Positions 1-64,000 of a stretch of DNA of 64,000 nt are shown here, one piece after another. This stretch comes from Elusimicrobiota bacterium (GTDB lineage Bacteria > Elusimicrobiota > UBA8919), in contig JAQUMH010000004.1 of the NCBI GenBank assembly GCA_028718185.1, forward strand, positions 136,334-200,333. The letters are read 5' to 3'. The notes under the pieces were generated by a model, which did not search any database, had not been told where the DNA came from, and was given only the letters and a program-made list of their open reading frames with translations. Both the position numbers and the translations under genes were made by a program. How positions within the stretch are numbered: position 1 is the stretch's first letter; each line of letters begins with the position of its first letter.

Positions 1-245
1 TTTTTCTCATTTTCAAGGCTTGGTATCATATCCTGCTTTATTACTTCTACATCGCTGTAATCGGATTGGATTAATATCAATTCATAATTTTTCTGATTTG
101 AAAGCATTTTCAATTGCTTGTTTAATTCTGATGTTTCATGTTCCATTGCATTGGTATAACTTGGAAGTTTTAAATGTATAAATAAAGCTATACCAAATAT
201 AAATAATATACAAATCCTTAATATAATCCTAAAAAATTTAATCAC
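1..245 (-). CDS. Partial membrane-anchored protein, N-terminus only
   Basis: The reading frame is open from a GTG at 243-245 to the window edge. A GAGGG ribosome binding site lies four bases upstream of the GTG, which is why I prefer it to a later ATG. The product starts with a positively charged then strongly hydrophobic segment (about residues 5-25), followed by a polar, probably helical stretch rich in Glu, Asn and Gln. This fits a signal anchor followed by a coiled coil. I do not recognise the family. It follows the L,D-transpeptidase gene in the direction of transcription and may also act in the cell envelope, but that is inferred from position only. Confidence 0.6.
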   Translation of the reverse strand, partial: MIKFFRIILRICILFIFGIALFIHLKLPSYTNAMEHETSELNKQLKMLSNQKNYELILIQSDYSDVEVIKQDMIPSLENEK

Positions 246-320
246 TATACCCTCGTTTCATTTAAACCTGTAATTACCCTTATTTTATATCAAACAAACC
301 CTATGAAAATTCTATAATAT

Positions 321-375
321 CCCCCCCCTCACCTTTCGTCCTCTCCCCTGTGGGGAGAGGAAAGAGGTGAGGGGT
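321..375. repeat. Dispersed palindrome, copy 1 (CCCCTC/GAGGGG family)
   Basis: This is a 55-base imperfect hairpin. The inner arms are CCTCTCCCC and GGGGAGAGG around a TGT loop. The outer arms begin with CCCCTCACCT and end with AGGTGAGGGG. Related copies lie at 4088, 23972, 28653 and 44161. This copy sits between the L,D-transpeptidase stop codon and the next gene, the position of an inter-cistronic hairpin. Confidence 0.85.
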
Positions 376-380
376 AAGTC

Positions 381-1145
381 TTAATAAATATATACAACAG
401 TTTTATTGATTTTTACAATGTTATATATATATTCCAAATCAACTGCTCCTAACCGGATGCAGCCATGCGAAACCGCCCTTCCTAAAAATTCCTCTTTTTG
501 GGTTCCATGAATCTTATAACCAAAACCTAAATCCATTGCATATTTGCCAAGTTCCCCTTCTACTCTTCTTTCCGGAGCATTTAGCAGCGGTATATCCTTT
601 TTATCTTCTAAAAATGCCCAATCGGGCTTAACCCAAATCGGGTTTTCTATCTTACTTTTTATTACAAAAACACCCCTTGGTGTAATAAATTCCCATTTTC
701 TTCCTGTTTTTTTATCTACAATCGTCCCGCCTTTACCTACGGAACATTTTGCTTCTTTTATAATTTGCCCTTTTTGCTTAACATAAAGAACATTTTCTTT
801 AGTATCTACAAGAATGTAAATATCTTTACTGTTAATAATTTCATTTATTCTACCAGATGTCAATAAATTTTCATTTGAATAATATATACTTTTTTCAATT
901 AAGTTTTTATTATTTTCAATTAATAAAAGTTGCCTGCTTTTCAATATATTTGATTGTTTATATATTTTATTTCTTTCCTTTTCTATTTGCTTAATATCCT
1001 TGGAGATATAGTATATTTGTCTTTTCACAGGATTATATTCATTTCTTATACTCAGGAAATTGTAAATATCTATAACTGCCATTACAACTACTATAGCTAT
1101 CGCTAATCCAAAAATAATATTTATTATTTTCTTTAATATTTTCAT
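381..1145 (-). CDS. L,D-transpeptidase (YkuD domain), membrane anchored
   Basis: Cross-links or remodels peptidoglycan through 3-3 linkages, outside the cytoplasmic membrane. The 254-residue protein has an N-terminal membrane segment (about residues 8-30) and a coiled-coil-like stretch at 40-80. The YkuD catalytic domain ends in the diagnostic HG...SHGCIRL motif (around residues 213-233), which holds the catalytic Cys and His. Its start overlaps the oppD stop as ATGA, so it is the last translationally coupled gene of the peptide importer operon. The link to a peptide importer suggests a role in murein turnover or peptide recycling; that part is inference. Confidence 0.88.
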   Translation of the reverse strand: MKILKKIINIIFGLAIAIVVVMAVIDIYNFLSIRNEYNPVKRQIYYISKDIKQIEKERNKIYKQSNILKSRQLLLIENNKNLIEKSIYYSNENLLTSGRINEIINSKDIYILVDTKENVLYVKQKGQIIKEAKCSVGKGGTIVDKKTGRKWEFITPRGVFVIKSKIENPIWVKPDWAFLEDKKDIPLLNAPERRVEGELGKYAMDLGFGYKIHGTQKEEFLGRAVSHGCIRLGAVDLEYIYNIVKINKTVVYIY

Positions 1146-2089
1146 GGGTTAAAACACCTTAATTTCCTATTATCATTCTCAACCAACTGTGGAACGTTCT
1201 TTAGGCATTTTTCTATTCTTCTCGGACACCTTGGATTAAACTTGCAGCCATCCGGCAACAATGCAGGTTCAGGAACATCCCCCGGTATTGTGTTAAACCT
1301 TGTTTGTTTCACATTTGCCTTAGGAATTGCCGACAAAAGTGCTTTAGTATAAGGATGAAGCGGATTTTTTAATATTTCTTTTGTATTACCTTCTTCAACA
1401 ATTTCACCTGCGTACATAACAATAATTCTGTTACACAAGTCAGAAATAATCCCAAAATTATGAGTGATAAATATTATTGTTAAATTAAGTTCTTTCGAAA
1501 GTTTCTCAAAGAGTTTAAGTATTTCTTTTTGAATTGTTACATCCAGGGCAGTAGTCGGTTCATCCGCAATAAGAATTTCAGGATTAGGTGCAAGAGCCTG
1601 AGCAATCATAACCCTTTGCCGCATTCCGCCTGATAGCTGGTGCGGGTAGGAATTTCTTATTCTTTCAGGATTATTCAACTGGACCATTTCTAAAATCTTA
1701 TTTATTTTATCTTCCGAATAATCCTTATTGTGTGCTTTAAGAGTTTCTCTTATCTGTTCGCCAATTTTTATTACAGGATTTAACGATGACAACGGGTCCT
1801 GAAAAACAAAGCCTATTTTAGCACCTCTGATTTTTCTTATTTCATCACCTTTTAGTTGTAGAATATCTTCACCATAAAAGGATATTTTTCCATTTGAGAT
1901 ATTCGCTTCTTTAGGTAAAAGATTTATTATAGAAAGCCCGAGCGTTGTTTTTCCGCAGCCGGACTCGCCAACTATTGCAAGAGAATCGGTTTTGTTTAAT
2001 GTAAATGAAACGTCCCTAACCGCAGGTATTGATTTTTCCCCTACTTTATATTCAACAAAAAGATTTTTTATAGATAAAATATCAGGCAT
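1142..2089 (-). CDS. oppD: Oligopeptide/dipeptide ABC transporter ATPase
   Basis: ATP-hydrolysing subunit of a peptide importer, on the cytoplasmic face of the membrane. The 315-residue protein has Walker A GESGCGKTT (about residues 40-48), signature LSGGMRQRV, Walker B ILIADEPTTALD and an H-loop (FITHNFG). The C-terminal oligopeptide transporter domain has Cys-containing CKFNPRCPRR, typical of OppD/DppD. Only one ATPase gene is present, whereas many Opp systems have OppD plus OppF; a second ATPase may be encoded elsewhere, or this one may act as a homodimer. The gene starts five bases after the oppC stop. Confidence 0.92.
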   Translation of the reverse strand: MPDILSIKNLFVEYKVGEKSIPAVRDVSFTLNKTDSLAIVGESGCGKTTLGLSIINLLPKEANISNGKISFYGEDILQLKGDEIRKIRGAKIGFVFQDPLSSLNPVIKIGEQIRETLKAHNKDYSEDKINKILEMVQLNNPERIRNSYPHQLSGGMRQRVMIAQALAPNPEILIADEPTTALDVTIQKEILKLFEKLSKELNLTIIFITHNFGIISDLCNRIIVMYAGEIVEEGNTKEILKNPLHPYTKALLSAIPKANVKQTRFNTIPGDVPEPALLPDGCKFNPRCPRRIEKCLKNVPQLVENDNRKLRCFNP

Positions 2090-2094
2090 ATTGT

Positions 2095-2925
2095 TTAACT
2101 CGCTCTCGGGTCAAAAACATCCCGCAATCCTTCACCTAAAAGATTCCAGCCAAGAACCGTTATTAAAATGGCTAGCCCCGGGAAAAATGAAAGCCACCAT
2201 GCGATATGTATATAATCCTTTCCGCTTGTCAAAATATTTCCCCATGATGGCGTTGGTGGTTGTACCCCAAGCCCTAAAAAGGAAAGTCCTGATTCGGTAA
2301 GTATGGCTGCGCCAACCCCTAAAATACTTGCAACTATTACAGGTGCCATAACGTTCGGCAAAATATGAACAAAAATAATTTTTCTCTTTTTAAGTCCAAG
2401 CCCTTTAGCGGCAGTTATAAAATCGCGTTCCTTTATTGAAAGTGTTTCGCTGCGAACTAACCGCGCAAGACTTGGCCAGGAAGTAAGCCCTATTACAATC
2501 ATTACATTATAAATATTCGGTTCTAAAAAAGCTATTACCATTAAAATCAAAAAAAATGTCGGAAAGCATAACATCACATCGACAAATCGCATGATTATAG
2601 CATCTGTTTTTCCGCCAAAATAACCGGATATAAGCCCAAGAATCGTTCCGATAATAACAGAAATGCCTACAGCGATAATACCGACTGATATAGAAATACG
2701 TGTCCCATAAATCATTCTTGAAAAAACATCCCGACCTATCTCATCAGTTCCTAAAATATGACTTTTTGACGGTGGCTGCAATCGTTCTATAATATTTCCT
2801 TCAATTGGATTATTAGTTGAAATCCATGAAGCGAAAATTGCGATTAAAATTAAAGAAATTATTATTAAGGTTCCTGTAACTGCGAGCTTATTTTTAAATA
2901 ATTTATTTAAATATATTTTTAGCAT
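2095..2925 (-). CDS. oppC: Oligopeptide/dipeptide ABC transporter permease
   Basis: Membrane subunit of the peptide importer. The 276-residue protein has the N-terminal OppC_N segment (membrane helix at about 17-37, then a short periplasmic part with the DEIGRDVFSRMIYG motif) and the BPD_transp_1 domain with about five further helices. The EAA loop is around residues 175-195 (ITAAKGLGLKKRKIIF). It lies between oppB and oppD in a typical Opp/Dpp order. Confidence 0.92.
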   Translation of the reverse strand: MLKIYLNKLFKNKLAVTGTLIIISLILIAIFASWISTNNPIEGNIIERLQPPSKSHILGTDEIGRDVFSRMIYGTRISISVGIIAVGISVIIGTILGLISGYFGGKTDAIIMRFVDVMLCFPTFFLILMVIAFLEPNIYNVMIVIGLTSWPSLARLVRSETLSIKERDFITAAKGLGLKKRKIIFVHILPNVMAPVIVASILGVGAAILTESGLSFLGLGVQPPTPSWGNILTSGKDYIHIAWWLSFFPGLAILITVLGWNLLGEGLRDVFDPRAS

Positions 2926-2971
2926 AAATATTTAACTTACAATTCCCTGTGGCTTGCATAGGGTCACCTTA

Positions 2972-3039
2972 TGTCATTCCCACGAAAGTGGGAATCCAGA
3001 AGATAAAGAAATAGATTCCGTGTCAAGCACGGAATGACA
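2972..3039. repeat. Double-hairpin repeat (GTCATTCC family) between oppB and oppC
   Basis: Two adjacent hairpins, TTCCCAC-gaaa-GTGGGAA and ATTCCGTG-tcaa-GCACGGAAT, are framed by the inverted ends TGTCATTCC and GGAATGACA. This is the layout of a small non-autonomous mobile or REP-like element. It interrupts the opp operon between two cistrons and may stabilise or attenuate the message. Confidence 0.8.
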
Positions 3040-3058
3040 GAATAACAAAAGGGAGTGT

Positions 3059-4033
3059 TCATTTTCTATACCTTATTCTTGGATCTACGTATGCATATGT
3101 TATATCTGCTATCAGATTGCCAAGCAGTGTTAAAACCGCTACAATAGTTCCCACACACATAATAACAGGATAATCTCTTGACATTATCGCTTCGTATCCA
3201 AGCCGTCCCATTCCGGGCCAGGCAAAAATTGTCTCAAAGATAAAAGAACCGCCGATTAAATCCGGAAGGGTAAGACCAATAATAGTAACTATAGGAATAA
3301 GTGCGTTTCTCAATGCATGTTTAAAAATTACAGATGTTTCAGATAAACCTTTTGCCCTGGCAGTCCTTATATAATCCTGATGCAACACTTCGAGCATTGC
3401 GGATCTTGTATATCTTGAAAGTCCTGCAAGTCCTGTAAATGCTGATATAAAAACAGGTAAAACAAGGTGTTTTGCAAGATCTGATATTTTCCCGAAAACA
3501 GTAAGTTCGTCAAAATTTATTGAACGAAAACCTGAAACTGGAAACCATCCCAGCTGAAGTCCAAATAAAATCATCAAAAGTATAGCCAGCCAAAACGTAG
3601 GAATTGAAAATCCGATAAAAACGCTAACAGTTGTAATTTTGTCAAAAAAAGAACCTTTTTTTACAGCGGAAAAAACACCGATAGGGATTGCAACAATAAA
3701 AATAAGTATTATTGAAAAAAAGTTCAAAAGAAGGGTTGCAGGGAAACGTTCTACTATCTTTTTTATTACCGGTCTGTCATCTTTGAATGATTTACCAAAA
3801 TCAAGTTTTACTAACCGTTTAACCCATAACCAGTATTGGACATAAATAGGTTTATCAAGACCATAAATAGCAACCAATCTTTGTTTTGCTTCTACACTGA
3901 TTTTTTGGTTCATATCGGTCAAAACATCAGTCGGTTTCCCGGGTGATAGATGCATTACAAGAAAAGTCATTATTGTTATACCAAAAATAACGGGAATCAT
4001 AAGAAGCAATCGTCTAAAGACATAATTAATCAT
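3059..4033 (-). CDS. oppB: Oligopeptide/dipeptide ABC transporter permease
   Basis: Membrane subunit of the peptide importer, partner of OppC. The 324-residue protein begins with the typical OppB N-terminal helix ([16 protein letters not shown]) and the HLSPGKPTD loop, followed by a BPD_transp_1 domain. The EAA loop region ([13 protein letters not shown], around residues 220-232) contacts the ATPase. About six membrane helices are visible. It lies downstream of the binding-protein gene and upstream of oppC. Confidence 0.92.
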
Positions 4034-4087
4034 AAATTAGTCCTATTGTTTATTTTCAAACCTTTTCGCCAAAAGTCATATAATATT

Positions 4088-4139
4088 CCCCCTCATCTTT
4101 CATCTTCTCCCCTTAGGGGAGAAGAAAGAGTTGAGGGGT
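4088..4139. repeat. Dispersed palindrome, copy 2 (CCCCTC/GAGGGG family)
   Basis: A 52-base hairpin with inner arms TCTTCTCCCC and GGGGAGAAGA around a TTA loop. The outer ends are CCCCTCATCTTTC and GAAAGAGTTGAGGGG. It sits between the oppA stop and the oppB start, so it separates the highly needed binding-protein cistron from the permease cistrons. Confidence 0.85.
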
Positions 4140-4155
4140 AGCATAGTCCTGTGGT

Positions 4156-5778
4156 TTATTCCTGTATTGTGTATTTCTGTTTTTCTTTTGGGACGTACCA
4201 TTCCTTAAAATTCCAGCCAATACCCAAAGGGGCGACTTCCGGACCAATAAATCTTTTATGAATTACAGGAAGCGCATCTGCAATATACAGGAAAGTATAA
4301 GGTTGTTCATCAGCCAATATTTCATGCATTCTTCTATAGATTTTCTGTCTTTTCTTTATATCAAAAATTACACGTCCTTCTTCTAAAAGCTTATCAATTT
4401 CTTTGTTTTCATAAGATATGAAATTATATTGTCCTTCCTTCCTTTGTGACGAATGCCATATTCCATACTGGTCAGGGTCCCTTGATAATGCCCAGCCTAA
4501 AATTATAGCATCAAAATTCTTCTTATCAACATATTGATGAATGAATGTTGACCATTCTAAAATTCTTATATTAACTTTTATGCCTACTTTTTTAAGATGT
4601 TCCTGTATCAATTCGGCAGCTATTGACCGTGATTTATTACCCTGATTGGTAATTAGCGTAAATTCAAACTTTTTGCCATTTTTATCAAGCCAACCGTCAT
4701 TATCTGAATCTTTCCAGCCGAAACTTTTAAAAATATCTTTTGCCTTTTCAGGATTATATTCATAGTCTTTTACGTCAGGATTATAAGCCCAGCTTGTCGG
4801 CGGAAAAGGACCGGTTGCAGGAACACCATAACCGAGTAATATACCGCCTATTATTTCCTTTTTATTTATTGAATAGGCAATTGCTTGTCTTATTTTCTTT
4901 TCCTTAAAAAGCGGGTTTAAAAGGTTATATGCGAGGTAAGAATACCCGAACGACGGATACCTAAACTTATTATAATTTTTGAAAAAACTCTGATAAGCAT
5001 TATACTGGTCGGGTGTTAAACCCATGGAATCTATTGTTTCACTTCGCAATTCTAAAAACTGAACTGACTCGTCCGGAATAATTCTATATATATATTTTGC
5101 TATGTTTGGCCTGCCTTCAAAGTAATCAGAATTTGCTTCAAGCACTATTTTTTCGTCTGTTTTCCACTCAACAAATTTATAAGGTCCAGTGCCAATCGGT
5201 TTCCTGTTTGCCGGATGAGTATTAAAATCAACGCTTTCTCCGTTTTTAGCGGAAAATATATGTTTTGGTATGATTCCCATTCCCCATGATATTAGACCGG
5301 GTGAAAACGGTTTTTTATATGTAATCTTTATTTTATGCGGGTTAATTATTTCAAACTTTGTTACAAGTTCAAAATCGGAAGAATAAGGCGTTTTTACTTT
5401 CGGGTCGATAAGTTTTTCGTAAGTAAATTTTACATCTTCTGCTGTAAACGGTTGTCCATCATGCCACTTAACATTCTTTCTTAAATTGAAAATTATTACT
5501 TTCCCGTCATCAGATACATTCCATGATTCTGCCAAATCACCTACTATTATTATATTTTTATCGTATTTTACCAGACCGTTGAAAACAAGATTGTTAATAT
5601 CGCCTGATGCAGAATCTGAAGATAAGACAGGATTCAGATATGAAGCATCTCCAATTGATGCCTCAATATAATAATCTCCAAAAACCGATTTAGATACCAA
5701 GGACTTTTCAATAACAGGTTTTTTACATCCGCTAAAAGAAATTAAAATGATTAAAAAAGAAATTAACAATTGCCGCAT
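4156..5778 (-). CDS. oppA: Peptide-binding lipoprotein of the Opp/Dpp importer
   Basis: Extracytoplasmic solute-binding protein (SBP_bac_5) that delivers peptides to OppBC. The 540-residue protein has a signal peptide ending in lipobox FSGC (Cys18), so it should be a lipoprotein. The family features follow: YLNPVLSSDSASGDINNLVFNGLVKYD near the N-terminus, WHDGQPFTAEDVKFTYEKL (about residues 110-128) and the GTGPYKFVEW motif. First gene of the operon oppA-oppB-oppC-oppD-L,D-transpeptidase. The ligand cannot be read from sequence; the adjacent L,D-transpeptidase makes murein peptides a reasonable candidate. Confidence 0.9.
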   Translation of the reverse strand: MRQLLISFLIILISFSGCKKPVIEKSLVSKSVFGDYYIEASIGDASYLNPVLSSDSASGDINNLVFNGLVKYDKNIIIVGDLAESWNVSDDGKVIIFNLRKNVKWHDGQPFTAEDVKFTYEKLIDPKVKTPYSSDFELVTKFEIINPHKIKITYKKPFSPGLISWGMGIIPKHIFSAKNGESVDFNTHPANRKPIGTGPYKFVEWKTDEKIVLEANSDYFEGRPNIAKYIYRIIPDESVQFLELRSETIDSMGLTPDQYNAYQSFFKNYNKFRYPSFGYSYLAYNLLNPLFKEKKIRQAIAYSINKKEIIGGILLGYGVPATGPFPPTSWAYNPDVKDYEYNPEKAKDIFKSFGWKDSDNDGWLDKNGKKFEFTLITNQGNKSRSIAAELIQEHLKKVGIKVNIRILEWSTFIHQYVDKKNFDAIILGWALSRDPDQYGIWHSSQRKEGQYNFISYENKEIDKLLEEGRVIFDIKKRQKIYRRMHEILADEQPYTFLYIADALPVIHKRFIGPEVAPLGIGWNFKEWYVPKEKQKYTIQE

Positions 5779-5790
5779 TAATATTCCCTG

Positions 5791-7083
5791 TTATTTTATT
5801 ATTACTGTTGTTAATTTATCAACGTTAAAATATTTACCGCAAACTTCTTTAATATCAGCTATTGAAACATTATCAATATCATTTAAATATTGCATATCGT
5901 AATTATATCCTTTTCCCATAACTTCCCACCAACCGAGATACCATGCTTGTCTTTGAATTGTCCTGTGTTCGAGCAAATAAGTGCCTTTAAGATATTCCTT
6001 TGCATTTTTTAGTTCTTCTTCATTGACTTCTGATATCTTTTTTAACTCTTCCTGAAATGTCCGCTCAACCAATCCTATATTTTCTTTTGATGTCCCTGCA
6101 TATAACACAAAAGCGCTAATTTCTTTTCTTGTCGGGTAAAAAGAATCTGCTTCATAAACTAAACCATTTCTTTCTCTTAATGCAGTGAAAAGCATGGAAC
6201 CCATCCCATTTCCGACAAGAGCGTTAATAAGTTTGATTGTGCTGTATTCTTTCTGATTAATACTTGGTGCAACAAAACCTGACATAATATACGATTGTTG
6301 AAATTTTCCTGAATATATTTTTCGTGACGGATTTGACCAATTATCCTTAAATTGTTTTTGACTTAAAGCTTTTTCTTCGCTTTCAATGATTTTTATATTA
6401 CCAAAATATTTCCTAACAAGCATTTCTGCTTTTTCAAAGTCAATATCACCGGCAATAGATAATACCATATTCCCCGGTTTGAAACATTTTCTGTAATTGT
6501 CTGATATTTGAGAAATGTTGATTGAAGAAACAGTAGATTCATAACCTTCTACAGGTTTATGATACGGCTGATTTTCAAATATTGCTTCATTAAACTGGTC
6601 ATATGCAACATCAAATATATTATCTGACTTTGATTTAATTGCTGCAATTGTTCTGTTTTTCTCTTTTTCTAATTGTTTTTCGGGAAAAGAAGCGTTATTT
6701 ATAACATCACTGAAAATATCAAAAGCTGAAACGATATTTTCTGAAGGTACAATCATTGATACTCCCACAAAATCATTTGAACAGCTTGCTGAAATACTTT
6801 CACCTAGCAACTCCGTTTCAATTGCAATCTTTTCAGAAGTGCGGTTAACCGTACCTTCCAGCAGTAAATCAGCCATAAGATTAGTCAGTCCCGCTTCTTT
6901 ATCTGATTCACTTGCAGACCCTCTTTTTATAAATAAATTTACAGATACTAACTTAATTTCCTTTTTCTCTAAATGAATTAAAGTAAAACCGTTTTCTAAC
7001 TGTATTTTGTTAATCTGAGCAGAAAGAATAGAAACAAGAAGCAAGAAATAAGAAGTAAGAAACAAGAATAATATTTTTTTCAT
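5791..7083 (-). CDS. M16 peptidase-like protein, zinc site lost
   Basis: Secreted partner subunit of an M16 (insulinase/processing-peptidase) pair. The 430-residue protein has a signal peptide (about residues 1-22) and two M16 repeats. Where active members have HxxEH, this one has Asn68-Leu-Met-Ala-Asp72, so it should not bind zinc. It ends four bases before the start region of the neighbouring active M16 gene and lies downstream of it. Active/inactive pairs are well known in bacterial M16B proteases, where the inactive half contributes an Arg/Tyr substrate pair. The hydrophobic signal core is encoded by a heptanucleotide array at 7031-7072. Confidence 0.85.
   Translation of the reverse strand: MKKILFLFLTSYFLLLVSILSAQINKIQLENGFTLIHLEKKEIKLVSVNLFIKRGSASESDKEAGLTNLMADLLLEGTVNRTSEKIAIETELLGESISASCSNDFVGVSMIVPSENIVSAFDIFSDVINNASFPEKQLEKEKNRTIAAIKSKSDNIFDVAYDQFNEAIFENQPYHKPVEGYESTVSSINISQISDNYRKCFKPGNMVLSIAGDIDFEKAEMLVRKYFGNIKIIESEEKALSQKQFKDNWSNPSRKIYSGKFQQSYIMSGFVAPSINQKEYSTIKLINALVGNGMGSMLFTALRERNGLVYEADSFYPTRKEISAFVLYAGTSKENIGLVERTFQEELKKISEVNEEELKNAKEYLKGTYLLEHRTIQRQAWYLGWWEVMGKGYNYDMQYLNDIDNVSIADIKEVCGKYFNVDKLTTVIIK
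7031..7072. repeat. Heptanucleotide array inside an M16 signal-peptide sequence
   Basis: Six consecutive 7-base units on the plus strand: GAAACAA, GAAGCAA, GAAATAA, GAAGTAA, GAAACAA, GAATAAT. They read GAARYAA with little decay. The array covers codons about 5-18 of the M16-like gene on the minus strand, which make up its hydrophobic leader. Confidence 0.85.
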
Positions 7084-7087
7084 AAAA

Positions 7088-8386
7088 TTATGGTGTAATT
7101 ACAATTGTCGGTATATCCGGAAATATTAAATACTTTGAAATTACTTTCTTTATGTTAGATGTTGTCACCTTTCTTACGTTTTTCACATAACTCTCCGGAA
7201 TATTTTTGTTCCCCAAAACAGCATAAAATCCTAATTCTTCCGCTTTACCGTCCGGCGTTTGTAATTGTAATAGTTTATCTCTTATTAAGAGTATTTTTGC
7301 CCTATTTAGTTCCTCGTCGGAAACACCATTCATTGAAATATCCAGCAGCTCAAGTAAAATCCTATTTGATAAAGTTGATACATTCCCGGGTAGACATTGT
7401 GAATAAACGTAAAACAACCCCGGTCCTTCCTGGGTTACAAAAGACGACGTAATATTAAAGGCAAGTCTGGATTCTTCAACGAATTTCTTATTCAATCTCG
7501 ATGCTTTACCGTTACCCAATATATAAGATGCAATATCTAATGAAAATTGATCTTTGCTGTTTATGTTTGCTGCCGGAAAACCTAATAAAATGTAAGCCTG
7601 AGAGACATCTCTTTTAATGATTTTTTTTGATAACTTTTTGGAAACATTTAAATCTTTTGACGAAAATATTCTTTTCTGGCTTTTAATTTTCGGTAATTTT
7701 CCAAAATTATTACTTAATACAGCTAAAACTTCGTTCTTTTCATAATTTCCTGTCACTACAATAAAAATATTTTCAGATGTGTAGAATTTCTTGTGAAATG
7801 CCAGTAAATCACCTCTTTTTAAGTTTAAAATAATTTCTTCAGTTCCAATAACTCTTTGCGCATATTTAAGCGGAGAATAAACCTGTTCGTAAAATTCATT
7901 AAAAAGCTGTGATTGAGGATTATCATCTTTTCTTTTAATTTCTTCAACAACGACATGTCTTTCTTTTTCTATCTCTTCAGCCGGAAATTCCGGGTTCAAA
8001 ATAGCATCTGTTAATATCTCAACTGCTTTTAAACAATAACTGCTTGATACAATAGTGTAAAAATATGTGTAGTCCAGAGATGTAGCTGCATTAATAATTC
8101 CGCCTATTTTTTCGATTTCAGGGGCAATTTCTTTTTGTGTCCTTGTTTTAGTTCCTTTAAAAATCGTATGTTCTATAAAGTGAGATATCCCGGATTCTTC
8201 TTTACTTTCATCTACAGCGCCTGCTCTAACCCATACCTGAATCGCTGATAAAGAGGAATTTTTGTCGCTGTCAAAAATAACATTTACACCATTTTTCAGC
8301 TTAATGTATTCGGAATATACGTTGGAGATAAATAACAGTGAGCTAAAAAGGATAACAAAAAAAATACTTCTAAGGACAATTTTCAT
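7088..8386 (-). CDS. Active zinc protease, M16 family
   Basis: Secreted or periplasmic zinc peptidase. The 432-residue protein has a signal peptide (about residues 1-25) and the inverted zinc motif H69-F-I-E72-H73. The third ligand, Glu149, lies exactly 76 residues further on (VVEEIKRK), the usual spacing. The second M16 domain occupies roughly residues 190-380. The gene is directly upstream of the inactive paralogue, four bases apart, so the two should be made together and assemble as a heterodimer. The substrate is unknown. Confidence 0.92.
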   Translation of the reverse strand: MKIVLRSIFFVILFSSLLFISNVYSEYIKLKNGVNVIFDSDKNSSLSAIQVWVRAGAVDESKEESGISHFIEHTIFKGTKTRTQKEIAPEIEKIGGIINAATSLDYTYFYTIVSSSYCLKAVEILTDAILNPEFPAEEIEKERHVVVEEIKRKDDNPQSQLFNEFYEQVYSPLKYAQRVIGTEEIILNLKRGDLLAFHKKFYTSENIFIVVTGNYEKNEVLAVLSNNFGKLPKIKSQKRIFSSKDLNVSKKLSKKIIKRDVSQAYILLGFPAANINSKDQFSLDIASYILGNGKASRLNKKFVEESRLAFNITSSFVTQEGPGLFYVYSQCLPGNVSTLSNRILLELLDISMNGVSDEELNRAKILLIRDKLLQLQTPDGKAEELGFYAVLGNKNIPESYVKNVRKVTTSNIKKVISKYLIFPDIPTIVITP

Positions 8387-8406
8387 ATTAATATGGTTTT
8401 GGAATA

Positions 8407-8856
8407 TTACTTTTTACTTTTAGATTTTATCTTCTTTATTTTTACTGTTTTCTGACCTACTTTTTTTATTTTATTGATTTTTGCCGGTTTTTTTATTTTT
8501 ATTTCCTTTTTTTCCATTTCTTCTGATATTAATTCAATTGCTTTCTCTGCCTTTGATTTCTCAGCTGCAACAAAAACAACGACATCTTTTTTACCGCAGG
8601 AAAACTCTTTTTCAATTGCTTTTTTCTCAGCTTTGCTAATCCCATAGTGAGGAAGTTCATCTGTTGATATAAATCCGCCTATTTTCGCTTTTTTAGATAT
8701 TTCCAATTGCAAAGTATCAGAAAACTTAACATCGTCGATTAGCAATTTTGCTTTATTTTTGATTTTAACCCCGAGAACAATCGCTCCTGAAGCCACAAGA
8801 TTCTTAATAAGATTTGATTCTGTTTTCTGCAGGATTTTAGTGATATCTTTTATCAT
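8407..8856 (-). CDS. Standalone GAD-like domain protein with Lys-rich tail
   Basis: About 149 residues. I chose the ATG at 8854-8856 because GGGGGA sits five bases upstream; an earlier ATG six codons upstream has no such site. Residues about 15-110 resemble the GAD domain of archaeal GatE and bacterial AspRS, notably GGFISTDELPHYGISKAEK and the following alternating strand-helix pattern ending in a block of Glu/Lys. The last 35 residues are a Lys-rich tail (IKKPAKINKIKK) that could bind RNA or DNA. No synthetase or amidotransferase is attached. Function unknown; a tRNA- or nucleic-acid-linked role is inference. The M16 gene follows 20 bases downstream. Confidence 0.55.
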   Translation of the reverse strand: MIKDITKILQKTESNLIKNLVASGAIVLGVKIKNKAKLLIDDVKFSDTLQLEISKKAKIGGFISTDELPHYGISKAEKKAIEKEFSCGKKDVVVFVAAEKSKAEKAIELISEEMEKKEIKIKKPAKINKIKKVGQKTVKIKKIKSKSKK

Positions 8857-8869
8857 ATTATCCCCCTGA

Positions 8870-8892
8870 CACAAGCGGTTTACACGCTTGTG
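8870..8892. other. Hairpin upstream of the GAD-like gene
   Basis: Perfect 8-base arms CACAAGCG and CGCTTGTG with a 7-base loop lie immediately upstream of the GGGGGA ribosome binding site of the GAD-like gene. There is no T tract, so it is more likely a processing or translation-control hairpin, or another small repeat, than a terminator. Confidence 0.6.
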
Positions 8893-8902
8893 GTAAAATA
8901 AC

Positions 8903-9142
8903 TTATATTGCTGTTGTTAAAAGTGTTTCTGTTGAAGAGACACCTATTGTCGCACGTATTTTATGAACAACCAGGGTTGTCAAATCCTGTATACTATTTG
9001 CTTCAACATCTATAACTAAATCCCACCTGCCCAGTACAGCACTGATATGTGTTATACCTTTTATGCTTCTTAGTTTATTAAGTGCTTGTTTTTCTTTACC
9101 TGCAACTAACCGGACCATTATAATCCCACTAGCCATTGCCAT
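8903..9142 (-). CDS. Lrp/AsnC ligand-binding (RAM) domain protein, no HTH
   Basis: A 79-residue standalone RAM/ACT-like domain, the effector-sensing half of Lrp/AsnC regulators. The pattern VRLVAGKEKQALNKLRSIKGITHISAVLGRWDLVIDVEA is characteristic. A start at GTG 9151 is possible, but GGGAGG lies eight bases before the ATG at 9140-9142, so I prefer the latter. It has no DNA-binding helix-turn-helix, so it probably pairs with another protein or acts as a metabolite sensor. It lies between the epimerase gene and the GAD-like gene. Confidence 0.85.
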   Translation of the reverse strand: MAMASGIIMVRLVAGKEKQALNKLRSIKGITHISAVLGRWDLVIDVEANSIQDLTTLVVHKIRATIGVSSTETLLTTAI

Positions 9143-9167
9143 TTTTGTCACCTCCCTATTAACGAAA

Positions 9168-9209
9168 GAATTAAGAATTCAGGATTCAGGACTCAGAATA
9201 CAGAATTCA
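9168..9209. repeat. Heptanucleotide array over the nnrE stop codon
   Basis: Six 7-base units on the plus strand: GAATTAA, GAATTCA, GGATTCA, GGACTCA, GAATACA, GAATTCA. The array runs from the space before the Lrp-like gene into the 3' end of nnrE and supplies the last codons and the stop codon of that gene. Confidence 0.85.
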
Positions 9210-9852
9210 GCTTAATACCTATATCAACGACATAAATCTTACCTGATAACTTTTTACCATCGTTTAAAAGTAGTCCTTGTTTCATGGCTGTCATAGTAAC
9301 AGTGACTTTTGCCTTTACTGCAGCTCCCAAACTAAATCCTGTGTCGGTATCTATGCCTGATGGTATATCAATTGATACTACGGGTTTCTTCAATGAGTTT
9401 ATTTTTTCAATTACTTGTTTATATGGTTCCCGTATTTTACCGCTAATTCCGATGCCCAGTAGCGCATCAACAATTAAATCTGTTTTAAAGTATTTTAATT
9501 TATCTGAATATAAATTAATAATCGGAACTTTGATTTTTCTTATAATTTTCAGATTAAGCCGTGCAATATCTTTATACTTATTTTCTTTCTGTATAATAAA
9601 TACTTTTACTTTTACATTTTTATTAAAAAGATGTCTTGCAACTACAAAACCATCACCACCGTTATTCCCGCCACCGCAGAATATTGCTACATGTTTTGGA
9701 TGAAATCTTTTCAAAATAATTTCTGCTACATTTTTTCCGGCGTTCTCCATTAGAACAACCGGTGGAATTAAATGTTTTTCAACAGCAATTCTTTCAAAAC
9801 TTCGCATTGCTGATACTGATATTATTTTGCATCTCTTAATAATTTTGCGCAT
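9193..9852 (-). CDS. nnrE: NAD(P)H-hydrate epimerase (YjeF_N domain only)
   Basis: Interconverts R and S forms of damaged, hydrated NAD(P)H so that a dehydratase can repair it. The protein of about 219 residues has the YjeF_N signatures VSAMRSFERIAVEKHLIPPVVLMENAG near the N-terminus and the GGGNNGGDGFVVARHL nucleotide loop around residue 62. In E. coli YjeF the epimerase is fused to the ADP-dependent dehydratase; here the C-terminal kinase-like half is absent, so NnrD must be elsewhere or missing. The start at 9850-9852 overlaps galT by about 30 bases and gives the usual family N-terminus. The last four residues and the stop are encoded by a heptanucleotide array. Confidence 0.88.
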   Translation of the reverse strand: MRKIIKRCKIISVSAMRSFERIAVEKHLIPPVVLMENAGKNVAEIILKRFHPKHVAIFCGGGNNGGDGFVVARHLFNKNVKVKVFIIQKENKYKDIARLNLKIIRKIKVPIINLYSDKLKYFKTDLIVDALLGIGISGKIREPYKQVIEKINSLKKPVVSIDIPSGIDTDTGFSLGAAVKAKVTVTMTAMKQGLLLNDGKKLSGKIYVVDIGIKLNSVF

Positions 9853-10838
9853 ATTTCCGGGAAAAGCGGCTGAATATGGAATCCGGAACCCCATTCAAAG
9901 CCTGTGATTTCACTAACCTGAGGACACACTTCAATATGCCAGTGGAAATCATCAAAAATAGTTTTCCAATGACCCTGTTCTTCTCTCATATACGGTATAG
10001 TATGCAGTATATAATTCAAAGGCGGGTCATTTAAAGCAATAGATATTTTTGACAAGGTGTTTTTAAGAATCTGTGATAAATTTTTCAATGATGAATCATT
10101 TTCTAACCTGTAATCGGCATTGTGGTTTTTTGGTAAAATAAGCAATTCAAAAGGAAATTTCGCTGCAAATGGTACAAAAGCAATATAATCTGAATTTTCA
10201 TCAACAATTCTGGTTTTATCCTTTTGCTCTTGCCTGATAATATCACAAAAAAGACATCTTTCTTTATAAGAAAAATATTCTTTTGCAGATATCAACTCGT
10301 CATGTATTGCTTTAGGTATAAGAGGAAGAGATGCAAGCTGGGAATGTGTGTGTCCGTATCTGAAAGGCGATTTTGGTCTTTGATTTTTAAATATAAGCGT
10401 ATATTTCAGCCGTTCATCATTATTTAAATCTCTCAGCCGTGACTGGTAAACTTTAAAAACAAGCTGTATTTGTTCAACGGGTAAATCACAAATATTCTTT
10501 ATATGCTGGGGTGATTCAATAATCAATTCATGAGCTCCGATATTATTCATCAAATCATAAATTCCCCGCCCAACTTTACCCATTTCACCGTCAATTTTGA
10601 ATGCTGCTGATTTTGATGGTACTACTCTTACCTGCCAACCGGGCATATTAGGACGTGTATCAAATTTTCTTATTGAATATATTTCAGGAAGTGTTTGGCT
10701 TTCGTTGCCGTCACAAAAATAACAAATATTGTTAAGTTCTTTTTGAGGAGCTTTTAAAGATACTAAAAACTCTTCTTCACTTTGCGTTCCGGTAATAACC
10801 CATTTTTGTGTTACTAAATCCCGTCTTAATTCAGGCAT
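9822..10838 (-). CDS. galT: Galactose-1-phosphate uridylyltransferase
   Basis: Transfers UMP between UDP-glucose and galactose-1-phosphate in the Leloir pathway. The 338-residue protein has the N-terminal zinc-type CYFCDGNE pair, the second CLFCDIIRQE pair, and the HIT-like motif HWHIEVCPQ near residue 295, where the nucleotidylated His should lie. An AAGGAAGG ribosome binding site precedes the ATG. A strong promoter (10879-10907) lies just upstream, overlapping the 3' end of the endonuclease V gene. nnrE overlaps its 3' end. Confidence 0.92.
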   Translation of the reverse strand: MPELRRDLVTQKWVITGTQSEEEFLVSLKAPQKELNNICYFCDGNESQTLPEIYSIRKFDTRPNMPGWQVRVVPSKSAAFKIDGEMGKVGRGIYDLMNNIGAHELIIESPQHIKNICDLPVEQIQLVFKVYQSRLRDLNNDERLKYTLIFKNQRPKSPFRYGHTHSQLASLPLIPKAIHDELISAKEYFSYKERCLFCDIIRQEQKDKTRIVDENSDYIAFVPFAAKFPFELLILPKNHNADYRLENDSSLKNLSQILKNTLSKISIALNDPPLNYILHTIPYMREEQGHWKTIFDDFHWHIEVCPQVSEITGFEWGSGFHIQPLFPEICAKLLRDAK

Positions 10839-10878
10839 ATTTTACCTTCCTTTCTAACACTTTCTTTGCTCGTGCAAA

Positions 10879-10907
10879 ATTATATAATTTTTCTTTTGTT
10901 ATGTCAA
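10879..10907 (-). promoter_or_regulatory. Sigma70-type promoter for galT
   Basis: On the minus strand TTGACA (10902-10907) and TATAAT (10879-10884) are separated by 17 bases. Both boxes match the consensus perfectly. The promoter overlaps the stop codon of the endonuclease V gene and fires towards galT about 40 bases away. Confidence 0.8.
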
Positions 10908-11588
10908 TTCACTTTTTGCTTCATTGTGTGCCAATCTTAAAGGTTCCGGTATGCGATATTTACTAAGACATTTAAAAACGACATCTGCGCCAATACCAAA
11001 TCCTATCCGGTGTCCTTGTGAAATAAATATAGGTTTCGTATATATTTTTGAGCGCATGCAAGTACCAATAAGAGTTCCGGCATCATCTTTTAAAAAAGTA
11101 TAAGCTCCTTTTAATCCCGGCGGCGGTTCATCATAATTACCATACAACAAAGATTTAGCACAACCGATTGATGGTTTGTCTAGGACAACTCCGAGATGCG
11201 ACGCAATACCAACACCTCTCGGATGAGCAATTCCTTGCCCGTCAAATAAGAATATGTCCGGTTCAGTTTTTAATTTTTTAATTGCTTCTATCAAAACAGG
11301 ACCTTCCCTGAAAGAAAGATATCCCGGTATATAAGGAAACTTGAATTTCCCTTTATATTTTATTTTAACTTTTTCTAAGACATTCAATGTTTTTATGTCT
11401 AAAACTACAATTGCTGCATATATTTGCTGTTCACCTTTTGAATAAGAAACATCACAACCAGCTACCGTATTTATCTGCGAAACATCCTCATAATCACTTT
11501 TGAATTCTATTTTATTTGAAATATTTTGTTGAATAACTTTTGCCTCTTGAACACTGAAAGGTACTTCAAATTTATTTTTTATTTTCAT
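10899..11588 (-). CDS. nfi: Endonuclease V (deoxyinosine 3'-endonuclease)
   Basis: Initiates repair of deaminated bases by nicking the second phosphodiester bond 3' to hypoxanthine. The 229-residue protein has the family motifs: catalytic Asp in VAGCDVSYSKG (about residues 42-52), PYIPGYLSFREGP (around residue 93), FDGQGIAHPRGVGIASHLGV (about 118-137) and IGCAKSLLYG. Length is normal for Nfi. It follows the radical SAM gene with a 25-base gap. Confidence 0.93.
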   Translation of the reverse strand: MKIKNKFEVPFSVQEAKVIQQNISNKIEFKSDYEDVSQINTVAGCDVSYSKGEQQIYAAIVVLDIKTLNVLEKVKIKYKGKFKFPYIPGYLSFREGPVLIEAIKKLKTEPDIFLFDGQGIAHPRGVGIASHLGVVLDKPSIGCAKSLLYGNYDEPPPGLKGAYTFLKDDAGTLIGTCMRSKIYTKPIFISQGHRIGFGIGADVVFKCLSKYRIPEPLRLAHNEAKSELT

Positions 11589-11613
11589 ATTAATATTGAT
11601 TCTTCAGTATTCG

Positions 11614-12471
11614 CTATATGACCTGACGCCAACCGTTGTTTAATCCGTAATTATCTGCGAATTTAAGCACAACCTTATATTCTTCTTCGGTTACTTTGTT
11701 TTGCAGCTCAGGAAACTTATTTGCCTTATTTGCCGGATGATACTGCGCCATAATTGAAATATATGTTTTTGTTGATATTTCTTCAGCAATAAATTTAAAT
11801 ATTTTTTCTGAAGAAGCTATATTTTTAGGTAATACCAGATGCCTTATTAAAAGTCCCTTAATCGCAATCCCATTTTTTATCTTCAAGTTACCTACTTGCC
11901 TGTACATTTCTTTTAAAGCACTTTTGTTCAGCTCCCAATATTTTTTTGCATCTGAGTATTTTACAGCATTTTTATTATCAGCATATTTCGAATCAGGCAT
12001 GTAAATATCTATGAAACCATTAAGTAACTTTAATGTCTCAGCTTTTTCATAACCGCTCGAGTTGTATACAACAGGGATTTTAAGTCCTTTATTTTTTGCT
12101 TTAGAAATTGCTTCAATTATTTGCGGAACCACATGTGTCGGGGTGACAAGGTTTATATTATGCGCATTTTGTTTTTGTAAATACAACATGATTTCTGCCA
12201 GTTTTTCTATTGATATTTCATTGCCATTGTGCAGTTGACTTATAGGGTAATTCTGACAGAAAACACACCTTAAATTACATCCTGTAAAGAAAATCGTACC
12301 GGACCCGTTAACTCCGGAAACCGGCGGTTCTTCACCAAAATGAAGATTATAAGCAGATATTTTAGGGTCTTTTCCTATTTTACAAAATCCGGTTTTATTT
12401 TTTAAGCGGTTAACATTACAATTTCGCGGGCAAATAGAACAGTTTTCAAGAAGTGCTAAAATATTCGTCAT
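11614..12471 (-). CDS. Radical SAM protein, PflX/pyruvate-formate-lyase-activase type
   Basis: Uses a [4Fe-4S] cluster and S-adenosylmethionine to make a 5'-deoxyadenosyl radical. The 285-residue protein has an N-terminal Cys-rich segment CSICPRNCNVNR and the radical SAM motif GCNLRCVFCQNYPIS (CxxxCxxC, about residues 64-78), followed by the activase-like fold with LVTPTHVVPQI. This matches COG1313 (PflX-like). The true target is not known for most of this family; no pyruvate formate-lyase is in the window. The start overlaps the end of the next upstream gene by four bases. Confidence 0.88.
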   Translation of the reverse strand: MTNILALLENCSICPRNCNVNRLKNKTGFCKIGKDPKISAYNLHFGEEPPVSGVNGSGTIFFTGCNLRCVFCQNYPISQLHNGNEISIEKLAEIMLYLQKQNAHNINLVTPTHVVPQIIEAISKAKNKGLKIPVVYNSSGYEKAETLKLLNGFIDIYMPDSKYADNKNAVKYSDAKKYWELNKSALKEMYRQVGNLKIKNGIAIKGLLIRHLVLPKNIASSEKIFKFIAEEISTKTYISIMAQYHPANKANKFPELQNKVTEEEYKVVLKFADNYGLNNGWRQVI

Positions 12472-13037
12472 ACTATCATGCTAAAAACAGAGAATAATCC
12501 AATAACAGAAAAGGTAAAAACTGTAATGAATATTATAGATAAGATAATGAACGGTGAAATAGCTATAAACCAGGTTTTCATAATAGAAATATTGTAAAGC
12601 GTTTTTATTGAAATAAATACAAGGTAATCCAGCCAGATAAATACAATTATTAATGCGAAATAATAAAACCTTACATCCACATACTTACCAATTATTGAAA
12701 CAGGCAGCAGCAGTATCATTGGAGCGAGCGAAAAATTTAAAAGCTGGAAAAGGGTGACAACACTGCCCTGACCATTCAGCAATTCTGCTATGAAGTGAAA
12801 ACAACAGGAAGCTGTTACTAAAATTAAAATATTTGAAAATAAAACAAAAAACATTATTAAAATAAAATTTATATTCCCGGAAGGAAACACAGTAGAATTG
12901 GCAATACAAAAGCTTATATTAGCAAAAACAAAAACAACTAAAGAAAGAAATACCGGTTTTTTTGTAATTACCGATTTCATCGCTTCTTTCGGATTATCTA
13001 AAAATGTTAAAACCAGCTCAATGTTTTCTGTAAACAT
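12468..13037 (-). CDS. Yip1-like integral membrane protein
   Basis: A 189-residue protein with five predicted membrane helices separated by short loops. The N-terminus has the FLDNPKEAMKSV pattern followed by KKP, often seen at the start of bacterial Yip1-domain proteins (PF04893). The family has no settled bacterial function. It overlaps the radical SAM gene by four bases, so the two are translationally coupled. Confidence 0.65.
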   Translation of the reverse strand: MFTENIELVLTFLDNPKEAMKSVITKKPVFLSLVVFVFANISFCIANSTVFPSGNINFILIMFFVLFSNILILVTASCCFHFIAELLNGQGSVVTLFQLLNFSLAPMILLLPVSIIGKYVDVRFYYFALIIVFIWLDYLVFISIKTLYNISIMKTWFIAISPFIILSIIFITVFTFSVIGLFSVFSMIV

Positions 13038-13085
13038 ATTTATTTTAAATTTAGCATACCCGTCGTTTCTTAATGAAACTTAAGG

Positions 13086-14012
13086 TTATTCTAAAATATA
13101 TTCAAACCGGACATTTGTATTAGAAAAAACTTTTGTAAATCCTTTCTCGTCCAATCCTGAAGGAATAAATTCAAATAATTTTTCCCATTGGTCATATTCG
13201 GATACTATTTTTACATTTCCTTTAATATTTGCCAGCTTTTTTGCTTCATCTATTGCTTCTTCTAAACCGCCAAGCGAATCAACAAGCCCGACTTCCTGCG
13301 CCTGCATCCCCGTAAAAATCCTGCCGTCAGCCAGGGAACGTGCTTTATTTTCTTCAAGTTTCCTGCCGGTGATTACTGCCGACAAGAACTGTTCATATGC
13401 ATTATTTATTAAATCCTGAAATATTTTCCTTTCGTCTTCAGTCATGGTCCTGGAAAAACTTCCAATATCCTTATGTTCACCGGATTTTACTGTTTCTATC
13501 TTTACGCCTATTTTCTTCATAAGTTCAGTAAAGTTTCCTACCTGTAAAATTACCCCTATTGAACCCGTCAGAGACCCCGGATTTGCTACAATTTTATCAG
13601 CAGCCGCAGCTATATAATACCCCCCTGATGCAGCAACATCTAAAAAAGAAGCGACAACATATTTTCCGCTTTTTTTAACTTTCAATATTTCAGAATAAAT
13701 CTCCTGAACTGCTGCGACAGTGCCACCCGGAGAATTTATCCTGAGGACAACCGCTTTAACTGACGAATCTTCGCTTATTTTTTTTAACCGTTTTACAATT
13801 TTATCAGAATCGCGGGAGAACGGTCCCGAAGAAGCCATTGACCCTTTTATTGTACCGTAGATATTTACTATTGCTATTTTATCCTGTGAAATCTGCATAG
13901 AAGGTTTTTTCTCGGTTTTTAACGCTGATTGGGAAAAAACAACCCACAATCCTAATATAAATGACAAAGTGAATAAAATAGCGATAAAAACAGCCAGTTT
14001 ATTTCGGTTCAT
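13086..14012 (-). CDS. sppA: Signal peptide peptidase SppA, short form
   Basis: Membrane-bound serine protease that degrades cleaved signal peptides. The 308-residue protein has an N-terminal anchor (about residues 7-28) and a single S49 domain. The nucleophile is Ser129 in AASGGYY and the general base is Lys181, 52 residues further on, matching the Ser-Lys dyad spacing of the short Bacillus-type enzyme. LRINSPGGTV precedes the nucleophile. The start overlaps the 3' end of the upstream hypothetical gene by 14 bases. Confidence 0.92.
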   Translation of the reverse strand: MNRNKLAVFIAILFTLSFILGLWVVFSQSALKTEKKPSMQISQDKIAIVNIYGTIKGSMASSGPFSRDSDKIVKRLKKISEDSSVKAVVLRINSPGGTVAAVQEIYSEILKVKKSGKYVVASFLDVAASGGYYIAAAADKIVANPGSLTGSIGVILQVGNFTELMKKIGVKIETVKSGEHKDIGSFSRTMTEDERKIFQDLINNAYEQFLSAVITGRKLEENKARSLADGRIFTGMQAQEVGLVDSLGGLEEAIDEAKKLANIKGNVKIVSEYDQWEKLFEFIPSGLDEKGFTKVFSNTNVRFEYILE

Positions 14013-14460
14013 ATATTATTACCTCCAATTTAATTCTTTTTGTTTCTTTTTTAATTTCATTATAATCAATTGCGTATCTTTCGCAAATTTTCTTAAAATC
14101 TTCCCCGCGGTTTCTCCTGGTAACTACATCAGTAAGCGGTTTTTCTGTTTTCTTTGAAATCAATATAATTTTAATTAATTCGCTATATCCAAACCCTTTG
14201 TTTTTTAATACTTGAATGTCTTCCGGCGTCATCTGCCAATAAGTAACCGATTGTGATAAATTCCTGCAAAAAGGTTCAATTACAATCGGCTTTTTTTTAA
14301 CTTCTTCCTTTTTCTCATTGTGATATTCATCATTAAATTCATCGAAAACACTTCCAGATTGGTTTATATCATCAATAGCCATAACCTTTCCAGCTTTTGA
14401 AATAATAGCTAAAAACAAAATTATGACGCATATAATATTTTTTCTATTGAGCAATAACAT
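13999..14460 (-). CDS. Secreted protein of unknown function
   Basis: About 153 residues when started at the ATG 14458-14460. A start 16 codons earlier would overlap the upstream gene by 65 bases and push the signal peptide inward. The product has a hydrophobic leader (about residues 8-24), an acidic/Lys-rich linker, and a C-terminal segment with a short helical pattern (MTPEDIQVLKNKGFGYSELI) that recalls small envelope proteins, but I do not recognise the family. It overlaps the upstream glycosidase-like gene by 17 bases and sppA by 14, so it is cotranslated with both. Confidence 0.6.
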   Translation of the reverse strand: MLLLNRKNIICVIILFLAIISKAGKVMAIDDINQSGSVFDEFNDEYHNEKKEEVKKKPIVIEPFCRNLSQSVTYWQMTPEDIQVLKNKGFGYSELIKIILISKKTEKPLTDVVTRRNRGEDFKKICERYAIDYNEIKKETKRIKLEVIIYEPK

Positions 14461-16303
14461 ATTTAAAAACCGTTGAATTTTTCCCGCTATAATTAACCTG
14501 TACTGCAATCATATTTTTCAAGTCTTTCTCCCAGGCAGGTATATTTATTATTGTCCTGAAAGTCAGCGTCTGGGATTGATGTGGACGTAACTCCGCAATA
14601 GTTTTTTGATGATTGTCGAGAATTTCTCCTCCTATTAAATACAGGTCCACTAAAACATTTTTTTGTTTCTTGTTTGTTAAATTTTCCACAACAATAGACG
14701 TCATAAATTCTTTTTTTGTTTTTACTTTCAATGGTATATCAATTTTAGCAAATACCGGCAGTAAGTTGTTTAAACGTCTCATTTCTGTAATTGCCGCTGC
14801 ACCTGCAAGCAGCCATTCTTTGGGTGTATATGGCTTGATTCGTCCCCATAATGCTCTTGATAAATCGTGAATAAAAATTCCGTTTGCAGCTGAATCATTA
14901 TATATTTTTTTCGTTGCATCGACAATACGATTATAAAACTCTTCTGGTCCAGGCGGATTTAATATCTTTTGATGTAAAGGCCAATCCACAACATCACCAA
15001 GTATAAGATTTGCTTCACCTTTTTTTACATAATTATGCCAATCATCCAAAAGTTCATCAAATTGTCCGCGAGTAGCTTCATATAACATTAAAGCATTTAT
15101 ATCTACTCCTGCATCTGTAAACATTATTGAATCCTGCCCGTGCTGCCAGCCTTTTTCCCAGGTTAAAATAAAAACCCAAAGCGGTTTTTTTAGTTTTACT
15201 TCTGTGGTAATTCTATTAAGAATTTGTGAAACCTTATGAGCTCGCCACCACTGCCATTGGTCTATTAAATTAAGATTTCTACGGGATACCTTTTCATTGG
15301 CAAGCCAGCTCATTCTTCTTGAACTATTAAATTTTTCCCACCCTTCAGGAACCTTTATATTCATTTCATCTACAAATTCATTTACAAGTTCATAACCTCC
15401 AAGTGCATTCCTTATATAGTCAAGCCCGATATAGTCTATTTCAGGTATATCATTAAGAACTTTTATGAATTTTATTATGTCAGATATCCTTTTTTCGTCA
15501 AGCAGGGATATTGCACGTGTTTCAATAGGTCCGCCCTTCTCAGAATTATAATCATATGCATACTTATAATTTTTGAATTTATATTGCCCGAAAGTAAGGT
15601 AGGAAATAAGATACGCTCCGAATTTCAAACCTTGTTTATGCGCTTCTTCGCCAATTTCCGGTAGTTTTGATATATTTCTTTCCGCCCATGGAAAATGTTC
15701 GTCTGCATTCGGACTATCTGCTTTTGTTTGACCGACAAGATACCAGAAAGCGTCAGCTCCTGTAAATTTTGTCCAGTCAAGCATCCCCTTCCAACCGGTT
15801 TCTTTTCCTTCCGGGTTTATTAATTTTATTTTCGAAAGTGTTGTTGTTTGTTCAAATGTTAAAACTCCGAATCCATCCGGGTAGCATTTTTTGAGTTTTC
15901 TATGCTTAATAATGAATTCTTTAGTTTTATACTTCATGTCCGGAGTAATTCTAGGTTCAATATGATATTTACCGCTGGCAGCATTCCACGGACAGGGCCA
16001 TTGACCTTCCCATTGCATCTTTCTACTGTTATATTTTAGAGATATTTTTTCTAAATTACCGATACCAATAATCCTATTTTTGTCTTTGTATATAGATACA
16101 AACAATGGTTCATTTTTATACTTTTCTTGTAGTTTTTTATTTTTTATTTTTGCCGTTATATTTATAAATTCCCAGTGTAAATACTCTTTTTTATTTGTTG
16201 ATAAAAAAACATCTGTTTTTATAAATACAACTGCTCGGTAAATACCAAAAAATATTAAAAATGAAAATAATAGTGATATTGTAATGATTATAATTTTTTT
16301 CAT
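14444..16303 (-). CDS. Secreted glycoside-hydrolase-like protein (TIM-barrel type)
   Basis: A 619-residue extracytoplasmic protein with an N-terminal signal anchor (about residues 3-28), then a beta-rich region to about residue 125. The middle (about 150-500) has the look of a TIM-barrel hydrolase: DWTKFTGADAFWY, KQGLKFGAYLISY, the strand IDYIGLDYIRNALGG, and KKPLWVFILTWEKGW, with acidic residues at strand ends. A C-terminal beta domain (about 525-619, VVENLTNKKQKNVLVDLYL) resembles an NEW3 or Ig-like module. I cannot name a GH family. It overlaps the D-aminoacyl-tRNA deacylase gene by four bases. Confidence 0.55.
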   Translation of the reverse strand: MKKIIIITISLLFSFLIFFGIYRAVVFIKTDVFLSTNKKEYLHWEFINITAKIKNKKLQEKYKNEPLFVSIYKDKNRIIGIGNLEKISLKYNSRKMQWEGQWPCPWNAASGKYHIEPRITPDMKYKTKEFIIKHRKLKKCYPDGFGVLTFEQTTTLSKIKLINPEGKETGWKGMLDWTKFTGADAFWYLVGQTKADSPNADEHFPWAERNISKLPEIGEEAHKQGLKFGAYLISYLTFGQYKFKNYKYAYDYNSEKGGPIETRAISLLDEKRISDIIKFIKVLNDIPEIDYIGLDYIRNALGGYELVNEFVDEMNIKVPEGWEKFNSSRRMSWLANEKVSRRNLNLIDQWQWWRAHKVSQILNRITTEVKLKKPLWVFILTWEKGWQHGQDSIMFTDAGVDINALMLYEATRGQFDELLDDWHNYVKKGEANLILGDVVDWPLHQKILNPPGPEEFYNRIVDATKKIYNDSAANGIFIHDLSRALWGRIKPYTPKEWLLAGAAAITEMRRLNNLLPVFAKIDIPLKVKTKKEFMTSIVVENLTNKKQKNVLVDLYLIGGEILDNHQKTIAELRPHQSQTLTFRTIINIPAWEKDLKNMIAVQVNYSGKNSTVFKYVIAQ

Positions 16304-16740
16304 TGATTAGTATCCATTAAAATAGTTACAGGTCCGTCGTTATGAATTTCAACAAGCATGTCTGCTGCAAACTTACCGCTTTTAACTATTAATCCTGTTT
16401 TTGCAAGTTCTTCTAAAAATCTTTTATATAAAATATTTGCTTTTTCTGGTTTTGCCGCAGAAGTGAAATCCGGTCTCCTTCCTTTTTCACAATTAGCATA
16501 CAGGGTAAATTGTGATACGACAAGAATTTCACCTTTTATATCTGAAACGGAAAAATTAAATTTATTACTATTGTCGGGAAAAATCCGTAAATTTAAGATT
16601 TTGTCTACAAGCCACTTAATTTTGTCATCAACGTCATTTTCTCCTACACCAAATAATATAACCAATCCATTATTTATTTCTTCTTTTACATTTTCGTAAG
16701 AAACTGATGCTTTTTTTACTCGTTGAATAACTACTTTCAT
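16300..16740 (-). CDS. dtd: D-aminoacyl-tRNA deacylase
   Basis: Hydrolyses D-aminoacyl-tRNAs (and Gly-tRNA-Ala), removing mischarged tRNAs. The 146-residue length is standard. Motifs visible are VIQRVKKASV at the N-terminus, VVSQFTLYANCEKGRRPDF (about residues 76-94), containing the SQFTL active-site motif, and the C-terminal NDGPVTI motif. The downstream glycosidase-like gene overlaps it by four bases. Confidence 0.94.
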   Translation of the reverse strand: MKVVIQRVKKASVSYENVKEEINNGLVILFGVGENDVDDKIKWLVDKILNLRIFPDNSNKFNFSVSDIKGEILVVSQFTLYANCEKGRRPDFTSAAKPEKANILYKRFLEELAKTGLIVKSGKFAADMLVEIHNDGPVTILMDTNQ

Positions 16741-16788
16741 GTCACTTTGCTCATAACACGAAACATTTTGTGTCTGTTTTATATTTCT

Positions 16789-17241
16789 TTATTTTGTGCT
16801 TGTTTCGTGTTCATTTACTATTTCAAAGACTTCTTTTATAGAATCAGCCTTTATTATTCCAGGAATATCCCACGTTTTTATTCCGATAACTGTTTTATCT
16901 ATCGCTTTCGCAAGTCCTATTTCCGATAATGTCCCGTATTTTCCGCCGATTGCTATTATTATATCAGATGTTCTGACAATTATTGCATTCCTTGCGTGAC
17001 TCATCGCTGTAAGAACAGGGATATCGATAAAGTCATTTGCTTCATCCTTCGTTTTTCCGGGAAGTATCCCTATAGTTAACCCGCCGCTTTTCTTAGCACC
17101 CCGGCAGGCTGCTTCCATGACCCCGCCCATTCCACCACAAATTAAAGCATGTTTTCTCTTAGCGATTTCCGAACCAATATCTTCAGCAATCTTTTCAGTT
17201 TTTTTATCGCAAGTACTTCCACCAATTATTCCTATAATCAT
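16789..17241 (-). CDS. LOG-like Rossmann protein (TIGR00725 family)
   Basis: About 150 residues with the SLOG/possible-lysine-decarboxylase fold: GIIGGSTCD at the N-terminus, LICGGMGGVMEAACRGAKKSGG (about residues 38-58) and IAIGGKYGTLSEIGLA (about 112-127). Relatives are nucleotide-binding and some release cytokinin-like bases; this subfamily is uncharacterised. The ATG at 17239-17241 gives the family N-terminus. An alternative GTG ten codons earlier lies entirely in the repeat at 17244-17370. That repeat supplies a weak GCGAG ribosome binding site. Confidence 0.85.
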   Translation of the reverse strand: MIIGIIGGSTCDKKTEKIAEDIGSEIAKRKHALICGGMGGVMEAACRGAKKSGGLTIGILPGKTKDEANDFIDIPVLTAMSHARNAIIVRTSDIIIAIGGKYGTLSEIGLAKAIDKTVIGIKTWDIPGIIKADSIKEVFEIVNEHETSTK

Positions 17242-17243
17242 AA

Positions 17244-17370
17244 AATAAGCACTCGCTTTGCTCGTGTGCACTAATTATCACGAATTTTGCAACTCCTCAC
17301 GAATTTGCTACGAATATTCGTAATTAATTCGTGATATTTGCTCTTATTCGTGTATATTCGTGTCTATTAA
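17244..17370. repeat. AATTCGTG-rich repeat, copy 1
   Basis: This block begins with GCACTCGCTTTGCTCGTG and continues with several AATTCGTG or ATTCGTG words in both orientations (such as CACGAATT and ACGAATATTCGT). A copy with the same order of words lies at 62630-62765. This copy fills the gap between the tRNA-Arg gene and the LOG-like gene. Confidence 0.75.
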
Positions 17371-17374
17371 AAAA

Positions 17375-17446
17375 CGCTCCTGACAGGAGTCGAACCTGCA
17401 TGACCAGCTTCGGAGGCTGGTGCTCTATCCGTTGAACTACAGGAGC
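17375..17446 (-). tRNA. tRNA-Arg (anticodon CCG)
   Basis: Reads CGG codons. The 72-base gene folds as a complete cloverleaf: acceptor arms GCTCCTG and CAGGAGC, D stem GTTC/GAGC, anticodon stem CCAGC/GCTGG around loop CTCCGAA (anticodon CCG), and T stem GCAGG/CCTGT with TTCGACT loop. The discriminator base is G and CCA is not encoded. Its first ten bases overlap the last codons and stop of alaS. It is probably cotranscribed with alaS and released by RNase P. Confidence 0.95.
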
Positions 17447-20073
17447 ATCTTTTCAACTGATAAAAGTGCTTCATCCAGCTTTGAAATATCTTTTCCGCCT
17501 GCTTGTGCCATGTCAACCCTGCCACCGCCGCCACCACCAACTATTTTAGATATTTCTTTTATTATGCTTCTGGCATCATATTTTTCAGTTAAGTCGTTTG
17601 TTATAGAAGTAATTATAGATGGTTTCTCATTTATAACTGAACCGGTTACTATAATTCCGGACTTGATTTTGTTTTTGAGGTTGTCTGTAATATTTCTCAG
17701 TTCTTCAATAGAAGAAGCATCTACTTTTACAGTTAATAACTTTATTCCTTTAATAGTTTTAATATTTTTCAATAAATCCTCATCGGACGTTTTAGACATT
17801 TTTGATTTTAGAACATCTTTTTCAAGAGATTTCTTTTCATTTATCAATTTCTGAAGTTTTGAGATTACCTCATTTTGAGACGATTTTAACAGTTCGGAGA
17901 TTTCCATTATTGTATCTCTTTGATTTGACATCATATTATATGAATGTATCCCGGTAATACCTTCAATTCTTCTTAACCCGCTACCAATACTACTTTCAGA
18001 AACAATTATAAACTGTCCTATCTCACCGGTATATTTACAATGTGTTCCGCCGCACAGCTCAACGCTTTCGGGTTTTTGTTCGTCACCAATAATCACACAC
18101 CTGACTTTTTCACCATATTTTTCACCAAATAACGCCATTGCTCCTATTTTTTTCGCTTCTTCAACAGTAGTAATCTTTGTTGTAACCGGTAAGTTTTCCA
18201 GTATTCTCTTATTTACATGTTCCTCAATAAGCTTTAATTCTTCTCTTTTTAGCTGTGTTGTATGAGAAAAGTCGAACCGGAACCTTTCATCTGTAACTAA
18301 TGAACCACGCTGTACAACATGATTCCCGACAATCTGCCTTAATGCTTTGTGAAGAAGGTGAGTCACTGTATGGTTTTTCATAATATTTCTTCTTCGCTGA
18401 AGATTAATTTCCAAATCAACAGTATCTCCTATTTTCAAAACACCTTTTGTAATTTTTGCTTTGTGAATGATAAGATTTTCTACGGGTTTTTGAGTATCAA
18501 GTATCTCAGCTTGACTTTGAATCCCCCGTCGGGATTCATTGAGGTCTGAGACTTCGGACATCGGACTTCGGACTATTATCTTGCCTTCATCTCCTATCTG
18601 TCCCCCACTCTCCCCATAAAACGTTGTCTCTTTTAGAATAAGCTCAACCTCGTCACCTTCTACTGCTTCTTCAACCACTTTACCGTCTTTTACAAGTGCT
18701 ATAATTTTAGACACGATTTTTGTCTCGCTATAACCGCTGAATTCCGTATTTCCATATTTTTTATATAATACGTAATAACTGTTTATATCAACGTCTCCTG
18801 AACCTTTCCATGATGTTTTCGAACGATTTCTTTGAGTTTCCATTTCTTTTTCAAACTCTTTTTCATTTACGGTAATTCCTGCTTCTTCTAATATTTCTTT
18901 TGTTATTTCAAATGGAAAACCGTATGTATCATACAAAACAAACGCATCTTTTCCCGAAATTGTTTTTCTATTTTTTTTAAGATTTTCAAGAATTTCCATT
19001 CCTTTTTCAAGTGTCAATAAAAACTTTTCTTCTTCCATTTTTATAATTCTTAAGATATGTTCCCTTTGAGCGGTAAGTTCAGGATATGCTGTCTTCATGG
19101 TCTCTATAACTTCCCCGCATACTTTATATAAAAACGGCTCATTTAATTTTAGTTTTTTACCGTGAGTCAATGCACGTCTTAAAATTCTCCTTAATACATA
19201 GCCTCTTCCTTCATTAGAAGGCAAAATTCCGTCAGATACCATAAAAGTCATTGCACGACAGTGGTCTGAAATGATTTTAACTGAAACACTTTTCCTTTCT
19301 TGCGACATATTTTCCACAAAATGAACAATTTTAGATAATTCATCAATTTCATAATTTGTGTTGACATTTTGTACGACTGATGCAAGCCTTTCAAGCCCCA
19401 TACCGGTATCGATATTTTTTTGCGGCAAATTCTTTAATGTACCATCAGTCTGCTTATCGTATTGTGTAAAAACAAGATTCCATATTTCCAGATATCTATC
19501 GCAATCGCAACCCGGTTTACATGATGGTTTTCCACAACCCCTATCTTCTCCTGTATCATATAATATCTCTGAACATGGACCGCACGGTCCAACATCTCCC
19601 ATCTGCCAGAAATTAGAATCTTCTCCCAGCTTAATAATTCTATTTTTTGGAATTATCTTCTCCCATATTTTATATGCTTCTTCGTCATCTCTGTAGACTG
19701 AGACATACAGTTTTTTCTTATCTAATTTGATTTCATTTGTCAGAAAATCCCACGCCCATTCAATTGTTTCTTTTTTAAAATAATCCCCGAACGAAAAATT
19801 ACCTAACATTTCAAAAAACGTCAAATGCCTTGCCGTGTGTCCTACTTTTTCTATGTCTGAAGTCCTTAGACACTTTTGTATAGATGTCGCTCTTTGTTTT
19901 TTGCCATCTACTTTCTGAATACCTAAATAATAATTTTTGAACCTAACCATTCCCGCAGATGTAAATAACAAAGATGGGTCCGATGAAGGAACAAGAGAAT
20001 CACTTGTAAATATTTTATGTTCCCTTTCTTCAAAATACTTTATATATTTTTTCCTGATTTCATTTGTATCCAT
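17437..20073 (-). CDS. alaS: Alanine--tRNA ligase
   Basis: Charges tRNA-Ala. The 878-residue protein has all three parts: a class II aminoacylation core (TSAGMVRFKNYYLG, GPCGPCSEI, NTGMGLERL-type motif 3), an editing domain (HTVTHLLHKAL and CGGTHCKYTGEIG zinc ligands), and a Gly-rich C-Ala domain (VGGGGGGRVDMAQAGG). Compared with the usual sequence, about 16-18 residues (VRSPMSEVSDLNESRRG) are inserted after GGQIGDEGKI in the linker before the editing domain. This insert is encoded by a hairpin plus heptamer array at 18519-18575. The stop codon lies inside tRNA-Arg. Confidence 0.96.
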   Translation of the reverse strand: MDTNEIRKKYIKYFEEREHKIFTSDSLVPSSDPSLLFTSAGMVRFKNYYLGIQKVDGKKQRATSIQKCLRTSDIEKVGHTARHLTFFEMLGNFSFGDYFKKETIEWAWDFLTNEIKLDKKKLYVSVYRDDEEAYKIWEKIIPKNRIIKLGEDSNFWQMGDVGPCGPCSEILYDTGEDRGCGKPSCKPGCDCDRYLEIWNLVFTQYDKQTDGTLKNLPQKNIDTGMGLERLASVVQNVNTNYEIDELSKIVHFVENMSQERKSVSVKIISDHCRAMTFMVSDGILPSNEGRGYVLRRILRRALTHGKKLKLNEPFLYKVCGEVIETMKTAYPELTAQREHILRIIKMEEEKFLLTLEKGMEILENLKKNRKTISGKDAFVLYDTYGFPFEITKEILEEAGITVNEKEFEKEMETQRNRSKTSWKGSGDVDINSYYVLYKKYGNTEFSGYSETKIVSKIIALVKDGKVVEEAVEGDEVELILKETTFYGESGGQIGDEGKIIVRSPMSEVSDLNESRRGIQSQAEILDTQKPVENLIIHKAKITKGVLKIGDTVDLEINLQRRRNIMKNHTVTHLLHKALRQIVGNHVVQRGSLVTDERFRFDFSHTTQLKREELKLIEEHVNKRILENLPVTTKITTVEEAKKIGAMALFGEKYGEKVRCVIIGDEQKPESVELCGGTHCKYTGEIGQFIIVSESSIGSGLRRIEGITGIHSYNMMSNQRDTIMEISELLKSSQNEVISKLQKLINEKKSLEKDVLKSKMSKTSDEDLLKNIKTIKGIKLLTVKVDASSIEELRNITDNLKNKIKSGIIVTGSVINEKPSIITSITNDLTEKYDARSIIKEISKIVGGGGGGRVDMAQAGGKDISKLDEALLSVEKMLL
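18519..18575. repeat. Hairpin plus heptanucleotide array inside alaS
   Basis: A hairpin GAATCCC-ccgtc-GGGATTC is followed after three bases by five 7-base units on the plus strand: GAGGTCT, GAGACTT, CGGACAT, CGGACTT, CGGACTA. The segment is in frame and encodes an insertion in the alanyl-tRNA synthetase that common homologues lack. Confidence 0.8.
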
Positions 20074-20128
20074 ATTATTATACGCCTAAAAGATTTATTA
20101 TACTAATTTTACGGAAATTTAACAGTTT

Positions 20129-20602
20129 TTATTTATTATCTATATATTTTTTCCACACTTCGTCTATTACATCATAAGGGAAACCTTTATTTGCTAAAAA
20201 TTGAAAGATTTTGGTTTTTGCTTTCAGCTGTTCTAATTTTCGATATCTCTGTAATTTATTTTTTATCGCTCCGTAAGCTAATTCTGGCTCCTTTATAGCA
20301 AAGGAACTGAATATTTCCTGAATAGTCTCTCTTTTTATACCTTTTCGTATAAGTTCATTTAAAACATAATTTTTGCTCTTGTTGTGTCTAAATCTATATT
20401 CCGCCCATTCCTTTGCAAACTTATCATCATCAATCAACTTCATACTGTCTAATTTTTCAATTACTTTATCAATAACCGGATTCTCATAATTTCTTCCAAG
20501 CTTATCTTGTATTTCTTTTACAGAGTAATTTCTCCTTGCAAAAAGCCAAAATGCATATTTTAACGCCTTTTGATAATTTGTAGATTTTTCTTTTATTTCC
20601 AT
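20129..20602 (-). CDS. recX: Regulatory protein RecX
   Basis: Modulates RecA filament growth. The 157-residue protein has the three-helix RecX repeats: ALKYAFWLFARRNYSVKEIQDKLGR (about residues 13-37), KLIDDDKFAKEWAEYRFRHNKSKNYVLNELIRKGI (about 55-89), and a less conserved third repeat ending NKGFPYDVIDEVWKKY. Length is normal. recA is not in the window. The start overlaps the Mut7-C gene by ten bases. Confidence 0.9.
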   Translation of the reverse strand: MEIKEKSTNYQKALKYAFWLFARRNYSVKEIQDKLGRNYENPVIDKVIEKLDSMKLIDDDKFAKEWAEYRFRHNKSKNYVLNELIRKGIKRETIQEIFSSFAIKEPELAYGAIKNKLQRYRKLEQLKAKTKIFQFLANKGFPYDVIDEVWKKYIDNK

Positions 20603-21042
20603 TTTTTAATCAGTTTTTCTGCGAGTTCTATATGTGAACCCTGCCAGTAGACTTTTTTGCAAGCTGAACAATATGAAAAATTATTGTGTGTATTAAAAAT
20701 GAATACAGGTACTTTATCCTTAATTTTGTTTTTTTCAATAGCTTCAAGTGAGGTATTGCACTTAATACAACGAGTAAAAATATCGTCTTTACTTATTTTA
20801 AGATTTAAGTCTCTTTTCAATTGCTCTATTTGCTCGAAAATATTTTCACTTTCAATAAAAATAATCTTTATAGGTCTTTTTCTTGAAATCCCGGTATCTC
20901 TTGTTAAAAGTATTCTTCCCTGCTTTATACTTTCAAAAACCAACTCACTATCAGAGTCGCCTTTAAAATATATAGTGTCATACCCAAAAAGACGCAACCA
21001 TTTTGCCACCCGACCCAGCATCTCATCAACTATAAACTTCAT
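20593..21042 (-). CDS. Mut7-C RNase-domain protein
   Basis: A 149-residue protein with the Mut7-C domain (PF01927), a PIN-like fold thought to act as an RNase. The N-terminal KFIVDEMLGRVAKWLRLFGYD and the GRILLTRDTG motif carry the acidic residues expected in the active site. A C-terminal zinc ribbon has CIKC (about residues 91-94) and CSAC (about 127-130). Its cellular target is unknown. It overlaps recX by ten bases and starts nine bases after the release-factor-like gene. Confidence 0.85.
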   Translation of the reverse strand: MKFIVDEMLGRVAKWLRLFGYDTIYFKGDSDSELVFESIKQGRILLTRDTGISRKRPIKIIFIESENIFEQIEQLKRDLNLKISKDDIFTRCIKCNTSLEAIEKNKIKDKVPVFIFNTHNNFSYCSACKKVYWQGSHIELAEKLIKKWK

Positions 21043-21050
21043 TTTTATAT

Positions 21051-21461
21051 CTAATATGTCACGCTTTTACGATTCTGTTTTTTTTCTGATTGAAAATGTT
21101 TTTCTTGTAGTAGTTTCTCTTTCGCTCTTTTAGACCGTTTGCGTTTCTGTCTTCTTATCTTTTCAATCCGTTTTTGTTCTTCGCTCTGTTTCCCTAATAT
21201 TTTTTGTTCAATTTTGCTTGTCAATATTCTCCTGGCAATAAAACGATTTAAGGATTGTGACCTTTCTTCCTGACATTTAACTTCAATTCCGGTAGGCACA
21301 TGCATCAGATGAACGCAAGTTGATGTTTTATTCACATTTTGCCCGCCTTTCCCGCCAGACCTAATGAAACTCTCAATAATATCCTTTTCAAAAATGCCCA
21401 ATTTCTGCATTTTATCTTCTAATAGCTTTTGCTTTTTAAAATTCACACCAAAGTTTAACAT
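21051..21461 (-). CDS. Peptide chain release factor-like protein (GGQ domain only)
   Basis: Carries the peptidyl-tRNA hydrolysis domain of class I release factors without codon-recognition domains, like ArfB and C12orf65 proteins, so it probably rescues stalled ribosomes. The key motif is RSGGKGGQNVNKTSTCVHL; the GGQ Gln reaches the peptidyl transferase centre. A Lys/Arg-rich C-terminal tail (KRIEKIRRQKRKRSKRAKEK) should bind rRNA or the empty mRNA channel. I chose the ATG at 21459-21461; a TTG 11 codons upstream or an ATG 16 codons downstream is possible. Confidence 0.85.
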   Translation of the reverse strand: MLNFGVNFKKQKLLEDKMQKLGIFEKDIIESFIRSGGKGGQNVNKTSTCVHLMHVPTGIEVKCQEERSQSLNRFIARRILTSKIEQKILGKQSEEQKRIEKIRRQKRKRSKRAKEKLLQEKHFQSEKKQNRKSVTY

Positions 21462-21514
21462 AATTTTAATTATGATTTCCTTCTGTTTTGTCAATTATCA
21501 AGACACGTCCCATT

Positions 21515-23921
<2,407 letters not shown>

Positions 23922-23971
23922 TTTAATTTCCTTAAAGATAATTTATTTTTTTATCCCACAACTATTTACAA

Positions 23972-24079
23972 CCCCTCATCCCTGCCTGCCGGTAGGCAGG
24001 TTTCATCTTCTCCCCACAGGGGAGAAGACAATTTCCCTTTCATCCTCTACCCTATGGGGAGAGGAAAGAGGTGAGGGGT
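23972..24079. repeat. Dispersed palindrome, copy 3 (composite, two hairpins)
   Basis: A 108-base composite begins with ACCCCTC and ends with GAGGGGT, as in the other copies. It contains two inner hairpins (TCTTCTCCCC/GGGGAGAAGA and CCTCTACCC/GGGGAGAGG) and an extra palindrome CCTGCC-tgccggta-GGCAGG. It looks like two copies fused, with a third repeat nested inside. It separates ribH from nusB. Confidence 0.85.
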
Positions 24080-24085
24080 CACTCA

Positions 24086-24553
24086 TTACTTTATCTGGGA
24101 ATTTAAGTTTGCCATCTCGATAGCTGTCATTGCTGCAGTAGCCCCTTTATTACCCGCTTTTGTTCCTGCTCTTTCTATCGCCTGCTCAAGAGTATCAGTC
24201 GTAAGTACTCCAAAAACAACAGGCACTCCTGTTTTAAGACCTACTGCTGCTATACCCTTTGTAGCTTCAGACGCGATATAATCATTATGTGAAGTGTCGC
24301 CTTTAATTATAGCACCTAAACATATTATAGCATCATATTTTTTTAATGACGCTAACTTATTCGCTATATAAGGTATTTCAAAAGAACCCGGCACCCAGAC
24401 GATATCAATATCTCTCTCGTCGCCATCATGTCTTTTCAAAACATCCACACAACCATCTAAAAGTTTGGAAGTAATGAATTCATTAAACCTCGATATAACA
24501 ATTCCAAACTTCAAACCCTTTGCCACCAACTTCCCTTCTAAAACCTTGCCCAT
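24086..24553 (-). CDS. ribH: 6,7-dimethyl-8-ribityllumazine synthase
   Basis: Condenses 5-amino-6-ribitylamino-uracil with 3,4-dihydroxy-2-butanone 4-phosphate, the penultimate step of riboflavin synthesis. The 155-residue protein has the family signatures [16 protein letters not shown] (about residues 51-66), [17 protein letters not shown] (about 76-92) and [33 protein letters not shown] site precedes the ATG. Last gene of the rib operon. Confidence 0.95.
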
Positions 24554-24569
24554 AGTACCCTCCTGAATA

Positions 24570-24637
24570 CAGGTAGAGTAAATAGGTAAAGGTAAAGTAA
24601 AAAAATCTTTACCTGTCCCTCTCTCTACCTTTACCTG
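24570..24637. other. Large inverted repeat between ribBA and ribH
   Basis: Inner arms GGTAAAG and CTTTACC surround an A-rich loop, and outer CAGGTA and TACCTTTACCTG words extend the stem. The words GGTAAA and CTCT recur, so it may be a decayed short-unit repeat. It could form a hairpin in the message between the ribBA stop and the ribH ribosome binding site. Confidence 0.6.
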
Positions 24638-24640
24638 TTT

Positions 24641-25840
24641 TTACAGAAAATGACCGAACTTTTCCTTTTTTGTTTCGAGATATTTTTTCATAAGGTTAGA
24701 CTTCGGTTCAATTTTAATTGAAATTCGCTTTGTAACTTTCAATCCATAACCTTCAAGTCCGACAATCTTTTTCGGATTGTTTGTCAGAAGCTTTATTGTT
24801 GAAAGTCCTAAATCACAAAGTATCTGAGCGCCAATTCCATATTCCCGTAAATCCGGTTTGAAACCAAGTTCTATATTTGCCTCAACAGTATCATAACCCT
24901 CATCCTGTAATTCATATGCTCTTAATTTATTAGCAAGACCTATCCCTCTTCCCTCCTGGTGCATATACAACAAAACTCCTCTTCCTTCCTTATTAATAAT
25001 TTGTGTCGATTTTTCTAATTGTTCACCACAATCACATCGCAGGGAATGTAAAACATCACCGGTAAGACAAGATGAATGGACTCTTACAATAACATTTTTT
25101 TTATTTTTCACTTCCCCCTTTATAAGTGCCAAGTGGTTTTCTTTAGTTATTTTGTCCTGATAAAGATGCATTGTAAAATCACAATATCTTGTTGGTAAAT
25201 CTGCTATTGCTATTTTCTCAATAAGTTTTTCTGTTTGTCTCCGATATTCAATAATTTGTGCAATTGTAATTATTTTTAGCTTGTGTTTTTTGGAAAATCT
25301 TAAAAGTTGCGGGAACCTCGCCATTGTTCCGTCTTCATTCATTATTTCACAAATAACACTTGCCGGATAAAGCCCCGATATCTTTGCCATATCCACACCG
25401 GACTCGGTATGCCCTGCCCTGACAAGCACCCCGCCTTCCTTACTTCTTAACGGAAAAATATGTCCCGGTTTTATCAGGTCGTCCGGCTTGGTTTTTAAGT
25501 CTATTATTGTTTTTACTGTTGTACACCTGTCCTGTGCCGATATACCTGTGGTTATATTTTTTCTGGCATCAACTGAAACAGTAAATGCCGCTTCTTTTAC
25601 TTCAATACCATTTGTAACCATTGGACCAAGTTTTAATTCATCAAGCCGTTTACCTTCCACAGTAATACATATAAGTCCCCTGCCGTATTTCGCCATAAAG
25701 TTAATCTTTGCAGGCGTAATTTTATCAGCAGCATATACAATATCTCCTTCATTTTCCCTTGAAGGATCATCAACAATAATTACCGCTTTACCTTTTCTAA
25801 AATCACTGATTGCTTCTCTTACATTTGAAAATTTTATCAT
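24641..25840 (-). CDS. ribBA: Bifunctional 3,4-dihydroxy-2-butanone 4-phosphate synthase / GTP cyclohydrolase II
   Basis: Supplies both precursors of riboflavin. The 399-residue protein has an N-terminal RibB domain (about 1-200; DPSRENEGDIVYAA and RAGHTESGVDMA) and a C-terminal RibA domain (about 205-399; zinc ligands in CLTGDVLHSLRCDCG, and HQEGRGIGLANKLRAY). Both active sites look intact. The start overlaps ribE by four bases. Fusion of the two enzymes is usual in bacteria. Confidence 0.96.
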   Translation of the reverse strand: MIKFSNVREAISDFRKGKAVIIVDDPSRENEGDIVYAADKITPAKINFMAKYGRGLICITVEGKRLDELKLGPMVTNGIEVKEAAFTVSVDARKNITTGISAQDRCTTVKTIIDLKTKPDDLIKPGHIFPLRSKEGGVLVRAGHTESGVDMAKISGLYPASVICEIMNEDGTMARFPQLLRFSKKHKLKIITIAQIIEYRRQTEKLIEKIAIADLPTRYCDFTMHLYQDKITKENHLALIKGEVKNKKNVIVRVHSSCLTGDVLHSLRCDCGEQLEKSTQIINKEGRGVLLYMHQEGRGIGLANKLRAYELQDEGYDTVEANIELGFKPDLREYGIGAQILCDLGLSTIKLLTNNPKKIVGLEGYGLKVTKRISIKIEPKSNLMKKYLETKKEKFGHFL

Positions 25841-26523
25841 AAGTATCCCATTTTCTCCAATGTTTCAAAAGTTATTTTTTCTTTTGATGTTCCTTGAATT
25901 ACGTATTTTGCTAAAACATCAGTTTCAATATTTACCATATCTCCGCTTTTTCTTGCTACCAACGTTGTGTTTTTTAACGTATGTGGAATTATTGCTACAG
26001 AAAAAGACCCTGCCTTTTTATTTACAACAGTTAAACTTATACCATCAATAGCAACCGAACCTTTTTCAACGACATACGTAGACATATTTTTATTAATAGA
26101 AAAGTTCCATACTTCAGAATTCTTTAATTTTGAAACTGACAGAATTCTCTCAACACTATCAATATGTCCTGTAACAAAATGTCCTCCAAACCGACCGTCA
26201 GATTTAACCGCTCTTTCAAGATTAACCTTATCCCCCACCTTCATATTCTTCAGGTTAGTCATTTTTAATGTTTCTTCAGAAATATCGAATAAGAGATTAG
26301 AGATTAGAGATCCCGCCACTTCCTCCACTCCCTCCACTGAATCTTTGGCGGACAAGAAACCGTTTGCGGGCAGGGATAGTTTAGAGTTTGTAACCGTTAA
26401 ACATACACCGTTGACACAGATACTGTCACCTATTTTAATATCATTAAGCTTTGTTTCAACACTAATTTGTGTTTTACTTATTTTTTTAATTATACCAATA
26501 TCTTCAATTATCCCTGTAAACAT
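25837..26523 (-). CDS. ribE: Riboflavin synthase alpha chain, with internal insertion
   Basis: Dismutates two 6,7-dimethyl-8-ribityllumazine molecules to riboflavin. The start at 26521-26523 gives the universal N-terminus MFTGIIEDIG. Two lumazine-binding repeats follow (GDSICVNGVCLTVT in the first, GHFVTGHIDSV and later GSVAIDGISLTVV in the second). About 25-30 extra residues (starting SKLSLPANGF and ending VAGSLISN) interrupt the first repeat before FDISEETL. The insert is made of repeat DNA (26293-26340 and flank). The length of about 228 residues is greater than the usual 200-215. Confidence 0.93.
   Translation of the reverse strand: MFTGIIEDIGIIKKISKTQISVETKLNDIKIGDSICVNGVCLTVTNSKLSLPANGFLSAKDSVEGVEEVAGSLISNLLFDISEETLKMTNLKNMKVGDKVNLERAVKSDGRFGGHFVTGHIDSVERILSVSKLKNSEVWNFSINKNMSTYVVEKGSVAIDGISLTVVNKKAGSFSVAIIPHTLKNTTLVARKSGDMVNIETDVLAKYVIQGTSKEKITFETLEKMGYL
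26293..26340. repeat. Short tandem arrays inside ribE
   Basis: On the plus strand three heptamers (GAGATTA, GAGATTA, GAGATCC) are followed by 9-base units (CCCGCCACT, TCCTCCACT, CCCTCCACT). The segment is in frame and encodes much of the insertion in riboflavin synthase; the rest of the insertion extends to about 26380. Confidence 0.75.
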
Positions 26524-26579
26524 TGTTTTTTTACCTACCACGAAAACGACACGGAACAAATACTGTCTGCTCCGCGATA

Positions 26580-27563
26580 TTATTCAAATATAGGGTTTGA
26601 AAAAATCCATGGTTTTAACCCGTATTTTTTCAGATAGCATTCACATCTATATACACCCTTACCATTAACTTGTACGGATAAATTATCCGAATAATCTTCC
26701 ACAATATTTTGCCCATTTTTAATTATTCTTATAACTGCTTTCTTAGAAGTATTTACTATTATTTTATTGTTTTCTTTATAAAACCTGAAACCTTTCGAGT
26801 TAAAATAATAATCATTTGCAACAAACGATTTTCCCGTTTTTATGGCATTATAAACTTTTTTTATATCTGTCTTATCTTTACTTAATGGTTCTTCTAAAGT
26901 AATATGGGTTCTGATTGTCTTGAAAGCAAAATCAAACTTAAATATTTTCAATTTTAGTCCAAAATATTTCCGTATATCTTCGTGATTATCAACTTCACCG
27001 ATACCAAATTTGTGCTCTGCCAGATTTATTTCATCCCATCTCTTAAGTGTTTCCTGTTTTGGACCTTTCAAAAAACATACAGGGAACAAATAACTCAAAA
27101 TCGCCTTTGGGTAATTTTTCAATGTTTCCTGCCAATCGGTCTGTAAATCCCAAATACAAAAACCGGAAAAACCGGTTATGTTCCAGTCTTTCCATGCATA
27201 TGATTTAACATCGAATTTCTCATTACCCGGATGGTCAGGATGAGCGATATAGCCAAACCCGCCTTGTTTATTAACTTCGTTAATATATTTTTGAGGTGTA
27301 TTTTCCTGTTTTGTAACTATAACGGGTTTATTTATGTCAAATGCCAGGTAGTGGTTATATCTTGGTGATATTTCCTCACCAACAATAACAAGCGTGTTTT
27401 TATACCATCCTTCATATTTCTTTGCTTCCATAGAAAAGTGATCGGTAATTACAATAAAATCAAGCCCGCACCTGTTGGCTGACTCTGCAATTTCCTCCAC
27501 TTTCCTGTGTCCGTCAAATGAATAAAAAGAATGAATATGTATTGCACCGCAATAATCAAACAT
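26580..27563 (-). CDS. PHP-domain hydrolase in the riboflavin operon
   Basis: A 327-residue PHP-family protein. The metal-binding pattern is visible: HIHSFYSFDGH at residues 8-18, VITDHF (about 36-41), the Glu of GEEISPRYNHYLAF and the later AHPDHPG. PHP proteins are metal-dependent phosphoesterases or phosphatases, and this layout is nearest to the CehA/McbA-like group. A C-terminal beta-rich segment (about 255-327) follows. The start overlaps the end of ribD by eight bases and ribE follows, so it is cotranslated with riboflavin enzymes. It could be the missing pyrimidine phosphatase of the pathway; that is inference from position. Confidence 0.8.
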   Translation of the reverse strand: MFDYCGAIHIHSFYSFDGHRKVEEIAESANRCGLDFIVITDHFSMEAKKYEGWYKNTLVIVGEEISPRYNHYLAFDINKPVIVTKQENTPQKYINEVNKQGGFGYIAHPDHPGNEKFDVKSYAWKDWNITGFSGFCIWDLQTDWQETLKNYPKAILSYLFPVCFLKGPKQETLKRWDEINLAEHKFGIGEVDNHEDIRKYFGLKLKIFKFDFAFKTIRTHITLEEPLSKDKTDIKKVYNAIKTGKSFVANDYYFNSKGFRFYKENNKIIVNTSKKAVIRIIKNGQNIVEDYSDNLSVQVNGKGVYRCECYLKKYGLKPWIFSNPIFE

Positions 27564-28626
27564 CTATATAACCCTCATATACCAAATCATTTTCTATTTT
27601 ATTTATCGATATATTTTTAACAGAAATCACATCCTCCATATTTTGAGCTTTACCAATTATTTTCGGGCAAATAAAGAACATGATTTTATCAACAAGTTTT
27701 TCGCTGAAAAAAGATTCCACGATAGTTTCTCCGCCTTCTATGACCAAAGACGATATTCCTATTTTGCCAAGCTCAATCAAAAGTTTTTTAATGTTTATAA
27801 GATTGTTTTTTACCGGTAATTCCAGAATTTTGACCCTCATTTTCTTGAGTTTTTCTTTTTTACTTTTGTTTGAATTTACTGATGTTGCAATTATAGTAGT
27901 CGCTTCATTGTTTATTACATTTGAATTTAGCGGGATTTTTAAATCGGTATCAATTATAATTCTTATTGGATTTTTTCCCATATCATGAGATGTTAAGCTG
28001 GGATTATCCCGTAAAACAGTATTTATCCCAACCAACACAGCATCATTAATACTTCTTATTTGATGGACAATCCTCCTTGAACTTATTGAACTTATCCATT
28101 TTGAATCACTCGATATTGTTTTAGTCTTACCATCAGCAGAATACGCCATTTTAACTATTACATAAGGTATTTTCTTTGTAACATATTTTATATATATTTC
28201 ATTTAATTTTTTTGCTTCTTCTTTTAGAATTCCTACTTTGCATTTAATATTGTGTTTTTCCAGTTGTTTTATTCCTTTACAGGAAACAAACGGATTAGGG
28301 TCTTTCATTGCAATAACTACTTTTTTTATTCCTGCATTTATTATCTTCGGAACACAAGGTGGAGTTTTCTTGTTATAATGACAGCAAGGTTCCATGTTTA
28401 CATACATAGTAGCATCTTTTGGATTTTGACAATTCTTTAATGCTTCTATTTCCGCATGATGTCCCCCGCAATACTTATGATAACCGGAAGATATAATCCT
28501 CCCGTTTTTAACAATTACACAACCGACAAGAGGATTAGGACTTACGTGCCCGGCACCTTTTTCAGCCAATTTTATTGCAACTTGCATGTATTTTTTTTCT
28601 TCATCTATATAATCTACTTTTTTCAT
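27556..28626 (-). CDS. ribD: Bifunctional riboflavin deaminase / reductase
   Basis: Deaminates and then reduces the pyrimidine intermediate in riboflavin synthesis. The 356-residue protein has an N-terminal cytidine-deaminase-like domain with zinc ligands in HHAEIEAL (about residues 49-56) and PCCHYNKKTPPC (about 76-87), and a C-terminal RibD_C reductase domain (from about 145, VIVKMAYSADGK and SLVIEGGETIVESF). It is the first gene of the rib operon, behind an FMN riboswitch. Confidence 0.95.
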   Translation of the reverse strand: MKKVDYIDEEKKYMQVAIKLAEKGAGHVSPNPLVGCVIVKNGRIISSGYHKYCGGHHAEIEALKNCQNPKDATMYVNMEPCCHYNKKTPPCVPKIINAGIKKVVIAMKDPNPFVSCKGIKQLEKHNIKCKVGILKEEAKKLNEIYIKYVTKKIPYVIVKMAYSADGKTKTISSDSKWISSISSRRIVHQIRSINDAVLVGINTVLRDNPSLTSHDMGKNPIRIIIDTDLKIPLNSNVINNEATTIIATSVNSNKSKKEKLKKMRVKILELPVKNNLINIKKLLIELGKIGISSLVIEGGETIVESFFSEKLVDKIMFFICPKIIGKAQNMEDVISVKNISINKIENDLVYEGYIDV

Positions 28627-28652
28627 TTGATTAAACCTTTCTCATGTACCTG

Positions 28653-28705
28653 CCCCCCTCAACTCTTTCTTCTCCCCTATGGGGAGAAGATGAAAAATGA
28701 GGGGT
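28653..28705. repeat. Dispersed palindrome, copy 4, in the rib leader
   Basis: A 53-base hairpin with inner arms TCTTCTCCCC and GGGGAGAAGA around a TAT loop, and outer ends CCCCCTCA and TGAGGGGT. It lies between the riboswitch terminator and the ribD start codon, so it is part of the untranslated leader whenever the terminator is read through. Confidence 0.85.
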
Positions 28706-28710
28706 TTCTA

Positions 28711-28746
28711 TTATAAATAAAAATCCCCGACAATACTTCGGGGATT
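28711..28746 (-). terminator. Intrinsic terminator of the FMN riboswitch
   Basis: On the minus strand AATCCCCGA and TCGGGGATT form a 9-base stem with a 7-base loop, followed by a T-rich run. It lies 40 bases downstream of the riboswitch P1 stem and upstream of ribD. Its CCCCGAAG can also pair with CTTCGGGG near the 5' end of the aptamer, which could give the alternative anti-terminated fold. Confidence 0.88.
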
Positions 28747-28785
28747 ATAAATAAACAGACTTATCCTGCTTTTTATTATTTTATT

Positions 28786-28904
28786 ACTCTTCTATTATCC
28801 GGACTTTTACCGTCGGTATCTGAATTTCACAGATTCGGTCCCAATTTTATCGGAATTAGCGGACTATCACCGCCGGTAATGAATTTCACACAACCCCGAA
28901 GAGT
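28786..28904 (-). promoter_or_regulatory. FMN riboswitch (RFN element)
   Basis: On the minus strand this contains the conserved RFN parts in order: P1 5' arm ACTCTTC, TTCGGGG, GTGTGAAATTC, ACCGGCGGTGATAGTCCGC, a variable stem with GACCGAATCTGTGAAATTC, ACCGACGGTAAAAGTCCGGAT, and the P1 3' arm GAAGAGT. P1 pairs over seven bases. FMN binding should favour the downstream terminator and shut off ribD-PHP-ribE-ribBA-ribH. Confidence 0.95.
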
Positions 28905-28910
28905 TTTTAT

Positions 28911-28938
28911 ATTATATAAAAAATATGCATAAAGTCAA
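28911..28938 (-). promoter_or_regulatory. Promoter of the riboflavin operon
   Basis: On the minus strand TTGACT (28933-28938) and TATAAT (28911-28916) are 16 bases apart. Transcription should start within a few bases of the first nucleotide of riboswitch P1, so the aptamer forms at the extreme 5' end of the message. The rest of the 28627-29022 gap, beyond the riboswitch, terminator and repeat, holds nothing I recognise. Confidence 0.8.
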
Positions 28939-29022
28939 CAAAATTATTCTTCTTAACAAACACATCGCAGCTTTCTACAAAATACAAAAAATAAGGAGAA
29001 CACCTACGATTACGGGGTAACT

Positions 29023-29250
29023 TCACCTATGTTTACATCCCGGACAACAACCAGGAGTGCCATGTGCGACATCACAAGTTTTAGTATCACATTTATTACT
29101 GTTACCGCTTACTGCAAAACTTGAAAATATTCTTGTAATTTTGCTGCTCCCGCATTTCTCACATTTTGGCTTATCTTTATCTGCTGTCACATTTACTAAT
29201 ATATCAAATTCCTCTTTACAGTCTTTGCAAACAAAAGAATGTATCGGCAT
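29023..29250 (-). CDS. FmdB-family zinc ribbon protein
   Basis: A 75-residue putative regulatory protein with an FmdB_reg zinc ribbon: CKDC (about residues 8-11) and CEKCGSSK (about 29-36). The C-terminus is Cys- and His-rich (TCDVAHGTPGCCPGCKHR). I start it at the ATG 29248-29250, which has GGAGGG four bases upstream. Family function is not established. It follows trxB by about 30 bases and may be cotranscribed with it. Confidence 0.87.
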   Translation of the reverse strand: MPIHSFVCKDCKEEFDILVNVTADKDKPKCEKCGSSKITRIFSSFAVSGNSNKCDTKTCDVAHGTPGCCPGCKHR

Positions 29251-29283
29251 ATTTCCCTCCAAAGACAGATAGAATAAAAATCT

Positions 29284-30204
29284 TTACCTGTCCTTTAAAC
29301 TTTCTAAATATTTTTCTGCTGAAATTGCTGCTATTGCCCCATCACTACAAGCGGTAACAATTTGTTTTAATGACTTTTTACGACAATCACCACTCGCAAA
29401 AACACTGTCTATACTGGTTTTCATTTCTTCATCTGTAATTATGTAACCGGATTCATCAAGTTTAACAATATCTTTTAATAGATTTGTATTAGGATTATAT
29501 CCGACAAATATAAACACACCGTCGCAGGTTACATTCTCTCTTTCTAATGTCCGGACATTTTCAATTAAAATGCCTTCAACTTTCTTTGTTCCTTCAATCT
29601 TTATAACTTTTGAATTCCATAAAAACTTAATCTTCTTATTTGCTAATGCCCTTTCTTGTATAATTTTTGTCGCCCGTAAACTATCTCTGCGATGTACGAT
29701 AAAAACCGTACTGGCAAATTTCGTAAGGAATAGCGCCTCTTCAACAGCAGTGTCACCACCGCCTATGACAGCAACAACTTTATTTTTAAAAAATGCTGCA
29801 TCGCAGGTAGCACAATAAGACACTCCATTACCTTTAAATTCAACCTCTCCATAAATACCAAGCAATTTTGGTTTTGCACCGGATGCAACAATCAAAGATA
29901 ATGTATTATAAACCTTGTCTTCTGTTTTAATTTCTATATGGTGGTCTACTAATTTTATAGAGATTACTTCAGAACAAACAACCTCAAGTCCGAATTTCTC
30001 TGCTTGTGTCTTAAGCTTAAGGACAAGCCCGGCACCGTTGATTCCTTCAGGAAATCCCGGATAATTTTCAATTAAATTTGTTATAACTGCCTGCCCGTCA
30101 ACACCATAATTGTCAATCAGGAGCGTTTTTAACCGTGCTCTTGAAGCATAAATCCCCGCTGTTAATCCCGCAGGTCCACCACCAATAATTATTACATCAT
30201 ACAT
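29284..30204 (-). CDS. trxB: Thioredoxin reductase
   Basis: FAD- and NADPH-dependent reductase that keeps thioredoxins reduced. The 306-residue protein has the FAD motif GGGPAGLTAGIYASRA (about residues 8-23), the redox site CATCDAAFF (about 134-142), the NADPH motif GGGDTAVEEALFL and the C-terminal FASGDCRKKS. It could supply electrons for the thioredoxin-like proteins of the arsenic operon; that link is inference. The stop lies two dozen bases before the decayed antitoxin gene's region ends on its upstream side. Confidence 0.95.
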   Translation of the reverse strand: MYDVIIIGGGPAGLTAGIYASRARLKTLLIDNYGVDGQAVITNLIENYPGFPEGINGAGLVLKLKTQAEKFGLEVVCSEVISIKLVDHHIEIKTEDKVYNTLSLIVASGAKPKLLGIYGEVEFKGNGVSYCATCDAAFFKNKVVAVIGGGDTAVEEALFLTKFASTVFIVHRRDSLRATKIIQERALANKKIKFLWNSKVIKIEGTKKVEGILIENVRTLERENVTCDGVFIFVGYNPNTNLLKDIVKLDESGYIITDEEMKTSIDSVFASGDCRKKSLKQIVTACSDGAIAAISAEKYLESLKDR

Positions 30205-30223
30205 AATTTAGTATCCAGTTGTT

Positions 30224-30515
30224 TTATGCAATCCTCAAACTAATACCTAATGAATTTATTATTTTAATAAAATTTGAAAGTCTCGAATCTGACTTAAAAA
30301 ATGAGCGATAAAGATTTTCCCTGATTAATCCGGTATCTTTCGATAATTTAGATATTCCACCGCGAACCTTAAACCAATTGCAATTGCTGCAAGAAAGGCC
30401 CTTTCGTTCCCATCCTTTTGAAACTCCTCAAGGACTACTTCTCTATAACTTTCAAGTTCTTTAGGATGTAATCAACTTCAAATTCATCAAATGTTCTAAG
30501 TTTTCTTTTGCTCAT
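30224..30515 (-). pseudogene. Decayed HigA-like antitoxin (frameshifted)
   Basis: Starts ATG at 30513-30515 with AAGGA upstream and reads SKRKLRTFDEFEVDYI, the N-terminus of addiction-module antidote proteins of the HigA/TIGR02684 kind. The frame then shifts: a second frame gives ESYREVVLEEFQKDGNERAF and a third gives GGISKLSKDTGLIRENLYR and SRLSNFIKIINSLGIS, the expected helix-turn-helix part, ending at 30224. At least two frameshifts are needed to restore the protein. No intact toxin gene is visible next to it. The operator palindrome upstream is still perfect. Confidence 0.8.
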
Positions 30516-30617
30516 GATAGTCCTTCCAATATTCAAAAAATAACAACCGTTCAACAAAAGGTTTCTGATGTTAGTTATCTTATAAATTACAACAGTCCAT
30601 TCATAAACTTCTAACAT

Positions 30618-30641
30618 TATTGTAGTATGTATGCTACAATA
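30618..30641. promoter_or_regulatory. Palindromic operator upstream of the decayed antitoxin
   Basis: Perfect 8-base arms TATTGTAG and CTACAATA are separated by 8 bases. It lies about 100 bases upstream of the antitoxin start, a typical place for an autorepressor site of a toxin-antitoxin operon. The sequence between it and the antitoxin start encodes nothing I can name; a remnant of the missing toxin is possible. Nothing else is seen in 30642-30772. Confidence 0.6.
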
Positions 30642-30772
30642 TGTCAAGCGTATTTCTTATTTTTGATATATAAAATTATAGACTTGTGAAGAGAATCATT
30701 GCTTTTTATTTCCAATCTCCGGTTAAGATTATTGTTGAAAAGTCGGAGCAATAGGATTGTACCTACACTTTC

Positions 30773-31753
30773 TCATTTCAGCAGATTTAAAATGACTTTA
30801 ATCATAACATCTTTTTCTGATGTCTTACTTGTTGCAATCATTAATGTTAAGGCAACCAAAGAGTTGTTGTCAATATGACTCGACCCGTCTTTACTAAACA
30901 AAATTCTGTTTTTCTGTAAAAAACAGATAAAAAGTGCCGCAGCAATACGTTTGTTCCCATCCACAAAACTATGATTTTTAACAATAAAATATAACAAGTT
31001 AGCAGCTTTTTCTTCTATGGTAGGATAAACGTCCTTACCATCAAATGTCTGATAAATTGTTCTAAGCGAACTTTCAAAACTTTTATCTTTTTTCTGTCCA
31101 AAAAAAGAAGAACTTTTGAATTTTATCCTCATCTCATCTATGATCAGTCTGGCATTTTCAGAATCAAGTGTATATTTTATCTCCTTTGTTCCTTTTGGAA
31201 CAGATAGACAACCATTGTCATAATCATCCAAAATATCAAGAGCACGAGAATATTGATTAATTACTGTAAAAAGACCTCTAGTTTCATCGGAAATATTTTC
31301 AAGACTAATAACATTGCCTAAAAGTTTCAAAGATTTTTGTAATTCCAGATATTTGCGTTCAAACATCTTCAGTCGTTTCTCATTAATAGTATAACCGTCA
31401 ATTAAATACTTTTTTAATACATTGGTTGCCCAAATACGAAATTGAGTTCCCTGCTTTGATTTTACCCTATATCCAAGAGAAATAATAATATCTAAATTAT
31501 AGAATTCAATATCTCGCTCAATCTGTCTTTTACCTTCTTTTTGAACTATTCGGAATTTCCGAATAGTTGCATGCTTCTCTAATTCATTCTCTTTATAAAT
31601 ATTTCTAATATGTTCATTTATTGTAGAAATACCCTTATTAAATAATTCTGCCATCTGTTTCTGAGTCAACCATACAGTATCTTTATCTAACCTGACCTCG
31701 AATCGATTTCTATATAAAACAATTTGCCCTTTAGTTTCTACTTGTATTTTCAT
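30773..31753 (-). CDS. RhuM-family protein fused to a Fic/Doc domain
   Basis: The 326-residue protein has an N-terminal RhuM (virulence protein) domain, about residues 1-190, with VWLTQKQMAELFNKGISTINEHIRNIY and FYNLDIIISLGYRVKSKQGTQFRIWA (the phage-type KilA-N/BRO-like DNA-binding look). The C-terminal Fic/Doc domain has HSFVDGNKRIAAALF (about 254-268), matching the Fic core HxFx(D/E)GN(G/K)R with the Lys variant found in Doc toxins, which phosphorylate rather than AMPylate. It has an AGGAG site. It could be a toxin or a phage-response factor; no antitoxin is adjacent except the broken HigA. Confidence 0.88.
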   Translation of the reverse strand: MKIQVETKGQIVLYRNRFEVRLDKDTVWLTQKQMAELFNKGISTINEHIRNIYKENELEKHATIRKFRIVQKEGKRQIERDIEFYNLDIIISLGYRVKSKQGTQFRIWATNVLKKYLIDGYTINEKRLKMFERKYLELQKSLKLLGNVISLENISDETRGLFTVINQYSRALDILDDYDNGCLSVPKGTKEIKYTLDSENARLIIDEMRIKFKSSSFFGQKKDKSFESSLRTIYQTFDGKDVYPTIEEKAANLLYFIVKNHSFVDGNKRIAAALFICFLQKNRILFSKDGSSHIDNNSLVALTLMIATSKTSEKDVMIKVILNLLK

Positions 31754-31779
31754 TTTCTATCTCCTGTATGATTTCTGTT

Positions 31780-31862
31780 CAACTATTGAGAAATCAGGCA
31801 AAATTTAAAACTAATGATTCTTCGCAATTATATTACAACTTTTTTACAGAATTTACAACTAA
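31780..31862 (-). promoter_or_regulatory. Shared leader/promoter repeat, copy A (upstream of RhuM-Fic)
   Basis: On the plus strand this matches copies B and C: TTGAGAAATCAGGCAAAAT, then AATGATT and CAATTATATTACAACTTTTTT. Read on the minus strand it has a TATAAT (31827-31832) 74 bases upstream of the Fic start. No good -35 box is seen. The same elements occur ahead of the AAA-TOPRIM pair and the restriction-modification pair. Confidence 0.6.
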
Positions 31863-31930
31863 TAAAAAATATCGATTTACAGCAGGTGGTTTTATCAATA
31901 AAAATATTAGTATTGAATAATATTGTGTAA

Positions 31931-32455
31931 TTATTTTGTCTTTCCTAATAAAATCAGGATTGCTTTTACTATGTCTATGGGTTTTGGGGGGCATCCGTGG
32001 ATATGTGCTGAAACAGGTAAAACATTCTTCACCCCGGAAAGTGTATAATATGAGTTCTTGAATTTTCCGCCATCCAATGCACAGTCACCGAGAGTAATTA
32101 CAAGTTTCGGTCCAGGCATCGCATCATAAGTTCTTTTTAATGCAAGTTCCATGTTTTTCGATACAGGACCTGTAACAAGAAGAGCATCTGCATGGCGAGG
32201 AGATGCTACAAAATCCACGCCAAAACGCTGTATATCATAAATCGGGTTTGTTGCTGCAATAATTTCCGATTCACATGCACCGCACGACCCGGTATCCACT
32301 TCCCGAATATGAAACGACCTTGAAAATCTTTTCTTTATTGCTTTTTTAAGTTCCGCACCAAGCATTTCATATTCTTTAGAAACAGGAATTTCTTTTATGC
32401 TTAATGGTCGTGTTTGAAGAGCTTTTCTTATACTATTTTTAAATATTTCTATCAT
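31931..32455 (-). CDS. Ehr complex small subunit (NuoB/HyfI/EchC-like)
   Basis: Electron-transfer subunit holding the cluster next to the large subunit. The 174-residue protein has all four [4Fe-4S] ligands of the NuoB/hydrogenase small subunit family: CGACESE (about residues 58-64), GDCA and HGCPPKP. It is the last gene of a six-gene set of energy-converting-hydrogenase-like subunits. A repeat-containing gap of 179 bases separates it from the large-subunit gene. Membrane-associated on the cytoplasmic side. Confidence 0.9.
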   Translation of the reverse strand: MIEIFKNSIRKALQTRPLSIKEIPVSKEYEMLGAELKKAIKKRFSRSFHIREVDTGSCGACESEIIAATNPIYDIQRFGVDFVASPRHADALLVTGPVSKNMELALKRTYDAMPGPKLVITLGDCALDGGKFKNSYYTLSGVKNVLPVSAHIHGCPPKPIDIVKAILILLGKTK

Positions 32456-32465
32456 ATTTTATATC

Positions 32466-32634
32466 TGATTACATTCACCCCGATGTTACATCGAGGCAAG
32501 AATTTTTAACACCGATTACACTAATTAAAGCATTACTATTCTTGTTAGCAAAATGAACTTTATAACAACAGTATATTATTTCTCTGTTTTCCATAATCTG
32601 TGTAATCTACTTTCTAATCTGCGTAATCAGAGTC
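32466..32634. repeat. ATTACATTCACCCCGATG repeat, copy 1
   Basis: Contains the near-perfect palindrome CCCCGATGT-t-ACATCGAGG (32478-32496) and then GATTACAC and AATCTGCGTAATCAGAG words. The same order of words occurs at 48571-48690. It fills the gap between the two soluble-side subunit genes of the Ehr-like complex. Confidence 0.75.
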
Positions 32635-34224
32635 TTATAAATCATTCCCAGAATATGAAAAGTCAAAGCTTTTATTGCAAAGAGGAAAATCAGGAACGAT
32701 GTTTCCCGGCATTGCAAACGCAAGACCTTCCCAATTCCTGAATGACGGGTCAACAATTTTACATCTGACTATATGACCTTCTGCGTCAATTTTAACCCAA
32801 TACAACACCGGTCCCCGCCATCCTTCTGCACATCCGAGCGCATAACCTTCTTTAATTTTTGGAAGCTGCTCTTTCTTCGATTCAAACGGTTTAATCATAT
32901 CTAAGAACTGTTTCACTATCTTAATTGACTCTTCAAATTCATCGAACCGGATTTTCAGACGTGCTGAAACATCTCCGGACAAACAGTGTATACTATTAAA
33001 CTTAACTTTATCGTATATCCCATGAAAATCTTTTCTTAAATCTTTATCAATGCCAGATGCGCGACCTGCCGGTCCCAGCACGCCCAAATCTTCAGCAATG
33101 TTTTTTCTTAAAATTCCGGTAGAATCCGCCCTGTCCATAAATGAGACGTTTGAAAGAATCATTTTCTTAAGTTCGTTTAAATCTTTTTGAAGCATTTCAA
33201 GATTTTGAATTAAAACTTGTTTTTTATCATCATTAAAATCGCATAAAACTCCGCCAATAGCGTTAACATTTTTCAAATACCGCGACTCTGTTAATTTTTC
33301 GTTCAAATCTAAAATACTTTCTTTCATCAAAGAAGCGAACGCTGACGGAAAAGAAAACCCGACATCAACAGCAATACCGCCTATATCGTTCACATGATTA
33401 TACATACGTTCTAATTCAAGTAAGACCGCCCGGACATATTGAATATTTTCAGGGACATTAATTTTTAATATTTTCTCAATTGAATTACAAAAAGCCCAGC
33501 TATGGGCAAATGCTGAATCACCCGAAACACACTCGCTTAAAGAAACTGCTTCGTTTAAGCTTAGATTTTCAAAAATCTTTTCAACTCCACGATGGGTAAA
33601 CCCAAGATGTATCTCAAGATTTATTACCGGCTCACCGGCAACACTAAACCTGAAATGACCGGGCGCGATTAGCCCTGCATGCACAGGACCTACAGCAACC
33701 TCAAAAACGCCGTCCCCTTCAACTTCTTTCAATTTATGTTCAGATTTCGGGGAATCTTTTATTTTTTTAGAATCAAAATCTTTCCTAAGAGGAAAATTAC
33801 CTTGAGGCCAGACCTCTTCATGAAGTTTAAGCCGTCTTGTATCAGGACTGTTTTTTGGCACAATACCGAACATTTCATATATTTCCCGCTCAAAAAGTGC
33901 AGCGGAATAAATATCTTTTGATAGCGATTCAAATTCCGCGTTGTCTTTTGGAACTTCCGTTGTAATAAAAACCCATTTTTTAAATTCAATTGATTGAAAA
34001 GCACACAATAATCCAAAAACACCTTTTTCTTTCCTTTCATCAACTGCAAAAAATGACATCACAGGTGAATGCAGATATTTATGCATTGCAAGACACATTG
34101 GCTTAAAGTCACCCGCTCCCACCCGAGCATATATTTCATCCGGCTCCTTTTCCTCAATTCTCAAACTCAAAGGTTTTAAATTATACTTTTCTTCAATATC
34201 ATCAAATATTTTTATATAATTCAT
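32635..34224 (-). CDS. Ehr complex large subunit (NuoC-NuoD / HyfG-like), [NiFe] cysteines absent
   Basis: A 529-residue fusion of a NuoC-like domain (about 1-170) and a NuoD/hydrogenase-large-subunit domain (about 180-529). In group 4 hydrogenases the N-terminal motif RxCGxCxxxH binds nickel; here residues 230-242 read SECVSGDSAFAHS, with Ser where both cysteines should be. At the C-terminus the expected DPCxxC is DPSFRNW (about 492-498). So it should not bind [NiFe]. This is the defining feature of Ehr (energy-converting hydrogenase related) complexes, the link between group 4 hydrogenases and complex I. The redox partner is unknown. Confidence 0.9.
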   Translation of the reverse strand: MNYIKIFDDIEEKYNLKPLSLRIEEKEPDEIYARVGAGDFKPMCLAMHKYLHSPVMSFFAVDERKEKGVFGLLCAFQSIEFKKWVFITTEVPKDNAEFESLSKDIYSAALFEREIYEMFGIVPKNSPDTRRLKLHEEVWPQGNFPLRKDFDSKKIKDSPKSEHKLKEVEGDGVFEVAVGPVHAGLIAPGHFRFSVAGEPVINLEIHLGFTHRGVEKIFENLSLNEAVSLSECVSGDSAFAHSWAFCNSIEKILKINVPENIQYVRAVLLELERMYNHVNDIGGIAVDVGFSFPSAFASLMKESILDLNEKLTESRYLKNVNAIGGVLCDFNDDKKQVLIQNLEMLQKDLNELKKMILSNVSFMDRADSTGILRKNIAEDLGVLGPAGRASGIDKDLRKDFHGIYDKVKFNSIHCLSGDVSARLKIRFDEFEESIKIVKQFLDMIKPFESKKEQLPKIKEGYALGCAEGWRGPVLYWVKIDAEGHIVRCKIVDPSFRNWEGLAFAMPGNIVPDFPLCNKSFDFSYSGNDL

Positions 34225-34234
34225 AATTTCCCCG

Positions 34235-35692
34235 CTATATGTTTCCGAGCAGTATCCCTGACGCTGCTTTTAATAAAGAATTAAAAAATCCCGGGAATAA
34301 AAACCCCGAGACACATACAAAAACAAAAAGAAAAATGAATGCTGCTTTTGTAATCGAAGGGTCTTTTGATGCAATCATATCTTCGGGTTTCTTACCAAAA
34401 CTTATTCCGGCAATATGTTCTACAAGTCCGTAAAAAACTACTGCTAAAACGAATATATACACAACACTTGCCATATAACTTCCTTTTACAAACCCTGCAT
34501 ATAAAACTGCCATTTCACTAAAAAATACCGAAAACGGCGGCATACCACTAAGAGCGAATGCTGTTATAATCGTAAAAACTCCGGCAAAAGGAATCGCCTT
34601 TACCGCACCTTTGATTTTACGCATATTGTGGGTGTTATATTTTTCAATTATTTCACCTGCGCCAAAAAACATAACCGCTTTTGTCGCTGCGTGATTAAAT
34701 GTATGTAGCAGTGCTCCATAACAACCTATTGGTCCGCCGAAACCCAGTCCAAGAACGATAATTCCGATATGTTCAACACTACTGTATGCAAGAAGCCGTT
34801 TCAAATCTTTCTGTACAAGAACAAATACTGCGGCAACAGTTATAGAAATAAGACCGAAAAAAACAAATAAATGTGAGGTGTAACCTGAACCAATTGCTTT
34901 ATTTGTAACTATGGCAAACCGCATAATAGCATAGACGGACGTTTTAAGTAAAACTCCTGATAAAAGCGCACTTATCGGCGTAACTGCCTGGCTGTGCGCA
35001 TCCGGAAGCCATGTATGCATCGGGGCAAGACCTGCCTTGGTACCATAACCGACAAGTATGAAAAGAAACGCGATTTTGATTATATGTCCGTCAAGTTTTG
35101 ATGCAACGGAAATAAAATCTGTCCAGTTAAGACTTTTAATTCCCCCATCATGGGAAACCGTATAGTAAAACAATATTGTACCCAAAAGAGCAAGTGTTAT
35201 ACCAACCGAACAAATAATAATGTATTTCCATGCGGCTTCAACCGAATGTTTACTATTGTAGAAGCCGACAAGAAACGCTGAAGCAAGAGTCGTCATTTCT
35301 ATAGCAATCCAGACAAACCCGAGATTATTAACAAGCGTTACAAGATACATTGAAAAAGTGAACAGGTTAAATAAAAGATAATATATTTTTGATTGCGACT
35401 CAGGAAACTTTTTGTTTTGAACATCTTTCTCTATAAACGATATTGAATAAAGTGCAGAAGCAAAAGTTATAAGCGATACTGTCAAGATAAAGAAAGCGCT
35501 GAGAGCATCGGCATAAAATATTGCTTCTGAAAAATGTTTTACGGCAAGAATCTTGTTAGCAAAACAAAACGAAATTAACAGTTCCACACCGTAGCCAATT
35601 GTAGTTATGGTGCCTGCTATCACCGGCTTCTCCACTAATGCAGATATTATTGCAAGAACAACCGGAATGATTAGTATCAAATATATTTCCAT
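34235..35692 (-). CDS. Ehr complex antiporter-like membrane subunit (HyfF/NuoN-like)
   Basis: Proton- or ion-translocating subunit of the Mrp/Nuo antiporter superfamily. The 485-residue protein has about 14 membrane helices. The Proton_antipo_M domain includes WIAIEMTTLASAFLVGFY (key Glu, about residues 131-148), GYGTKAGLAPMHTWLPDAHSQA (conserved Lys, about 214-235) and LLAYSSVEHIGIIVLG. It lies between the HyfE-like and large-subunit genes, with gaps under 12 bases. Confidence 0.9.
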   Translation of the reverse strand: MEIYLILIIPVVLAIISALVEKPVIAGTITTIGYGVELLISFCFANKILAVKHFSEAIFYADALSAFFILTVSLITFASALYSISFIEKDVQNKKFPESQSKIYYLLFNLFTFSMYLVTLVNNLGFVWIAIEMTTLASAFLVGFYNSKHSVEAAWKYIIICSVGITLALLGTILFYYTVSHDGGIKSLNWTDFISVASKLDGHIIKIAFLFILVGYGTKAGLAPMHTWLPDAHSQAVTPISALLSGVLLKTSVYAIMRFAIVTNKAIGSGYTSHLFVFFGLISITVAAVFVLVQKDLKRLLAYSSVEHIGIIVLGLGFGGPIGCYGALLHTFNHAATKAVMFFGAGEIIEKYNTHNMRKIKGAVKAIPFAGVFTIITAFALSGMPPFSVFFSEMAVLYAGFVKGSYMASVVYIFVLAVVFYGLVEHIAGISFGKKPEDMIASKDPSITKAAFIFLFVFVCVSGFLFPGFFNSLLKAASGILLGNI

Positions 35693-35698
35693 TAAATC

Positions 35699-36331
35699 CT
35701 ATCCCCTGAGCTTTGTTAATTTATTTACATCAATATGAGTAAAGAGTTCGTTTATGCGATAAACAAATATACCAAGTATCACAACAATTATAAAAATGTC
35801 AAAGAAAACTGCTATTTCCATTAAAAACGGCATACCCCCGCATAATGTGGTTGCAGTAAGAAAAACTCCGTTTTCCATTAAAAGAAGACCGACAATTTGA
35901 GCTACCGCTTTGCGGCGCGTTACCATAATAAACAAACCTGTAAACGTAACAGAAAGCGAAACTGCAAACGAAGTAATAACAAGATTTTCTTTTAAAACAA
36001 CAATTTCTTTTGCAAAATAATACGATAATACAGTCAATATAATTACCAAAAAAAGCGAAAGAACCGGATTTACCAGAAGACCAAGGTCTTCGTTTGTGTT
36101 TATTTTCTTAATTACCCAGCGCAGAAACAAAGGAATTGCTATAACTTTAAGCGTAAAGATTAATCCTGCAAGAACGTACATTCCGTTATCAGCAGACCTG
36201 TATGCAATAAAAAGAACGCACCCGAAAAGAAAAAAGGACTGCAAACAAAAACCCGTAATAAGAGCAGTCATTCGTTTTGCGATAACCATTAAAAACGTCA
36301 TTACAAAAATACCGAAAATAAAAAAATTCAT
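35699..36331 (-). CDS. Ehr complex membrane subunit (HyfE-like)
   Basis: A 210-residue protein with six to seven membrane helices. The C-terminal part (VGLLLMENGVFLTATTL) resembles NuoK, and HyfE proteins carry such a domain. HyfE-type subunits occur in formate hydrogenlyase-2 and Ehr complexes. It starts one base from the end of the next upstream gene. Confidence 0.85.
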   Translation of the reverse strand: MNFFIFGIFVMTFLMVIAKRMTALITGFCLQSFFLFGCVLFIAYRSADNGMYVLAGLIFTLKVIAIPLFLRWVIKKINTNEDLGLLVNPVLSLFLVIILTVLSYYFAKEIVVLKENLVITSFAVSLSVTFTGLFIMVTRRKAVAQIVGLLLMENGVFLTATTLCGGMPFLMEIAVFFDIFIIVVILGIFVYRINELFTHIDVNKLTKLRG

Positions 36332-36332
36332 T

Positions 36333-37253
36333 TTATAATCCCAATACCACTAACACAAGTGCAGTACCTGAAAGGACAAATGCGAATGTCGTAAAATCAG
36401 GGACACGGAAAAGACGCATCTTTGCTACTGTAACTTCAATTACTGCAACAACAAAAGAAATTAAAAGTATTTTGGAAATAAATATTCCTGAATAAACTAA
36501 AATTGAAGACATACTGAAATCGGTCAATTGGAAAACCGGAAAAATAACTATTGAAAGAAGTGAAAAAAAGATAATTTGTTTGATTTGGGCTGCAAGTTCT
36601 ATCAATGCAAGAGACCTTCCTGAATATTCCAAAATCATAGCTTCATGGACCATAGTAAGTTCAAGATGGGTTTCCTGATTATCAATAGGTATGCGAGATG
36701 TCTCTACTATAGTTACCATAAAAAGAGCAGCCCCTGCAACTAAATGCGAAAGATTAAAAGAAAATTCCGTGCTTAAAACGTTTAAATCGGTAGTACCTGT
36801 TCCAAGACATAAAGCAAACACAGCAACAAAAAATGCGGGCTCAGTAAGTGCCGAGATGAACATCTCTCGTGAAGAACCCATACCGCCGAAAGAACTTCCT
36901 GCATCCAGCCCGGAAAGTGCAAGAAAAAACCTGCCAAGCGACAAAAGAAAAATCAAAGCAAAAAAATCTCCTACGTGATTTAAAGATATTCCCGGAAAAA
37001 TACCGGGAACAAGCATTAGAGCAGTTAGCAATGACGCTAAAACTATGTAAGGTGTGAAAGAAAATATCCACGATGTGTGTTCCGAAACAATTTCTTCTTT
37101 TCCAAAAAGTTTGATAATGTTAAAATACGGCTGAAATATGCCAGGACCTTGACGCATCCGGAAGTTATTTTTTATTTTTCTTATAATCCCGCTAACAAGC
37201 GGTGCTATAATAATTAAAACAACAATTTGCAAAACAAATAATGTTATCTTCAT
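36333..37253 (-). CDS. Ehr complex membrane anchor (HyfC/NuoH-like)
   Basis: Connects the peripheral arm to the ion-pumping membrane arm. The 306-residue protein has eight or so membrane helices. Loop motifs KNNFRMRQGPGIFQPYFNIIKLFGKE (about residues 28-53) and LTMVHEAMILEYSGRSLALIE (about 198-218) are those of the NuoH/HyfC family. It is tightly packed between the HyfB-like and HyfE-like genes. Confidence 0.92.
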   Translation of the reverse strand: MKITLFVLQIVVLIIIAPLVSGIIRKIKNNFRMRQGPGIFQPYFNIIKLFGKEEIVSEHTSWIFSFTPYIVLASLLTALMLVPGIFPGISLNHVGDFFALIFLLSLGRFFLALSGLDAGSSFGGMGSSREMFISALTEPAFFVAVFALCLGTGTTDLNVLSTEFSFNLSHLVAGAALFMVTIVETSRIPIDNQETHLELTMVHEAMILEYSGRSLALIELAAQIKQIIFFSLLSIVIFPVFQLTDFSMSSILVYSGIFISKILLISFVVAVIEVTVAKMRLFRVPDFTTFAFVLSGTALVLVVLGL

Positions 37254-37255
37254 AA

Positions 37256-39088
37256 TTAAAAGTGACTCATAAAAACAATAAGTCCTACTATTGCTATAAA
37301 AATATATGCGATATAAAGATGAATGCTTCCTGCCTGTAAACGCCTGAACCTTTTTGCAAAAAATAAAATAGCTTTTAACAGGTTACCATACAAATAGTTC
37401 TTAATAACCGGTGTGGTGAAAAGCTCATATTGCTGGGTATGCAGGTGATAGACAGAATCCATTGTTTTTTTTGTTTTAATATACGGCTGTAAAAAGAAGC
37501 TGAATGCTATACGGAAAGGTTTAGAAAACCCGGTTGCACTGTATTCTGTTTTTGGACCTAAATTATAGTAACCGCAATCCCATGTTCTGCCAAAAGATAT
37601 CTTTCGTTTCCCTGCCAGAATAATTACAGCAAAATATGTTAATGCCCCCACACAAATCAAAAACGCCAATAAAAGCGGGACAGAAATATGCGAGCCATTG
37701 GATGGTGTAAATGATAAAGAAAAATTGGTTAAACCGAAAGTCATTTGTGAAACATCAATAGATAAAACATTTCCGGATATTTTTACAAGGTATTTTAAAA
37801 CCGGAGCAAAACCAAGTCCAAGCACTACCACCAAAAACGAAAGAAAGAGCATAGGACCGGTCATTGTAGCAGAAACTTCTTTTGCTTCAGCTGCTTTTTG
37901 ACTCCTGGGCATTGCAAGAAAACTTATACCGAAAGCTTTCACGAAACATGCCGCTGCAAGCCCGCTTGTAAGAGCCAGAGCCCCGGTACATAGTCCAAAA
38001 AATATCTTATTAGTCCCGGAACTGCTAATAGCAGCGATGAAAAACGACTGAAAAGTGAGCCATTCACTTACAAAACCATTTAAAGGCGGCACCGCAGAAA
38101 TTCCCAGAGCACCAATCAGGAAACAGACTGCTGTAACAGGCATTTTCTTGATAAGCCCACCAAGTTTTTCAATATTCAGCAAACCCGTCGCTCTTTGGAT
38201 ACTGCCAGCCCCTAAGAAAAGCAAACTTTTAAATACTGCGTGGTTAATGAGATGGTAAATCGCTGCAGATAACGCCAAAACTGATACGACACCAGACCCC
38301 TGATTAAGAAATATCATTGAAACACCGATTCCCAAAAGAATAATTCCTATATTTTCAACACTGTGATACGCAAGAAGCCGTTTCAAATCATGCTCCATCA
38401 GAGCATAGATTACGCCCACAAGACAGGAAACAATCGCAAATATTATTATTGTATATCCCCACCACGCCGGTCCCTGTCCGAGCATTATAATAACAAACCG
38501 CAGGATTCCGTATATCCCCATTTTTATCATTATTCCGGACATTATGCTTGATATATGACTTGGTGCTTGCGGATGGGCGTAAGGAAGCCACAGATGCATC
38601 GGCACCGCACCTGCTTTGGTTAAGAAGCCTATGATAAATAGAATAAATAGGGTGTTTTTTAGAGTAGCGGGCGCAGTTGTTAATACCGCCTTTATAGAAG
38701 ATATATCCATACTGCCGCAAATATGATAGGAATAAACAAATCCTAATATCAGAAACGCTGTCCCGATATGTGTCATTACAATATAAATTATTCCAGCTTT
38801 TACTGACTTTTCTTTTTCAAAATCAAAAATTACAAGAAAAAACGAAATGAGCGACATCAACTCCCATGCAACCAGAAAAAGAAGTATGTTTGAGGAAACA
38901 ACAACAAGGAGCATTGAAAGGATAAACCCAATAGATAACACCCATCCATAGCGCAAAGTAGCGGCATTATACCTTCCACGCATATATCCTATTGAATATA
39001 TGAGCGATGGCAGCGATACAATTAGAATTAAAGCAATAAATAGTAACGATAGCGGGTCAAATTGCACCCACGAGTGAGGTATATCCAT
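37256..39088 (-). CDS. Ehr complex antiporter-like membrane subunit (HyfB/NuoL-like)
   Basis: Largest ion-pumping subunit and first gene of the complex. The 610-residue protein has about 15 membrane helices. Motifs include ELMSLISFFLVIF (conserved Glu, about residues 76-88), FLTKAGAVPMHLWLPYAHPQAPSHIS (conserved Lys, about 155-180) and RLLAYHSVENIGIILLG. There is no clear ribosome binding site before the ATG. A promoter and a hairpin lie in its 5' leader. Confidence 0.92.
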   Translation of the reverse strand: MDIPHSWVQFDPLSLLFIALILIVSLPSLIYSIGYMRGRYNAATLRYGWVLSIGFILSMLLVVVSSNILLFLVAWELMSLISFFLVIFDFEKEKSVKAGIIYIVMTHIGTAFLILGFVYSYHICGSMDISSIKAVLTTAPATLKNTLFILFIIGFLTKAGAVPMHLWLPYAHPQAPSHISSIMSGIMIKMGIYGILRFVIIMLGQGPAWWGYTIIIFAIVSCLVGVIYALMEHDLKRLLAYHSVENIGIILLGIGVSMIFLNQGSGVVSVLALSAAIYHLINHAVFKSLLFLGAGSIQRATGLLNIEKLGGLIKKMPVTAVCFLIGALGISAVPPLNGFVSEWLTFQSFFIAAISSSGTNKIFFGLCTGALALTSGLAAACFVKAFGISFLAMPRSQKAAEAKEVSATMTGPMLFLSFLVVVLGLGFAPVLKYLVKISGNVLSIDVSQMTFGLTNFSLSFTPSNGSHISVPLLLAFLICVGALTYFAVIILAGKRKISFGRTWDCGYYNLGPKTEYSATGFSKPFRIAFSFFLQPYIKTKKTMDSVYHLHTQQYELFTTPVIKNYLYGNLLKAILFFAKRFRRLQAGSIHLYIAYIFIAIVGLIVFMSHF

Positions 39089-39119
39089 TTTTGTATTTTT
39101 TTAACGGGTAAGAAGGACA

Positions 39120-39149
39120 CGTTTTCAATGAGGAACTAATTTGAAAACG
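39120..39149. other. Hairpin in the 5' leader of the Ehr operon
   Basis: Perfect 9-base arms CGTTTTCAA and TTGAAAACG with a 12-base loop. It lies 32 bases upstream of the first Ehr start codon and 38 bases downstream of the -10 box, so it will be in the message. No T tract follows, so it is not an obvious terminator; a protein-binding or translational role is possible. Confidence 0.6.
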
Positions 39150-39186
39150 CGGTTAAGCCTATGCTCGTCATTTTTGTTAATAATAT

Positions 39187-39215
39187 ATTCTACAAAATAT
39201 TTTAAGAAAAATCAA
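39187..39215 (-). promoter_or_regulatory. Probable promoter of the Ehr operon
   Basis: On the minus strand TTGATT (39210-39215) and TAGAAT (39187-39192) are 17 bases apart. It begins two bases past the stop of the peroxiredoxin-like gene and fires towards the HyfB-like gene about 100 bases away. Confidence 0.6.
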
Positions 39216-39217
39216 AC

Positions 39218-39799
39218 CTAAATTAAATCACAAGCTTCGGGGGGCATCCAGTGGGCTTCCTGACCTACCCATTTGACATTACAACCTATTGGATTTGTTT
39301 TGGTAATACTCACGGGTTTTCCTGAAGTAACTTCTTCAAGAGCTTCTTCAAGATTATTGGCAGTCATTTTGCCGGTTTCTCTCGGATTATCAACGCCCCT
39401 GCCGGTATATACTAATTCTCTTTCTTTGTTAAAAACATAAAAGTGAGGTGTCCGTAACGCTCCGTATGCCTTTGCAACACTCTGTGATTTATCCCGAAGA
39501 TAAACCCAGGGAAACTTATTTTGTTTCATCCGCTCAACCATAGTAAAAAAATCATCTTCCGTATGTACTTGCTCACTGTTTGAATTTATACCGACAAACA
39601 CGACCCCTTTCCCCTTATATTTCTCAGCAGTTTTTCTGGTAACCTCATCCGACCCGGTTACATAAGGACAATGATTACAAGTGAAAAACACAACAAGAAC
39701 ATTCGCATCAACAAAATCCGATAGCTGATAATTCCTACCATCTGTGGCAGATAAGTCAAAATCAGGTGCCTGTTCCCCAATTTGTAATGTAAAAGGCAT
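39218..39799 (-). CDS. Thioredoxin-fold peroxiredoxin-like protein
   Basis: A 193-residue AhpC/TSA-family protein (PRX_like1 type). The [18 protein letters not shown] segment (about residues 35-52) carries the CxxCP redox motif, and [28 protein letters not shown] (about 116-143) is typical of the group, as is the conserved IGCNVKW near the C-terminus. It should reduce peroxides or thiols in the cytoplasm. It has no signal peptide. The neighbouring defence genes and the Ehr operon show no functional link that I can see. Confidence 0.88.
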
Positions 39800-39882
39800 T
39801 GTTTAAACTCCGATATGCTACGTTTTACTACCTCGGCATAAGTCAACCAATTAAATACTGACTCTAACCCGCCATATGTTCC

Positions 39883-40590
39883 CTAACTTGCTAAAAAAGA
39901 GTCAATTATTTCAATGAGTTTACCCAGATTCATAACTTTATTTTTTAAAGATAAATATATTTGATTATAGTCAAGTGCATTAATTGTTCTAACACAATTG
40001 TTTTTTTTCTTTGTATACGCAAAACCAACTGTATGATATATATTGTGTAAATCATCTGATGGTTTATCTCTATCTTCTACATTCTGTATTGTTGGGTCAA
40101 AGTTTATACAATTTAATATTTTTTTCAATGAAAGAGTAGTATCAATTTTCTGGAAATGTGTAGTTTCTGCTAGAAACCAAGCTTCAATTTCCATTATTGC
40201 TAATATTATATCTACTTTTATAGGCTTAGTTTTTACCTTATAGTTTAAATACTTTTGTAACTCAGGTAAATTAATACGTTTTGTTGGATACACATCTCTT
40301 AATCCTACTATTTTTTCATGACCTTTATTTACTAAAGAGTCATAATTGTCTCTAATATCCGATTGCACTTTAGAATCTCCACTACTATTATAAATTATAA
40401 CATAAAATTTAGCATTATTTACTTTCCTTGATGATGCATTAATAATAGTAAACGAGCGATATCCTTTAGAACTTATTGTTTCTTCCATCTCTTTTATTAT
40501 TATGTTGTTTTCTCCAGCAACTTCACGTAATAATTTAGCAACAAACAATTGTTCAGTTTGTCCTTCTACGAAAATTGCCATTTTTTTCAT
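39883..40590 (-). CDS. TOPRIM-like (DUF4276-type) protein paired with an AAA ATPase
   Basis: A 235-residue protein that starts with MAIFVEGQTEQLFVAKLL, the EGxTE motif of TOPRIM-like DUF4276/RloB families. Further on come GLRDVYP and MEIEAWFLAET (about residues 150-160), typical of DUF4276. It is the downstream partner of an AAA ATPase, overlapping it by four bases. Such pairs resemble PARIS (AriA/AriB), AbiL and OLD-type anti-phage systems, in which the TOPRIM protein is the effector nuclease. The exact family is uncertain. Confidence 0.7.
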   Translation of the reverse strand: MKKMAIFVEGQTEQLFVAKLLREVAGENNIIIKEMEETISSKGYRSFTIINASSRKVNNAKFYVIIYNSSGDSKVQSDIRDNYDSLVNKGHEKIVGLRDVYPTKRINLPELQKYLNYKVKTKPIKVDIILAIMEIEAWFLAETTHFQKIDTTLSLKKILNCINFDPTIQNVEDRDKPSDDLHNIYHTVGFAYTKKKNNCVRTINALDYNQIYLSLKNKVMNLGKLIEIIDSFLAS

Positions 40591-41726
40591 TTTTTGTTAC
40601 TTCCTTTTGAATAAAATTCAGTTGACAAAAAATCAAAATTATTAAGGCCAGTATATGAAAACTCATCAAATATTTTTTTTGAATTTTGATAGTTGTAGAC
40701 TTTACACAATTGACCTTTTCTTTGAATTAGACACCAATATTTAAGAGGCACATTATTCATTACAAATCTATCATTTGTTGACATAATTAGTTGAACAGAA
40801 GAAGATTTTGCTTTATCTATAAGAATTTTTATTAATGTTGAAGCTCTTTCATAATCCAATCCTTCACCTATATCATCAATAAGAATACAACTAGGCTTAG
40901 TTTCTAATTTAGAATAATTTAACTGTATTAAAAGAGAAAGCGCTCTAAACATACCTTGCGATATCTGATTCTGCTCTGTATCTACTGAAATATCCGATTC
41001 TTTAACAATTAGTCCAATTAAACCTGCCCCTTGCAATTTAATACTGTTTATCTGATTAACTTTAATGTCATCAATTTTATAACCAATTTCATTCATGTCA
41101 TTAACTATGGATTTTTTATATTTATCTCTATATTTTCCTAATCCTTGTTTAAAAATACTAACAACTCTATGTGTATCTTTTAAATTAATTTCTGCTTTAA
41201 TGTTTTCATCTTTTAACGAAGCATCAAAAATATCCTTTCCTAGTTGGGTGCCAAATAAATAATGAAACGTAGTTTTCCCCCATTGATATATATCATCAAA
41301 AAATGGATGTTGTAATGTGTCTCTTCTAACAACACAAGCTAATTCATTAGTAGGTGCTTGAAATTTCATAAATTTATGGAGCTGCTCAGCAAATATTTTG
41401 CTTTCCCCTTTTTCTTCTCTATTTAATAATAATCTACTATCAATTCTCAGTTTTTCAGTATTTACCTTCTTATTTTCAATAATAAGTGTATATTCTATGT
41501 TTTTCCTATCTTTATCATAAATTAATTTAAAATTCGCAGAATCATAAGTTGGTTTAATTTCTCCTGTAATTAAACGTGAAAGATTATTGATGACGTTAAG
41601 TGTTTTAGTTTTACCCGTTGCATTTTTACCAACAATTAAATTTATTTTATTAAGCATTAATTTCTCTAAAGACCATTCGGCAGGCTTTCCAATAAATTGA
41701 CTGAACTCTAATGATTTTAAAAACAT
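40587..41726 (-). CDS. AAA (SMC/OLD-like) ATPase, defence-type
   Basis: A 379-residue ATPase with Walker A IVGKNATGKTKT (about residues 32-43), Walker B-like SCILIDDIGEGLDYERAS (about 279-296) and the switch region QLIMSTNDRFVMNN. It belongs to the AAA_15/AAA_21 type found in OLD, PARIS and AbiL systems, where it senses phage proteins and controls a partner nuclease. The four-base overlap with the TOPRIM-like gene supports a stoichiometric pair. The start has an AGGAGG-type site just upstream. Confidence 0.8.
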   Translation of the reverse strand: MFLKSLEFSQFIGKPAEWSLEKLMLNKINLIVGKNATGKTKTLNVINNLSRLITGEIKPTYDSANFKLIYDKDRKNIEYTLIIENKKVNTEKLRIDSRLLLNREEKGESKIFAEQLHKFMKFQAPTNELACVVRRDTLQHPFFDDIYQWGKTTFHYLFGTQLGKDIFDASLKDENIKAEINLKDTHRVVSIFKQGLGKYRDKYKKSIVNDMNEIGYKIDDIKVNQINSIKLQGAGLIGLIVKESDISVDTEQNQISQGMFRALSLLIQLNYSKLETKPSCILIDDIGEGLDYERASTLIKILIDKAKSSSVQLIMSTNDRFVMNNVPLKYWCLIQRKGQLCKVYNYQNSKKIFDEFSYTGLNNFDFLSTEFYSKGSNKK

Positions 41727-41825
41727 TATTCCTCCTTACTTCTCATATTATTAAATATACGACAGTTCCGATTTAACTAACATCTCTACTTATGGATTAA
41801 AGTTTTATTATTATCTATTTCCATT

Positions 41826-41880
41826 TTAAACTTGAGTAATCAGACAAAATTATAATTATATATTACTACTTTTTATGTAA
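41826..41880 (-). promoter_or_regulatory. Shared leader/promoter repeat, copy B (upstream of AAA-TOPRIM)
   Basis: Contains CTTGAGTAATCAGACAAAAT and ATTATATATTACTACTTTTT on the plus strand. The latter 20 bases are identical to copy C. On the minus strand TATAAT is at 41855-41860, 129 bases before the ATPase start. The repeat runs into the 3' end of the D12 methylase gene and supplies its last codons. Confidence 0.65.
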
Positions 41881-42783
41881 TGGGTTTCTCTTCTTTCTAT
41901 GTGCTGTTATGTGATGTGCTTCTCGCTTTGCTTGATACTTTACTTTTGGTTCAAATAAAGTCATCTGTTGTTCTTCGGGTAATTGTTTCAAATAGTTTGA
42001 GATGAAAAGTTCTTTCCCTTTTTTGTCAGAACCTTTGGTTACGTTTCTCATTCCATAGGTTAAGTTCCAAGGGATTATGTTAGCAAAGGAGAATAACTCC
42101 CTGATATATTTACTATCATCATAAGTTATGAGCCATTTATGTTTGCAGTTACGCATTGTTTCTGCAAATCTCTTATGATCAAATGATTTATGCATGTTTC
42201 CATTCTTTCCGTATAGTGCAGATTTTGTCGCTGAAAAATAAGGTGGGTCAAGAAAAATAAAAACATTTTCCCCATCTTTTTTAACTAATTCTTCATAGTC
42301 AAGATTAGTGATAGTTGAACCGTTAATTACTTTGGCAAATTGGTTAAGTCGCTGAATACTACTTTTGGTAAAACGTCCCGTAAACGCTCCTTCACTGAAA
42401 CCACCGCTTAAACTTGTTCCTGAAAATGTTATTCGATTGTAAATAAAAAAAGCTGCTGCTCTTTCCAAATCGTTAAATCCTTCTATGTTTTTATTTAAAA
42501 ATTTATGCAATTCTTTCCCAACAGGATATTTATTCCGCCATTCATAAACTTTGTCAATTAAAACATCTACATCTTTTTGGGCCATTTCCCAAAACTTAAA
42601 AAGTTCTAAATAGAGGTCGTTAATCCAAAACTTTTTATTTGGAAATCGTTGTTTGACATAAATAAAAATAGAACCACCACCTAAAAATGGTTCTCTAAAT
42701 TCATCAAATGCCGGCAAAAGAGTTGATATTAACTCAACTGCTCTGCTTTTTCCTCCCGGATATCTTAATGGACTTTTTATCAT
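41866..42783 (-). CDS. D12-class N6-adenine DNA methyltransferase
   Basis: Methylates adenine in a short DNA target, protecting it from the partner endonuclease. The 305-residue protein has the D12/Dam order: SPLRYPGGKSRAVE (about residues 4-17), FREPFLGGGSIF (about 32-43, SAM binding) and FIFLDPPYFSATK (about 174-186, catalytic DPPY). The target cannot be read from sequence; many D12 enzymes act on GATC-type sites. It overlaps the upstream probable endonuclease gene by four bases. Confidence 0.92.
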   Translation of the reverse strand: MIKSPLRYPGGKSRAVELISTLLPAFDEFREPFLGGGSIFIYVKQRFPNKKFWINDLYLELFKFWEMAQKDVDVLIDKVYEWRNKYPVGKELHKFLNKNIEGFNDLERAAAFFIYNRITFSGTSLSGGFSEGAFTGRFTKSSIQRLNQFAKVINGSTITNLDYEELVKKDGENVFIFLDPPYFSATKSALYGKNGNMHKSFDHKRFAETMRNCKHKWLITYDDSKYIRELFSFANIIPWNLTYGMRNVTKGSDKKGKELFISNYLKQLPEEQQMTLFEPKVKYQAKREAHHITAHRKKRNPLHKK

Positions 42784-43871
42784 TTTGAGTGTTGTATTTT
42801 AATAATAAATTTATTTTGTTTAGCTTCTTTTATTACCGCTTCGATAAGAAGAATTTGAGTTTTTGAAAGATTATTAACCTTGAAGAATTTAGTCAGCTCA
42901 GTTTTTGTGCTATTAGATGAAATGGTTCCTTTAAGTTTTGAAGATGTCAAACATAGTCCTGCTTCACTTTCAATTTTTGTTCCGTTTGCTGTTACATCAG
43001 TTAGATTGCAATACAAAATCATTTTCAGCAAACCGTCTTTGATGTCACCTATACTAGGAAGTATTGCATTTTTACTATGTTTTCCTTCTAATAAACTTAC
43101 TTTTTTCTTCGTAATTAGTATCTCATCAACAGTCCAAAAGTACTGTCCACCTAAATAGTTTGTTATTGTAATTTTTGCTTTTGTGAGTGTTGATAAGCTT
43201 TCTTTGGGTTGAAGTGTTACAAATTCTCTTGATTGTGCTTTTTCTGCTTTTCCTCTTGAAAATGCCATAAACAATGAAACATCTTTTCCAATCTTATTTT
43301 TAAAATTCCCCAAACCTCTTGAACCGTGAAGTTTTACGCCTGTTGATTTTTCAATTTTAGTGTAGAAAGATTTTACTTTATTAATAACGTTATGTAAGTT
43401 AGTATTGAGTTCGTTTAAATTCCAATGCAATGCCGAACTATGATATTGTTCAATTTCTTTGATTTTAGAAATGACATATTTATTGTCAAATTGTTGGTTG
43501 GTTATTTTTTGGTCTGCTTTTTCTGCTTTTGTATAATAAGCAAAAATTACAAACACGTCTAACAATGACATTAAAGAAACAGTGTCCCACTGTATAAAAT
43601 CTCTGTCTCCTTTTGCTCCTTCGTCTTTTACAATTGGTATGACCGTAATTTTTTTTGAAATGTGTAGAGTATTAAAAACACGTTCAAATGGATATGAACG
43701 TGTGCGTTTTGGTGAAACCCATTTTGAGATAGCAAAACAATGTTTGTTATCTGTAATGAGACAAGATGACGGTGCTTCGTTGATATCAAAATTTTTGATG
43801 TCAACTTTCTTCAAGTTCTCGGATAGAACTATTTTATATTTTATACCTGTTATTTTACCTATTATATTCAT
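42780..43871 (-). CDS. Probable type II restriction endonuclease
   Basis: A protein of about 363 residues (start at ATG 43869-43871, with AGGT upstream; an ATG nine codons earlier is possible but lacks a site and abuts the palindrome). It is coupled to a D12 methylase by a four-base overlap, the usual layout of a restriction-modification pair. I do not recognise the family. A possible PD-(D/E)xK site is the GDRDFIQWDT segment with the later SLLEGKHSK (ExK), and GDIKDGLL follows. Function is inferred mainly from context. Confidence 0.6.
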   Translation of the reverse strand: MNIIGKITGIKYKIVLSENLKKVDIKNFDINEAPSSCLITDNKHCFAISKWVSPKRTRSYPFERVFNTLHISKKITVIPIVKDEGAKGDRDFIQWDTVSLMSLLDVFVIFAYYTKAEKADQKITNQQFDNKYVISKIKEIEQYHSSALHWNLNELNTNLHNVINKVKSFYTKIEKSTGVKLHGSRGLGNFKNKIGKDVSLFMAFSRGKAEKAQSREFVTLQPKESLSTLTKAKITITNYLGGQYFWTVDEILITKKKVSLLEGKHSKNAILPSIGDIKDGLLKMILYCNLTDVTANGTKIESEAGLCLTSSKLKGTISSNSTKTELTKFFKVNNLSKTQILLIEAVIKEAKQNKFIIKIQHSK

Positions 43872-43900
43872 TTTGTGTTTACCTATGCTTTTAATCATTT

Positions 43901-43921
43901 TTTGAACAACTTTTGTTCAAA
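43901..43921. promoter_or_regulatory. Palindrome at the start of the restriction gene
   Basis: Perfect 9-base arms TTTGAACAA and TTGTTCAAA with a 3-base centre. It lies 2 bases upstream of the first possible start codon of the probable endonuclease and downstream of the -10 box of leader copy C. This is a good position for a repressor site that delays endonuclease expression. Confidence 0.6.
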
Positions 43922-44000
43922 CCTTAAATAATCATGCAAATCCATAACCAATGACTTACTACAATTATATATTACTACTTTTTGCGCAATATTCAATTAA
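43922..44000 (-). promoter_or_regulatory. Shared leader/promoter repeat, copy C (upstream of restriction-modification)
   Basis: Contains AATAATCATGCAAA, CCAATGACTT and ATTATATATTACTACTTTTT on the plus strand, in the same order as copies A and B. TATAAT on the minus strand is at 43964-43969, 93 bases before the chosen endonuclease start. Confidence 0.65.
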
Positions 44001-44035
44001 AATGTTTTAACTAAAAACAAATACATTCAAGTTAA

Positions 44036-44111
44036 GCACGCCAAGGGCGTGCAACTACAAAAATTGAAATTCCTATATGTAAATAAATAGATGCTGAAAC
44101 GAGTTCAGCAT
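44036..44111. repeat. GCACGCC hairpin repeat plus a second hairpin
   Basis: GCACGCC-aag-GGCGTGC followed by AACTACAA (44036-44060) recurs exactly at 54949-54973. A second hairpin ATGCTGAA-acgag-TTCAGCAT lies at 44091-44111. Both stand between the glycosyltransferase gene and the restriction-modification genes. Confidence 0.75.
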
Positions 44112-44160
44112 GACAAAGTAGAGGTGTTATTCTAAAACATGACTTAAAAAGTCTTGTAGT

Positions 44161-44212
44161 CCCCCCTCATCTTTCATCTTCTCCCCTTTGGGGAGAAGAA
44201 AATATTGAGGAG
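44161..44212. repeat. Dispersed palindrome, copy 5, overlapping a gene end
   Basis: A hairpin with inner arms TCTTCTCCCC and GGGGAGAAGA around a TTT loop. The right outer end is worn (TTGAGGAGA). It runs into the glycosyltransferase gene, whose last codons and stop it encodes. Confidence 0.85.
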
Positions 44213-44937
44213 ATATTACTTAGCTTTTCATTGATTACTTTTATAATGAAAACTGAGAGTTTTAGGATTCTTGTGATTCGCCAGGGTTGTTGGATTAGAC
44301 GGAATAGCCATTCTATTTGTAATTTTATCATCCAGATTGGTGCGCGTTTTAAATTGCCGGAGAATACGTCATAACTGCCTCCGACACCTACTGCAATCTT
44401 TGCACCGAGTGATTTCAGATTTTTATTAATCCATTTTTCCTGGAATGGGATGTTCAGACCGACGAAAAGGATATCTGCTTTTGATGTTTTTATTTTTGAA
44501 ATTATCGATTCTTCTTTGTCTGAAAAGTATCCGTTATTATATCCTGCTATTTTCAGCTCAGGGAACTTTTCTTTTATATTTTGAACAGCTTTTGTTATAA
44601 CTTCTTCTTTTGCACCGAGGAAGAAAACTGAATGGTTGTTTGCTTGTGCGTAATTCAGAAGAAAATTCATAAAATCTATGCCGGGGATTTTTTCTTTTAA
44701 TGGGGTGTTTGAAAATTTGGATGCCCAGAATATACCTGAACTTTCAGGTAGGACAAGCGACGCTTTATCAAAGACATTTTTTAGAGCACTGTCTTTTTGG
44801 GCTTCTAAAAGCATTAACGGGTTTGCTGTTATTAGCTGATGCTGGCTACCATCGGTTAGGAAAGTATGTATTAGAGGAAGCGTTTCGTCAAAGGTGACTC
44901 TGTCAACTCTTATTGACAGTATTTTTATTGACTGCAT
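44167..44937 (-). CDS. WecG/TagA/CpsF-family glycosyltransferase
   Basis: Transfers a sugar (typically N-acetylmannosamine or its uronic acid) to a lipid-linked acceptor in surface polysaccharide synthesis. The 256-residue protein has the family motifs TANPLMLLEAQKD (about residues 38-50), FFLGAKEEVI, DILFVGLNIPFQEKWI and the C-terminal RAPIWMIKLQIEWLFRLIQQ. The last 13 residues (SIFSSPQRGEDER) come from the palindrome at 44161-44212 and are not part of the family. Its ATG overlaps the smc stop as TAATG. Confidence 0.9.
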   Translation of the reverse strand: MQSIKILSIRVDRVTFDETLPLIHTFLTDGSQHQLITANPLMLLEAQKDSALKNVFDKASLVLPESSGIFWASKFSNTPLKEKIPGIDFMNFLLNYAQANNHSVFFLGAKEEVITKAVQNIKEKFPELKIAGYNNGYFSDKEESIISKIKTSKADILFVGLNIPFQEKWINKNLKSLGAKIAVGVGGSYDVFSGNLKRAPIWMIKLQIEWLFRLIQQPWRITRILKLSVFIIKVINEKLSNISSIFSSPQRGEDER

Positions 44938-47900
44938 TATGCGTTGGTACTAACGGTACTGAGAACCGGCTCCCGGTCTCCTTCAAGCTGAACAGATATT
45001 ATTTTGGAAATTCCCAACTCTTCCATAGTTACGCCATAAAGAACATTTGCCGACTCCATTGTGCGTTTATTATGGGTTATAACAAAAAACTGAGAATTCT
45101 TTGCAAATTCTTTCAGCATTCTTGTAAATCGCAAAACATTTGCTTCATCAAGCTGACCGTCTATTTCATCAAGGATACAGAACGGCGCCGGTTTTACAAG
45201 ATATAATGCAAACAGGATTGCAATTGCTGTAAGTGTTCTTTCACCGCCTGAAAGCAGAGAGATATGTTGTAACTTTTTTCCCGGCGGTTGTGCAATGATA
45301 TCAACTCCTGTTTCAAGTAAATTACCCTCATCTGTTAAAATCAGGTCTGCTTCGCCGCCTTCAAAAAGCTGTTTAAATATATTTCTGAAATTTTCCTGGA
45401 CTATTGTAAACGTTTTCTGGAAATACTGGCGTGTCATCAGGTTTATTTTGTTTATAGTATCGTGAAGGTCTGTTCTTGCTTTTTCCAGGTCTTCTTTTTG
45501 TTTTGAAAGGAAATTATACCGTTGTTCAAGCTGTTCATATTCCTCAGGTGCTGCAAGATTTACTGTGCCGAGCGATTCAATTCTTTTTTTAAGCCGTTCC
45601 AGTTCTTCCGGAGAAATCGCTATTTCCTGATAAGCGTTTATGGCATCTTGTATTTCTATTCCTTTTTCTTCTTTGACACGGGCTTCAATTTGTCTTATTT
45701 CAGATGATGTTCCCGACACGTGACGTTCAACGCTTCTGACTTCATCCTGGATTTTTTGCTGTTGAAACCTTAAATTTTTCAATTCGTTTTCAATGTCTAA
45801 TATGGAGGTTTTTATATCGTCCCGTTCTTTTTCAATTTTTCTGAGGACATCGTCCATTGTGTCTTTTGAAACAACAATCTTATTGATTTCTTCAGATGAA
45901 TCTTTTATGGTTTTTTCAAATTCCGCTAATTTTTCATTTGAGTTAACAAGCCATTTTTCGGCTTTTTCAACTTCAAAATTTGTAAAATTAATCTTATTGG
46001 AAATATCTTCTGCTTTTTCTTTTAGATGTTGCACTTGTGAATTTTTAACAGAAAAGTCAACTGTCATATCGGTAGTTTCATTTGAAACCTTTCTGAGTTC
46101 TTCCTGATATTTCTGGATTTGCTCTGTCATCTTAGATAATCTTTCTTTAACTGCTTTCTCAACATTAGCTTTTTCATCAAGCAGGTTATTTACTTCTATT
46201 GTGTTTTGCTCCATCCCTGCTTTCTGTTTCTGAAAATCATCAAATTCCGTAGAAAGAACTTCTAAGAAGTTATTGGTTGTCTTTAATGATTCGTCTGTTA
46301 TCGATAAGTCCTTTGTCGTTGTGAATAAATCATTTTTATATGTTTCCACCAAATCAACATTACTTTTCAATGTTACATCAAGATTTGAAATTTCTTGTTG
46401 TAAATCATTGATTACTTTTTCTGACTTTGATACATCTTCATTAACGTTTAATATTTCTTTTTTCAGATGTTCGATTTCATTAGTTATTTCTATACCGCCT
46501 TTTTTCAATATTTCTTTCTTTCCGCCCTGGACTATTCCGGGGGTATAAATTATCTCATCCTGAATAGTAGCATTGCTTAAAAGGAACTCTATCACCTTTT
46601 TATATTTAGGGTCTTTAAACTCTATAAAATCAGTAAGTAATTTACCGGTGAAAGCACTGGGATAAGAAATATTCATTTTTTCAATATCGGATAATATCAA
46701 AAATGAAGCCCAGCCTTGATTTTCATTTTTTAACCAGTTTATTACTTCTAATGCCGTATTCTGGGTGTCGCAGATAAGATAATCGCTTTTTTCGCCAAGT
46801 ACCGACTGGACAAACGGAATATCTTCCGGTTTCACTGAAATAACATCACTTACTGTTCCCTTAATTTTATCCCCGAATACTTCTTTTATTTTGGAAATTA
46901 ATTCGTAATTAGAACTGTTGATAACTGTTTTTAACTGCACGCCAAGCTGAACAGAACTATTTTTCTTTTCAAAAAGTTCACTCTGGAGTTTATCAAATGT
47001 CTGTTTTAATTGTTCTTTTCTTGCATTTTGTTCACTTATTTCTTTTGTTTTCGCATCCAATAATCTCTCAGTTTCAGCGACCTTTTCTTTTAATCCTTTG
47101 AAGATTCCTTCTTTTTCAGTCTTCTGTATCAACAACTGCTCTTTCTGAACACGTATTTTTTCAACACGCTGTTCTATATCCTTAAGAAAATGAGCATTTG
47201 AGGATTTCTTGTTATGTAAATCAGATATTCCTTTTGCTATATTAAATATTTCCTGACGGACATTATCAATTTCACCGGTTAGTTTCAACGTTTCTGCTTC
47301 AAGATTGTTTTTTTCTTCTGTCTTTTTTGAAAGTGTTTCTTTGAAAGAAGAAATTACCTTTTCATATTCCGCTAAATTTTTGGTTACTTCTTCTTGTTCT
47401 TTTTTGTAATTTTCCAAATCACTCTTACCTTGCTTTATTTCAGCATGTGATTCTTCATTGCGTTTTAGAAAATCAGATTTACCTGCTTCTGCAGCTAAAA
47501 TCCTCTCTCTCAATATCTGGATTGTGGAATCCACCTTTCCCGCTTCAGTCCGTTTTAAGATAAGCTCGTCTTCTTTAGATGCCAAAGTCAGCTTTAACTC
47601 GGAATATTTTGCATCTATCTTGTCTATTTCCATTGATACCTGCGATTGTTTTTCGTTTACAGCTTCTAATTCTTTTTGTTTTGCGGCATTTGTATTCTTA
47701 GCCTCAAGATACTTCTTAACAAGTGAATTGACTTCGTAATTTTTAAGTTCATCGAGATATTTCTGATATTGTTTTGCTTTCCTTGCCTGTGTGTCAAGTT
47801 TGCTTTTTTGTGATTCGAGTTCTACCAGGATATCATTAAGACGCAGCATATCCTGACCGACTTTCTCAAGTTTCCTGAGTGCTTCTTCCCTCTTTGATTT

Positions 47901-48410
47901 ATATTTTGATACTCCGGCTACTTCTTCAAATAAAAACCTTCTTTCTTCAGGTTTAGATTGTAATACAAAATCAATTTTTCCTTGTTCCATTATTGAATAT
48001 GAATCAGTACCAACTCCGGTATCTAAAAACAAATTTCTTATATCTTTAAGCCGGACAGGCACCTTGTTTAACAGATATTCGGATTCACCGGAACGATAAA
48101 GACGGCGGGTTACGCTCACTTCCGAATAATCAATAGGAAGAACGTTCTTGGAATTGTCAAACATAAGAGTTATTTCGCTGAGTGATGTCGCCTTTCTTGT
48201 TGTAGTGCCGTTAAATATTATATCTTCCATTTTTGTGCCACGTAATGATTTTGCCGATTGTTCTCCTAGCACCCATTTTATCGCATCTGTAATGTTTGTT
48301 TTTCCACACCCGTTAGGTCCTACGATAGCTGTAATACCTCCGCCAAATCCAAGAGTTGTCTTATCGGCAAATGATTTAAAGCCGAAGATTTCCAAATTTT
48401 TTAATTGCAT
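44937..48410 (-). CDS. smc: Chromosome segregation protein SMC
   Basis: Condensin ATPase that organises and segregates chromosomes. The 1157-residue protein has Walker A GPNGCGKTNITDAI (about residues 32-45), two long coiled coils with a hinge near residues 510-640, and the C-terminal signature LLSGGERTLTAIA and Walker B FCILDEIDGQLDEANV. The usual LDEVDAALD is slightly changed (GQ for AA). A good promoter lies 70-100 bases upstream and GGAG precedes the ATG. scpA/scpB are not nearby. Confidence 0.96.
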   Translation of the reverse strand: MQLKNLEIFGFKSFADKTTLGFGGGITAIVGPNGCGKTNITDAIKWVLGEQSAKSLRGTKMEDIIFNGTTTRKATSLSEITLMFDNSKNVLPIDYSEVSVTRRLYRSGESEYLLNKVPVRLKDIRNLFLDTGVGTDSYSIMEQGKIDFVLQSKPEERRFLFEEVAGVSKYKSKREEALRKLEKVGQDMLRLNDILVELESQKSKLDTQARKAKQYQKYLDELKNYEVNSLVKKYLEAKNTNAAKQKELEAVNEKQSQVSMEIDKIDAKYSELKLTLASKEDELILKRTEAGKVDSTIQILRERILAAEAGKSDFLKRNEESHAEIKQGKSDLENYKKEQEEVTKNLAEYEKVISSFKETLSKKTEEKNNLEAETLKLTGEIDNVRQEIFNIAKGISDLHNKKSSNAHFLKDIEQRVEKIRVQKEQLLIQKTEKEGIFKGLKEKVAETERLLDAKTKEISEQNARKEQLKQTFDKLQSELFEKKNSSVQLGVQLKTVINSSNYELISKIKEVFGDKIKGTVSDVISVKPEDIPFVQSVLGEKSDYLICDTQNTALEVINWLKNENQGWASFLILSDIEKMNISYPSAFTGKLLTDFIEFKDPKYKKVIEFLLSNATIQDEIIYTPGIVQGGKKEILKKGGIEITNEIEHLKKEILNVNEDVSKSEKVINDLQQEISNLDVTLKSNVDLVETYKNDLFTTTKDLSITDESLKTTNNFLEVLSTEFDDFQKQKAGMEQNTIEVNNLLDEKANVEKAVKERLSKMTEQIQKYQEELRKVSNETTDMTVDFSVKNSQVQHLKEKAEDISNKINFTNFEVEKAEKWLVNSNEKLAEFEKTIKDSSEEINKIVVSKDTMDDVLRKIEKERDDIKTSILDIENELKNLRFQQQKIQDEVRSVERHVSGTSSEIRQIEARVKEEKGIEIQDAINAYQEIAISPEELERLKKRIESLGTVNLAAPEEYEQLEQRYNFLSKQKEDLEKARTDLHDTINKINLMTRQYFQKTFTIVQENFRNIFKQLFEGGEADLILTDEGNLLETGVDIIAQPPGKKLQHISLLSGGERTLTAIAILFALYLVKPAPFCILDEIDGQLDEANVLRFTRMLKEFAKNSQFFVITHNKRTMESANVLYGVTMEELGISKIISVQLEGDREPVLSTVSTNA

Positions 48411-48483
48411 GATTTAATACTCCTATTTTGTATTAACTGTCTTTTATTACCAGATTGGTATGTTCTTTTACCATCTTTTAGAA

Positions 48484-48511
48484 ATTATATATAAAAAAAT
48501 ATATTTGTCAA
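48484..48511 (-). promoter_or_regulatory. Promoter of smc
   Basis: On the minus strand TTGACA (48506-48511) and TATAAT (48484-48489) are 16 bases apart, both perfect. The spacer is an A/T tract like that in the arsR promoter at 54864-54891. Confidence 0.82.
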
Positions 48512-48544
48512 GTGAAATATGGATTATGAGAATTTTTTATTTTT

Positions 48545-48571
48545 AGACCGTTTAAAAAGTTTAAACGGTCT
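48545..48571. promoter_or_regulatory. 27-base palindrome upstream of the smc promoter
   Basis: Perfect 12-base arms AGACCGTTTAAA and TTTAAACGGTCT around a 3-base centre. It lies 34 bases upstream of the smc -35 box. On the minus strand the following bases are A-rich, not T-rich, so it is not a standard terminator for the upstream methyltransferase gene. A regulator-binding site is possible. Confidence 0.6.
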
Positions 48572-48690
48572 TGATTACATTCACCCCGATGTTACATCGG
48601 GGCAGGAATTACGAGAAACGATTACACAGATTACCAGCAGGTCTTAATTCGTGTATTCTTGTTTTTAATCGGTATAATCAGAGATTGTAG
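48571..48690. repeat. ATTACATTCACCCCGATG repeat, copy 2
   Basis: Contains the perfect palindrome CCCCGATGT-t-ACATCGGGG, then GATTACACAGATTACC and AATCGGTATAATCAGAG words in the same order as at 32466-32634. It is part of the 480-base gene-free stretch 48411-48890. That stretch holds the smc promoter, a 27-base palindrome, this repeat and the GTCATTGCGA repeat, and nothing coding. Confidence 0.75.
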
Positions 48691-48754
48691 GTTTTGAAAA
48701 ATATTTCATTTTGTAAAGAGACTGTTAGCCAAATCAAATTCAGTTTTTGTTGGT

Positions 48755-48828
48755 GTCATTGCGAATGAAATGAAGCAATCTCGTAGTTTTTACGTATAGA
48801 TTGCCACGGGCTTTGCCCTCGCAATGAC
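48755..48828. repeat. GTCATTGCGA element, full copy
   Basis: A 74-base element with terminal inverted repeats GTCATTGCGA and TCGCAATGAC, and inner words GAAGCAATCTCG and AGATTGCCACGGGC. It has the layout of a miniature non-autonomous element. A half copy ending in the same TCGCAATGAC lies at 57361-57398. Confidence 0.78.
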
Positions 48829-48890
48829 TTTGGCAACAGCATTTAAACAAACACGGGGAATTAGGAAGAAATTATGATGAAGGTTATTAC

Positions 48891-49589
48891 CTACTTTGTT
48901 AGTACCATCAGGGAATATCCACCTAATAGCCTGACTGCTATGTCTTTATTTAATTTATACATCATTTTACGCGGTAATCTTGCTAATGCTGACTTAAACG
49001 AGGTGGCAGGTAAATCAATAGAACAGGCAGTATAAAAATAATCAAGTATTTCATAACCGGTATCTGCTAATGTGGCTAATGCTGTTTCTTTTGTAAAATA
49101 GTGGATATGCCCCACTTTTTGCCGCTCCCTCATTATCGGGAAGCTTCTAAAAACAGATTGAACAGACAGGTTCAACGGAATATGAAATATTTTATATTGA
49201 CCTTTTTTACGCAAATTTCTTAAAAAGCCAAAATAATCTTCTATATGTTCAAACACATCAATAGCTAAAATTAAATCAAAAAAAGCATTATTGTCCTGGA
49301 ATATATCTTTTAATAAAAACTGAAGCCTGTCTTTTTTCCTCTGCTGGCATAACTCAAACGCTTGCGGTGATATTTCATAACCTGAAAAAGTTATATTTGT
49401 AGGCATCTGAGAATACAGTTGATTAAGTATTTCACCGGCACCACAGCCTACTTCACAGATTGTGTTTGGTTGAATGCAGTTTTTCTCTAAGATTTTAATT
49501 ATTTGTCCGGCTTTCCAGGGTGAATCCTCGATATGCCATGTCGGATTATTTTTTAAATAATCGCCTTTCTTGTAAATTTCTTCTGTCAT
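48891..49589 (-). CDS. Class I SAM-dependent methyltransferase
   Basis: A 232-residue methyltransferase with the SAM-binding loop ICEVGCGAGEILNQL (about residues 44-58), FSGYEISPQAFELC and the post-II motif LILAIDVFEHIEDYFGF (about 106-122), which places it near Methyltransf_23. The substrate is unknown. It follows the arsenic efflux gene by about 35 bases, but it lacks the conserved cysteines of the arsenite methylase ArsM, so a direct arsenic role is not supported. Confidence 0.85.
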   Translation of the reverse strand: MTEEIYKKGDYLKNNPTWHIEDSPWKAGQIIKILEKNCIQPNTICEVGCGAGEILNQLYSQMPTNITFSGYEISPQAFELCQQRKKDRLQFLLKDIFQDNNAFFDLILAIDVFEHIEDYFGFLRNLRKKGQYKIFHIPLNLSVQSVFRSFPIMRERQKVGHIHYFTKETALATLADTGYEILDYFYTACSIDLPATSFKSALARLPRKMMYKLNKDIAVRLLGGYSLMVLTK

Positions 49590-49623
49590 AATAATAACGA
49601 TTTTACTTAATATTTTCTATAAA

Positions 49624-50679
49624 TCAAGATTTTGCCGGTAGAAAATATTTCTTTTTAAAATACAAAGCTAAATTTACTAAGGTAATTAGAACAGGGACTT
49701 CTACCAAAGGACCAATTATTGCGGTAAAAGCAACACCTGAATTTATTCCAAAAACAGCAATAGAAACTGCTATCGCCAGTTCAAAATTGTTGCTTGCGGC
49801 AGTAAAAGAAAGGGTTGCAGTTTTACAGTAACCTGCACCAATCTTGTTTCCCATGTAAAACGAGACCAGAAACATAATTACAAAATAGAGCAAAAGCGGA
49901 ATGGCAATCCTTAAAACATCCATGGGTATTTTTACAATATATTCTCCTTTAAGTGAAAACATTACGACTATTGTAAAAAGAAGTGCAATAAGCGTTATCG
50001 GGCTTATCCTTGGAATAAATTCCGCATGGTACCACTCTTTACTTTTGATTTTGAGCAATCTGAAACGGGTTATTATTCCTGCTAAAAACGGAATACCGAG
50101 ATAGATAAAAACACTTTTTGCTATCTGCCCGATAGTTATATTTACAACTGCACCTTTAAGTCCGAACCAACCCGGCAAAATTGTTACAAAAACATAAGCA
50201 TAAACGGAAAAAAACAGGACCTGAAAAATTGAGTTAAAAGCAACCAGTCCGGCACAATATTCTGTGTCCCCGCAAGCTAAATCATTCCAGACAATTACCA
50301 TTGCAATACATCTTGCAAGACCAATCATAATAAGTCCGACCATATATTCCGGGTAATTTCTTAAAAATATTATCGCCAGAAGAAACATTAAAACCGGGCC
50401 TATGAGCCAGTTTTGAACAAGTGAGAGTATAAGAATTTTGACATCCTTGAAAACATCACCAAGCTCTTCATATTTCACCTTTGCCAAAGGCGGATACATC
50501 ATAAGGATAAGACCTATTGCTATTGGGATGTTTGTTGTTCCAACCTGAAATTTATCCCAGAAACTAACAATATTCGGATAAAGATATCCTGAAAAAACAC
50601 CGATACCCATTGCTAAAAATATCCATAATGTCAAATACCTGTCTAAAAATGAAATCCGTTTTATAATCCCTTCTGTCAT
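49624..50679 (-). CDS. acr3: Arsenite efflux transporter, Acr3 family
   Basis: Exports arsenite across the cytoplasmic membrane using the proton gradient. The protein of about 351 residues has ten membrane helices. Hallmarks are [19 protein letters not shown] (about residues 120-138, with the essential Cys of helix 4), [15 protein letters not shown] and [17 protein letters not shown] (about 289-305). I start it at the ATG 50677-50679, which has GGAGG five bases upstream; the TTG four codons earlier lies on that site. Last ars gene, behind a hairpin. Confidence 0.94.
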
Positions 50680-50702
50680 CGCTGCCTCCAAAAGTGTGGG
50701 CT

Positions 50703-50740
50703 ACCCCCCTAGTTTTGTTCTGCAAAACTGTCAAGGGGGT
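50703..50740. other. Inter-cistronic hairpin between ccdA-like and acr3
   Basis: Inner arms AGTTTTG and CAAAACT around a 5-base loop, with outer arms ACCCCC and GGGGGT. It lies just upstream of the acr3 ribosome binding site. There is no T tract on the minus strand, so a role in message stability or in setting the level of acr3 is more likely than termination. Confidence 0.65.
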
Positions 50741-50769
50741 ATTTATTTTGCATTCATGTATTTGATAAA

Positions 50770-51477
50770 TTAAAAGGTTTTCTGCAAAAAAATATAAATT
50801 CCTGCTAAAACGACAAGTATACCGCAAATTTTCTTTATTATTATTGTGCCTTTAGATTTTTCGTTCCAATCCAGATATTTTTGAACAACCCCTGTAAATG
50901 TTCCTGCAAAAACTATTACTGATATATGACCAATCGCATATGCGAAAACAAGTGATACCGCAAATGCAATATTTTTACCTGCTACGGAAAACGCCACACC
51001 TAACAGAGGCGCCATAAATGCAAAGGTACAAGGTCCTAAGGCAATGCCGAATATCAATCCCATTACAAAAGCTGCGAACAACCCCTTTTTTGAAAAAGAA
51101 ACCTGCGCTGAATTATTTAAAAACGGAAGAGAAATCACATCAAGCAGATATAATCCTACTACAAAAAATATTACAGCTACAAAATAATTGCCATAAACAC
51201 CTACATCACCCAACATTCTGCCAAGCAATCCGGTTAATACTCCAATTACAGCAATTGTTATAAGAATTCCGGTAGAAAACAGCAGCGATATTAAGAAAGC
51301 TCTCTTTACAGGAACTTTACCTTGTCCGTTTATAAAACCGACTATCAACGGAATACTCGAAAGATGACACGGGGAAAGAAGAATACTTAATATTCCCCAC
51401 ACAAAAGCAGAAAAAACTGCAATATGCGGACTGGAATGCAGAGCATTTGTGAAATAAATAAATATTTTTTCTATCAT
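50770..51477 (-). CDS. CcdA/DsbD-type thiol transporter
   Basis: Moves reducing power across the membrane to extracytoplasmic thioredoxin-like proteins. The 235-residue protein has six membrane helices of the DsbD TM domain. The hallmark LSPCHLSSIPLIVGFINGQGK (about residues 35-55) holds the first redox Cys and ALGPCTFAFMAPLLG (about 146-160) the second. It sits between the permease and acr3 genes and probably reduces the lipoprotein thioredoxin encoded in the same operon. Confidence 0.9.
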   Translation of the reverse strand: MIEKIFIYFTNALHSSPHIAVFSAFVWGILSILLSPCHLSSIPLIVGFINGQGKVPVKRAFLISLLFSTGILITIAVIGVLTGLLGRMLGDVGVYGNYFVAVIFFVVGLYLLDVISLPFLNNSAQVSFSKKGLFAAFVMGLIFGIALGPCTFAFMAPLLGVAFSVAGKNIAFAVSLVFAYAIGHISVIVFAGTFTGVVQKYLDWNEKSKGTIIIKKICGILVVLAGIYIFLQKTF

Positions 51478-51489
51478 TTTTCAAAAAAA

Positions 51490-52458
51490 TCAGATAAGCA
51501 TGTTGAATAAATAACCCATCAGAATAATCCCGACGGAAACAATACCGACAAAAACAGCAAGCAGTTTTGGTTTTAATACTTTTCTCAGCAGAATCATTTC
51601 AGGCAAGCTGAGCCCGGTAACTGCCATCATAAACACAAGCGATGTTCCCATTGCGACACCTGCCCGCGTTAATTCACTGACAAGAGGAATCACTCCCGCG
51701 GCATTGGAGTAAAGCGGAACTCCAATCGCAACTGCAATAAGTACTGCAAACGGATTGTCTTTTCCCGCATATTTTGCGAGCGCACCAGCGGGGATCCAAC
51801 CATGCATGACTGCGCCGATACCTATACCTGCTAAAACATAAATATAAATGGATTTTATCAAATCAACTGTGAATAGATAAGATTCCGACACTCTGTTTTT
51901 TAATAATACTTTTTCTAAAGTTACTGCAGAAGCGTCTATTTTTATTTTATAAACATAATCTTCAACATATTTTTCCAGATTCAATTTGCCAATAACAATG
52001 CCGCTCACAATTGCAATAATCTCACCCGTTAGTACGTAAATCACTGCGATTTTAAATCCGAAAAGACTGTAAAGAAGACCCAGCGCCACTTCGTTAATCA
52101 TAGGAGCTGCTACAAGATACGTGAAAGTGACACCCAACGGTATTCCCGCCTCGACAAAACCGATGAATAACGGCACGGCAGAACAAGAGCAGAACGGAGT
52201 TACTATGCCCAGCCCGCCTGCCAATAAATGACCGATAAAAGTGCTGCCTTTTTTTTCGGAGAGAATCTTTCGGGTTTTCTCAGGAGGAAAAAAACTTCTT
52301 ATAAGGGTAATTAAATAGATGATGATAAAAAGGAGAATAAATATTTTAATCGTATCAAAGAAGAAGAAGTTCACTGCCGACCCGATAGAGTTCTCAGGAA
52401 CAAGATTAATAACCTTATATGTAAACCAATCGACTAATATCTGTAACCAATTAAAAAT
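51490..52458 (-). CDS. Permease of the SO_0444/DUF318 (ArsP-like) type, probable ATT start
   Basis: Membrane permease of the family often next to arsenic genes, thought to export organoarsenicals or metals. The protein has about eight membrane helices; FCSCSAVPLFIGFVEAGIPLGVTF (about residues 84-107 of the long form) carries the conserved Cys pair. A GTG at 52374 would cut off the conserved NWLQILVDWFTYKV N-terminus. The open frame reaches an in-frame stop at 52468-52470 and the only suitable codon is ATT at 52456-52458, five bases after AAGGAG. The stop of the upstream gene overlaps that site (TAAGGAG). Confidence 0.85.
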   Translation of the reverse strand: MFNWLQILVDWFTYKVINLVPENSIGSAVNFFFFDTIKIFILLFIIIYLITLIRSFFPPEKTRKILSEKKGSTFIGHLLAGGLGIVTPFCSCSAVPLFIGFVEAGIPLGVTFTYLVAAPMINEVALGLLYSLFGFKIAVIYVLTGEIIAIVSGIVIGKLNLEKYVEDYVYKIKIDASAVTLEKVLLKNRVSESYLFTVDLIKSIYIYVLAGIGIGAVMHGWIPAGALAKYAGKDNPFAVLIAVAIGVPLYSNAAGVIPLVSELTRAGVAMGTSLVFMMAVTGLSLPEMILLRKVLKPKLLAVFVGIVSVGIILMGYLFNMLI

Positions 52459-52467
52459 AAAAGCTCC

Positions 52468-52950
52468 TTATTTCACGTTGATTTTTACACCATGAGCTCC
52501 AAATATCTTTAGTATTTCTTCTTTAGAAAAAAATCCCTCATGCCTGAAAAACTCTTTTTCTTTTTCATCAAGAAAAACCTGAGTAGGTATAAGATTTATT
52601 CTGTATTTTTCCACATACGGTCTACCTTCTTGTGTCCATACATCATAAAACACAACTTTTACCTGATTGCCGTATTCTTTTGTTATTTCTTTCATTACAG
52701 GTTGCATCATTTTACAAGGGATACAATTCACGGAACCCAGTTCTACAAAAGTAACCATTGTTTTTTGTTTTTCTGATGTTTTATCAACAGGTCTGCCTAT
52801 CTGTGTTTTTTTTGTTCCGTTTTCAATTCTGACAGTTTGAGCAGGAGTATTTTTTGTTTCATTGATTGGTAACAGTTCATTTTTTTTATTACAACCGGTT
52901 AACACAAAACACAATAACATAATATATAATAATTTATTTTTAAATTTCAT
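52468..52950 (-). CDS. Thioredoxin-fold lipoprotein
   Basis: A 160-residue extracytoplasmic lipoprotein: the signal peptide ends in LTGC (Cys20), then a Lys/Thr-rich linker, then a thioredoxin domain with active site CIPC (Cys76-Cys79) and cis-Pro segment INLIPTQVFLDEKEKEFF. It is probably reduced by the CcdA-like protein of the same operon. Its target outside the membrane could be the permease or another thiol protein; not determinable here. Confidence 0.88.
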   Translation of the reverse strand: MKFKNKLLYIMLLCFVLTGCNKKNELLPINETKNTPAQTVRIENGTKKTQIGRPVDKTSEKQKTMVTFVELGSVNCIPCKMMQPVMKEITKEYGNQVKVVFYDVWTQEGRPYVEKYRINLIPTQVFLDEKEKEFFRHEGFFSKEEILKIFGAHGVKINVK

Positions 52951-53025
52951 TTTATTACTCCTTCGTTTTAATGGTTACCCGCAATAGCAGCAATCACTAA
53001 TATCATTTTTGTCTTTCTTGTTATA

Positions 53026-53259
53026 TTATTTTTTTATCCAGTTTTTTATTTCTTCTTTTGACGGGATTCTTCCGGCTACTTTCACAACCCCATCAATTAC
53101 AAGTGCAGGTGTTAACATAACACCGTAGTTCATAATATCCTGTATCTTATCCACTTTTACTATTTCTGCTGTTACCCCAAGTTCCCTGACAGATTCTCTC
53201 GTTAACTCAGTTAGTTTTTCACACTTAGGACAGCCAGTTCCAAGAATTTCAAGTTTCAT
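53026..53259 (-). CDS. Small thioredoxin-like redox protein (TIGR00412 type)
   Basis: A 77-residue cytoplasmic protein with CPKC near the N-terminus (LGTGCPKCEKLTEL) and a cis-Pro region (MLTPALVIDGVVKVAG). These small glutaredoxin/thioredoxin hybrids are common beside permease and arsenic genes. It is a good candidate for the electron donor to ArsC, encoded in the same operon. Confidence 0.9.
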   Translation of the reverse strand: MKLEILGTGCPKCEKLTELTRESVRELGVTAEIVKVDKIQDIMNYGVMLTPALVIDGVVKVAGRIPSKEEIKNWIKK

Positions 53260-53301
53260 AGACTTCCCTCTGTTAGTTCATAAACTATTTTTACCATTAA
53301 G

Positions 53302-53865
53302 TTAGTCATCTTCTTTTAAAAAGATTGAAAGTGTTTTATATCCACATTGTTTCATTAAGTTTAGTAATATATCCCTTTTTTCATTAAATTTTCCGGAAAA
53401 CAAATCTGCACAAGTCATTATGTGCTTTTCTTCTGCTGCGAGTTTTATTGCAAATGCCGTACAGGTGATTTCACCGCATTTTTTACAATTCGTCAAAGGC
53501 ATAAGTTTTAAAATGTCAAGTACCGTAAGTTTTTTTCTTCTTTCATAGTTAGGTTTTATAGCGTCCTTTTTGCTATAAGTGTTATTCACTAAATCTCTGA
53601 ACCAATTTATCAGATTGTCGGCATCCTTTAGGTCAATTACTTTTCCTGCGGAAAGCTGTCTCCCGTGAATTCCTATTAACCTGTCATCTTTTTTAAGGGT
53701 TATATTATGTCCGTCATGATTATATATAGCTCCTTCTAAAACACTGTTAAGATACGGCAACACTTCAGATATATCCCTGTCAAGTTCAGATATAAATCTA
53801 ATTGTTCCCGGTTTTGCTACACAGGGCAAAACACTAATAATCCTTATTTCATTTAAATATGCCAT
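53302..53865 (-). CDS. Four-cysteine FeS-domain protein of the ars operon
   Basis: A 187-residue protein whose C-terminal part has the FeS domain (PF04060 type) also seen in acetyl-CoA synthase subunits: LTNCKKCGEITCTAFAIKLAAEE (about residues 126-148) with a fourth Cys in IMTCADLF. The N-terminal 100 residues (VLPCVAKPGTIRFISELDR) are of no family I can name. It starts at the base after the arsC stop, so it is coupled to ArsC. It could feed electrons to arsenate reduction or sense arsenite; both are inference. Confidence 0.8.
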   Translation of the reverse strand: MAYLNEIRIISVLPCVAKPGTIRFISELDRDISEVLPYLNSVLEGAIYNHDGHNITLKKDDRLIGIHGRQLSAGKVIDLKDADNLINWFRDLVNNTYSKKDAIKPNYERRKKLTVLDILKLMPLTNCKKCGEITCTAFAIKLAAEEKHIMTCADLFSGKFNEKRDILLNLMKQCGYKTLSIFLKEDD

Positions 53866-54291
53866 TTAATTTATAGAAATAGATTCAATAAGCTGAATTA
53901 CATTATCTTTTATTTTATCTCTTATCATTCGGAATCCCGATAGTATCTCTTGTTCTGTTCCCTTAAACTGAGCAGGATCATCTAAATCCCAGTGCAATCT
54001 TATTGAGTTTCCGGGAAAATACGGACATTCTTGTCTTGCGCTTTCGCAAAGAGTGATTATGTAATCAAATTTCTGTCCGGTATATTCTTTGACATTCTTT
54101 GACTTTTGTTTCGAAATATCTATTCCGATTTCAGCCATAGTTATTATTGCATATTTATTAACATACGTCGGATTTATGCCCGCACTAAATGCCAGAACTT
54201 TATTTTTGCCATAAATATTTGCCAACCCTTCTGCCATTTGGCTTCTACAAGAATTTCCAGTACACAAAAAAAGTATTTTTTTAATATTCAT
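53866..54291 (-). CDS. arsC: Arsenate reductase, thioredoxin-coupled type
   Basis: Reduces arsenate to arsenite, which Acr3 then exports. The 141-residue protein has the low-molecular-weight phosphatase loop CTGNSCR (nucleophile Cys10, Arg16) and the cysteines Cys82 and Cys89 in LCESARQECPYFPG. This Cys10/82/89 triad and spacing match the thioredoxin-dependent plasmid pI258-type enzymes. The DLDDPAQ motif supplies the general acid Asp. Confidence 0.94.
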   Translation of the reverse strand: MNIKKILFLCTGNSCRSQMAEGLANIYGKNKVLAFSAGINPTYVNKYAIITMAEIGIDISKQKSKNVKEYTGQKFDYIITLCESARQECPYFPGNSIRLHWDLDDPAQFKGTEQEILSGFRMIRDKIKDNVIQLIESISIN

Positions 54292-54442
54292 TTTTTTACA
54301 TCACTCTATGTTGATGTTGAGAATTATTTCCACAAAGGTGTCCTTTGGACAACAGACACTAACTAAAATAGTCCTGCATAAATCATTCCGGTAAAAGTCG
54401 TCTTTACCTTTACAAGTTATAATCAATAAATATTTTGCTCTT

Positions 54443-54823
54443 TCATTTGCATCCTTTTCTATTTTGCAGACAACTAACTATTATTTTCCCGTTTTTTCTC
54501 AATTTAAGACGTTTTTTCAGTCGTTCACTATCTTTATTAAAATTAGTTTGTGATATTGATTTTAATGTTTTCAGTATATTTTCATGAAACTTACTTTTCG
54601 GTTGAATTAATGAATAGAAAACATATCTTCCTTCTTTTTTTTCCTTTACAAGTCCTGCAATTTTGAGTTCCCTCACATGCTTAGAAACATTATACTGTGC
54701 CAGCTTAAGCGTATCCATTATTTCACATATACACAACTCGCATTTTGCCTTTAATAAAAGCTGTATTATCCTTATTCTCGTTCTATCTGAAAGTGATTTA
54801 AAAGTTCCGATATATTTATCCAT
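54443..54823 (-). CDS. arsR: ArsR-family repressor
   Basis: A 126-residue winged-helix repressor that should leave DNA when arsenite binds. The metalloid site CELCICE (Cys28, Cys31, Cys33) lies in the DNA-recognition helix region, followed by LAQYNVSKHVRELKIAGLV (recognition helix) and KEGRYVFYSL (wing). First gene of the ars operon, with an AAGGAG site. A gap of about 150 bases separates it from arsC; I see nothing in it. Confidence 0.93.
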   Translation of the reverse strand: MDKYIGTFKSLSDRTRIRIIQLLLKAKCELCICEIMDTLKLAQYNVSKHVRELKIAGLVKEKKEGRYVFYSLIQPKSKFHENILKTLKSISQTNFNKDSERLKKRLKLRKNGKIIVSCLQNRKGCK

Positions 54824-54845
54824 AAAGCTCCTTATACTTATGCAT

Positions 54846-54865
54846 ATATGCCCATTTGTGCATAT
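54846..54865. promoter_or_regulatory. Probable ArsR operator
   Basis: Inverted repeat ATATGC and GCATAT with an 8-base spacer. It lies immediately downstream of and touching the -10 box, over the transcription start, which is where an ArsR repressor would block transcription. Confidence 0.65.
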
Positions 54866-54891
54866 TATATAAAAAAATAAATAACTGTCAA
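54864..54891 (-). promoter_or_regulatory. Promoter of the ars operon
   Basis: On the minus strand TTGACA (54886-54891) and TATAAT (54864-54869) are 16 bases apart, both perfect consensus. It fires into arsR about 40 bases away and overlaps the inverted repeat at 54846-54865. Confidence 0.85.
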
Positions 54892-54948
54892 GTGAAAAAA
54901 GTAATTAAATAAAAATGCGATTGCAGGACTTTGGCCTGTTCATATATG

Positions 54949-54973
54949 GCACGCCAAGGGCGTGCAACTACAA
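54949..54973. repeat. GCACGCC hairpin repeat, second copy
   Basis: Exact copy of GCACGCC-aag-GGCGTGC plus AACTACAA seen at 44036-44060. It lies between the DUF2142 gene and the ars promoter. Confidence 0.75.
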
Positions 54974-55020
54974 CTTTGAAACAGCCTACAATGTCGCAAA
55001 TTAAGTTAATAAAAACTGGT

Positions 55021-56385
55021 TTACAAATAATATCTTTTAACAATTATGATTATTGTGTAGATTAGAGAAAGTAATGAGAAACAGATTATTGCGGGATTAC
55101 GCCATTTAGAACTAATTCGCATTTTTGTGTTATACAACAACATGAAAAAAAGCAGTGAAATAGATATAAAGTATCTTCCTTGCAGCCCCTGGATTCTCCC
55201 CCTTCCAACAGGCGTCCACGTAATATATTGTGACAGGCAGATAAAAAACACATTAAGCATAAATACCAGGAAAATTATTACTTTGTGATTTAAGCTTAGT
55301 TTTATATTTTCTCTTATATCTGTTAAAGATACAAAAATCAACATAAAAAAATATGATAATAGAAAAAACCACGACATATCCGTATCTAACCATCCAAGCT
55401 GGCCGACAAAATGAGAAATATATTTTTTACTTGATAATGTTTTAACTGCTGCCTCGAGAAAAGCCGTAGGATTATTCAAAACAAAAAGTATTTGCCCGCT
55501 AATAGAGATATCGGTTTTCAACGGGACCATCGTATCCTTTATGAGAACATACCAGCCTGCAATAACGGATAAACATAATACCAGTAATACAGTGAAAACA
55601 AGAAAATACTTAGTTTTATTACCGATTTTTTTTACCGGAATTAATAAAAATAATATTGCAAGAAGAAAATATATTTGTTTTGTAAGTGCAAGTATCAAAG
55701 ATAGTAAAAATAAAACAAAAATTCCGGCGGCACCCACCTTATTGTTTTCCCCTAATGCATACTGAAAACATATAGCAATAAGAAGAAACGAGATACCGTT
55801 AGTAAATGTATCTGCAGACAAGGATGCTGAAAGAAAGATGGACATTGGCATTAATGCCAATAAAAAAAGCACATATTTTGAAATAGGTATTATTTTAATG
55901 GCAAAATAGACAAGCAAAACCCATATGAACAGGTTAAAAAACCTGCCCGCATACATAAGCATTAATGATGAAAAGTTAAATAATCTTCCGATTGAGATGC
56001 CAAAAGCCTGCGGAAAGTATGCAACTGGTGAATATCGTATTGTATTTGGAAATTCAACGAATTCTTTTTCTTTTGAGTCAAGAGGTATTTTAGAAGACAA
56101 AAGAACTTCATTAATAATTACTTTATTTTCGGGATGAAAAGGAACATTGCCTATAGTTTTATCCACAATTATTTTTAAACTTTTCGGTAAGTATCCCCCG
56201 GCTTTTTCTTCCTGTTTTTGTGAAATTACTTTTAATTCTGAAATTTGATATGCACGATAGAAATGTGCCGGTTCATCAGGTGTCTGGAAAGGCGGTGTTA
56301 TAAACACAAACAACAACCCAAAAATTGCTGAAATAATAAGAAATATTTTTTCAATTGGAATAGTATTATCTTTTTTAAATTCCAT
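55021..56385 (-). CDS. DUF2142 integral membrane protein (glycosyltransferase-like)
   Basis: A 454-residue membrane protein with ten or more helices. The diagnostic stretch is TPPFQTPDEPAHFYRAYQISE (about residues 30-50) with the acidic pair DEPAHF on the first outside loop, followed by QITW-type and ALMPMSIFLSASLSADTFTNG (about 187-207). DUF2142 proteins are GT-C-like and probably transfer sugars to surface polymers. It is the gene downstream of xerC/D, with eight bases between them. Confidence 0.85.
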   Translation of the reverse strand: MEFKKDNTIPIEKIFLIISAIFGLLFVFITPPFQTPDEPAHFYRAYQISELKVISQKQEEKAGGYLPKSLKIIVDKTIGNVPFHPENKVIINEVLLSSKIPLDSKEKEFVEFPNTIRYSPVAYFPQAFGISIGRLFNFSSLMLMYAGRFFNLFIWVLLVYFAIKIIPISKYVLFLLALMPMSIFLSASLSADTFTNGISFLLIAICFQYALGENNKVGAAGIFVLFLLSLILALTKQIYFLLAILFLLIPVKKIGNKTKYFLVFTVLLVLCLSVIAGWYVLIKDTMVPLKTDISISGQILFVLNNPTAFLEAAVKTLSSKKYISHFVGQLGWLDTDMSWFFLLSYFFMLIFVSLTDIRENIKLSLNHKVIIFLVFMLNVFFICLSQYITWTPVGRGRIQGLQGRYFISISLLFFMLLYNTKMRISSKWRNPAIICFSLLSLIYTIIIIVKRYYL

Positions 56386-56393
56386 TTGCTATA

Positions 56394-57269
56394 TTATCCT
56401 CTCGGATGAAATTTATTGTGCTGATTTTTAAGGAATTTTTTGTCAATATGTGTATAGATTTGAGTTGTCGAGATTGATGCGTGTCCTAACATTTCCTGAA
56501 TCGTACGTAAATCTGCCCCTCTTTCCAGGATATGCGACGCAAAGGAATGTCTTAATGTATGCGGACTTATCTTTTTTGTTATTCCGGCAATTTTTGCATA
56601 TTTCTTAATAATTTCCCAAACTGAAATTCTTGATATTTTGTTATCAGACGGATTTAGAAAAAGCATTTTATTGTCGGTTTTTTTTCGCTTGTTCAAATAA
56701 CTATTTATAGATTCAATTGCCTTTGAACCGATTGGAACGATTCTTTCTTTTGAACCTTTACCAAAACATTTAATAAAACCAACCTCAAAATTAACATCCG
56801 ATATTTTCAGTTCAGTTAGTTCAGATACCCGCATTCCGGTTGCATAAAGCGTTTCTAATATTGCCTTATCCCGTAAACCCTTGATTTTCTTAATATCAGG
56901 CGTTGATAAGAGTTTATCGACTTCCTCAATTGACAATGTGTCAGGCAGATATTTCTCTAATCTCGGTGATTTTAACTGTCCTGCCGGATTTTGCTTAATG
57001 TATCCTTCAATAAAAAGAAATTTATATAAACTTTTTATTGATTCCTGTTCACGAAAAACTGTCTGTACAGATTTCTTTTCAAGTTTTCTTTCCCATAAAT
57101 AATCAGTTATATTTTCTTCGGTAACATTAAGAAAATCTAAAAAGTGTTTTTTCAAATAAATAAAATATTTTTCTATGTCCCGTTTATAAGATATAACAGT
57201 ATTTTTGGCTAGCCCCTTTTCTACCGATATATATGAAATAAAGCTATTAAGTAAATCGTTATGTTCCAT
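56394..57269 (-). CDS. Tyrosine recombinase XerC/XerD
   Basis: Resolves chromosome dimers at the dif site with its partner. The 291-residue protein has the SAM-like N-terminal DNA-binding domain and the catalytic domain with Arg in ATGMRVSELTEL, Lys in GKGSKERIVPI, HTLRHSFASHIL, the LGHASISTTQIYTH segment with the second His and the nucleophilic Tyr. Normal length for XerC/D; I cannot tell which one. Another Xer gene is expected elsewhere. Confidence 0.93.
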   Translation of the reverse strand: MEHNDLLNSFISYISVEKGLAKNTVISYKRDIEKYFIYLKKHFLDFLNVTEENITDYLWERKLEKKSVQTVFREQESIKSLYKFLFIEGYIKQNPAGQLKSPRLEKYLPDTLSIEEVDKLLSTPDIKKIKGLRDKAILETLYATGMRVSELTELKISDVNFEVGFIKCFGKGSKERIVPIGSKAIESINSYLNKRKKTDNKMLFLNPSDNKISRISVWEIIKKYAKIAGITKKISPHTLRHSFASHILERGADLRTIQEMLGHASISTTQIYTHIDKKFLKNQHNKFHPRG

Positions 57270-57360
57270 AATTTTTGTTAACTATTATGCTACATTTGTC
57301 ATTGCTAACACATTTGTTATGTTCAGTGTAAACTCTATAAATATCTGTCTTAAAAAATAA

Positions 57361-57398
57361 GATTGCTTCGTCGTCCCTGCAGGACTCCTCGCAATGAC
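57361..57398. repeat. GTCATTGCGA element, half copy
   Basis: Reads GATTGCTTCGTCG, then CTGCAGG, then TCCTCGCAATGAC. It shares the terminal TCGCAATGAC with the full element at 48755-48828, but the left half is missing. It lies between the xerC/D start and the MBL hydrolase gene. Confidence 0.7.
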
Positions 57399-57417
57399 AC
57401 CCCCTTAGAGAAACTAT

Positions 57418-57951
57418 CTACTCTTGTAAAAACGGATTATTCTTTATTTCTTTTTCAACTGTTGTTTCATATCCATGACCCGGATGAACAATTGTATCCT
57501 TTGATAATATAAGAATTTTCTCTTTTATTGATTTTAAGAGTTCGGCAGTATCTCCTCCTTCTAAATCTGTTCGCCCTATAGAACTTAAAAAGAGCGTATC
57601 ACCTGAAAAAAGATGATTTTCAATTAACATACAAATACCATCTGAAGTATGTCCCGGGGTAAAATAAAACCTTATATTAATTGAGCCAAAAGTTCTTTCT
57701 TCACTATCTTTTTCAGGAACAAATACCTTTATATTCATTCTTTCCATTATTATGTGATTTGCACCGATATGGTCAAAATGACTGTGAGTATTTATTATTA
57801 CAAGAGGTTTTAATTTGTTTCCCTTTATTGCTGATATAATTTTTTCACCTTCATCACCCGGGTCAATAACTACAGCTTCTTTTGTTTTTTCATCAAAAAC
57901 AACATAGCAATTAGCCTCAAGAAATCCAACGGGTATTTTTAATATCTTCAT
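57418..57951 (-). CDS. MBL-fold metallo-hydrolase (glyoxalase II-like)
   Basis: A 177-residue short metallo-beta-lactamase-fold hydrolase. The metal site HSHFDHIGAN (about residues 56-65), GHTSDG (about 99-104), the SGDTLF Asp and the late HPGHG are all present, so it should bind two metals. Enzymes of this size act on thioesters such as hydroxyacylglutathione or on persulfides. Substrate not determinable. Confidence 0.9.
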   Translation of the reverse strand: MKILKIPVGFLEANCYVVFDEKTKEAVVIDPGDEGEKIISAIKGNKLKPLVIINTHSHFDHIGANHIIMERMNIKVFVPEKDSEERTFGSINIRFYFTPGHTSDGICMLIENHLFSGDTLFLSSIGRTDLEGGDTAELLKSIKEKILILSKDTIVHPGHGYETTVEKEIKNNPFLQE

Positions 57952-58005
57952 ATCAACTCACAGAACTGACCTGCCTAACGGCATTCAGGCACAAAACTAT
58001 CTTCT

Positions 58006-58461
58006 TTAAATGCTAAAGATTTTAATTGTTATTATTACTATTAAATTTGTAATGATTCCGGATAAAATATCATCTGCAAGGATTCCGGCGCTTCCTTTGT
58101 ATTTTTGTACCGATTTTATGAAGAATGGTTTGACAATATCAAAAAACCTAAATAGAATTACAGTGCTTAATAGAACAAAATATGTTTTGGGCAGAAAAAG
58201 AACTGCTATGAAATAACCGATAATTTCATCAATTACAATACGTTTGTCATCTACTATTCCAAATATGTTTTCCGCTTCACCACATACAAAAACAGAAACA
58301 AGCAATAGAAAAATAAACACAATATAGAAAACCGGTTTCGGTAATATCCACCAAATCCCTGCTGCCAATATGGTTCCGAAGGTTCCTGGTGCTATTGGAA
58401 TATATCCGACAAAAAAACCTGTAGCAAAAAACTTAATAAAATATTTCAGCAATTTTTCCAT
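58006..58461 (-). CDS. pgpA: Phosphatidylglycerophosphatase A
   Basis: Removes the terminal phosphate from phosphatidylglycerophosphate, the step after PgsA. The 151-residue membrane protein has the PgpA motifs IAPGTFGTIL (about residues 22-31), VIDEIIGYFIA (about 76-86, metal-binding DE), RFFDIVKPFFI and GILADDILSG near the C-terminus. pgsA lies directly upstream, so the two phosphatidylglycerol steps are encoded together. Confidence 0.93.
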   Translation of the reverse strand: MEKLLKYFIKFFATGFFVGYIPIAPGTFGTILAAGIWWILPKPVFYIVFIFLLLVSVFVCGEAENIFGIVDDKRIVIDEIIGYFIAVLFLPKTYFVLLSTVILFRFFDIVKPFFIKSVQKYKGSAGILADDILSGIITNLIVIITIKIFSI

Positions 58462-58482
58462 ACGGTCTGCCGGCGAGAGTAA

Positions 58483-59070
58483 CTATTGTTTTTCATTGAA
58501 AAGATACTTGTGCTTAAAAATATAACTTAAGCCGGAAATCAACGTAAGTATCGTAGTAATAAACATTAAGATAAAAGGTGTGAGCTTAAGCAAGGGATAT
58601 GCAGTATATTCAATATTAAAATATTTAGCAAGCGCTGAATTTATAACTAAAATAAAAAGTATAAAAACAATCGCTATCATCTGAAATGTTGTCTTAAATT
58701 TTCCGGAGAGCGTAGCCGGTATTATTACGTCTTTTGATGCAGCCAGGGACCTTAATCCGGTAATAATGAATTCTCTTGAAATTATCGTTATTACCATCCA
58801 CGGCGGTATGGATAGTTCTCTTATCTCTACGAATGAAATCAATGCGGCATTAACTAAAAGTTTGTCTGCAAGCGGGTCTATGAATTTTCCAAAATTAGTT
58901 ATAGTTCCATGTTTCCTGGCTAAATAACCGTCAATTGTATCTGTGATTGAAGCAATACTAAAAATTAACAATGCTATTAACCGCATTAAAAAACTATCAT
59001 ATATCATAAAGTATATGAAAAACGGGACCATTAAAATTCTCGCTAAAGTTATCTTATTCGCTATATTCAT
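58483..59070 (-). CDS. pgsA: CDP-diacylglycerol--glycerol-3-phosphate 3-phosphatidyltransferase
   Basis: Makes phosphatidylglycerophosphate from CDP-diacylglycerol at the membrane. The 195-residue protein has NIANKITLARI at the N-terminus and the CDP-alcohol phosphotransferase motif DTIDGYLARKHGTITNFGKFIDPLADK (about residues 43-69), in which the first Asp pair, Ala-Arg and the later Asp are conserved. Four to six membrane helices follow. The start overlaps the RodZ-like gene by four bases. Confidence 0.94.
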   Translation of the reverse strand: MNIANKITLARILMVPFFIYFMIYDSFLMRLIALLIFSIASITDTIDGYLARKHGTITNFGKFIDPLADKLLVNAALISFVEIRELSIPPWMVITIISREFIITGLRSLAASKDVIIPATLSGKFKTTFQMIAIVFILFILVINSALAKYFNIEYTAYPLLKLTPFILMFITTILTLISGLSYIFKHKYLFNEKQ

Positions 59071-59711
59071 GGTAATTTTATTTCTCCTATAAGTTTATCT
59101 TTTGAAAGTTCAACCGGTGCACCATTGAAAAATACTGCTATTCCGACCATATTACCTATCCTCAGACTGAACCTTTCACTTGATTCAAATATCTTTACTG
59201 TATTAGGCGGCATAATCCCTTCGAAAACCGGATTTTCTCCATCCCTGACTCTAATCCAGACATTTTCAGATGTCCGAATCTCAAGTTGATTTTTTTTAAC
59301 AGCTTGCTGTTCTACTGTTTCAGTTTTTTCCGATTTTAACAACGGGTAAATAATCTTAAAAAAACCATAAATAAAAACAAGTGAAAATACAAGAATAAAC
59401 GCTGGCGCTACCTTAAACTTAAATCTCCTGCTATGTGAAGCACAATTAACTTTTACCGAGGTAATTGAAGTTTGTTCTTTTGACGGATTATTCTTTTTAT
59501 ATTCAGCAATTATTTCATCAGTATTAAGACCTAAAGTGTTAGAATAGTTACTAAAAAATCCGAGCTTCATAACTTCTGTCGGAATATCCGCAAATCTATT
59601 CTCTTCAATAGCCTTAAGATATTTTACATTGATTAAAGTTTTTGCAGATATTTCTTCTAAAGATAATCCTAATTTTTCACGCTGCTCTTTAAATTTAGAT
59701 CCTATATCCAT
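59067..59711 (-). CDS. RodZ-like helix-turn-helix membrane protein
   Basis: A 214-residue protein with a cytoplasmic HTH_25 domain (about residues 1-70, KFKEQREKLGLSLEEISAKTLINVKYLKAIEENRF), one membrane helix (about 98-118) and a C-terminal DUF4115 beta domain (about 140-214, VWIRVRDGENPVF). This is the RodZ layout, which links cell-shape proteins to the wall. The family often lies next to pgsA. The start codon abuts an octanucleotide array (59715-59795), so there is no ribosome binding site. Confidence 0.88.
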   Translation of the reverse strand: MDIGSKFKEQREKLGLSLEEISAKTLINVKYLKAIEENRFADIPTEVMKLGFFSNYSNTLGLNTDEIIAEYKKNNPSKEQTSITSVKVNCASHSRRFKFKVAPAFILVFSLVFIYGFFKIIYPLLKSEKTETVEQQAVKKNQLEIRTSENVWIRVRDGENPVFEGIMPPNTVKIFESSERFSLRIGNMVGIAVFFNGAPVELSKDKLIGEIKLP

Positions 59712-59714
59712 AAT

Positions 59715-59795
59715 AGAGTTTTAGAGTTTTAGAGTTTTAGAGTTTTAGAGTTTTAGAGTTAACGCTATAACCCTATAACACTATAACTCTATAAC
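59715..59795. repeat. Octanucleotide arrays upstream of the RodZ-like gene
   Basis: Nearly six perfect units of AGAGTTTT (59715-59760) are followed by four units of the form NCTATAAC (59764-59795). The first array is almost undecayed. It ends four bases from the ATG of the RodZ-like gene and fills the entire space to the lolA stop. Confidence 0.9.
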
Positions 59796-59800
59796 CCGAT

Positions 59801-60466
59801 TTAAAAGGGTGATGTTATTATTTGTACGCCTTTTGGTATTTTGAATCTGAAAAAAGAATCTTTAATACCTTTGTTCGTTTTAATGCCTGATATAACTACT
59901 GTCGATGTAATTGTTTCAGTTTTTATCTCCGTTTTTTCCGCAAGATAGCTTTCTTTAGAAACCCAAAGCCTTATTTTTGTGCTTTGCGGCTGCTTTTCTT
60001 TTAATTCAAGCAGAATTACATAATATTTTGCAACCGGTTCAGTTCCGTTTTCTATAAGTGAAATATTATAATTCTTCCTAAGGTCAGGAATGGTTGATGT
60101 AAAATTAAAAATACCTTTCGGAAAACTACCCTTTTGGGAAAGCGATTTCCAGTCATCAATCATAACCTGATTAAATTCTTTTTGGTAAAAATATATCTTT
60201 TTTCCGTCAGATATAACAACTTGTTTTTCAGGTTCTTTATGTTCAATTTTAAACAAGTCCGGTTTTTTAAAAACAGCTTCTCCTAAAATATTTGATTTTT
60301 CAAGGGTGATTGTAACTAATATTTCCTGTTTGAAAGAAAACGACAAATCAGCAATTTTAGAATCTGCTTCTTCCATTCTTTTTAATATATCGTCAATATT
60401 TTCAGCTAATAAAAAGTATGTATTAGTGGTTAATAAAACAAAAATTATACTTAAAAACTTTTTCAT
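59801..60466 (-). CDS. lolA: LolA-family outer-membrane lipoprotein carrier
   Basis: Periplasmic chaperone that carries lipoproteins to the outer membrane. The 221-residue protein has a signal peptide (about residues 1-21), then the LolA pattern ILKRMEEADSKIADLSFSFKQE, VFKKPDLFKIEHKEPEKQVVISDGKKIYFYQKEFNQVMI and KIRLWVSKESYL. It overlaps ftsK by four bases. Its presence implies an outer membrane. Confidence 0.87.
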   Translation of the reverse strand: MKKFLSIIFVLLTTNTYFLLAENIDDILKRMEEADSKIADLSFSFKQEILVTITLEKSNILGEAVFKKPDLFKIEHKEPEKQVVISDGKKIYFYQKEFNQVMIDDWKSLSQKGSFPKGIFNFTSTIPDLRKNYNISLIENGTEPVAKYYVILLELKEKQPQSTKIRLWVSKESYLAEKTEIKTETITSTVVISGIKTNKGIKDSFFRFKIPKGVQIITSPF

Positions 60467-62628
60467 GCTTTTTCTCTTTCTACTGACAGATATTCTTCTA
60501 TTTTATCTACAAATACTTCCCACCTGTTTGTACCTTCCGGTTTTCTTATAAAACCTTCTACTTCAAGACGACTTAAAACATCTGCTGCGCGACTGCCGAA
60601 ACCGTTTGTTTTCAGTAAGTCATATGAAATCCTTTTCCTTTCAAGTGCAAGTTCTAATGCTTGTACAAGTTCCTTTTTAGTCTCTTCAGAAGTCTCTTTC
60701 TTTTCACTTATCTCAATAGTTTCAAAAATATCTTCGTAATCCGGTTGTGCCTGCTTTTTAATAAATTTTACGACTTTTTCTATTTCTTTTAACGAAACAT
60801 AATTTCCCTGTAAACGTAATGGTCTTGAATAACCTGTTGGCAGATAAAGCATATCACCTCTTCCAATAAGGTCTTCTGCACCATTAACATCCAACACAAC
60901 ACGGGAATCTGTCTTAGAAAGAACCTGAAAGGCAATTCTTGCAGGCAGATTTCCTTTAATCACACCGGTAATAACATCAACAGACGGTCTCTGTGTTGCA
61001 AGAACCAGATGAATTCCGACTGCTCTCGCCATCTGTGCTAAACGCTGGATAGACTCTTCGACTTCTCTTGAAGCAATCAGCATCAAGTCAGCAAGTTCGT
61101 CTATAATAACTACAATATAATATTCTTTCTTCCCGCCTTCTTTTTCTATTTTTTCATTATAACCATCAATGTTTCTGACCGATTTTTTTGCAAATGTTTT
61201 ATAACGATGTTCCATAACTTTTACTAAAAGCCCGAGCGCTTTAGCTGCTTCTTTTGCGTCAGTAATTACTGTTGCCTCGCTTGCTTTTTTACCCGGGACG
61301 AAAAGATGCGGAATACCTTCATATACAGGAAGTTCCAACCGCTTCGGATCAATCAATAAGAATTTCAACTCGTCAGGTTTAGTTCTGCAAATTAATGACA
61401 TTATTATCGAGTTTATGCATACCGATTTTCCGCTGCCTGTAGCGCCTGCTATTAAAAGATGGGGCATTGGTGCAAGGTCATCGCAAAATGGTTCCCCGGA
61501 AGTTGTCTTGCCCAGAGCAAACGTCAAAAGTGATTTTGATTCAATAAATTTTTTGGATTTCAGGATTTCCTTTAACCCGACAATCGCTTGTTTTGGATTA
61601 GGAATCTCAATACCAACCGCAGATTTTCCCGGAATTGGAGCTAAAACTCTTATGGACTCTGTTTTCATGGAAAGCGAAATGTCATTTGAAAGATTTGTTA
61701 TTGAACTAACTTTAGTTCCAGGAGCAAGAACAATATCATATCTTGTTATTGAAGGTCCGGGATTTATAGCTTCAACTGTCGCAGTTATGTTGAAATCTGC
61801 AAGCGTTTTTATCAGTTTTTCAGCACATTCCCGCAGTTCATCTTCTACTACATGTGTTTCAACCGCTTTTGATTCATCTAAAAGATCAAGCGGCGGAAGT
61901 TCATATTTTAACTGTTCATTTACGATTTTCACTTCTTCAGTTTTTCTAACTATTGACGTTTTTTCAGCTGACGTTTTCTCTGCTGCAATTTTCCCGGTTA
62001 TCTTGGCTATTGGAATTTGTTTTACCGGAACCTGTTTTGTTTCTTCTGTTTTAATTATTACAGGTTTGGGTATCAAGACCTTTTGTGTTGATACTTTAGG
62101 AGTTAACTCTTTGGACGTTAACGACCTTTCCGTTGCTTTCTCTTCCGCTTCCCATAATATTTTCTTCTTTTTAGGTTTAAAAATCTTTTTTAACAAATCC
62201 ATAAAATCTTCAAAAGAAATACCTGTCGTAAGAAACACTGAAATAATTAAAATTCCAAAAGTAACAACCCACCCGCCGAATATTCCAACAATATTATTCA
62301 AACCTATCTCTGAATATTTTCCAATAAAACCGCCATAATTATTCGTTGCAGGTGTCGCTAAAGAAAAAATAGTACATATGGACCAGACAACAAATATATC
62401 AGAAATAAATTTTACGCTTGTAGAATTAAGTTTTTTATTAAAAATAATTTTTACTCCTAACCATGTAAGAACGATGGGAAATATGTAAGATGCTTGTCCG
62501 AATATTCTAAATAGAATTTTTGTCGTGTAACGTCCAAGTAATCCTGAATGCTGCGGGAAAAATAAAAACCACAAAATGAGAATTCCAATAATAAGTAATA
62601 TTAAACCGCGTATATCGTTCCGTTTCAT
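60463..62628 (-). CDS. ftsK: DNA translocase FtsK/SpoIIIE
   Basis: Pumps chromosomal DNA through the division septum and activates XerCD. The protein of about 721 residues has four N-terminal membrane helices, a Lys/Thr/Glu-rich linker (about 165-250), the motor with Walker A AGATGSGKSVCIN (about 405-417) and Walker B YIVVIIDELADLM, and a C-terminal winged gamma domain. I start it at ATG 62626-62628. The GTG 13 codons earlier lies entirely in the repeat 62630-62765. Confidence 0.95.
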   Translation of the reverse strand: MKRNDIRGLILLIIGILILWFLFFPQHSGLLGRYTTKILFRIFGQASYIFPIVLTWLGVKIIFNKKLNSTSVKFISDIFVVWSICTIFSLATPATNNYGGFIGKYSEIGLNNIVGIFGGWVVTFGILIISVFLTTGISFEDFMDLLKKIFKPKKKKILWEAEEKATERSLTSKELTPKVSTQKVLIPKPVIIKTEETKQVPVKQIPIAKITGKIAAEKTSAEKTSIVRKTEEVKIVNEQLKYELPPLDLLDESKAVETHVVEDELRECAEKLIKTLADFNITATVEAINPGPSITRYDIVLAPGTKVSSITNLSNDISLSMKTESIRVLAPIPGKSAVGIEIPNPKQAIVGLKEILKSKKFIESKSLLTFALGKTTSGEPFCDDLAPMPHLLIAGATGSGKSVCINSIIMSLICRTKPDELKFLLIDPKRLELPVYEGIPHLFVPGKKASEATVITDAKEAAKALGLLVKVMEHRYKTFAKKSVRNIDGYNEKIEKEGGKKEYYIVVIIDELADLMLIASREVEESIQRLAQMARAVGIHLVLATQRPSVDVITGVIKGNLPARIAFQVLSKTDSRVVLDVNGAEDLIGRGDMLYLPTGYSRPLRLQGNYVSLKEIEKVVKFIKKQAQPDYEDIFETIEISEKKETSEETKKELVQALELALERKRISYDLLKTNGFGSRAADVLSRLEVEGFIRKPEGTNRWEVFVDKIEEYLSVEREKA

Positions 62629-62629
62629 A

Positions 62630-62765
62630 AAATAGCACTCGCTTTGCTCGTGCACACGAATTATCACGAATTTTATCCGCTTTTATAGACCTCACAAATT
62701 TATTACGAATATTCGTGTTATATTCGTGATTTTTTATTATTCGTGTTTATTCGCGTGTATCGGAT
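62630..62765. repeat. AATTCGTG-rich repeat, copy 2
   Basis: Begins with GCACTCGCTTTGCTCGTGCA and continues with CACGAATTATCACGAATTTT and ACGAATATTCGTG words, in the same order as 17244-17370. It fills the gap between ftsK and uppP and ends at the ftsK start, to which it supplies a weak GCGAG site. Confidence 0.75.
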
Positions 62766-62794
62766 TCTGTTCCCGATACAATAAAATTCCGATA

Positions 62795-63562
62795 CTATAA
62801 AAATATCAATCCCACAATACCAACTATCCAGAGATAATATGAAAAAAGATGAAATTTCCTGCTAATTAGAATTTTTGACAAAACATAAAGCGACAAAATT
62901 CCTGAGAGCATTGCAATAATTCCGCCGGCAAGTATGTCAGTGTTGATAGAAAAATGCTTAAGTTCTAATAATCCCGCACCAAGAATTGCAGGAACCGACA
63001 AAAGCATTGAATATTTGAATGCATATTTCCTATTGAATCCTAACAAAAGTGCTGCGGAAATCGTAATTCCTGCCCGTGAAATCCCGGGCATTATTGCAAA
63101 CCCCTGAAACAGACCAATCAGCAGAAAATCAGATATTTTTGCAGTTGAATAATCTTTATCAATACTGTCCGATTTGGAAAACTTAGATGAAAACCACAGA
63201 ATTAATCCGGTTAAAATTAACATTACTAAGACAATTCTTGGTTGGGAAAACTTTTCTTCAAAATATTTTTTAAATAAAAGTCCTATGACTGCAGTAGGAA
63301 CAGAAGCTACTATAATTCCTATTAAAGTTTTTAATCCTTCTTCGCTTTTCCCAAATATTCCTTTAAGGATTTCTAAAATATCATTTCTAAAATAAATCAT
63401 AACTGCGAAAAGAGTCGCAAAATGCAAAAAAACATCAAACTCAATCTGATTGCCTATATTTAACAATTTTTGAAATATTATAAGATGTCCGCTGGACGAT
63501 ACAGGAAGAAATTCGGTAAGCCCTTGTACGAACCCAAGAAAAATCGATTTAAAAAAAGTCAT
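62795..63562 (-). CDS. uppP: Undecaprenyl-diphosphatase
   Basis: Recycles the lipid carrier of cell-wall synthesis by removing one phosphate; also gives bacitracin resistance. The 255-residue membrane protein has the BacA motifs LGFVQGLTEFLPVSSSGHLII (about residues 9-29) and ILFQGFAIMPGISRAGITISAALLLG-type PGISRSG (about 157-166). Eight or so membrane helices. It starts five bases after the winged-helix gene. Confidence 0.95.
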   Translation of the reverse strand: MTFFKSIFLGFVQGLTEFLPVSSSGHLIIFQKLLNIGNQIEFDVFLHFATLFAVMIYFRNDILEILKGIFGKSEEGLKTLIGIIVASVPTAVIGLLFKKYFEEKFSQPRIVLVMLILTGLILWFSSKFSKSDSIDKDYSTAKISDFLLIGLFQGFAIMPGISRAGITISAALLLGFNRKYAFKYSMLLSVPAILGAGLLELKHFSINTDILAGGIIAMLSGILSLYVLSKILISRKFHLFSYYLWIVGIVGLIFL

Positions 63563-63567
63563 TATTA

Positions 63568-63768
63568 TTATTTATTTATTGATACTTTGTAACCTTTTGC
63601 ATATTCAGTTATACTAATCTTACTTTCACGTGCAAGCCAACCGATACCCATATATAAAACAGTATTGGTAATTCCCAATGCCGATTTTAATTTTAATGCT
63701 GACACCTCACCGTTCTTTTCAAGATACTTCCAGATATCGCCGGCAGTTAAACCAATTTCTTGCAACAT
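63568..63768 (-). CDS. Winged-helix protein (DUF2582 type)
   Basis: A 66-residue winged-helix domain (LTAGDIWKYLEKNGEVSALKLKSALGI) with a short C-terminal wing (SITEYAKGYKVSI). I start it at the ATG 63766-63768, which has GGAGG nine bases upstream; the earlier start would add a Cys/Arg-rich extension. DUF2582 proteins are small putative DNA-binding proteins of unknown role, often coupled to fatty-acid or envelope genes, as here. Confidence 0.8.
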   Translation of the reverse strand: MLQEIGLTAGDIWKYLEKNGEVSALKLKSALGITNTVLYMGIGWLARESKISITEYAKGYKVSINK

Positions 63769-63835
63769 AATACATAACCTCCTTAAACATTTTACTACAA
63801 CGTTTATGTGCATTTATATACATTCTATCAAATTC

Positions 63836-64000
63836 TTATACGGGTTTTACCAAAAAAAGCACTTCGCCGCTGGAAATAGATTTTTTATTAACAGCCAGTA
63901 TTTTTATAATTTTACAACTAAAATCTGCTTTTATTTCATTCATAATTTTCATAGCTTCAATTATGCAAAGAGTTTTTCCCTCTTCCACAACATCACCCAC
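63836..64000 (-). CDS. accB: Biotin carboxyl carrier protein of acetyl-CoA carboxylase, C-terminus only
   Basis: The last 54 residues of a biotinyl domain are seen. The frame is open to the window edge. It contains the biotinylation motif EAMKIMNEI (the Lys receives biotin), preceded by GDVVEEGKTLC and followed by FSCKIIKIL and SGEVLFLVKP. It is the carrier of the carboxyl group for malonyl-CoA synthesis. Confidence 0.92.
   Translation of the reverse strand: MGDVVEEGKTLCIIEAMKIMNEIKADFSCKIIKILAVNKKSISSGEVLFLVKPV

Follow-up and report, generated by a model that had tools for sequence, protein, structure and literature searches.

Short 7- and 8-nucleotide repeat arrays in a loop of alanyl-tRNA synthetase and in other protein loops of Elusimicrobiota

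Most known examples of selfish DNA embedded in proteins come from Rickettsia and Wolbachia. Rickettsia palindromic elements are short repeats that interrupt unrelated housekeeping genes without shifting the frame and fall in non-structured segments of the encoded proteins, and similar coding palindromes occur in Wolbachia and Methanocaldococcus (PMC10969869, PMC2996958). Heptameric simple repeats, such as GGGANTN in Xanthomonas, GGGGA(C/T)T in Nostoc and TAACTGA in Beggiatoaceae, are mainly intergenic (PMC4692102, PMC4679880). Here, we analysed a repeat block inside the alaS gene of an uncultured Elusimicrobiota bacterium, within a stretch of 64,000 nucleotides (the window) on contig C4 of a 3.03 Mb draft genome.

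In outcome the AlaS block resembles the Rickettsia palindromic elements, but it lacks two of that system's defining features. In both systems unrelated coding genes carry in-frame insertions, and non-structured or surface segments are hit, here the hairpin turn of AlaS and loops of nine other genes. However, the Rickettsia elements are palindromes of ~150 bp with a conserved peptide per family, whereas the Elusimicrobia arrays are short, non-palindromic and read on either strand; even the hairpin nested in AlaS is only 19 nt. Many interchangeable units also exist here, and the same loops appear to be refilled. The likeness to Rickettsia elements proposed in the first-pass annotation extends to the outcome and no further, the type of sequence being different.

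With bacterial heptameric repeats, the arrays share a tandem 7-nt unit that is dispersed and above chance. The GGACNTY unit of the AlaS block resembles Xanthomonas GGGANTN in its preference for about four units and in its fixed positions 1-4 and 6. In contrast to the intergenic repeats, most GGACNTY loci are genic, many units coexist, and orthologous loops exchange units. Components of REPIN/RAYT systems, namely Y1 transposases (7 copies) and GTAG-hairpin REPs, are present in the genome, but each REPIN copy has a GTAG tetranucleotide and a palindrome while the arrays have neither, and the GTAG hairpins form a separate family. The literature searched, from which subscription journals were largely absent, contained no account of orthologous protein loops with interchangeable arrays.

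Anatomy of the repeat block in AlaS

The AlaS of the window is homologous to solved AlaRS (E 6e-141) and shares 69-73% identity with AlaS of the same family. The first-pass annotation had reported an in-frame insertion of a hairpin plus five heptamers, and both its sequence and its coordinates are confirmed, with the reading frame open throughout the block (Table 1). The period of 7 bases was also called independently by Tandem Repeats Finder (GACTTCGGACATCGGACTTCGGACT, 18550-18574). Of the five heptamers, three are clean units; the other two are degenerate and lie inside the nested piece. On the plus strand the whole block (18513-18574) reads GACTTTG, then AATCCCCCGTCGGGATTCATTGAGGTCTGA, then the units of the main array. 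The extra unit GACTTTG beyond the hairpin means that the array consists of four GACNTYG units followed by GACT and is interrupted by a 30-nt piece. The minus strand of the main array, GTCCRAN, encodes VRSPMSEV, and an example of a sequence-derived peptide spanning the joins is IIVRSPMSEVSDLNESR. With up to two mismatches, CGGACNTCGGACNT has 5 matches in the window, a number reached by 0/100 shuffles.

Table 1. Positions of the repeat block and other features in the window
Feature	Position	Strand	Remark
alaS, alanyl-tRNA synthetase, 878 aa	17437..20073	-	ORF; carries the insertion
GACTTTG, first unit of the 7-nt array	18513..18519	+	separated from the remaining units by the nested piece
Palindrome (hairpin) GAATCCCCCGTCGGGATTC, 19 nt	18519..18537	.	
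Nested piece, 30 nt, SDLNESRRGI (10 residues)	18520..18549	.	from comparison with L070, L071 and L074
Main heptamer array, units GACTTCG, GACATCG, GACTTCG and GACT	18550..18575	+	GGACNTY family
AlaS codons for residues 500-518	18520..18576	-	extended beta-hairpin turn
Two abutting 8-nt arrays, TAGAGTTT (6 copies) and TAACACTA/TATAACNC	59714..59795		roughly mutually inverted
7-nt arrays, AGAATTC type and AGAGATT	9166..9210 and 26292..26311		
Palindrome family CCCCTCA.CTTTC.TCTTCTCCCC-GGGGAGAAGAAAG..TGAGGGG	343, 4107, 24010, 28672, 44181		
GTAG-type REP hairpins GTAGTTGCACGCCCTTGGCGTGC	44036..44052 and 54949..54965		
tRNA gene	17375..17446		ordinary
FMN riboswitch	28783..28907		ordinary

In AlaS of genus g4 (L070, L071, L074) the same array is unbroken, and the proteins differ by exactly the ten residues SDLNESRRGI. 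The GACTTTG unit fits the uninterrupted array of L070, the 7-nt register is perfect once the 30-nt piece is omitted, and no target-site duplication was found for the piece in comparison with these three genes. Judged from this alignment of sequences, the 30-nt piece is most probably a separate insert into an older array that is still uninterrupted in AlaS of the sister genus. An assembly or binning artefact was rejected because three independent MAGs of another genus share the GTCCGAA array in AlaS with intact frames.

An AlphaFold2 model of AlaS (mean pLDDT 79) places residues 503-517 in the turn of a beta-hairpin with strands 497-502 and 518-531, and pLDDT falls below 50 at residues 506-515. 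The invariant GGQ..D.G segment (residues 490-497) is intact. In an alignment of 44 AlaS, the loop is much shorter, only a few residues, in most phylum relatives from other families. Model and alignment both agree with the original proposal of an essential enzyme with a repeat inserted in frame into one of its surface loops. Conservation of the extra residues in other phyla, which the first-pass annotation had named as counter-evidence, was not seen, as the block residues were not found in any of the aligned AlaS outside the phylum.

The hairpin and the heptamers had also been read as one element. This did not hold: the heptamers belong to a dispersed family, whereas the hairpin core AATCCC..GGGATT occurs at only 4 scattered loci in 3 Mb. 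A single mobile element comprising both was rejected, since hairpins of this type are almost absent from the rest of the genome. Other arrays are likewise split in register, without duplication, by GC-rich or palindromic pieces of 21-30 nt (30 nt in AlaS of the window and in AlaS L078; 27 nt in KdtA L155 and in NadC and HypF of the own genome; 21 nt in the array of L032). Several of these pieces are of the CTGCC..GGCGGGC type; the piece in the window AlaS is not.

The window also contains at least five copies of CCCCTCA..TGAGGGG palindromes, with more in the sampled DNA, as well as GTAG-type hairpins of a kind that adjoins a Y1 transposase gene in L280. In L282 (2415-2999), a Y1 transposase gene has a duplicated in-frame peptide, FVAAPSNGANK.

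Dispersal of arrays and the coding filter

The pattern TCGGACNTCGGAC has 69 overlapping matches genome-wide, compared to 0 for the reversed pattern. Together with those of a further pattern search, these matches collapse to 35 unique loci with sharp borders, 30 of which have 4-5 GAC cores, in non-palindromic arrays typically 25-32 nt long. Twenty-five of the 35 loci are within open frames of at least 250 codons, and at least 20 are in frame in genes. Besides AlaS, the hosts include IleS, SerS, UvrB, CarA, HisF, Ddl, NadC, ThrB, KdtA, HypF and glycosyltransferase-like proteins, names that rest on recognised sequence motifs rather than a family search. The insertion in AlaS is not an isolated event but one of many, in many housekeeping genes and with many types of unit. 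In nine genes besides AlaS, the array blocks fall in alignment-variable loops. SerS does not have the IGEVKKYDFEP segment that its relatives keep, and an array block stands at that place.

Within the GGACNTY unit, positions 1-4 and 6 are fixed while 5 and 7 vary, as in Xanthomonas GGGANTN (PMC4692102). Such a pattern could mark a functional signal under selection, either for a DNA-binding protein, for CsrA-type RNA binding or for regulated translation. However, both orientations occur in genes (about 14 GTCC-coding and 11 GGAC-coding, giving VRSPKSEV-type and TSDIGHR-type peptides), and unrelated units occupy the same place in relatives. We consider a selected signal quite improbable.

We performed a lag (self-match) analysis on 400 kb sampled at even spacing across the genome. 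Self-matching segments numbered 16 at lag 7 and 22 at lag 8, with 6 and 11 at the multiples 14 and 16, compared to 0-4 at lags that are not multiples and approximately 0 in shuffled sequence. Enrichment was confined to lags 7 and 8 with their multiples, both in this sample and in the genomes of relatives. Units in the genome include GGACNTY, AGTAGGR, AAGATTN, AACTAYN, TATAACNC, ATCCCACN and others. In the window itself, further arrays of both periods are present (Table 1), and its AGAGATT array sits inside a 248-codon open frame.

Among 97 arrays of all units from the sampled DNA, 28 were coding (inside a frame of at least 150 codons), so the wider population is mainly outside genes. One strand was open in all three frames for 22 of the 28 coding arrays, compared to 27 of the 69 non-coding arrays (p=6e-4). 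This bias, a coding filter, is what random arrival followed by loss of harmful insertions predicts. Two properties make GGACNTY well suited to pass such a filter: a 7-nt array gives an identical 7-residue peptide whichever frame is read, and all six frames of this unit are free of stop codons.

The three-unit pattern was found in only 8 of 295 Elusimicrobiota genomes, which are the genome studied here, five of its family and two others; in G158 the search matched the reversed control too. When 20 genomes were sampled for arrays, density was high only in the own family (G004, G005 and G006; lower in G002 and G003) and in G011 of family f5. Dispersed arrays occur in the genomes of the own family and of at least one further family.

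Different repeats in the same loops of relatives

Nine array-bearing gene segments were located in eight relatives, seven of the same family and one (G008) of the sister family; all strain pairs compared were at most 95% identical. Arrays were called at a lag score of at least 13 for 7- or 8-nt periods. In the same family, 24 of 54 orthologous loops carried an array compared to 0 of 202 flanking windows (Fisher p=4e-19), although the nine loops were picked for their array in the own genome, so the count shows repeated targeting of these loops and not of every loop. No array was called in the 8 loops of G008. Orthologues without an array have short loops.

The units at orthologous loops usually differ from those of the own genome. 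Ddl loops carry TTCTACC, GTCTACC, AAATTAC, CCACTAA or CCAAATT; UvrB loops carry the 8-mers CTCACCCG, CTCGCYCA and ATCGCACY or the 7-mers ACTTCCC and AAGTCCG; CarA loops carry ACTCCCT or ACTCGTT. AlaS loops carry AAGTCCG, AAAGTTA, AAATTAC or AAAATTA, with CAGGTTA in family f5, and loop length is identical in six relatives despite four kinds of unit. Units in IleS are AAGTCCG, AAATCCG, AAGAGCG and GGGACGA. Within genus g4 alone the IleS unit is AAGTCCG, AAGAGCG or GGGACGA, and this difference among three species of one genus indicates that turnover is fast on the genus scale. Different repeats in the same loop of related species suggest that protein loops are rewritten by repetitive DNA, and the comparison as a whole points to interchangeable 7/8-nt arrays that fill loops across the lineage and turn over fast.

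The uvrB gene of the own genome (L036) has more embedded repeats: EHKNTRTQERPLS, probably of the 8-nt type, adjoins the array, and GIRTQEHQNIRTLERRSS lies immediately before the Walker A motif.

Units of orthologous loops are somewhat more similar to each other (0.26) than to those of other loops (0.18, p=0.005). This would be expected if arrays grew in place from chance short repeats by replication slippage, which has been proposed to explain why heptamers predominate among the long simple repeats of many bacteria (PMC4679880, PMC4692102), and the restriction of enrichment to periods 7 and 8 is also in its favour. However, slippage does not readily explain why a single unit recurs, with 4-5 copies and sharp array ends, at about 35 distinct loci, nor why a conserved segment in SerS was replaced rather than merely extended. 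Units are also about equally similar whatever their distance within an array (0.89, 0.92, 0.90, 0.90), a result that led us to reject stepwise error-prone copying along the array. We regard local slippage as an unlikely source.

Candidate sources of the arrays

Some arrays occur in inverted pairs. In L209, L212, L213 and L223 (G003, G004), (GTCCGAA)4 is followed by (ATTGGAC)4, in 3 of the 4 after a loop of about 9-11 nt, and an inverted partner is present at 6 of the 35 GGACNTY loci of the own genome. From their sequence, such pairs would form a stem with one G-T pair and one A-A mismatch per seven bases. These pairs raise the question of whether the arrays are half-elements of a MITE- or REPIN-like element moved by Y1 (RAYT) transposases. 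Gene counts were promising, with Y1_Tnp in 7/7 family relatives (1-6 copies), 7 in the own genome and none in the sister-family genome G008, and Y1 genes in L280 and L283 are flanked by GTAG hairpins. The sampling of 20 genomes weakened this case, as Y1 presence neither predicted arrays nor was required for them: arrays were not found in the Y1-rich genomes G031, G036 and G040 (40 kb each), while the Y1-free genomes G016, G018 and G024 have some (few in the three Y1-free f3 genomes). The arrays are also non-palindromic and do not have the GTAG-hairpin form. Movement by Y1 transposases is somewhat less likely than slippage.

A defined period with variable unit positions would resemble imprecise templated repeats, as if a reverse transcriptase or telomerase-like enzyme added repeats at breaks. 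RVT_1 was not found in the array-bearing genomes G001, G002, G003, G005, G006 and G007, compared to one in the own genome, and we consider templated addition very improbable. Carriage by phages was rejected, as the four-copy unit matches 56 viral stretches and the reversed control does likewise. Our data therefore do not support reverse transcriptase, viral carriage or Y1 transposition as the source of the arrays.

We give about an even chance to the reading that the AlaS block belongs to a large dispersed set of short (about 25-35 nt) 7/8-nt arrays that survive in tolerant loops, are refilled, and arrive as patches joined by microhomology. Arrays would be copied to many sites, and those surviving in genes would be the ones that keep the frame, contain no stops and lie in an indel-tolerant surface loop. 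The same loops would be hit or refilled repeatedly, which would leave orthologues with different units. In AlaS, a second event would have placed the 30-nt palindromic piece into the array. We infer that arrays arrive as short single-stranded patches that replace or add to loop DNA at forks or breaks; such arrival would require no dedicated transposase, and the arrays would need no role other than tolerated loop filling.

Double illegitimate recombination of short single-stranded DNA, as in Acinetobacter, would give insertion or replacement of patches without duplication; to our knowledge, it has not been described with repetitive patches of a fixed 7/8-nt period. Patch arrival agrees with the exact joins, with the occurrence of both replacement and insertion, and with the limited similarity of units in orthologous loops, although this slight similarity also fits in-place evolution of units or coding constraint. 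The sequences flanking the arrays have diverged, which obscures any microhomology at the joins. Microhomology-driven patch insertion combined with purifying selection is our preferred hypothesis for the mechanism.

In a different arrangement, seen at four loci of the own genome (L031, L032, L047 and L051, at about position 1500 of the locus), an AATGTCC array and an inverted GGACTTC array enclose a signal-peptide-like segment, MSNVK.KW.IFIFFILLLTSDFGLRTSDC. The four host proteins are apparently exported and otherwise unrelated, and in 3 of the 4 loci the DNA between the inverted arrays is alike beyond 1000 shuffles. The segment looks as if it were a copied signal-peptide cassette. A tentative alternative, possible but doubtful, is that an active, dedicated process makes and exchanges 7/8-nt patches, with loops as overwritten landing pads that include mobile signal-peptide cassettes bounded by inverted arrays.

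Whichever process supplies the arrays, protein-embedded repeats in these Elusimicrobiota are frequent, of another sequence type than those described before, and fast in turnover, with species of one genus differing in the same loop. The preference of long simple repeats in bacteria for a 7-nt period, and their spread, become testable. The variants in AlaRS, IleRS, SerRS, UvrB and Ddl form a natural series of loop replacements with which the sequence tolerance of essential enzymes can be tested.

Follow-up and report, generated by a model that had tools for sequence, protein, structure and literature searches.

The window analyzed in this study, a stretch of 64,000 nucleotides from an Elusimicrobiota bacterium (the genome and its permease protein are both designated G000), carries on its minus strand a series of genes headed by that for an ArsR/SmtB-family regulator (positions 54443–54823; NF033788, 75.1 bits against a cut-off of 55). 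This gene is followed by those for an arsenate-reductase-like protein with an LMW phosphatase fold (53866–54291; PF01451, with a TIGR02691 score of 146.2 bits that is below the cut-off of 174.3), an Fe-S cluster protein (53302–53865; PF04060), a thioredoxin-like protein of the MTH895/ArsE family (53026–53259; TIGR00412, 107.3 bits, cut-off 62), and another thioredoxin-like protein, presumably a lipoprotein given its LTGC motif (52468–52950). The permease gene examined here comes next (51490–52458; 322 amino acids if read from ATT), and downstream of it are genes for a DsbD/CcdA-like membrane protein (50770–51477; PF02683) and an ACR3 arsenite efflux transporter (49624–50691; TIGR00832, 453.7 bits, cut-off 282.8). 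A methyltransferase also is part of this neighborhood, and the identities of these neighbors together indicate an arsenic-resistance operon. The permease itself matches the Pfam ArsP_1 family (PF03773) with 224.7 bits, where the gathering cut-off is 32.3, and the domain spans residues 25 to 319. Its scores are below the NCBIfam cut-offs for SaoE (119.8 versus 325) and for SO_0444 Cu-Zn efflux proteins (95.1 versus 300). From the gene context, the substrate is likely to be an arsenical.

Among the proteins found, the permease is closest to those of Clostridia and methanogens (65–74% identity), and it shares at most 58% identity with any recovered from its phylum. This distribution suggests that the operon, which extends from 48891 to 54823, may have been acquired by horizontal transfer. 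Among the closest relatives, described below, locus L100 matches the window in gene order, with an ArsR-like protein followed by an ArsE-like thioredoxin and then the permease, where the gene names were assigned by reading and by similarity to the ArsE-like protein of the window.

The junction between the thioredoxin-like lipoprotein gene and the permease gene reads GTG AAA TAA GGA GCT TTT ATT TTT AAT TGG TTA CAG on the minus strand. The TAA stop codon of the upstream gene (52470–52468) is in the same frame as the permease, and only three codons (GGA GCT TTT) separate it from ATT, such that the upstream gene ends 9 nt before the ATT triplet (52456–52458). As the initial annotation had claimed, reading of the sequence revealed no ATG, GTG, or TTG in frame ahead of the conserved N-terminus, since none is present between TAA and the GTG at 52374–52372. 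This GTG, located 28 codons past ATT, is the first canonical in-frame codon and the rival start. The further claim that ATT is located five bases from an AAGGAG overlapping the upstream stop also was borne out, with all coordinates correct. The distance from the 3′ end of AAGGAG to ATT is 5 nt, and the TAA of the stop codon lengthens this Shine-Dalgarno (SD) match to the 7-nt sequence TAAGGAG (52464–52470). In contrast, an SD match of at least 5 nt is absent at the rival GTG.

Relatives of the permease were gathered from public genomes, and 146 loci were compared, of which 120 gave a match reaching the N-terminal region, 2 gave a late-beginning match, and 117 were non-redundant. A total of 26 rows, including the query, retain three or all four of the residues F2, Q6, D10, and Y14. 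The codon at the ATT column in these rows is ATG in 22 cases, with GTG, TTG, GTC, and ATT occurring once each, and the single ATT is that of the query itself. Thus, 22 of the 25 non-query rows with a conserved N-terminus carry ATG at this column. The TTG row (L035) has an ATG three codons on, and the GTC row is L044, where the column is at base 3001. The initial annotation had proposed looking for ATG at this codon in relatives, and all seven of the closest bacterial relatives (L100, L031, L101, L102, L103, L207, and L208; 70–74% identity) indeed have ATG TTT there. One of these (L031) is Caloramator proteoclasticus, and a search of 391 genomes of the class to which the Caloramator genome belongs added L207 and L208, each with approximately 70% identity. 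Among viral contigs, no relative of the permease was found, as six stretches fit a pattern and none of these encodes one.

The presence of ATG at the same column in the nearest relatives identifies ATT as the start by homology and makes ATG the most likely ancestral codon. The permease gene lacks a canonical codon before its conserved N-terminus and has, at SD distance, a codon homologous to the ATG of its relatives, as do AUU-start genes. Across 18 aligned rows, residues F2, Q6, D10, W11, and Y14 show little or no variation, and all five are kept in G000 and precede the GTG. Note that retention of a weak start among close relatives, which is a feature of the IF3-controlled genes infC and sigR, is not observed for the permease, given that the seven nearest relatives use ATG. 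The ATT codon is known from one assembly (27 contigs, 96.7% complete), and a second member of the genus was not present among the genomes searched.

The strength of the SD site was evaluated against 61 ORFs of at least 100 amino acids from the window, which constitute a simple ORF set and not the output of a gene finder. The permease is the sole ORF of the 61 in which a near-cognate codon with an SD match of at least 5 nt precedes the first canonical start by more than two codons, and three other ORFs have such a near-cognate site one or two codons ahead of theirs. Its 7-nt match is among the three strongest in this set, with a longer match only at the 41726 site (8 nt) and one of the same length only at 54823 (7 nt). 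For comparison, 7 of 727 interior in-frame ATT codons in the window ORFs are preceded by an SD match of at least 6 nt. No canonical codon with an SD match of at least 5 nt was found in the first 600 nt of the permease frame, and RNA folding revealed no stable structure over the start site or the upstream stop (z of +0.47). The anti-SD could not be read because the 16S rRNA gene was not found in the 96.7% complete assembly. However, the same search missed this gene in 5 of 14 control genomes, so the failure to find it here may be due to the search itself.

Near-cognate starts of the infC kind appear to be native to this lineage. In G000, the conserved start position of infC reads AGGGGGTGG TGTAAA ATC GCA AAA (L096, approximately 2001–2005, minus strand), and the gene appears to start with ATC. 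A GTG is located 22 codons upstream of this position, and a terminator-like hairpin was recognized by eye between the two. The infC position is occupied by ATT in all eight relatives inspected, namely seven searched genomes of the family and one of the order (L178–L185), with the ATT of L179 falling one codon further on, and six of these eight genes lack a canonical in-frame start before ATT. In a separate observation, for a different family of this phylum (f3; loci L148–L150, L152–L156, L163, L165, and L170), the codon where infC is expected to start is ATA, GTA, or GTC and follows a GGAGG-like site by a few nucleotides, and a GTA start would be very unusual.

The homology of the codon, the strong SD site, and the ATT or ATC starts of infC in this genome and its order all support the original proposal that the permease start is ATT. 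We consider it probable, at roughly 0.82, that the permease is translated from ATT 52456–52458.

Among the competing explanations, one shares the old start place with translation from ATT but holds that the loss of ATG was the first step of gene decay and that expression is now negligible. Some features of the protein are in keeping with this view. The N-terminal segment is slightly more diverged than expected: in a comparison of the 27 residues ahead of the GTG with eleven rows belonging to other families within the phylum, the closer protein was L100 in nine cases and G000 in one, with one tie, although L044 gives the opposite result. This greater divergence could be a weak hint of relaxed constraint, perhaps after the ATG was lost. 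The G000 branch also is long (0.52). Nevertheless, the other 294 residues are about as conserved in G000 as in L100, all 322 codons are open with no stop or frameshift, and the surrounding operon is intact. We therefore regard decay as unlikely.

It is less likely still that ATG is the real start and that the G-to-T difference arose as a base-call or consensus error or reflects variation between strains. The occurrence of ATT in one assembly only and of ATG in the closest relatives would be expected in this case, but the assembly appears to be of good quality, the frame is otherwise intact, and substitution errors in assemblies are rare.

Initiation at the GTG (52374) would yield a protein of 294 amino acids in which the first hydrophobic segment is still present but the conserved N-terminal segment is missing. 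This codon is the sole canonical in-frame start near the N-terminus, and because the Pfam domain begins at residue 25, the shorter protein would keep nearly the whole of it. Moreover, a distant relative (L014, 40% identity) seems to lack the N-terminal segment. However, the strong SD site precedes ATT and not GTG, and a GTG start would remove the five near-invariant residues from an N-terminal motif that has retained them, which makes this alternative very improbable. Finally, readthrough of the in-frame TAA to produce a thioredoxin–permease fusion is suggested by the shared frame and the short three-codon interval, but we give it almost no credence because there is no stable structure around the stop, the SD site and the homologous ATG indicate a separate start, and no thioredoxin gene is fused in front of the permease in L100 or L031.

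Apparent weak starts are also found among the archaeal relatives of the permease. Ten homologues come from the family of a genome labeled Methanospirillum (L044), where the methanogen status of the others is taken from family membership. A survey of 232 genomes of that order yielded no close methanogen homologue beyond these ten, and one genome has an additional, incomplete copy (L218) whose match does not include the N-terminal part. All ten seem to begin one codon earlier than the ATT column, with a start codon followed by GTC, GTA, or GTG and then by TTT GAA or TTT GAG. The apparent start is ATG in four, GTG in two, CTG in three (L044, L193, and L194), and ACG in one (L191), and each of the four weak starts is located 5 to 8 nt behind an SD match of 6 to 8 nt. 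For L193, there is no canonical codon from the upstream stop to codon +8. For L044, L191, and L194, translation could begin instead at a canonical GTG that falls within the SD, four codons upstream; however, L192, L195, and L196 carry the same GTG despite having a canonical start downstream, so this GTG is probably part of the SD. The divergent ArsR-type genes beside the permeases of L044, L191, L193, L194, and L196 align on a TTG start.

The 18 closest homologues group together on the phylogenetic tree as a clade (support 98/92) in which the starts are ATG (11), CTG (3), GTG (2), ACG (1), and ATT (1), and the distribution of CTG requires two changes. A neighboring gene was judged only if its match extended as far as the start, and those excluded on this basis include, for example, the L188 ArsR, the further small protein of L188–L190, and genes that lie beyond the stretches retrieved for L031 and L193. 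The judged starts are ATG in 16 of 16 ArsE-like thioredoxins and in 9 of 9 copies of a 91-aa protein, ATG (6) or TTG (5) in 11 ArsR genes, and ATG (5) or GTG (1) in six copies of a further small protein. Apparent weak starts are therefore present in 5 of 18 members of the permease clade versus 0 of 42 judged neighbor genes, for which the Fisher value of 0.0016 is indicative only because the rows are related by descent and not independent. Only G000 and L193 of the five have no canonical alternative of any kind, and 2 of 18 versus 0 of 42 is not significant (approximately 0.09, computed by hand).

Our searches of the open-licence literature, including searches for arsenic together with weak start codons, returned no report of a weak start in the ArsP_1 family. 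The methanogen relatives that appear to start with CTG (three) or ACG (one) are new to this work. To our knowledge, archaea do not have the bacterial IF3, and thus IF3 cannot be the common reason for the weak starts. One tentative interpretation, which we consider possible but doubtful, is that this subfamily repeatedly swaps ATG for a weak start behind a strong SD (ATT here, CTG or ACG in methanogens) while the neighboring ars genes stay canonical, and that the supply of the pump would thereby be limited by a convergent translational throttle, which operates in archaea as well as bacteria and does not depend on IF3 alone.

A mechanism can be outlined for translation from ATT. The codon would have arisen from ATG most simply by one G-to-T change and would be read by the initiator fMet-tRNA. 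The long SD with its 5-nt spacer, along with the upstream stop 9 nt away, would bring ribosomes to the site, partly by termination–reinitiation, and the dose of the pump would be expected to be lower than that of the other ars operon proteins. Both the coupling and the lowered dose are what we infer from this arrangement, and a role for the weak start as a dose throttle is plausible. The initial annotation had suggested, by analogy with infC and pcnB, where IF3 senses the ATT start, that this may be a weak start used for control, and modulation of the permease by IF3 would be one possible form of this. Control of dose would fit the repeated occurrence of apparent weak starts in this subfamily, and the archaeal cases would raise the chance that a low dose is selected. 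Published work bears on these steps. Reinitiation drops steeply with distance (PMC10666635), and the 9-nt separation would therefore allow partial coupling at best. The same source quotes a figure of approximately 0.3% for ATT from a study of all 64 codons in Escherichia coli (Hecht 2017, as quoted in PMC10666635). Low yet detectable product from ATT starts is described for Listeria rsbW (PMC13068326), and the AUU start of Staphylococcus aureus cvfC1, which has an extended SD, works at a low level (PMC13009471). Repression of a weak start by IF3 is described for Streptomyces sigR (PMC5472188), and excess IF3 in E. coli is described as lowering reinitiation too, less so when an SD is present (PMC2268962).

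Several known systems offer comparisons. The infC gene, which encodes IF3 and starts with ATT, ATC, or ATA, resembles the permease in that a near-cognate codon behind a strong SD stands at the conserved N-terminus, where a canonical start is lacking, and the same lineage carries ATC or ATT there. However, IF3 autoregulation is established and widespread, whereas the permease ATT is found in one bacterium and is known from its sequence. Binns and Masters reportedly found in 2002 that the AUU start of E. coli pcnB limits expression; this gene likewise has an AUU start outside infC, but it encodes a poly(A) polymerase and not an efflux permease, and in another organism. The cvfC1 gene shares both AUU and an unusually long SD with the permease, but as its report describes, it is conserved in Staphylococci and its start was mapped by ribosome profiling, whereas the permease start is deduced by comparison (PMC13009471). 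The sigR gene also is stress-related, with a weak GTC start and a long SD, AGGAGGTG. This GTC is kept in 32 of 34 Streptomyces and was genetically tested, unlike the permease ATT, which is absent from near relatives (PMC5472188). In the rsbW mutants of Listeria, a single ATG-to-ATT change lowers the dose of one operon protein, as might be the case here, but those mutants came from laboratory selection, and ATT there is described as giving the lowest but still detectable expression (PMC13068326).

ATT starts are already known for a handful of genes, and the permease is probably a further case. Most gene finders accept only ATG, GTG, and TTG, so the permease would be annotated 28 residues short and any regulation at its start would be missed. 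A reconstruction over 36 genome groups reports that, of 61,358 ancestral AUG starts, one changed to AUU and two to CUG (PMC5622118). Because such changes are so rare, a small family in which they happen repeatedly would be well suited to finding out whether selection favors weak starts. The subfamily pattern was unexpected and is worth a proper survey, and with a set of homologues that carry ATG, GTG, CTG, ACG, and ATT, the question of selection is directly testable by a one-codon swap.
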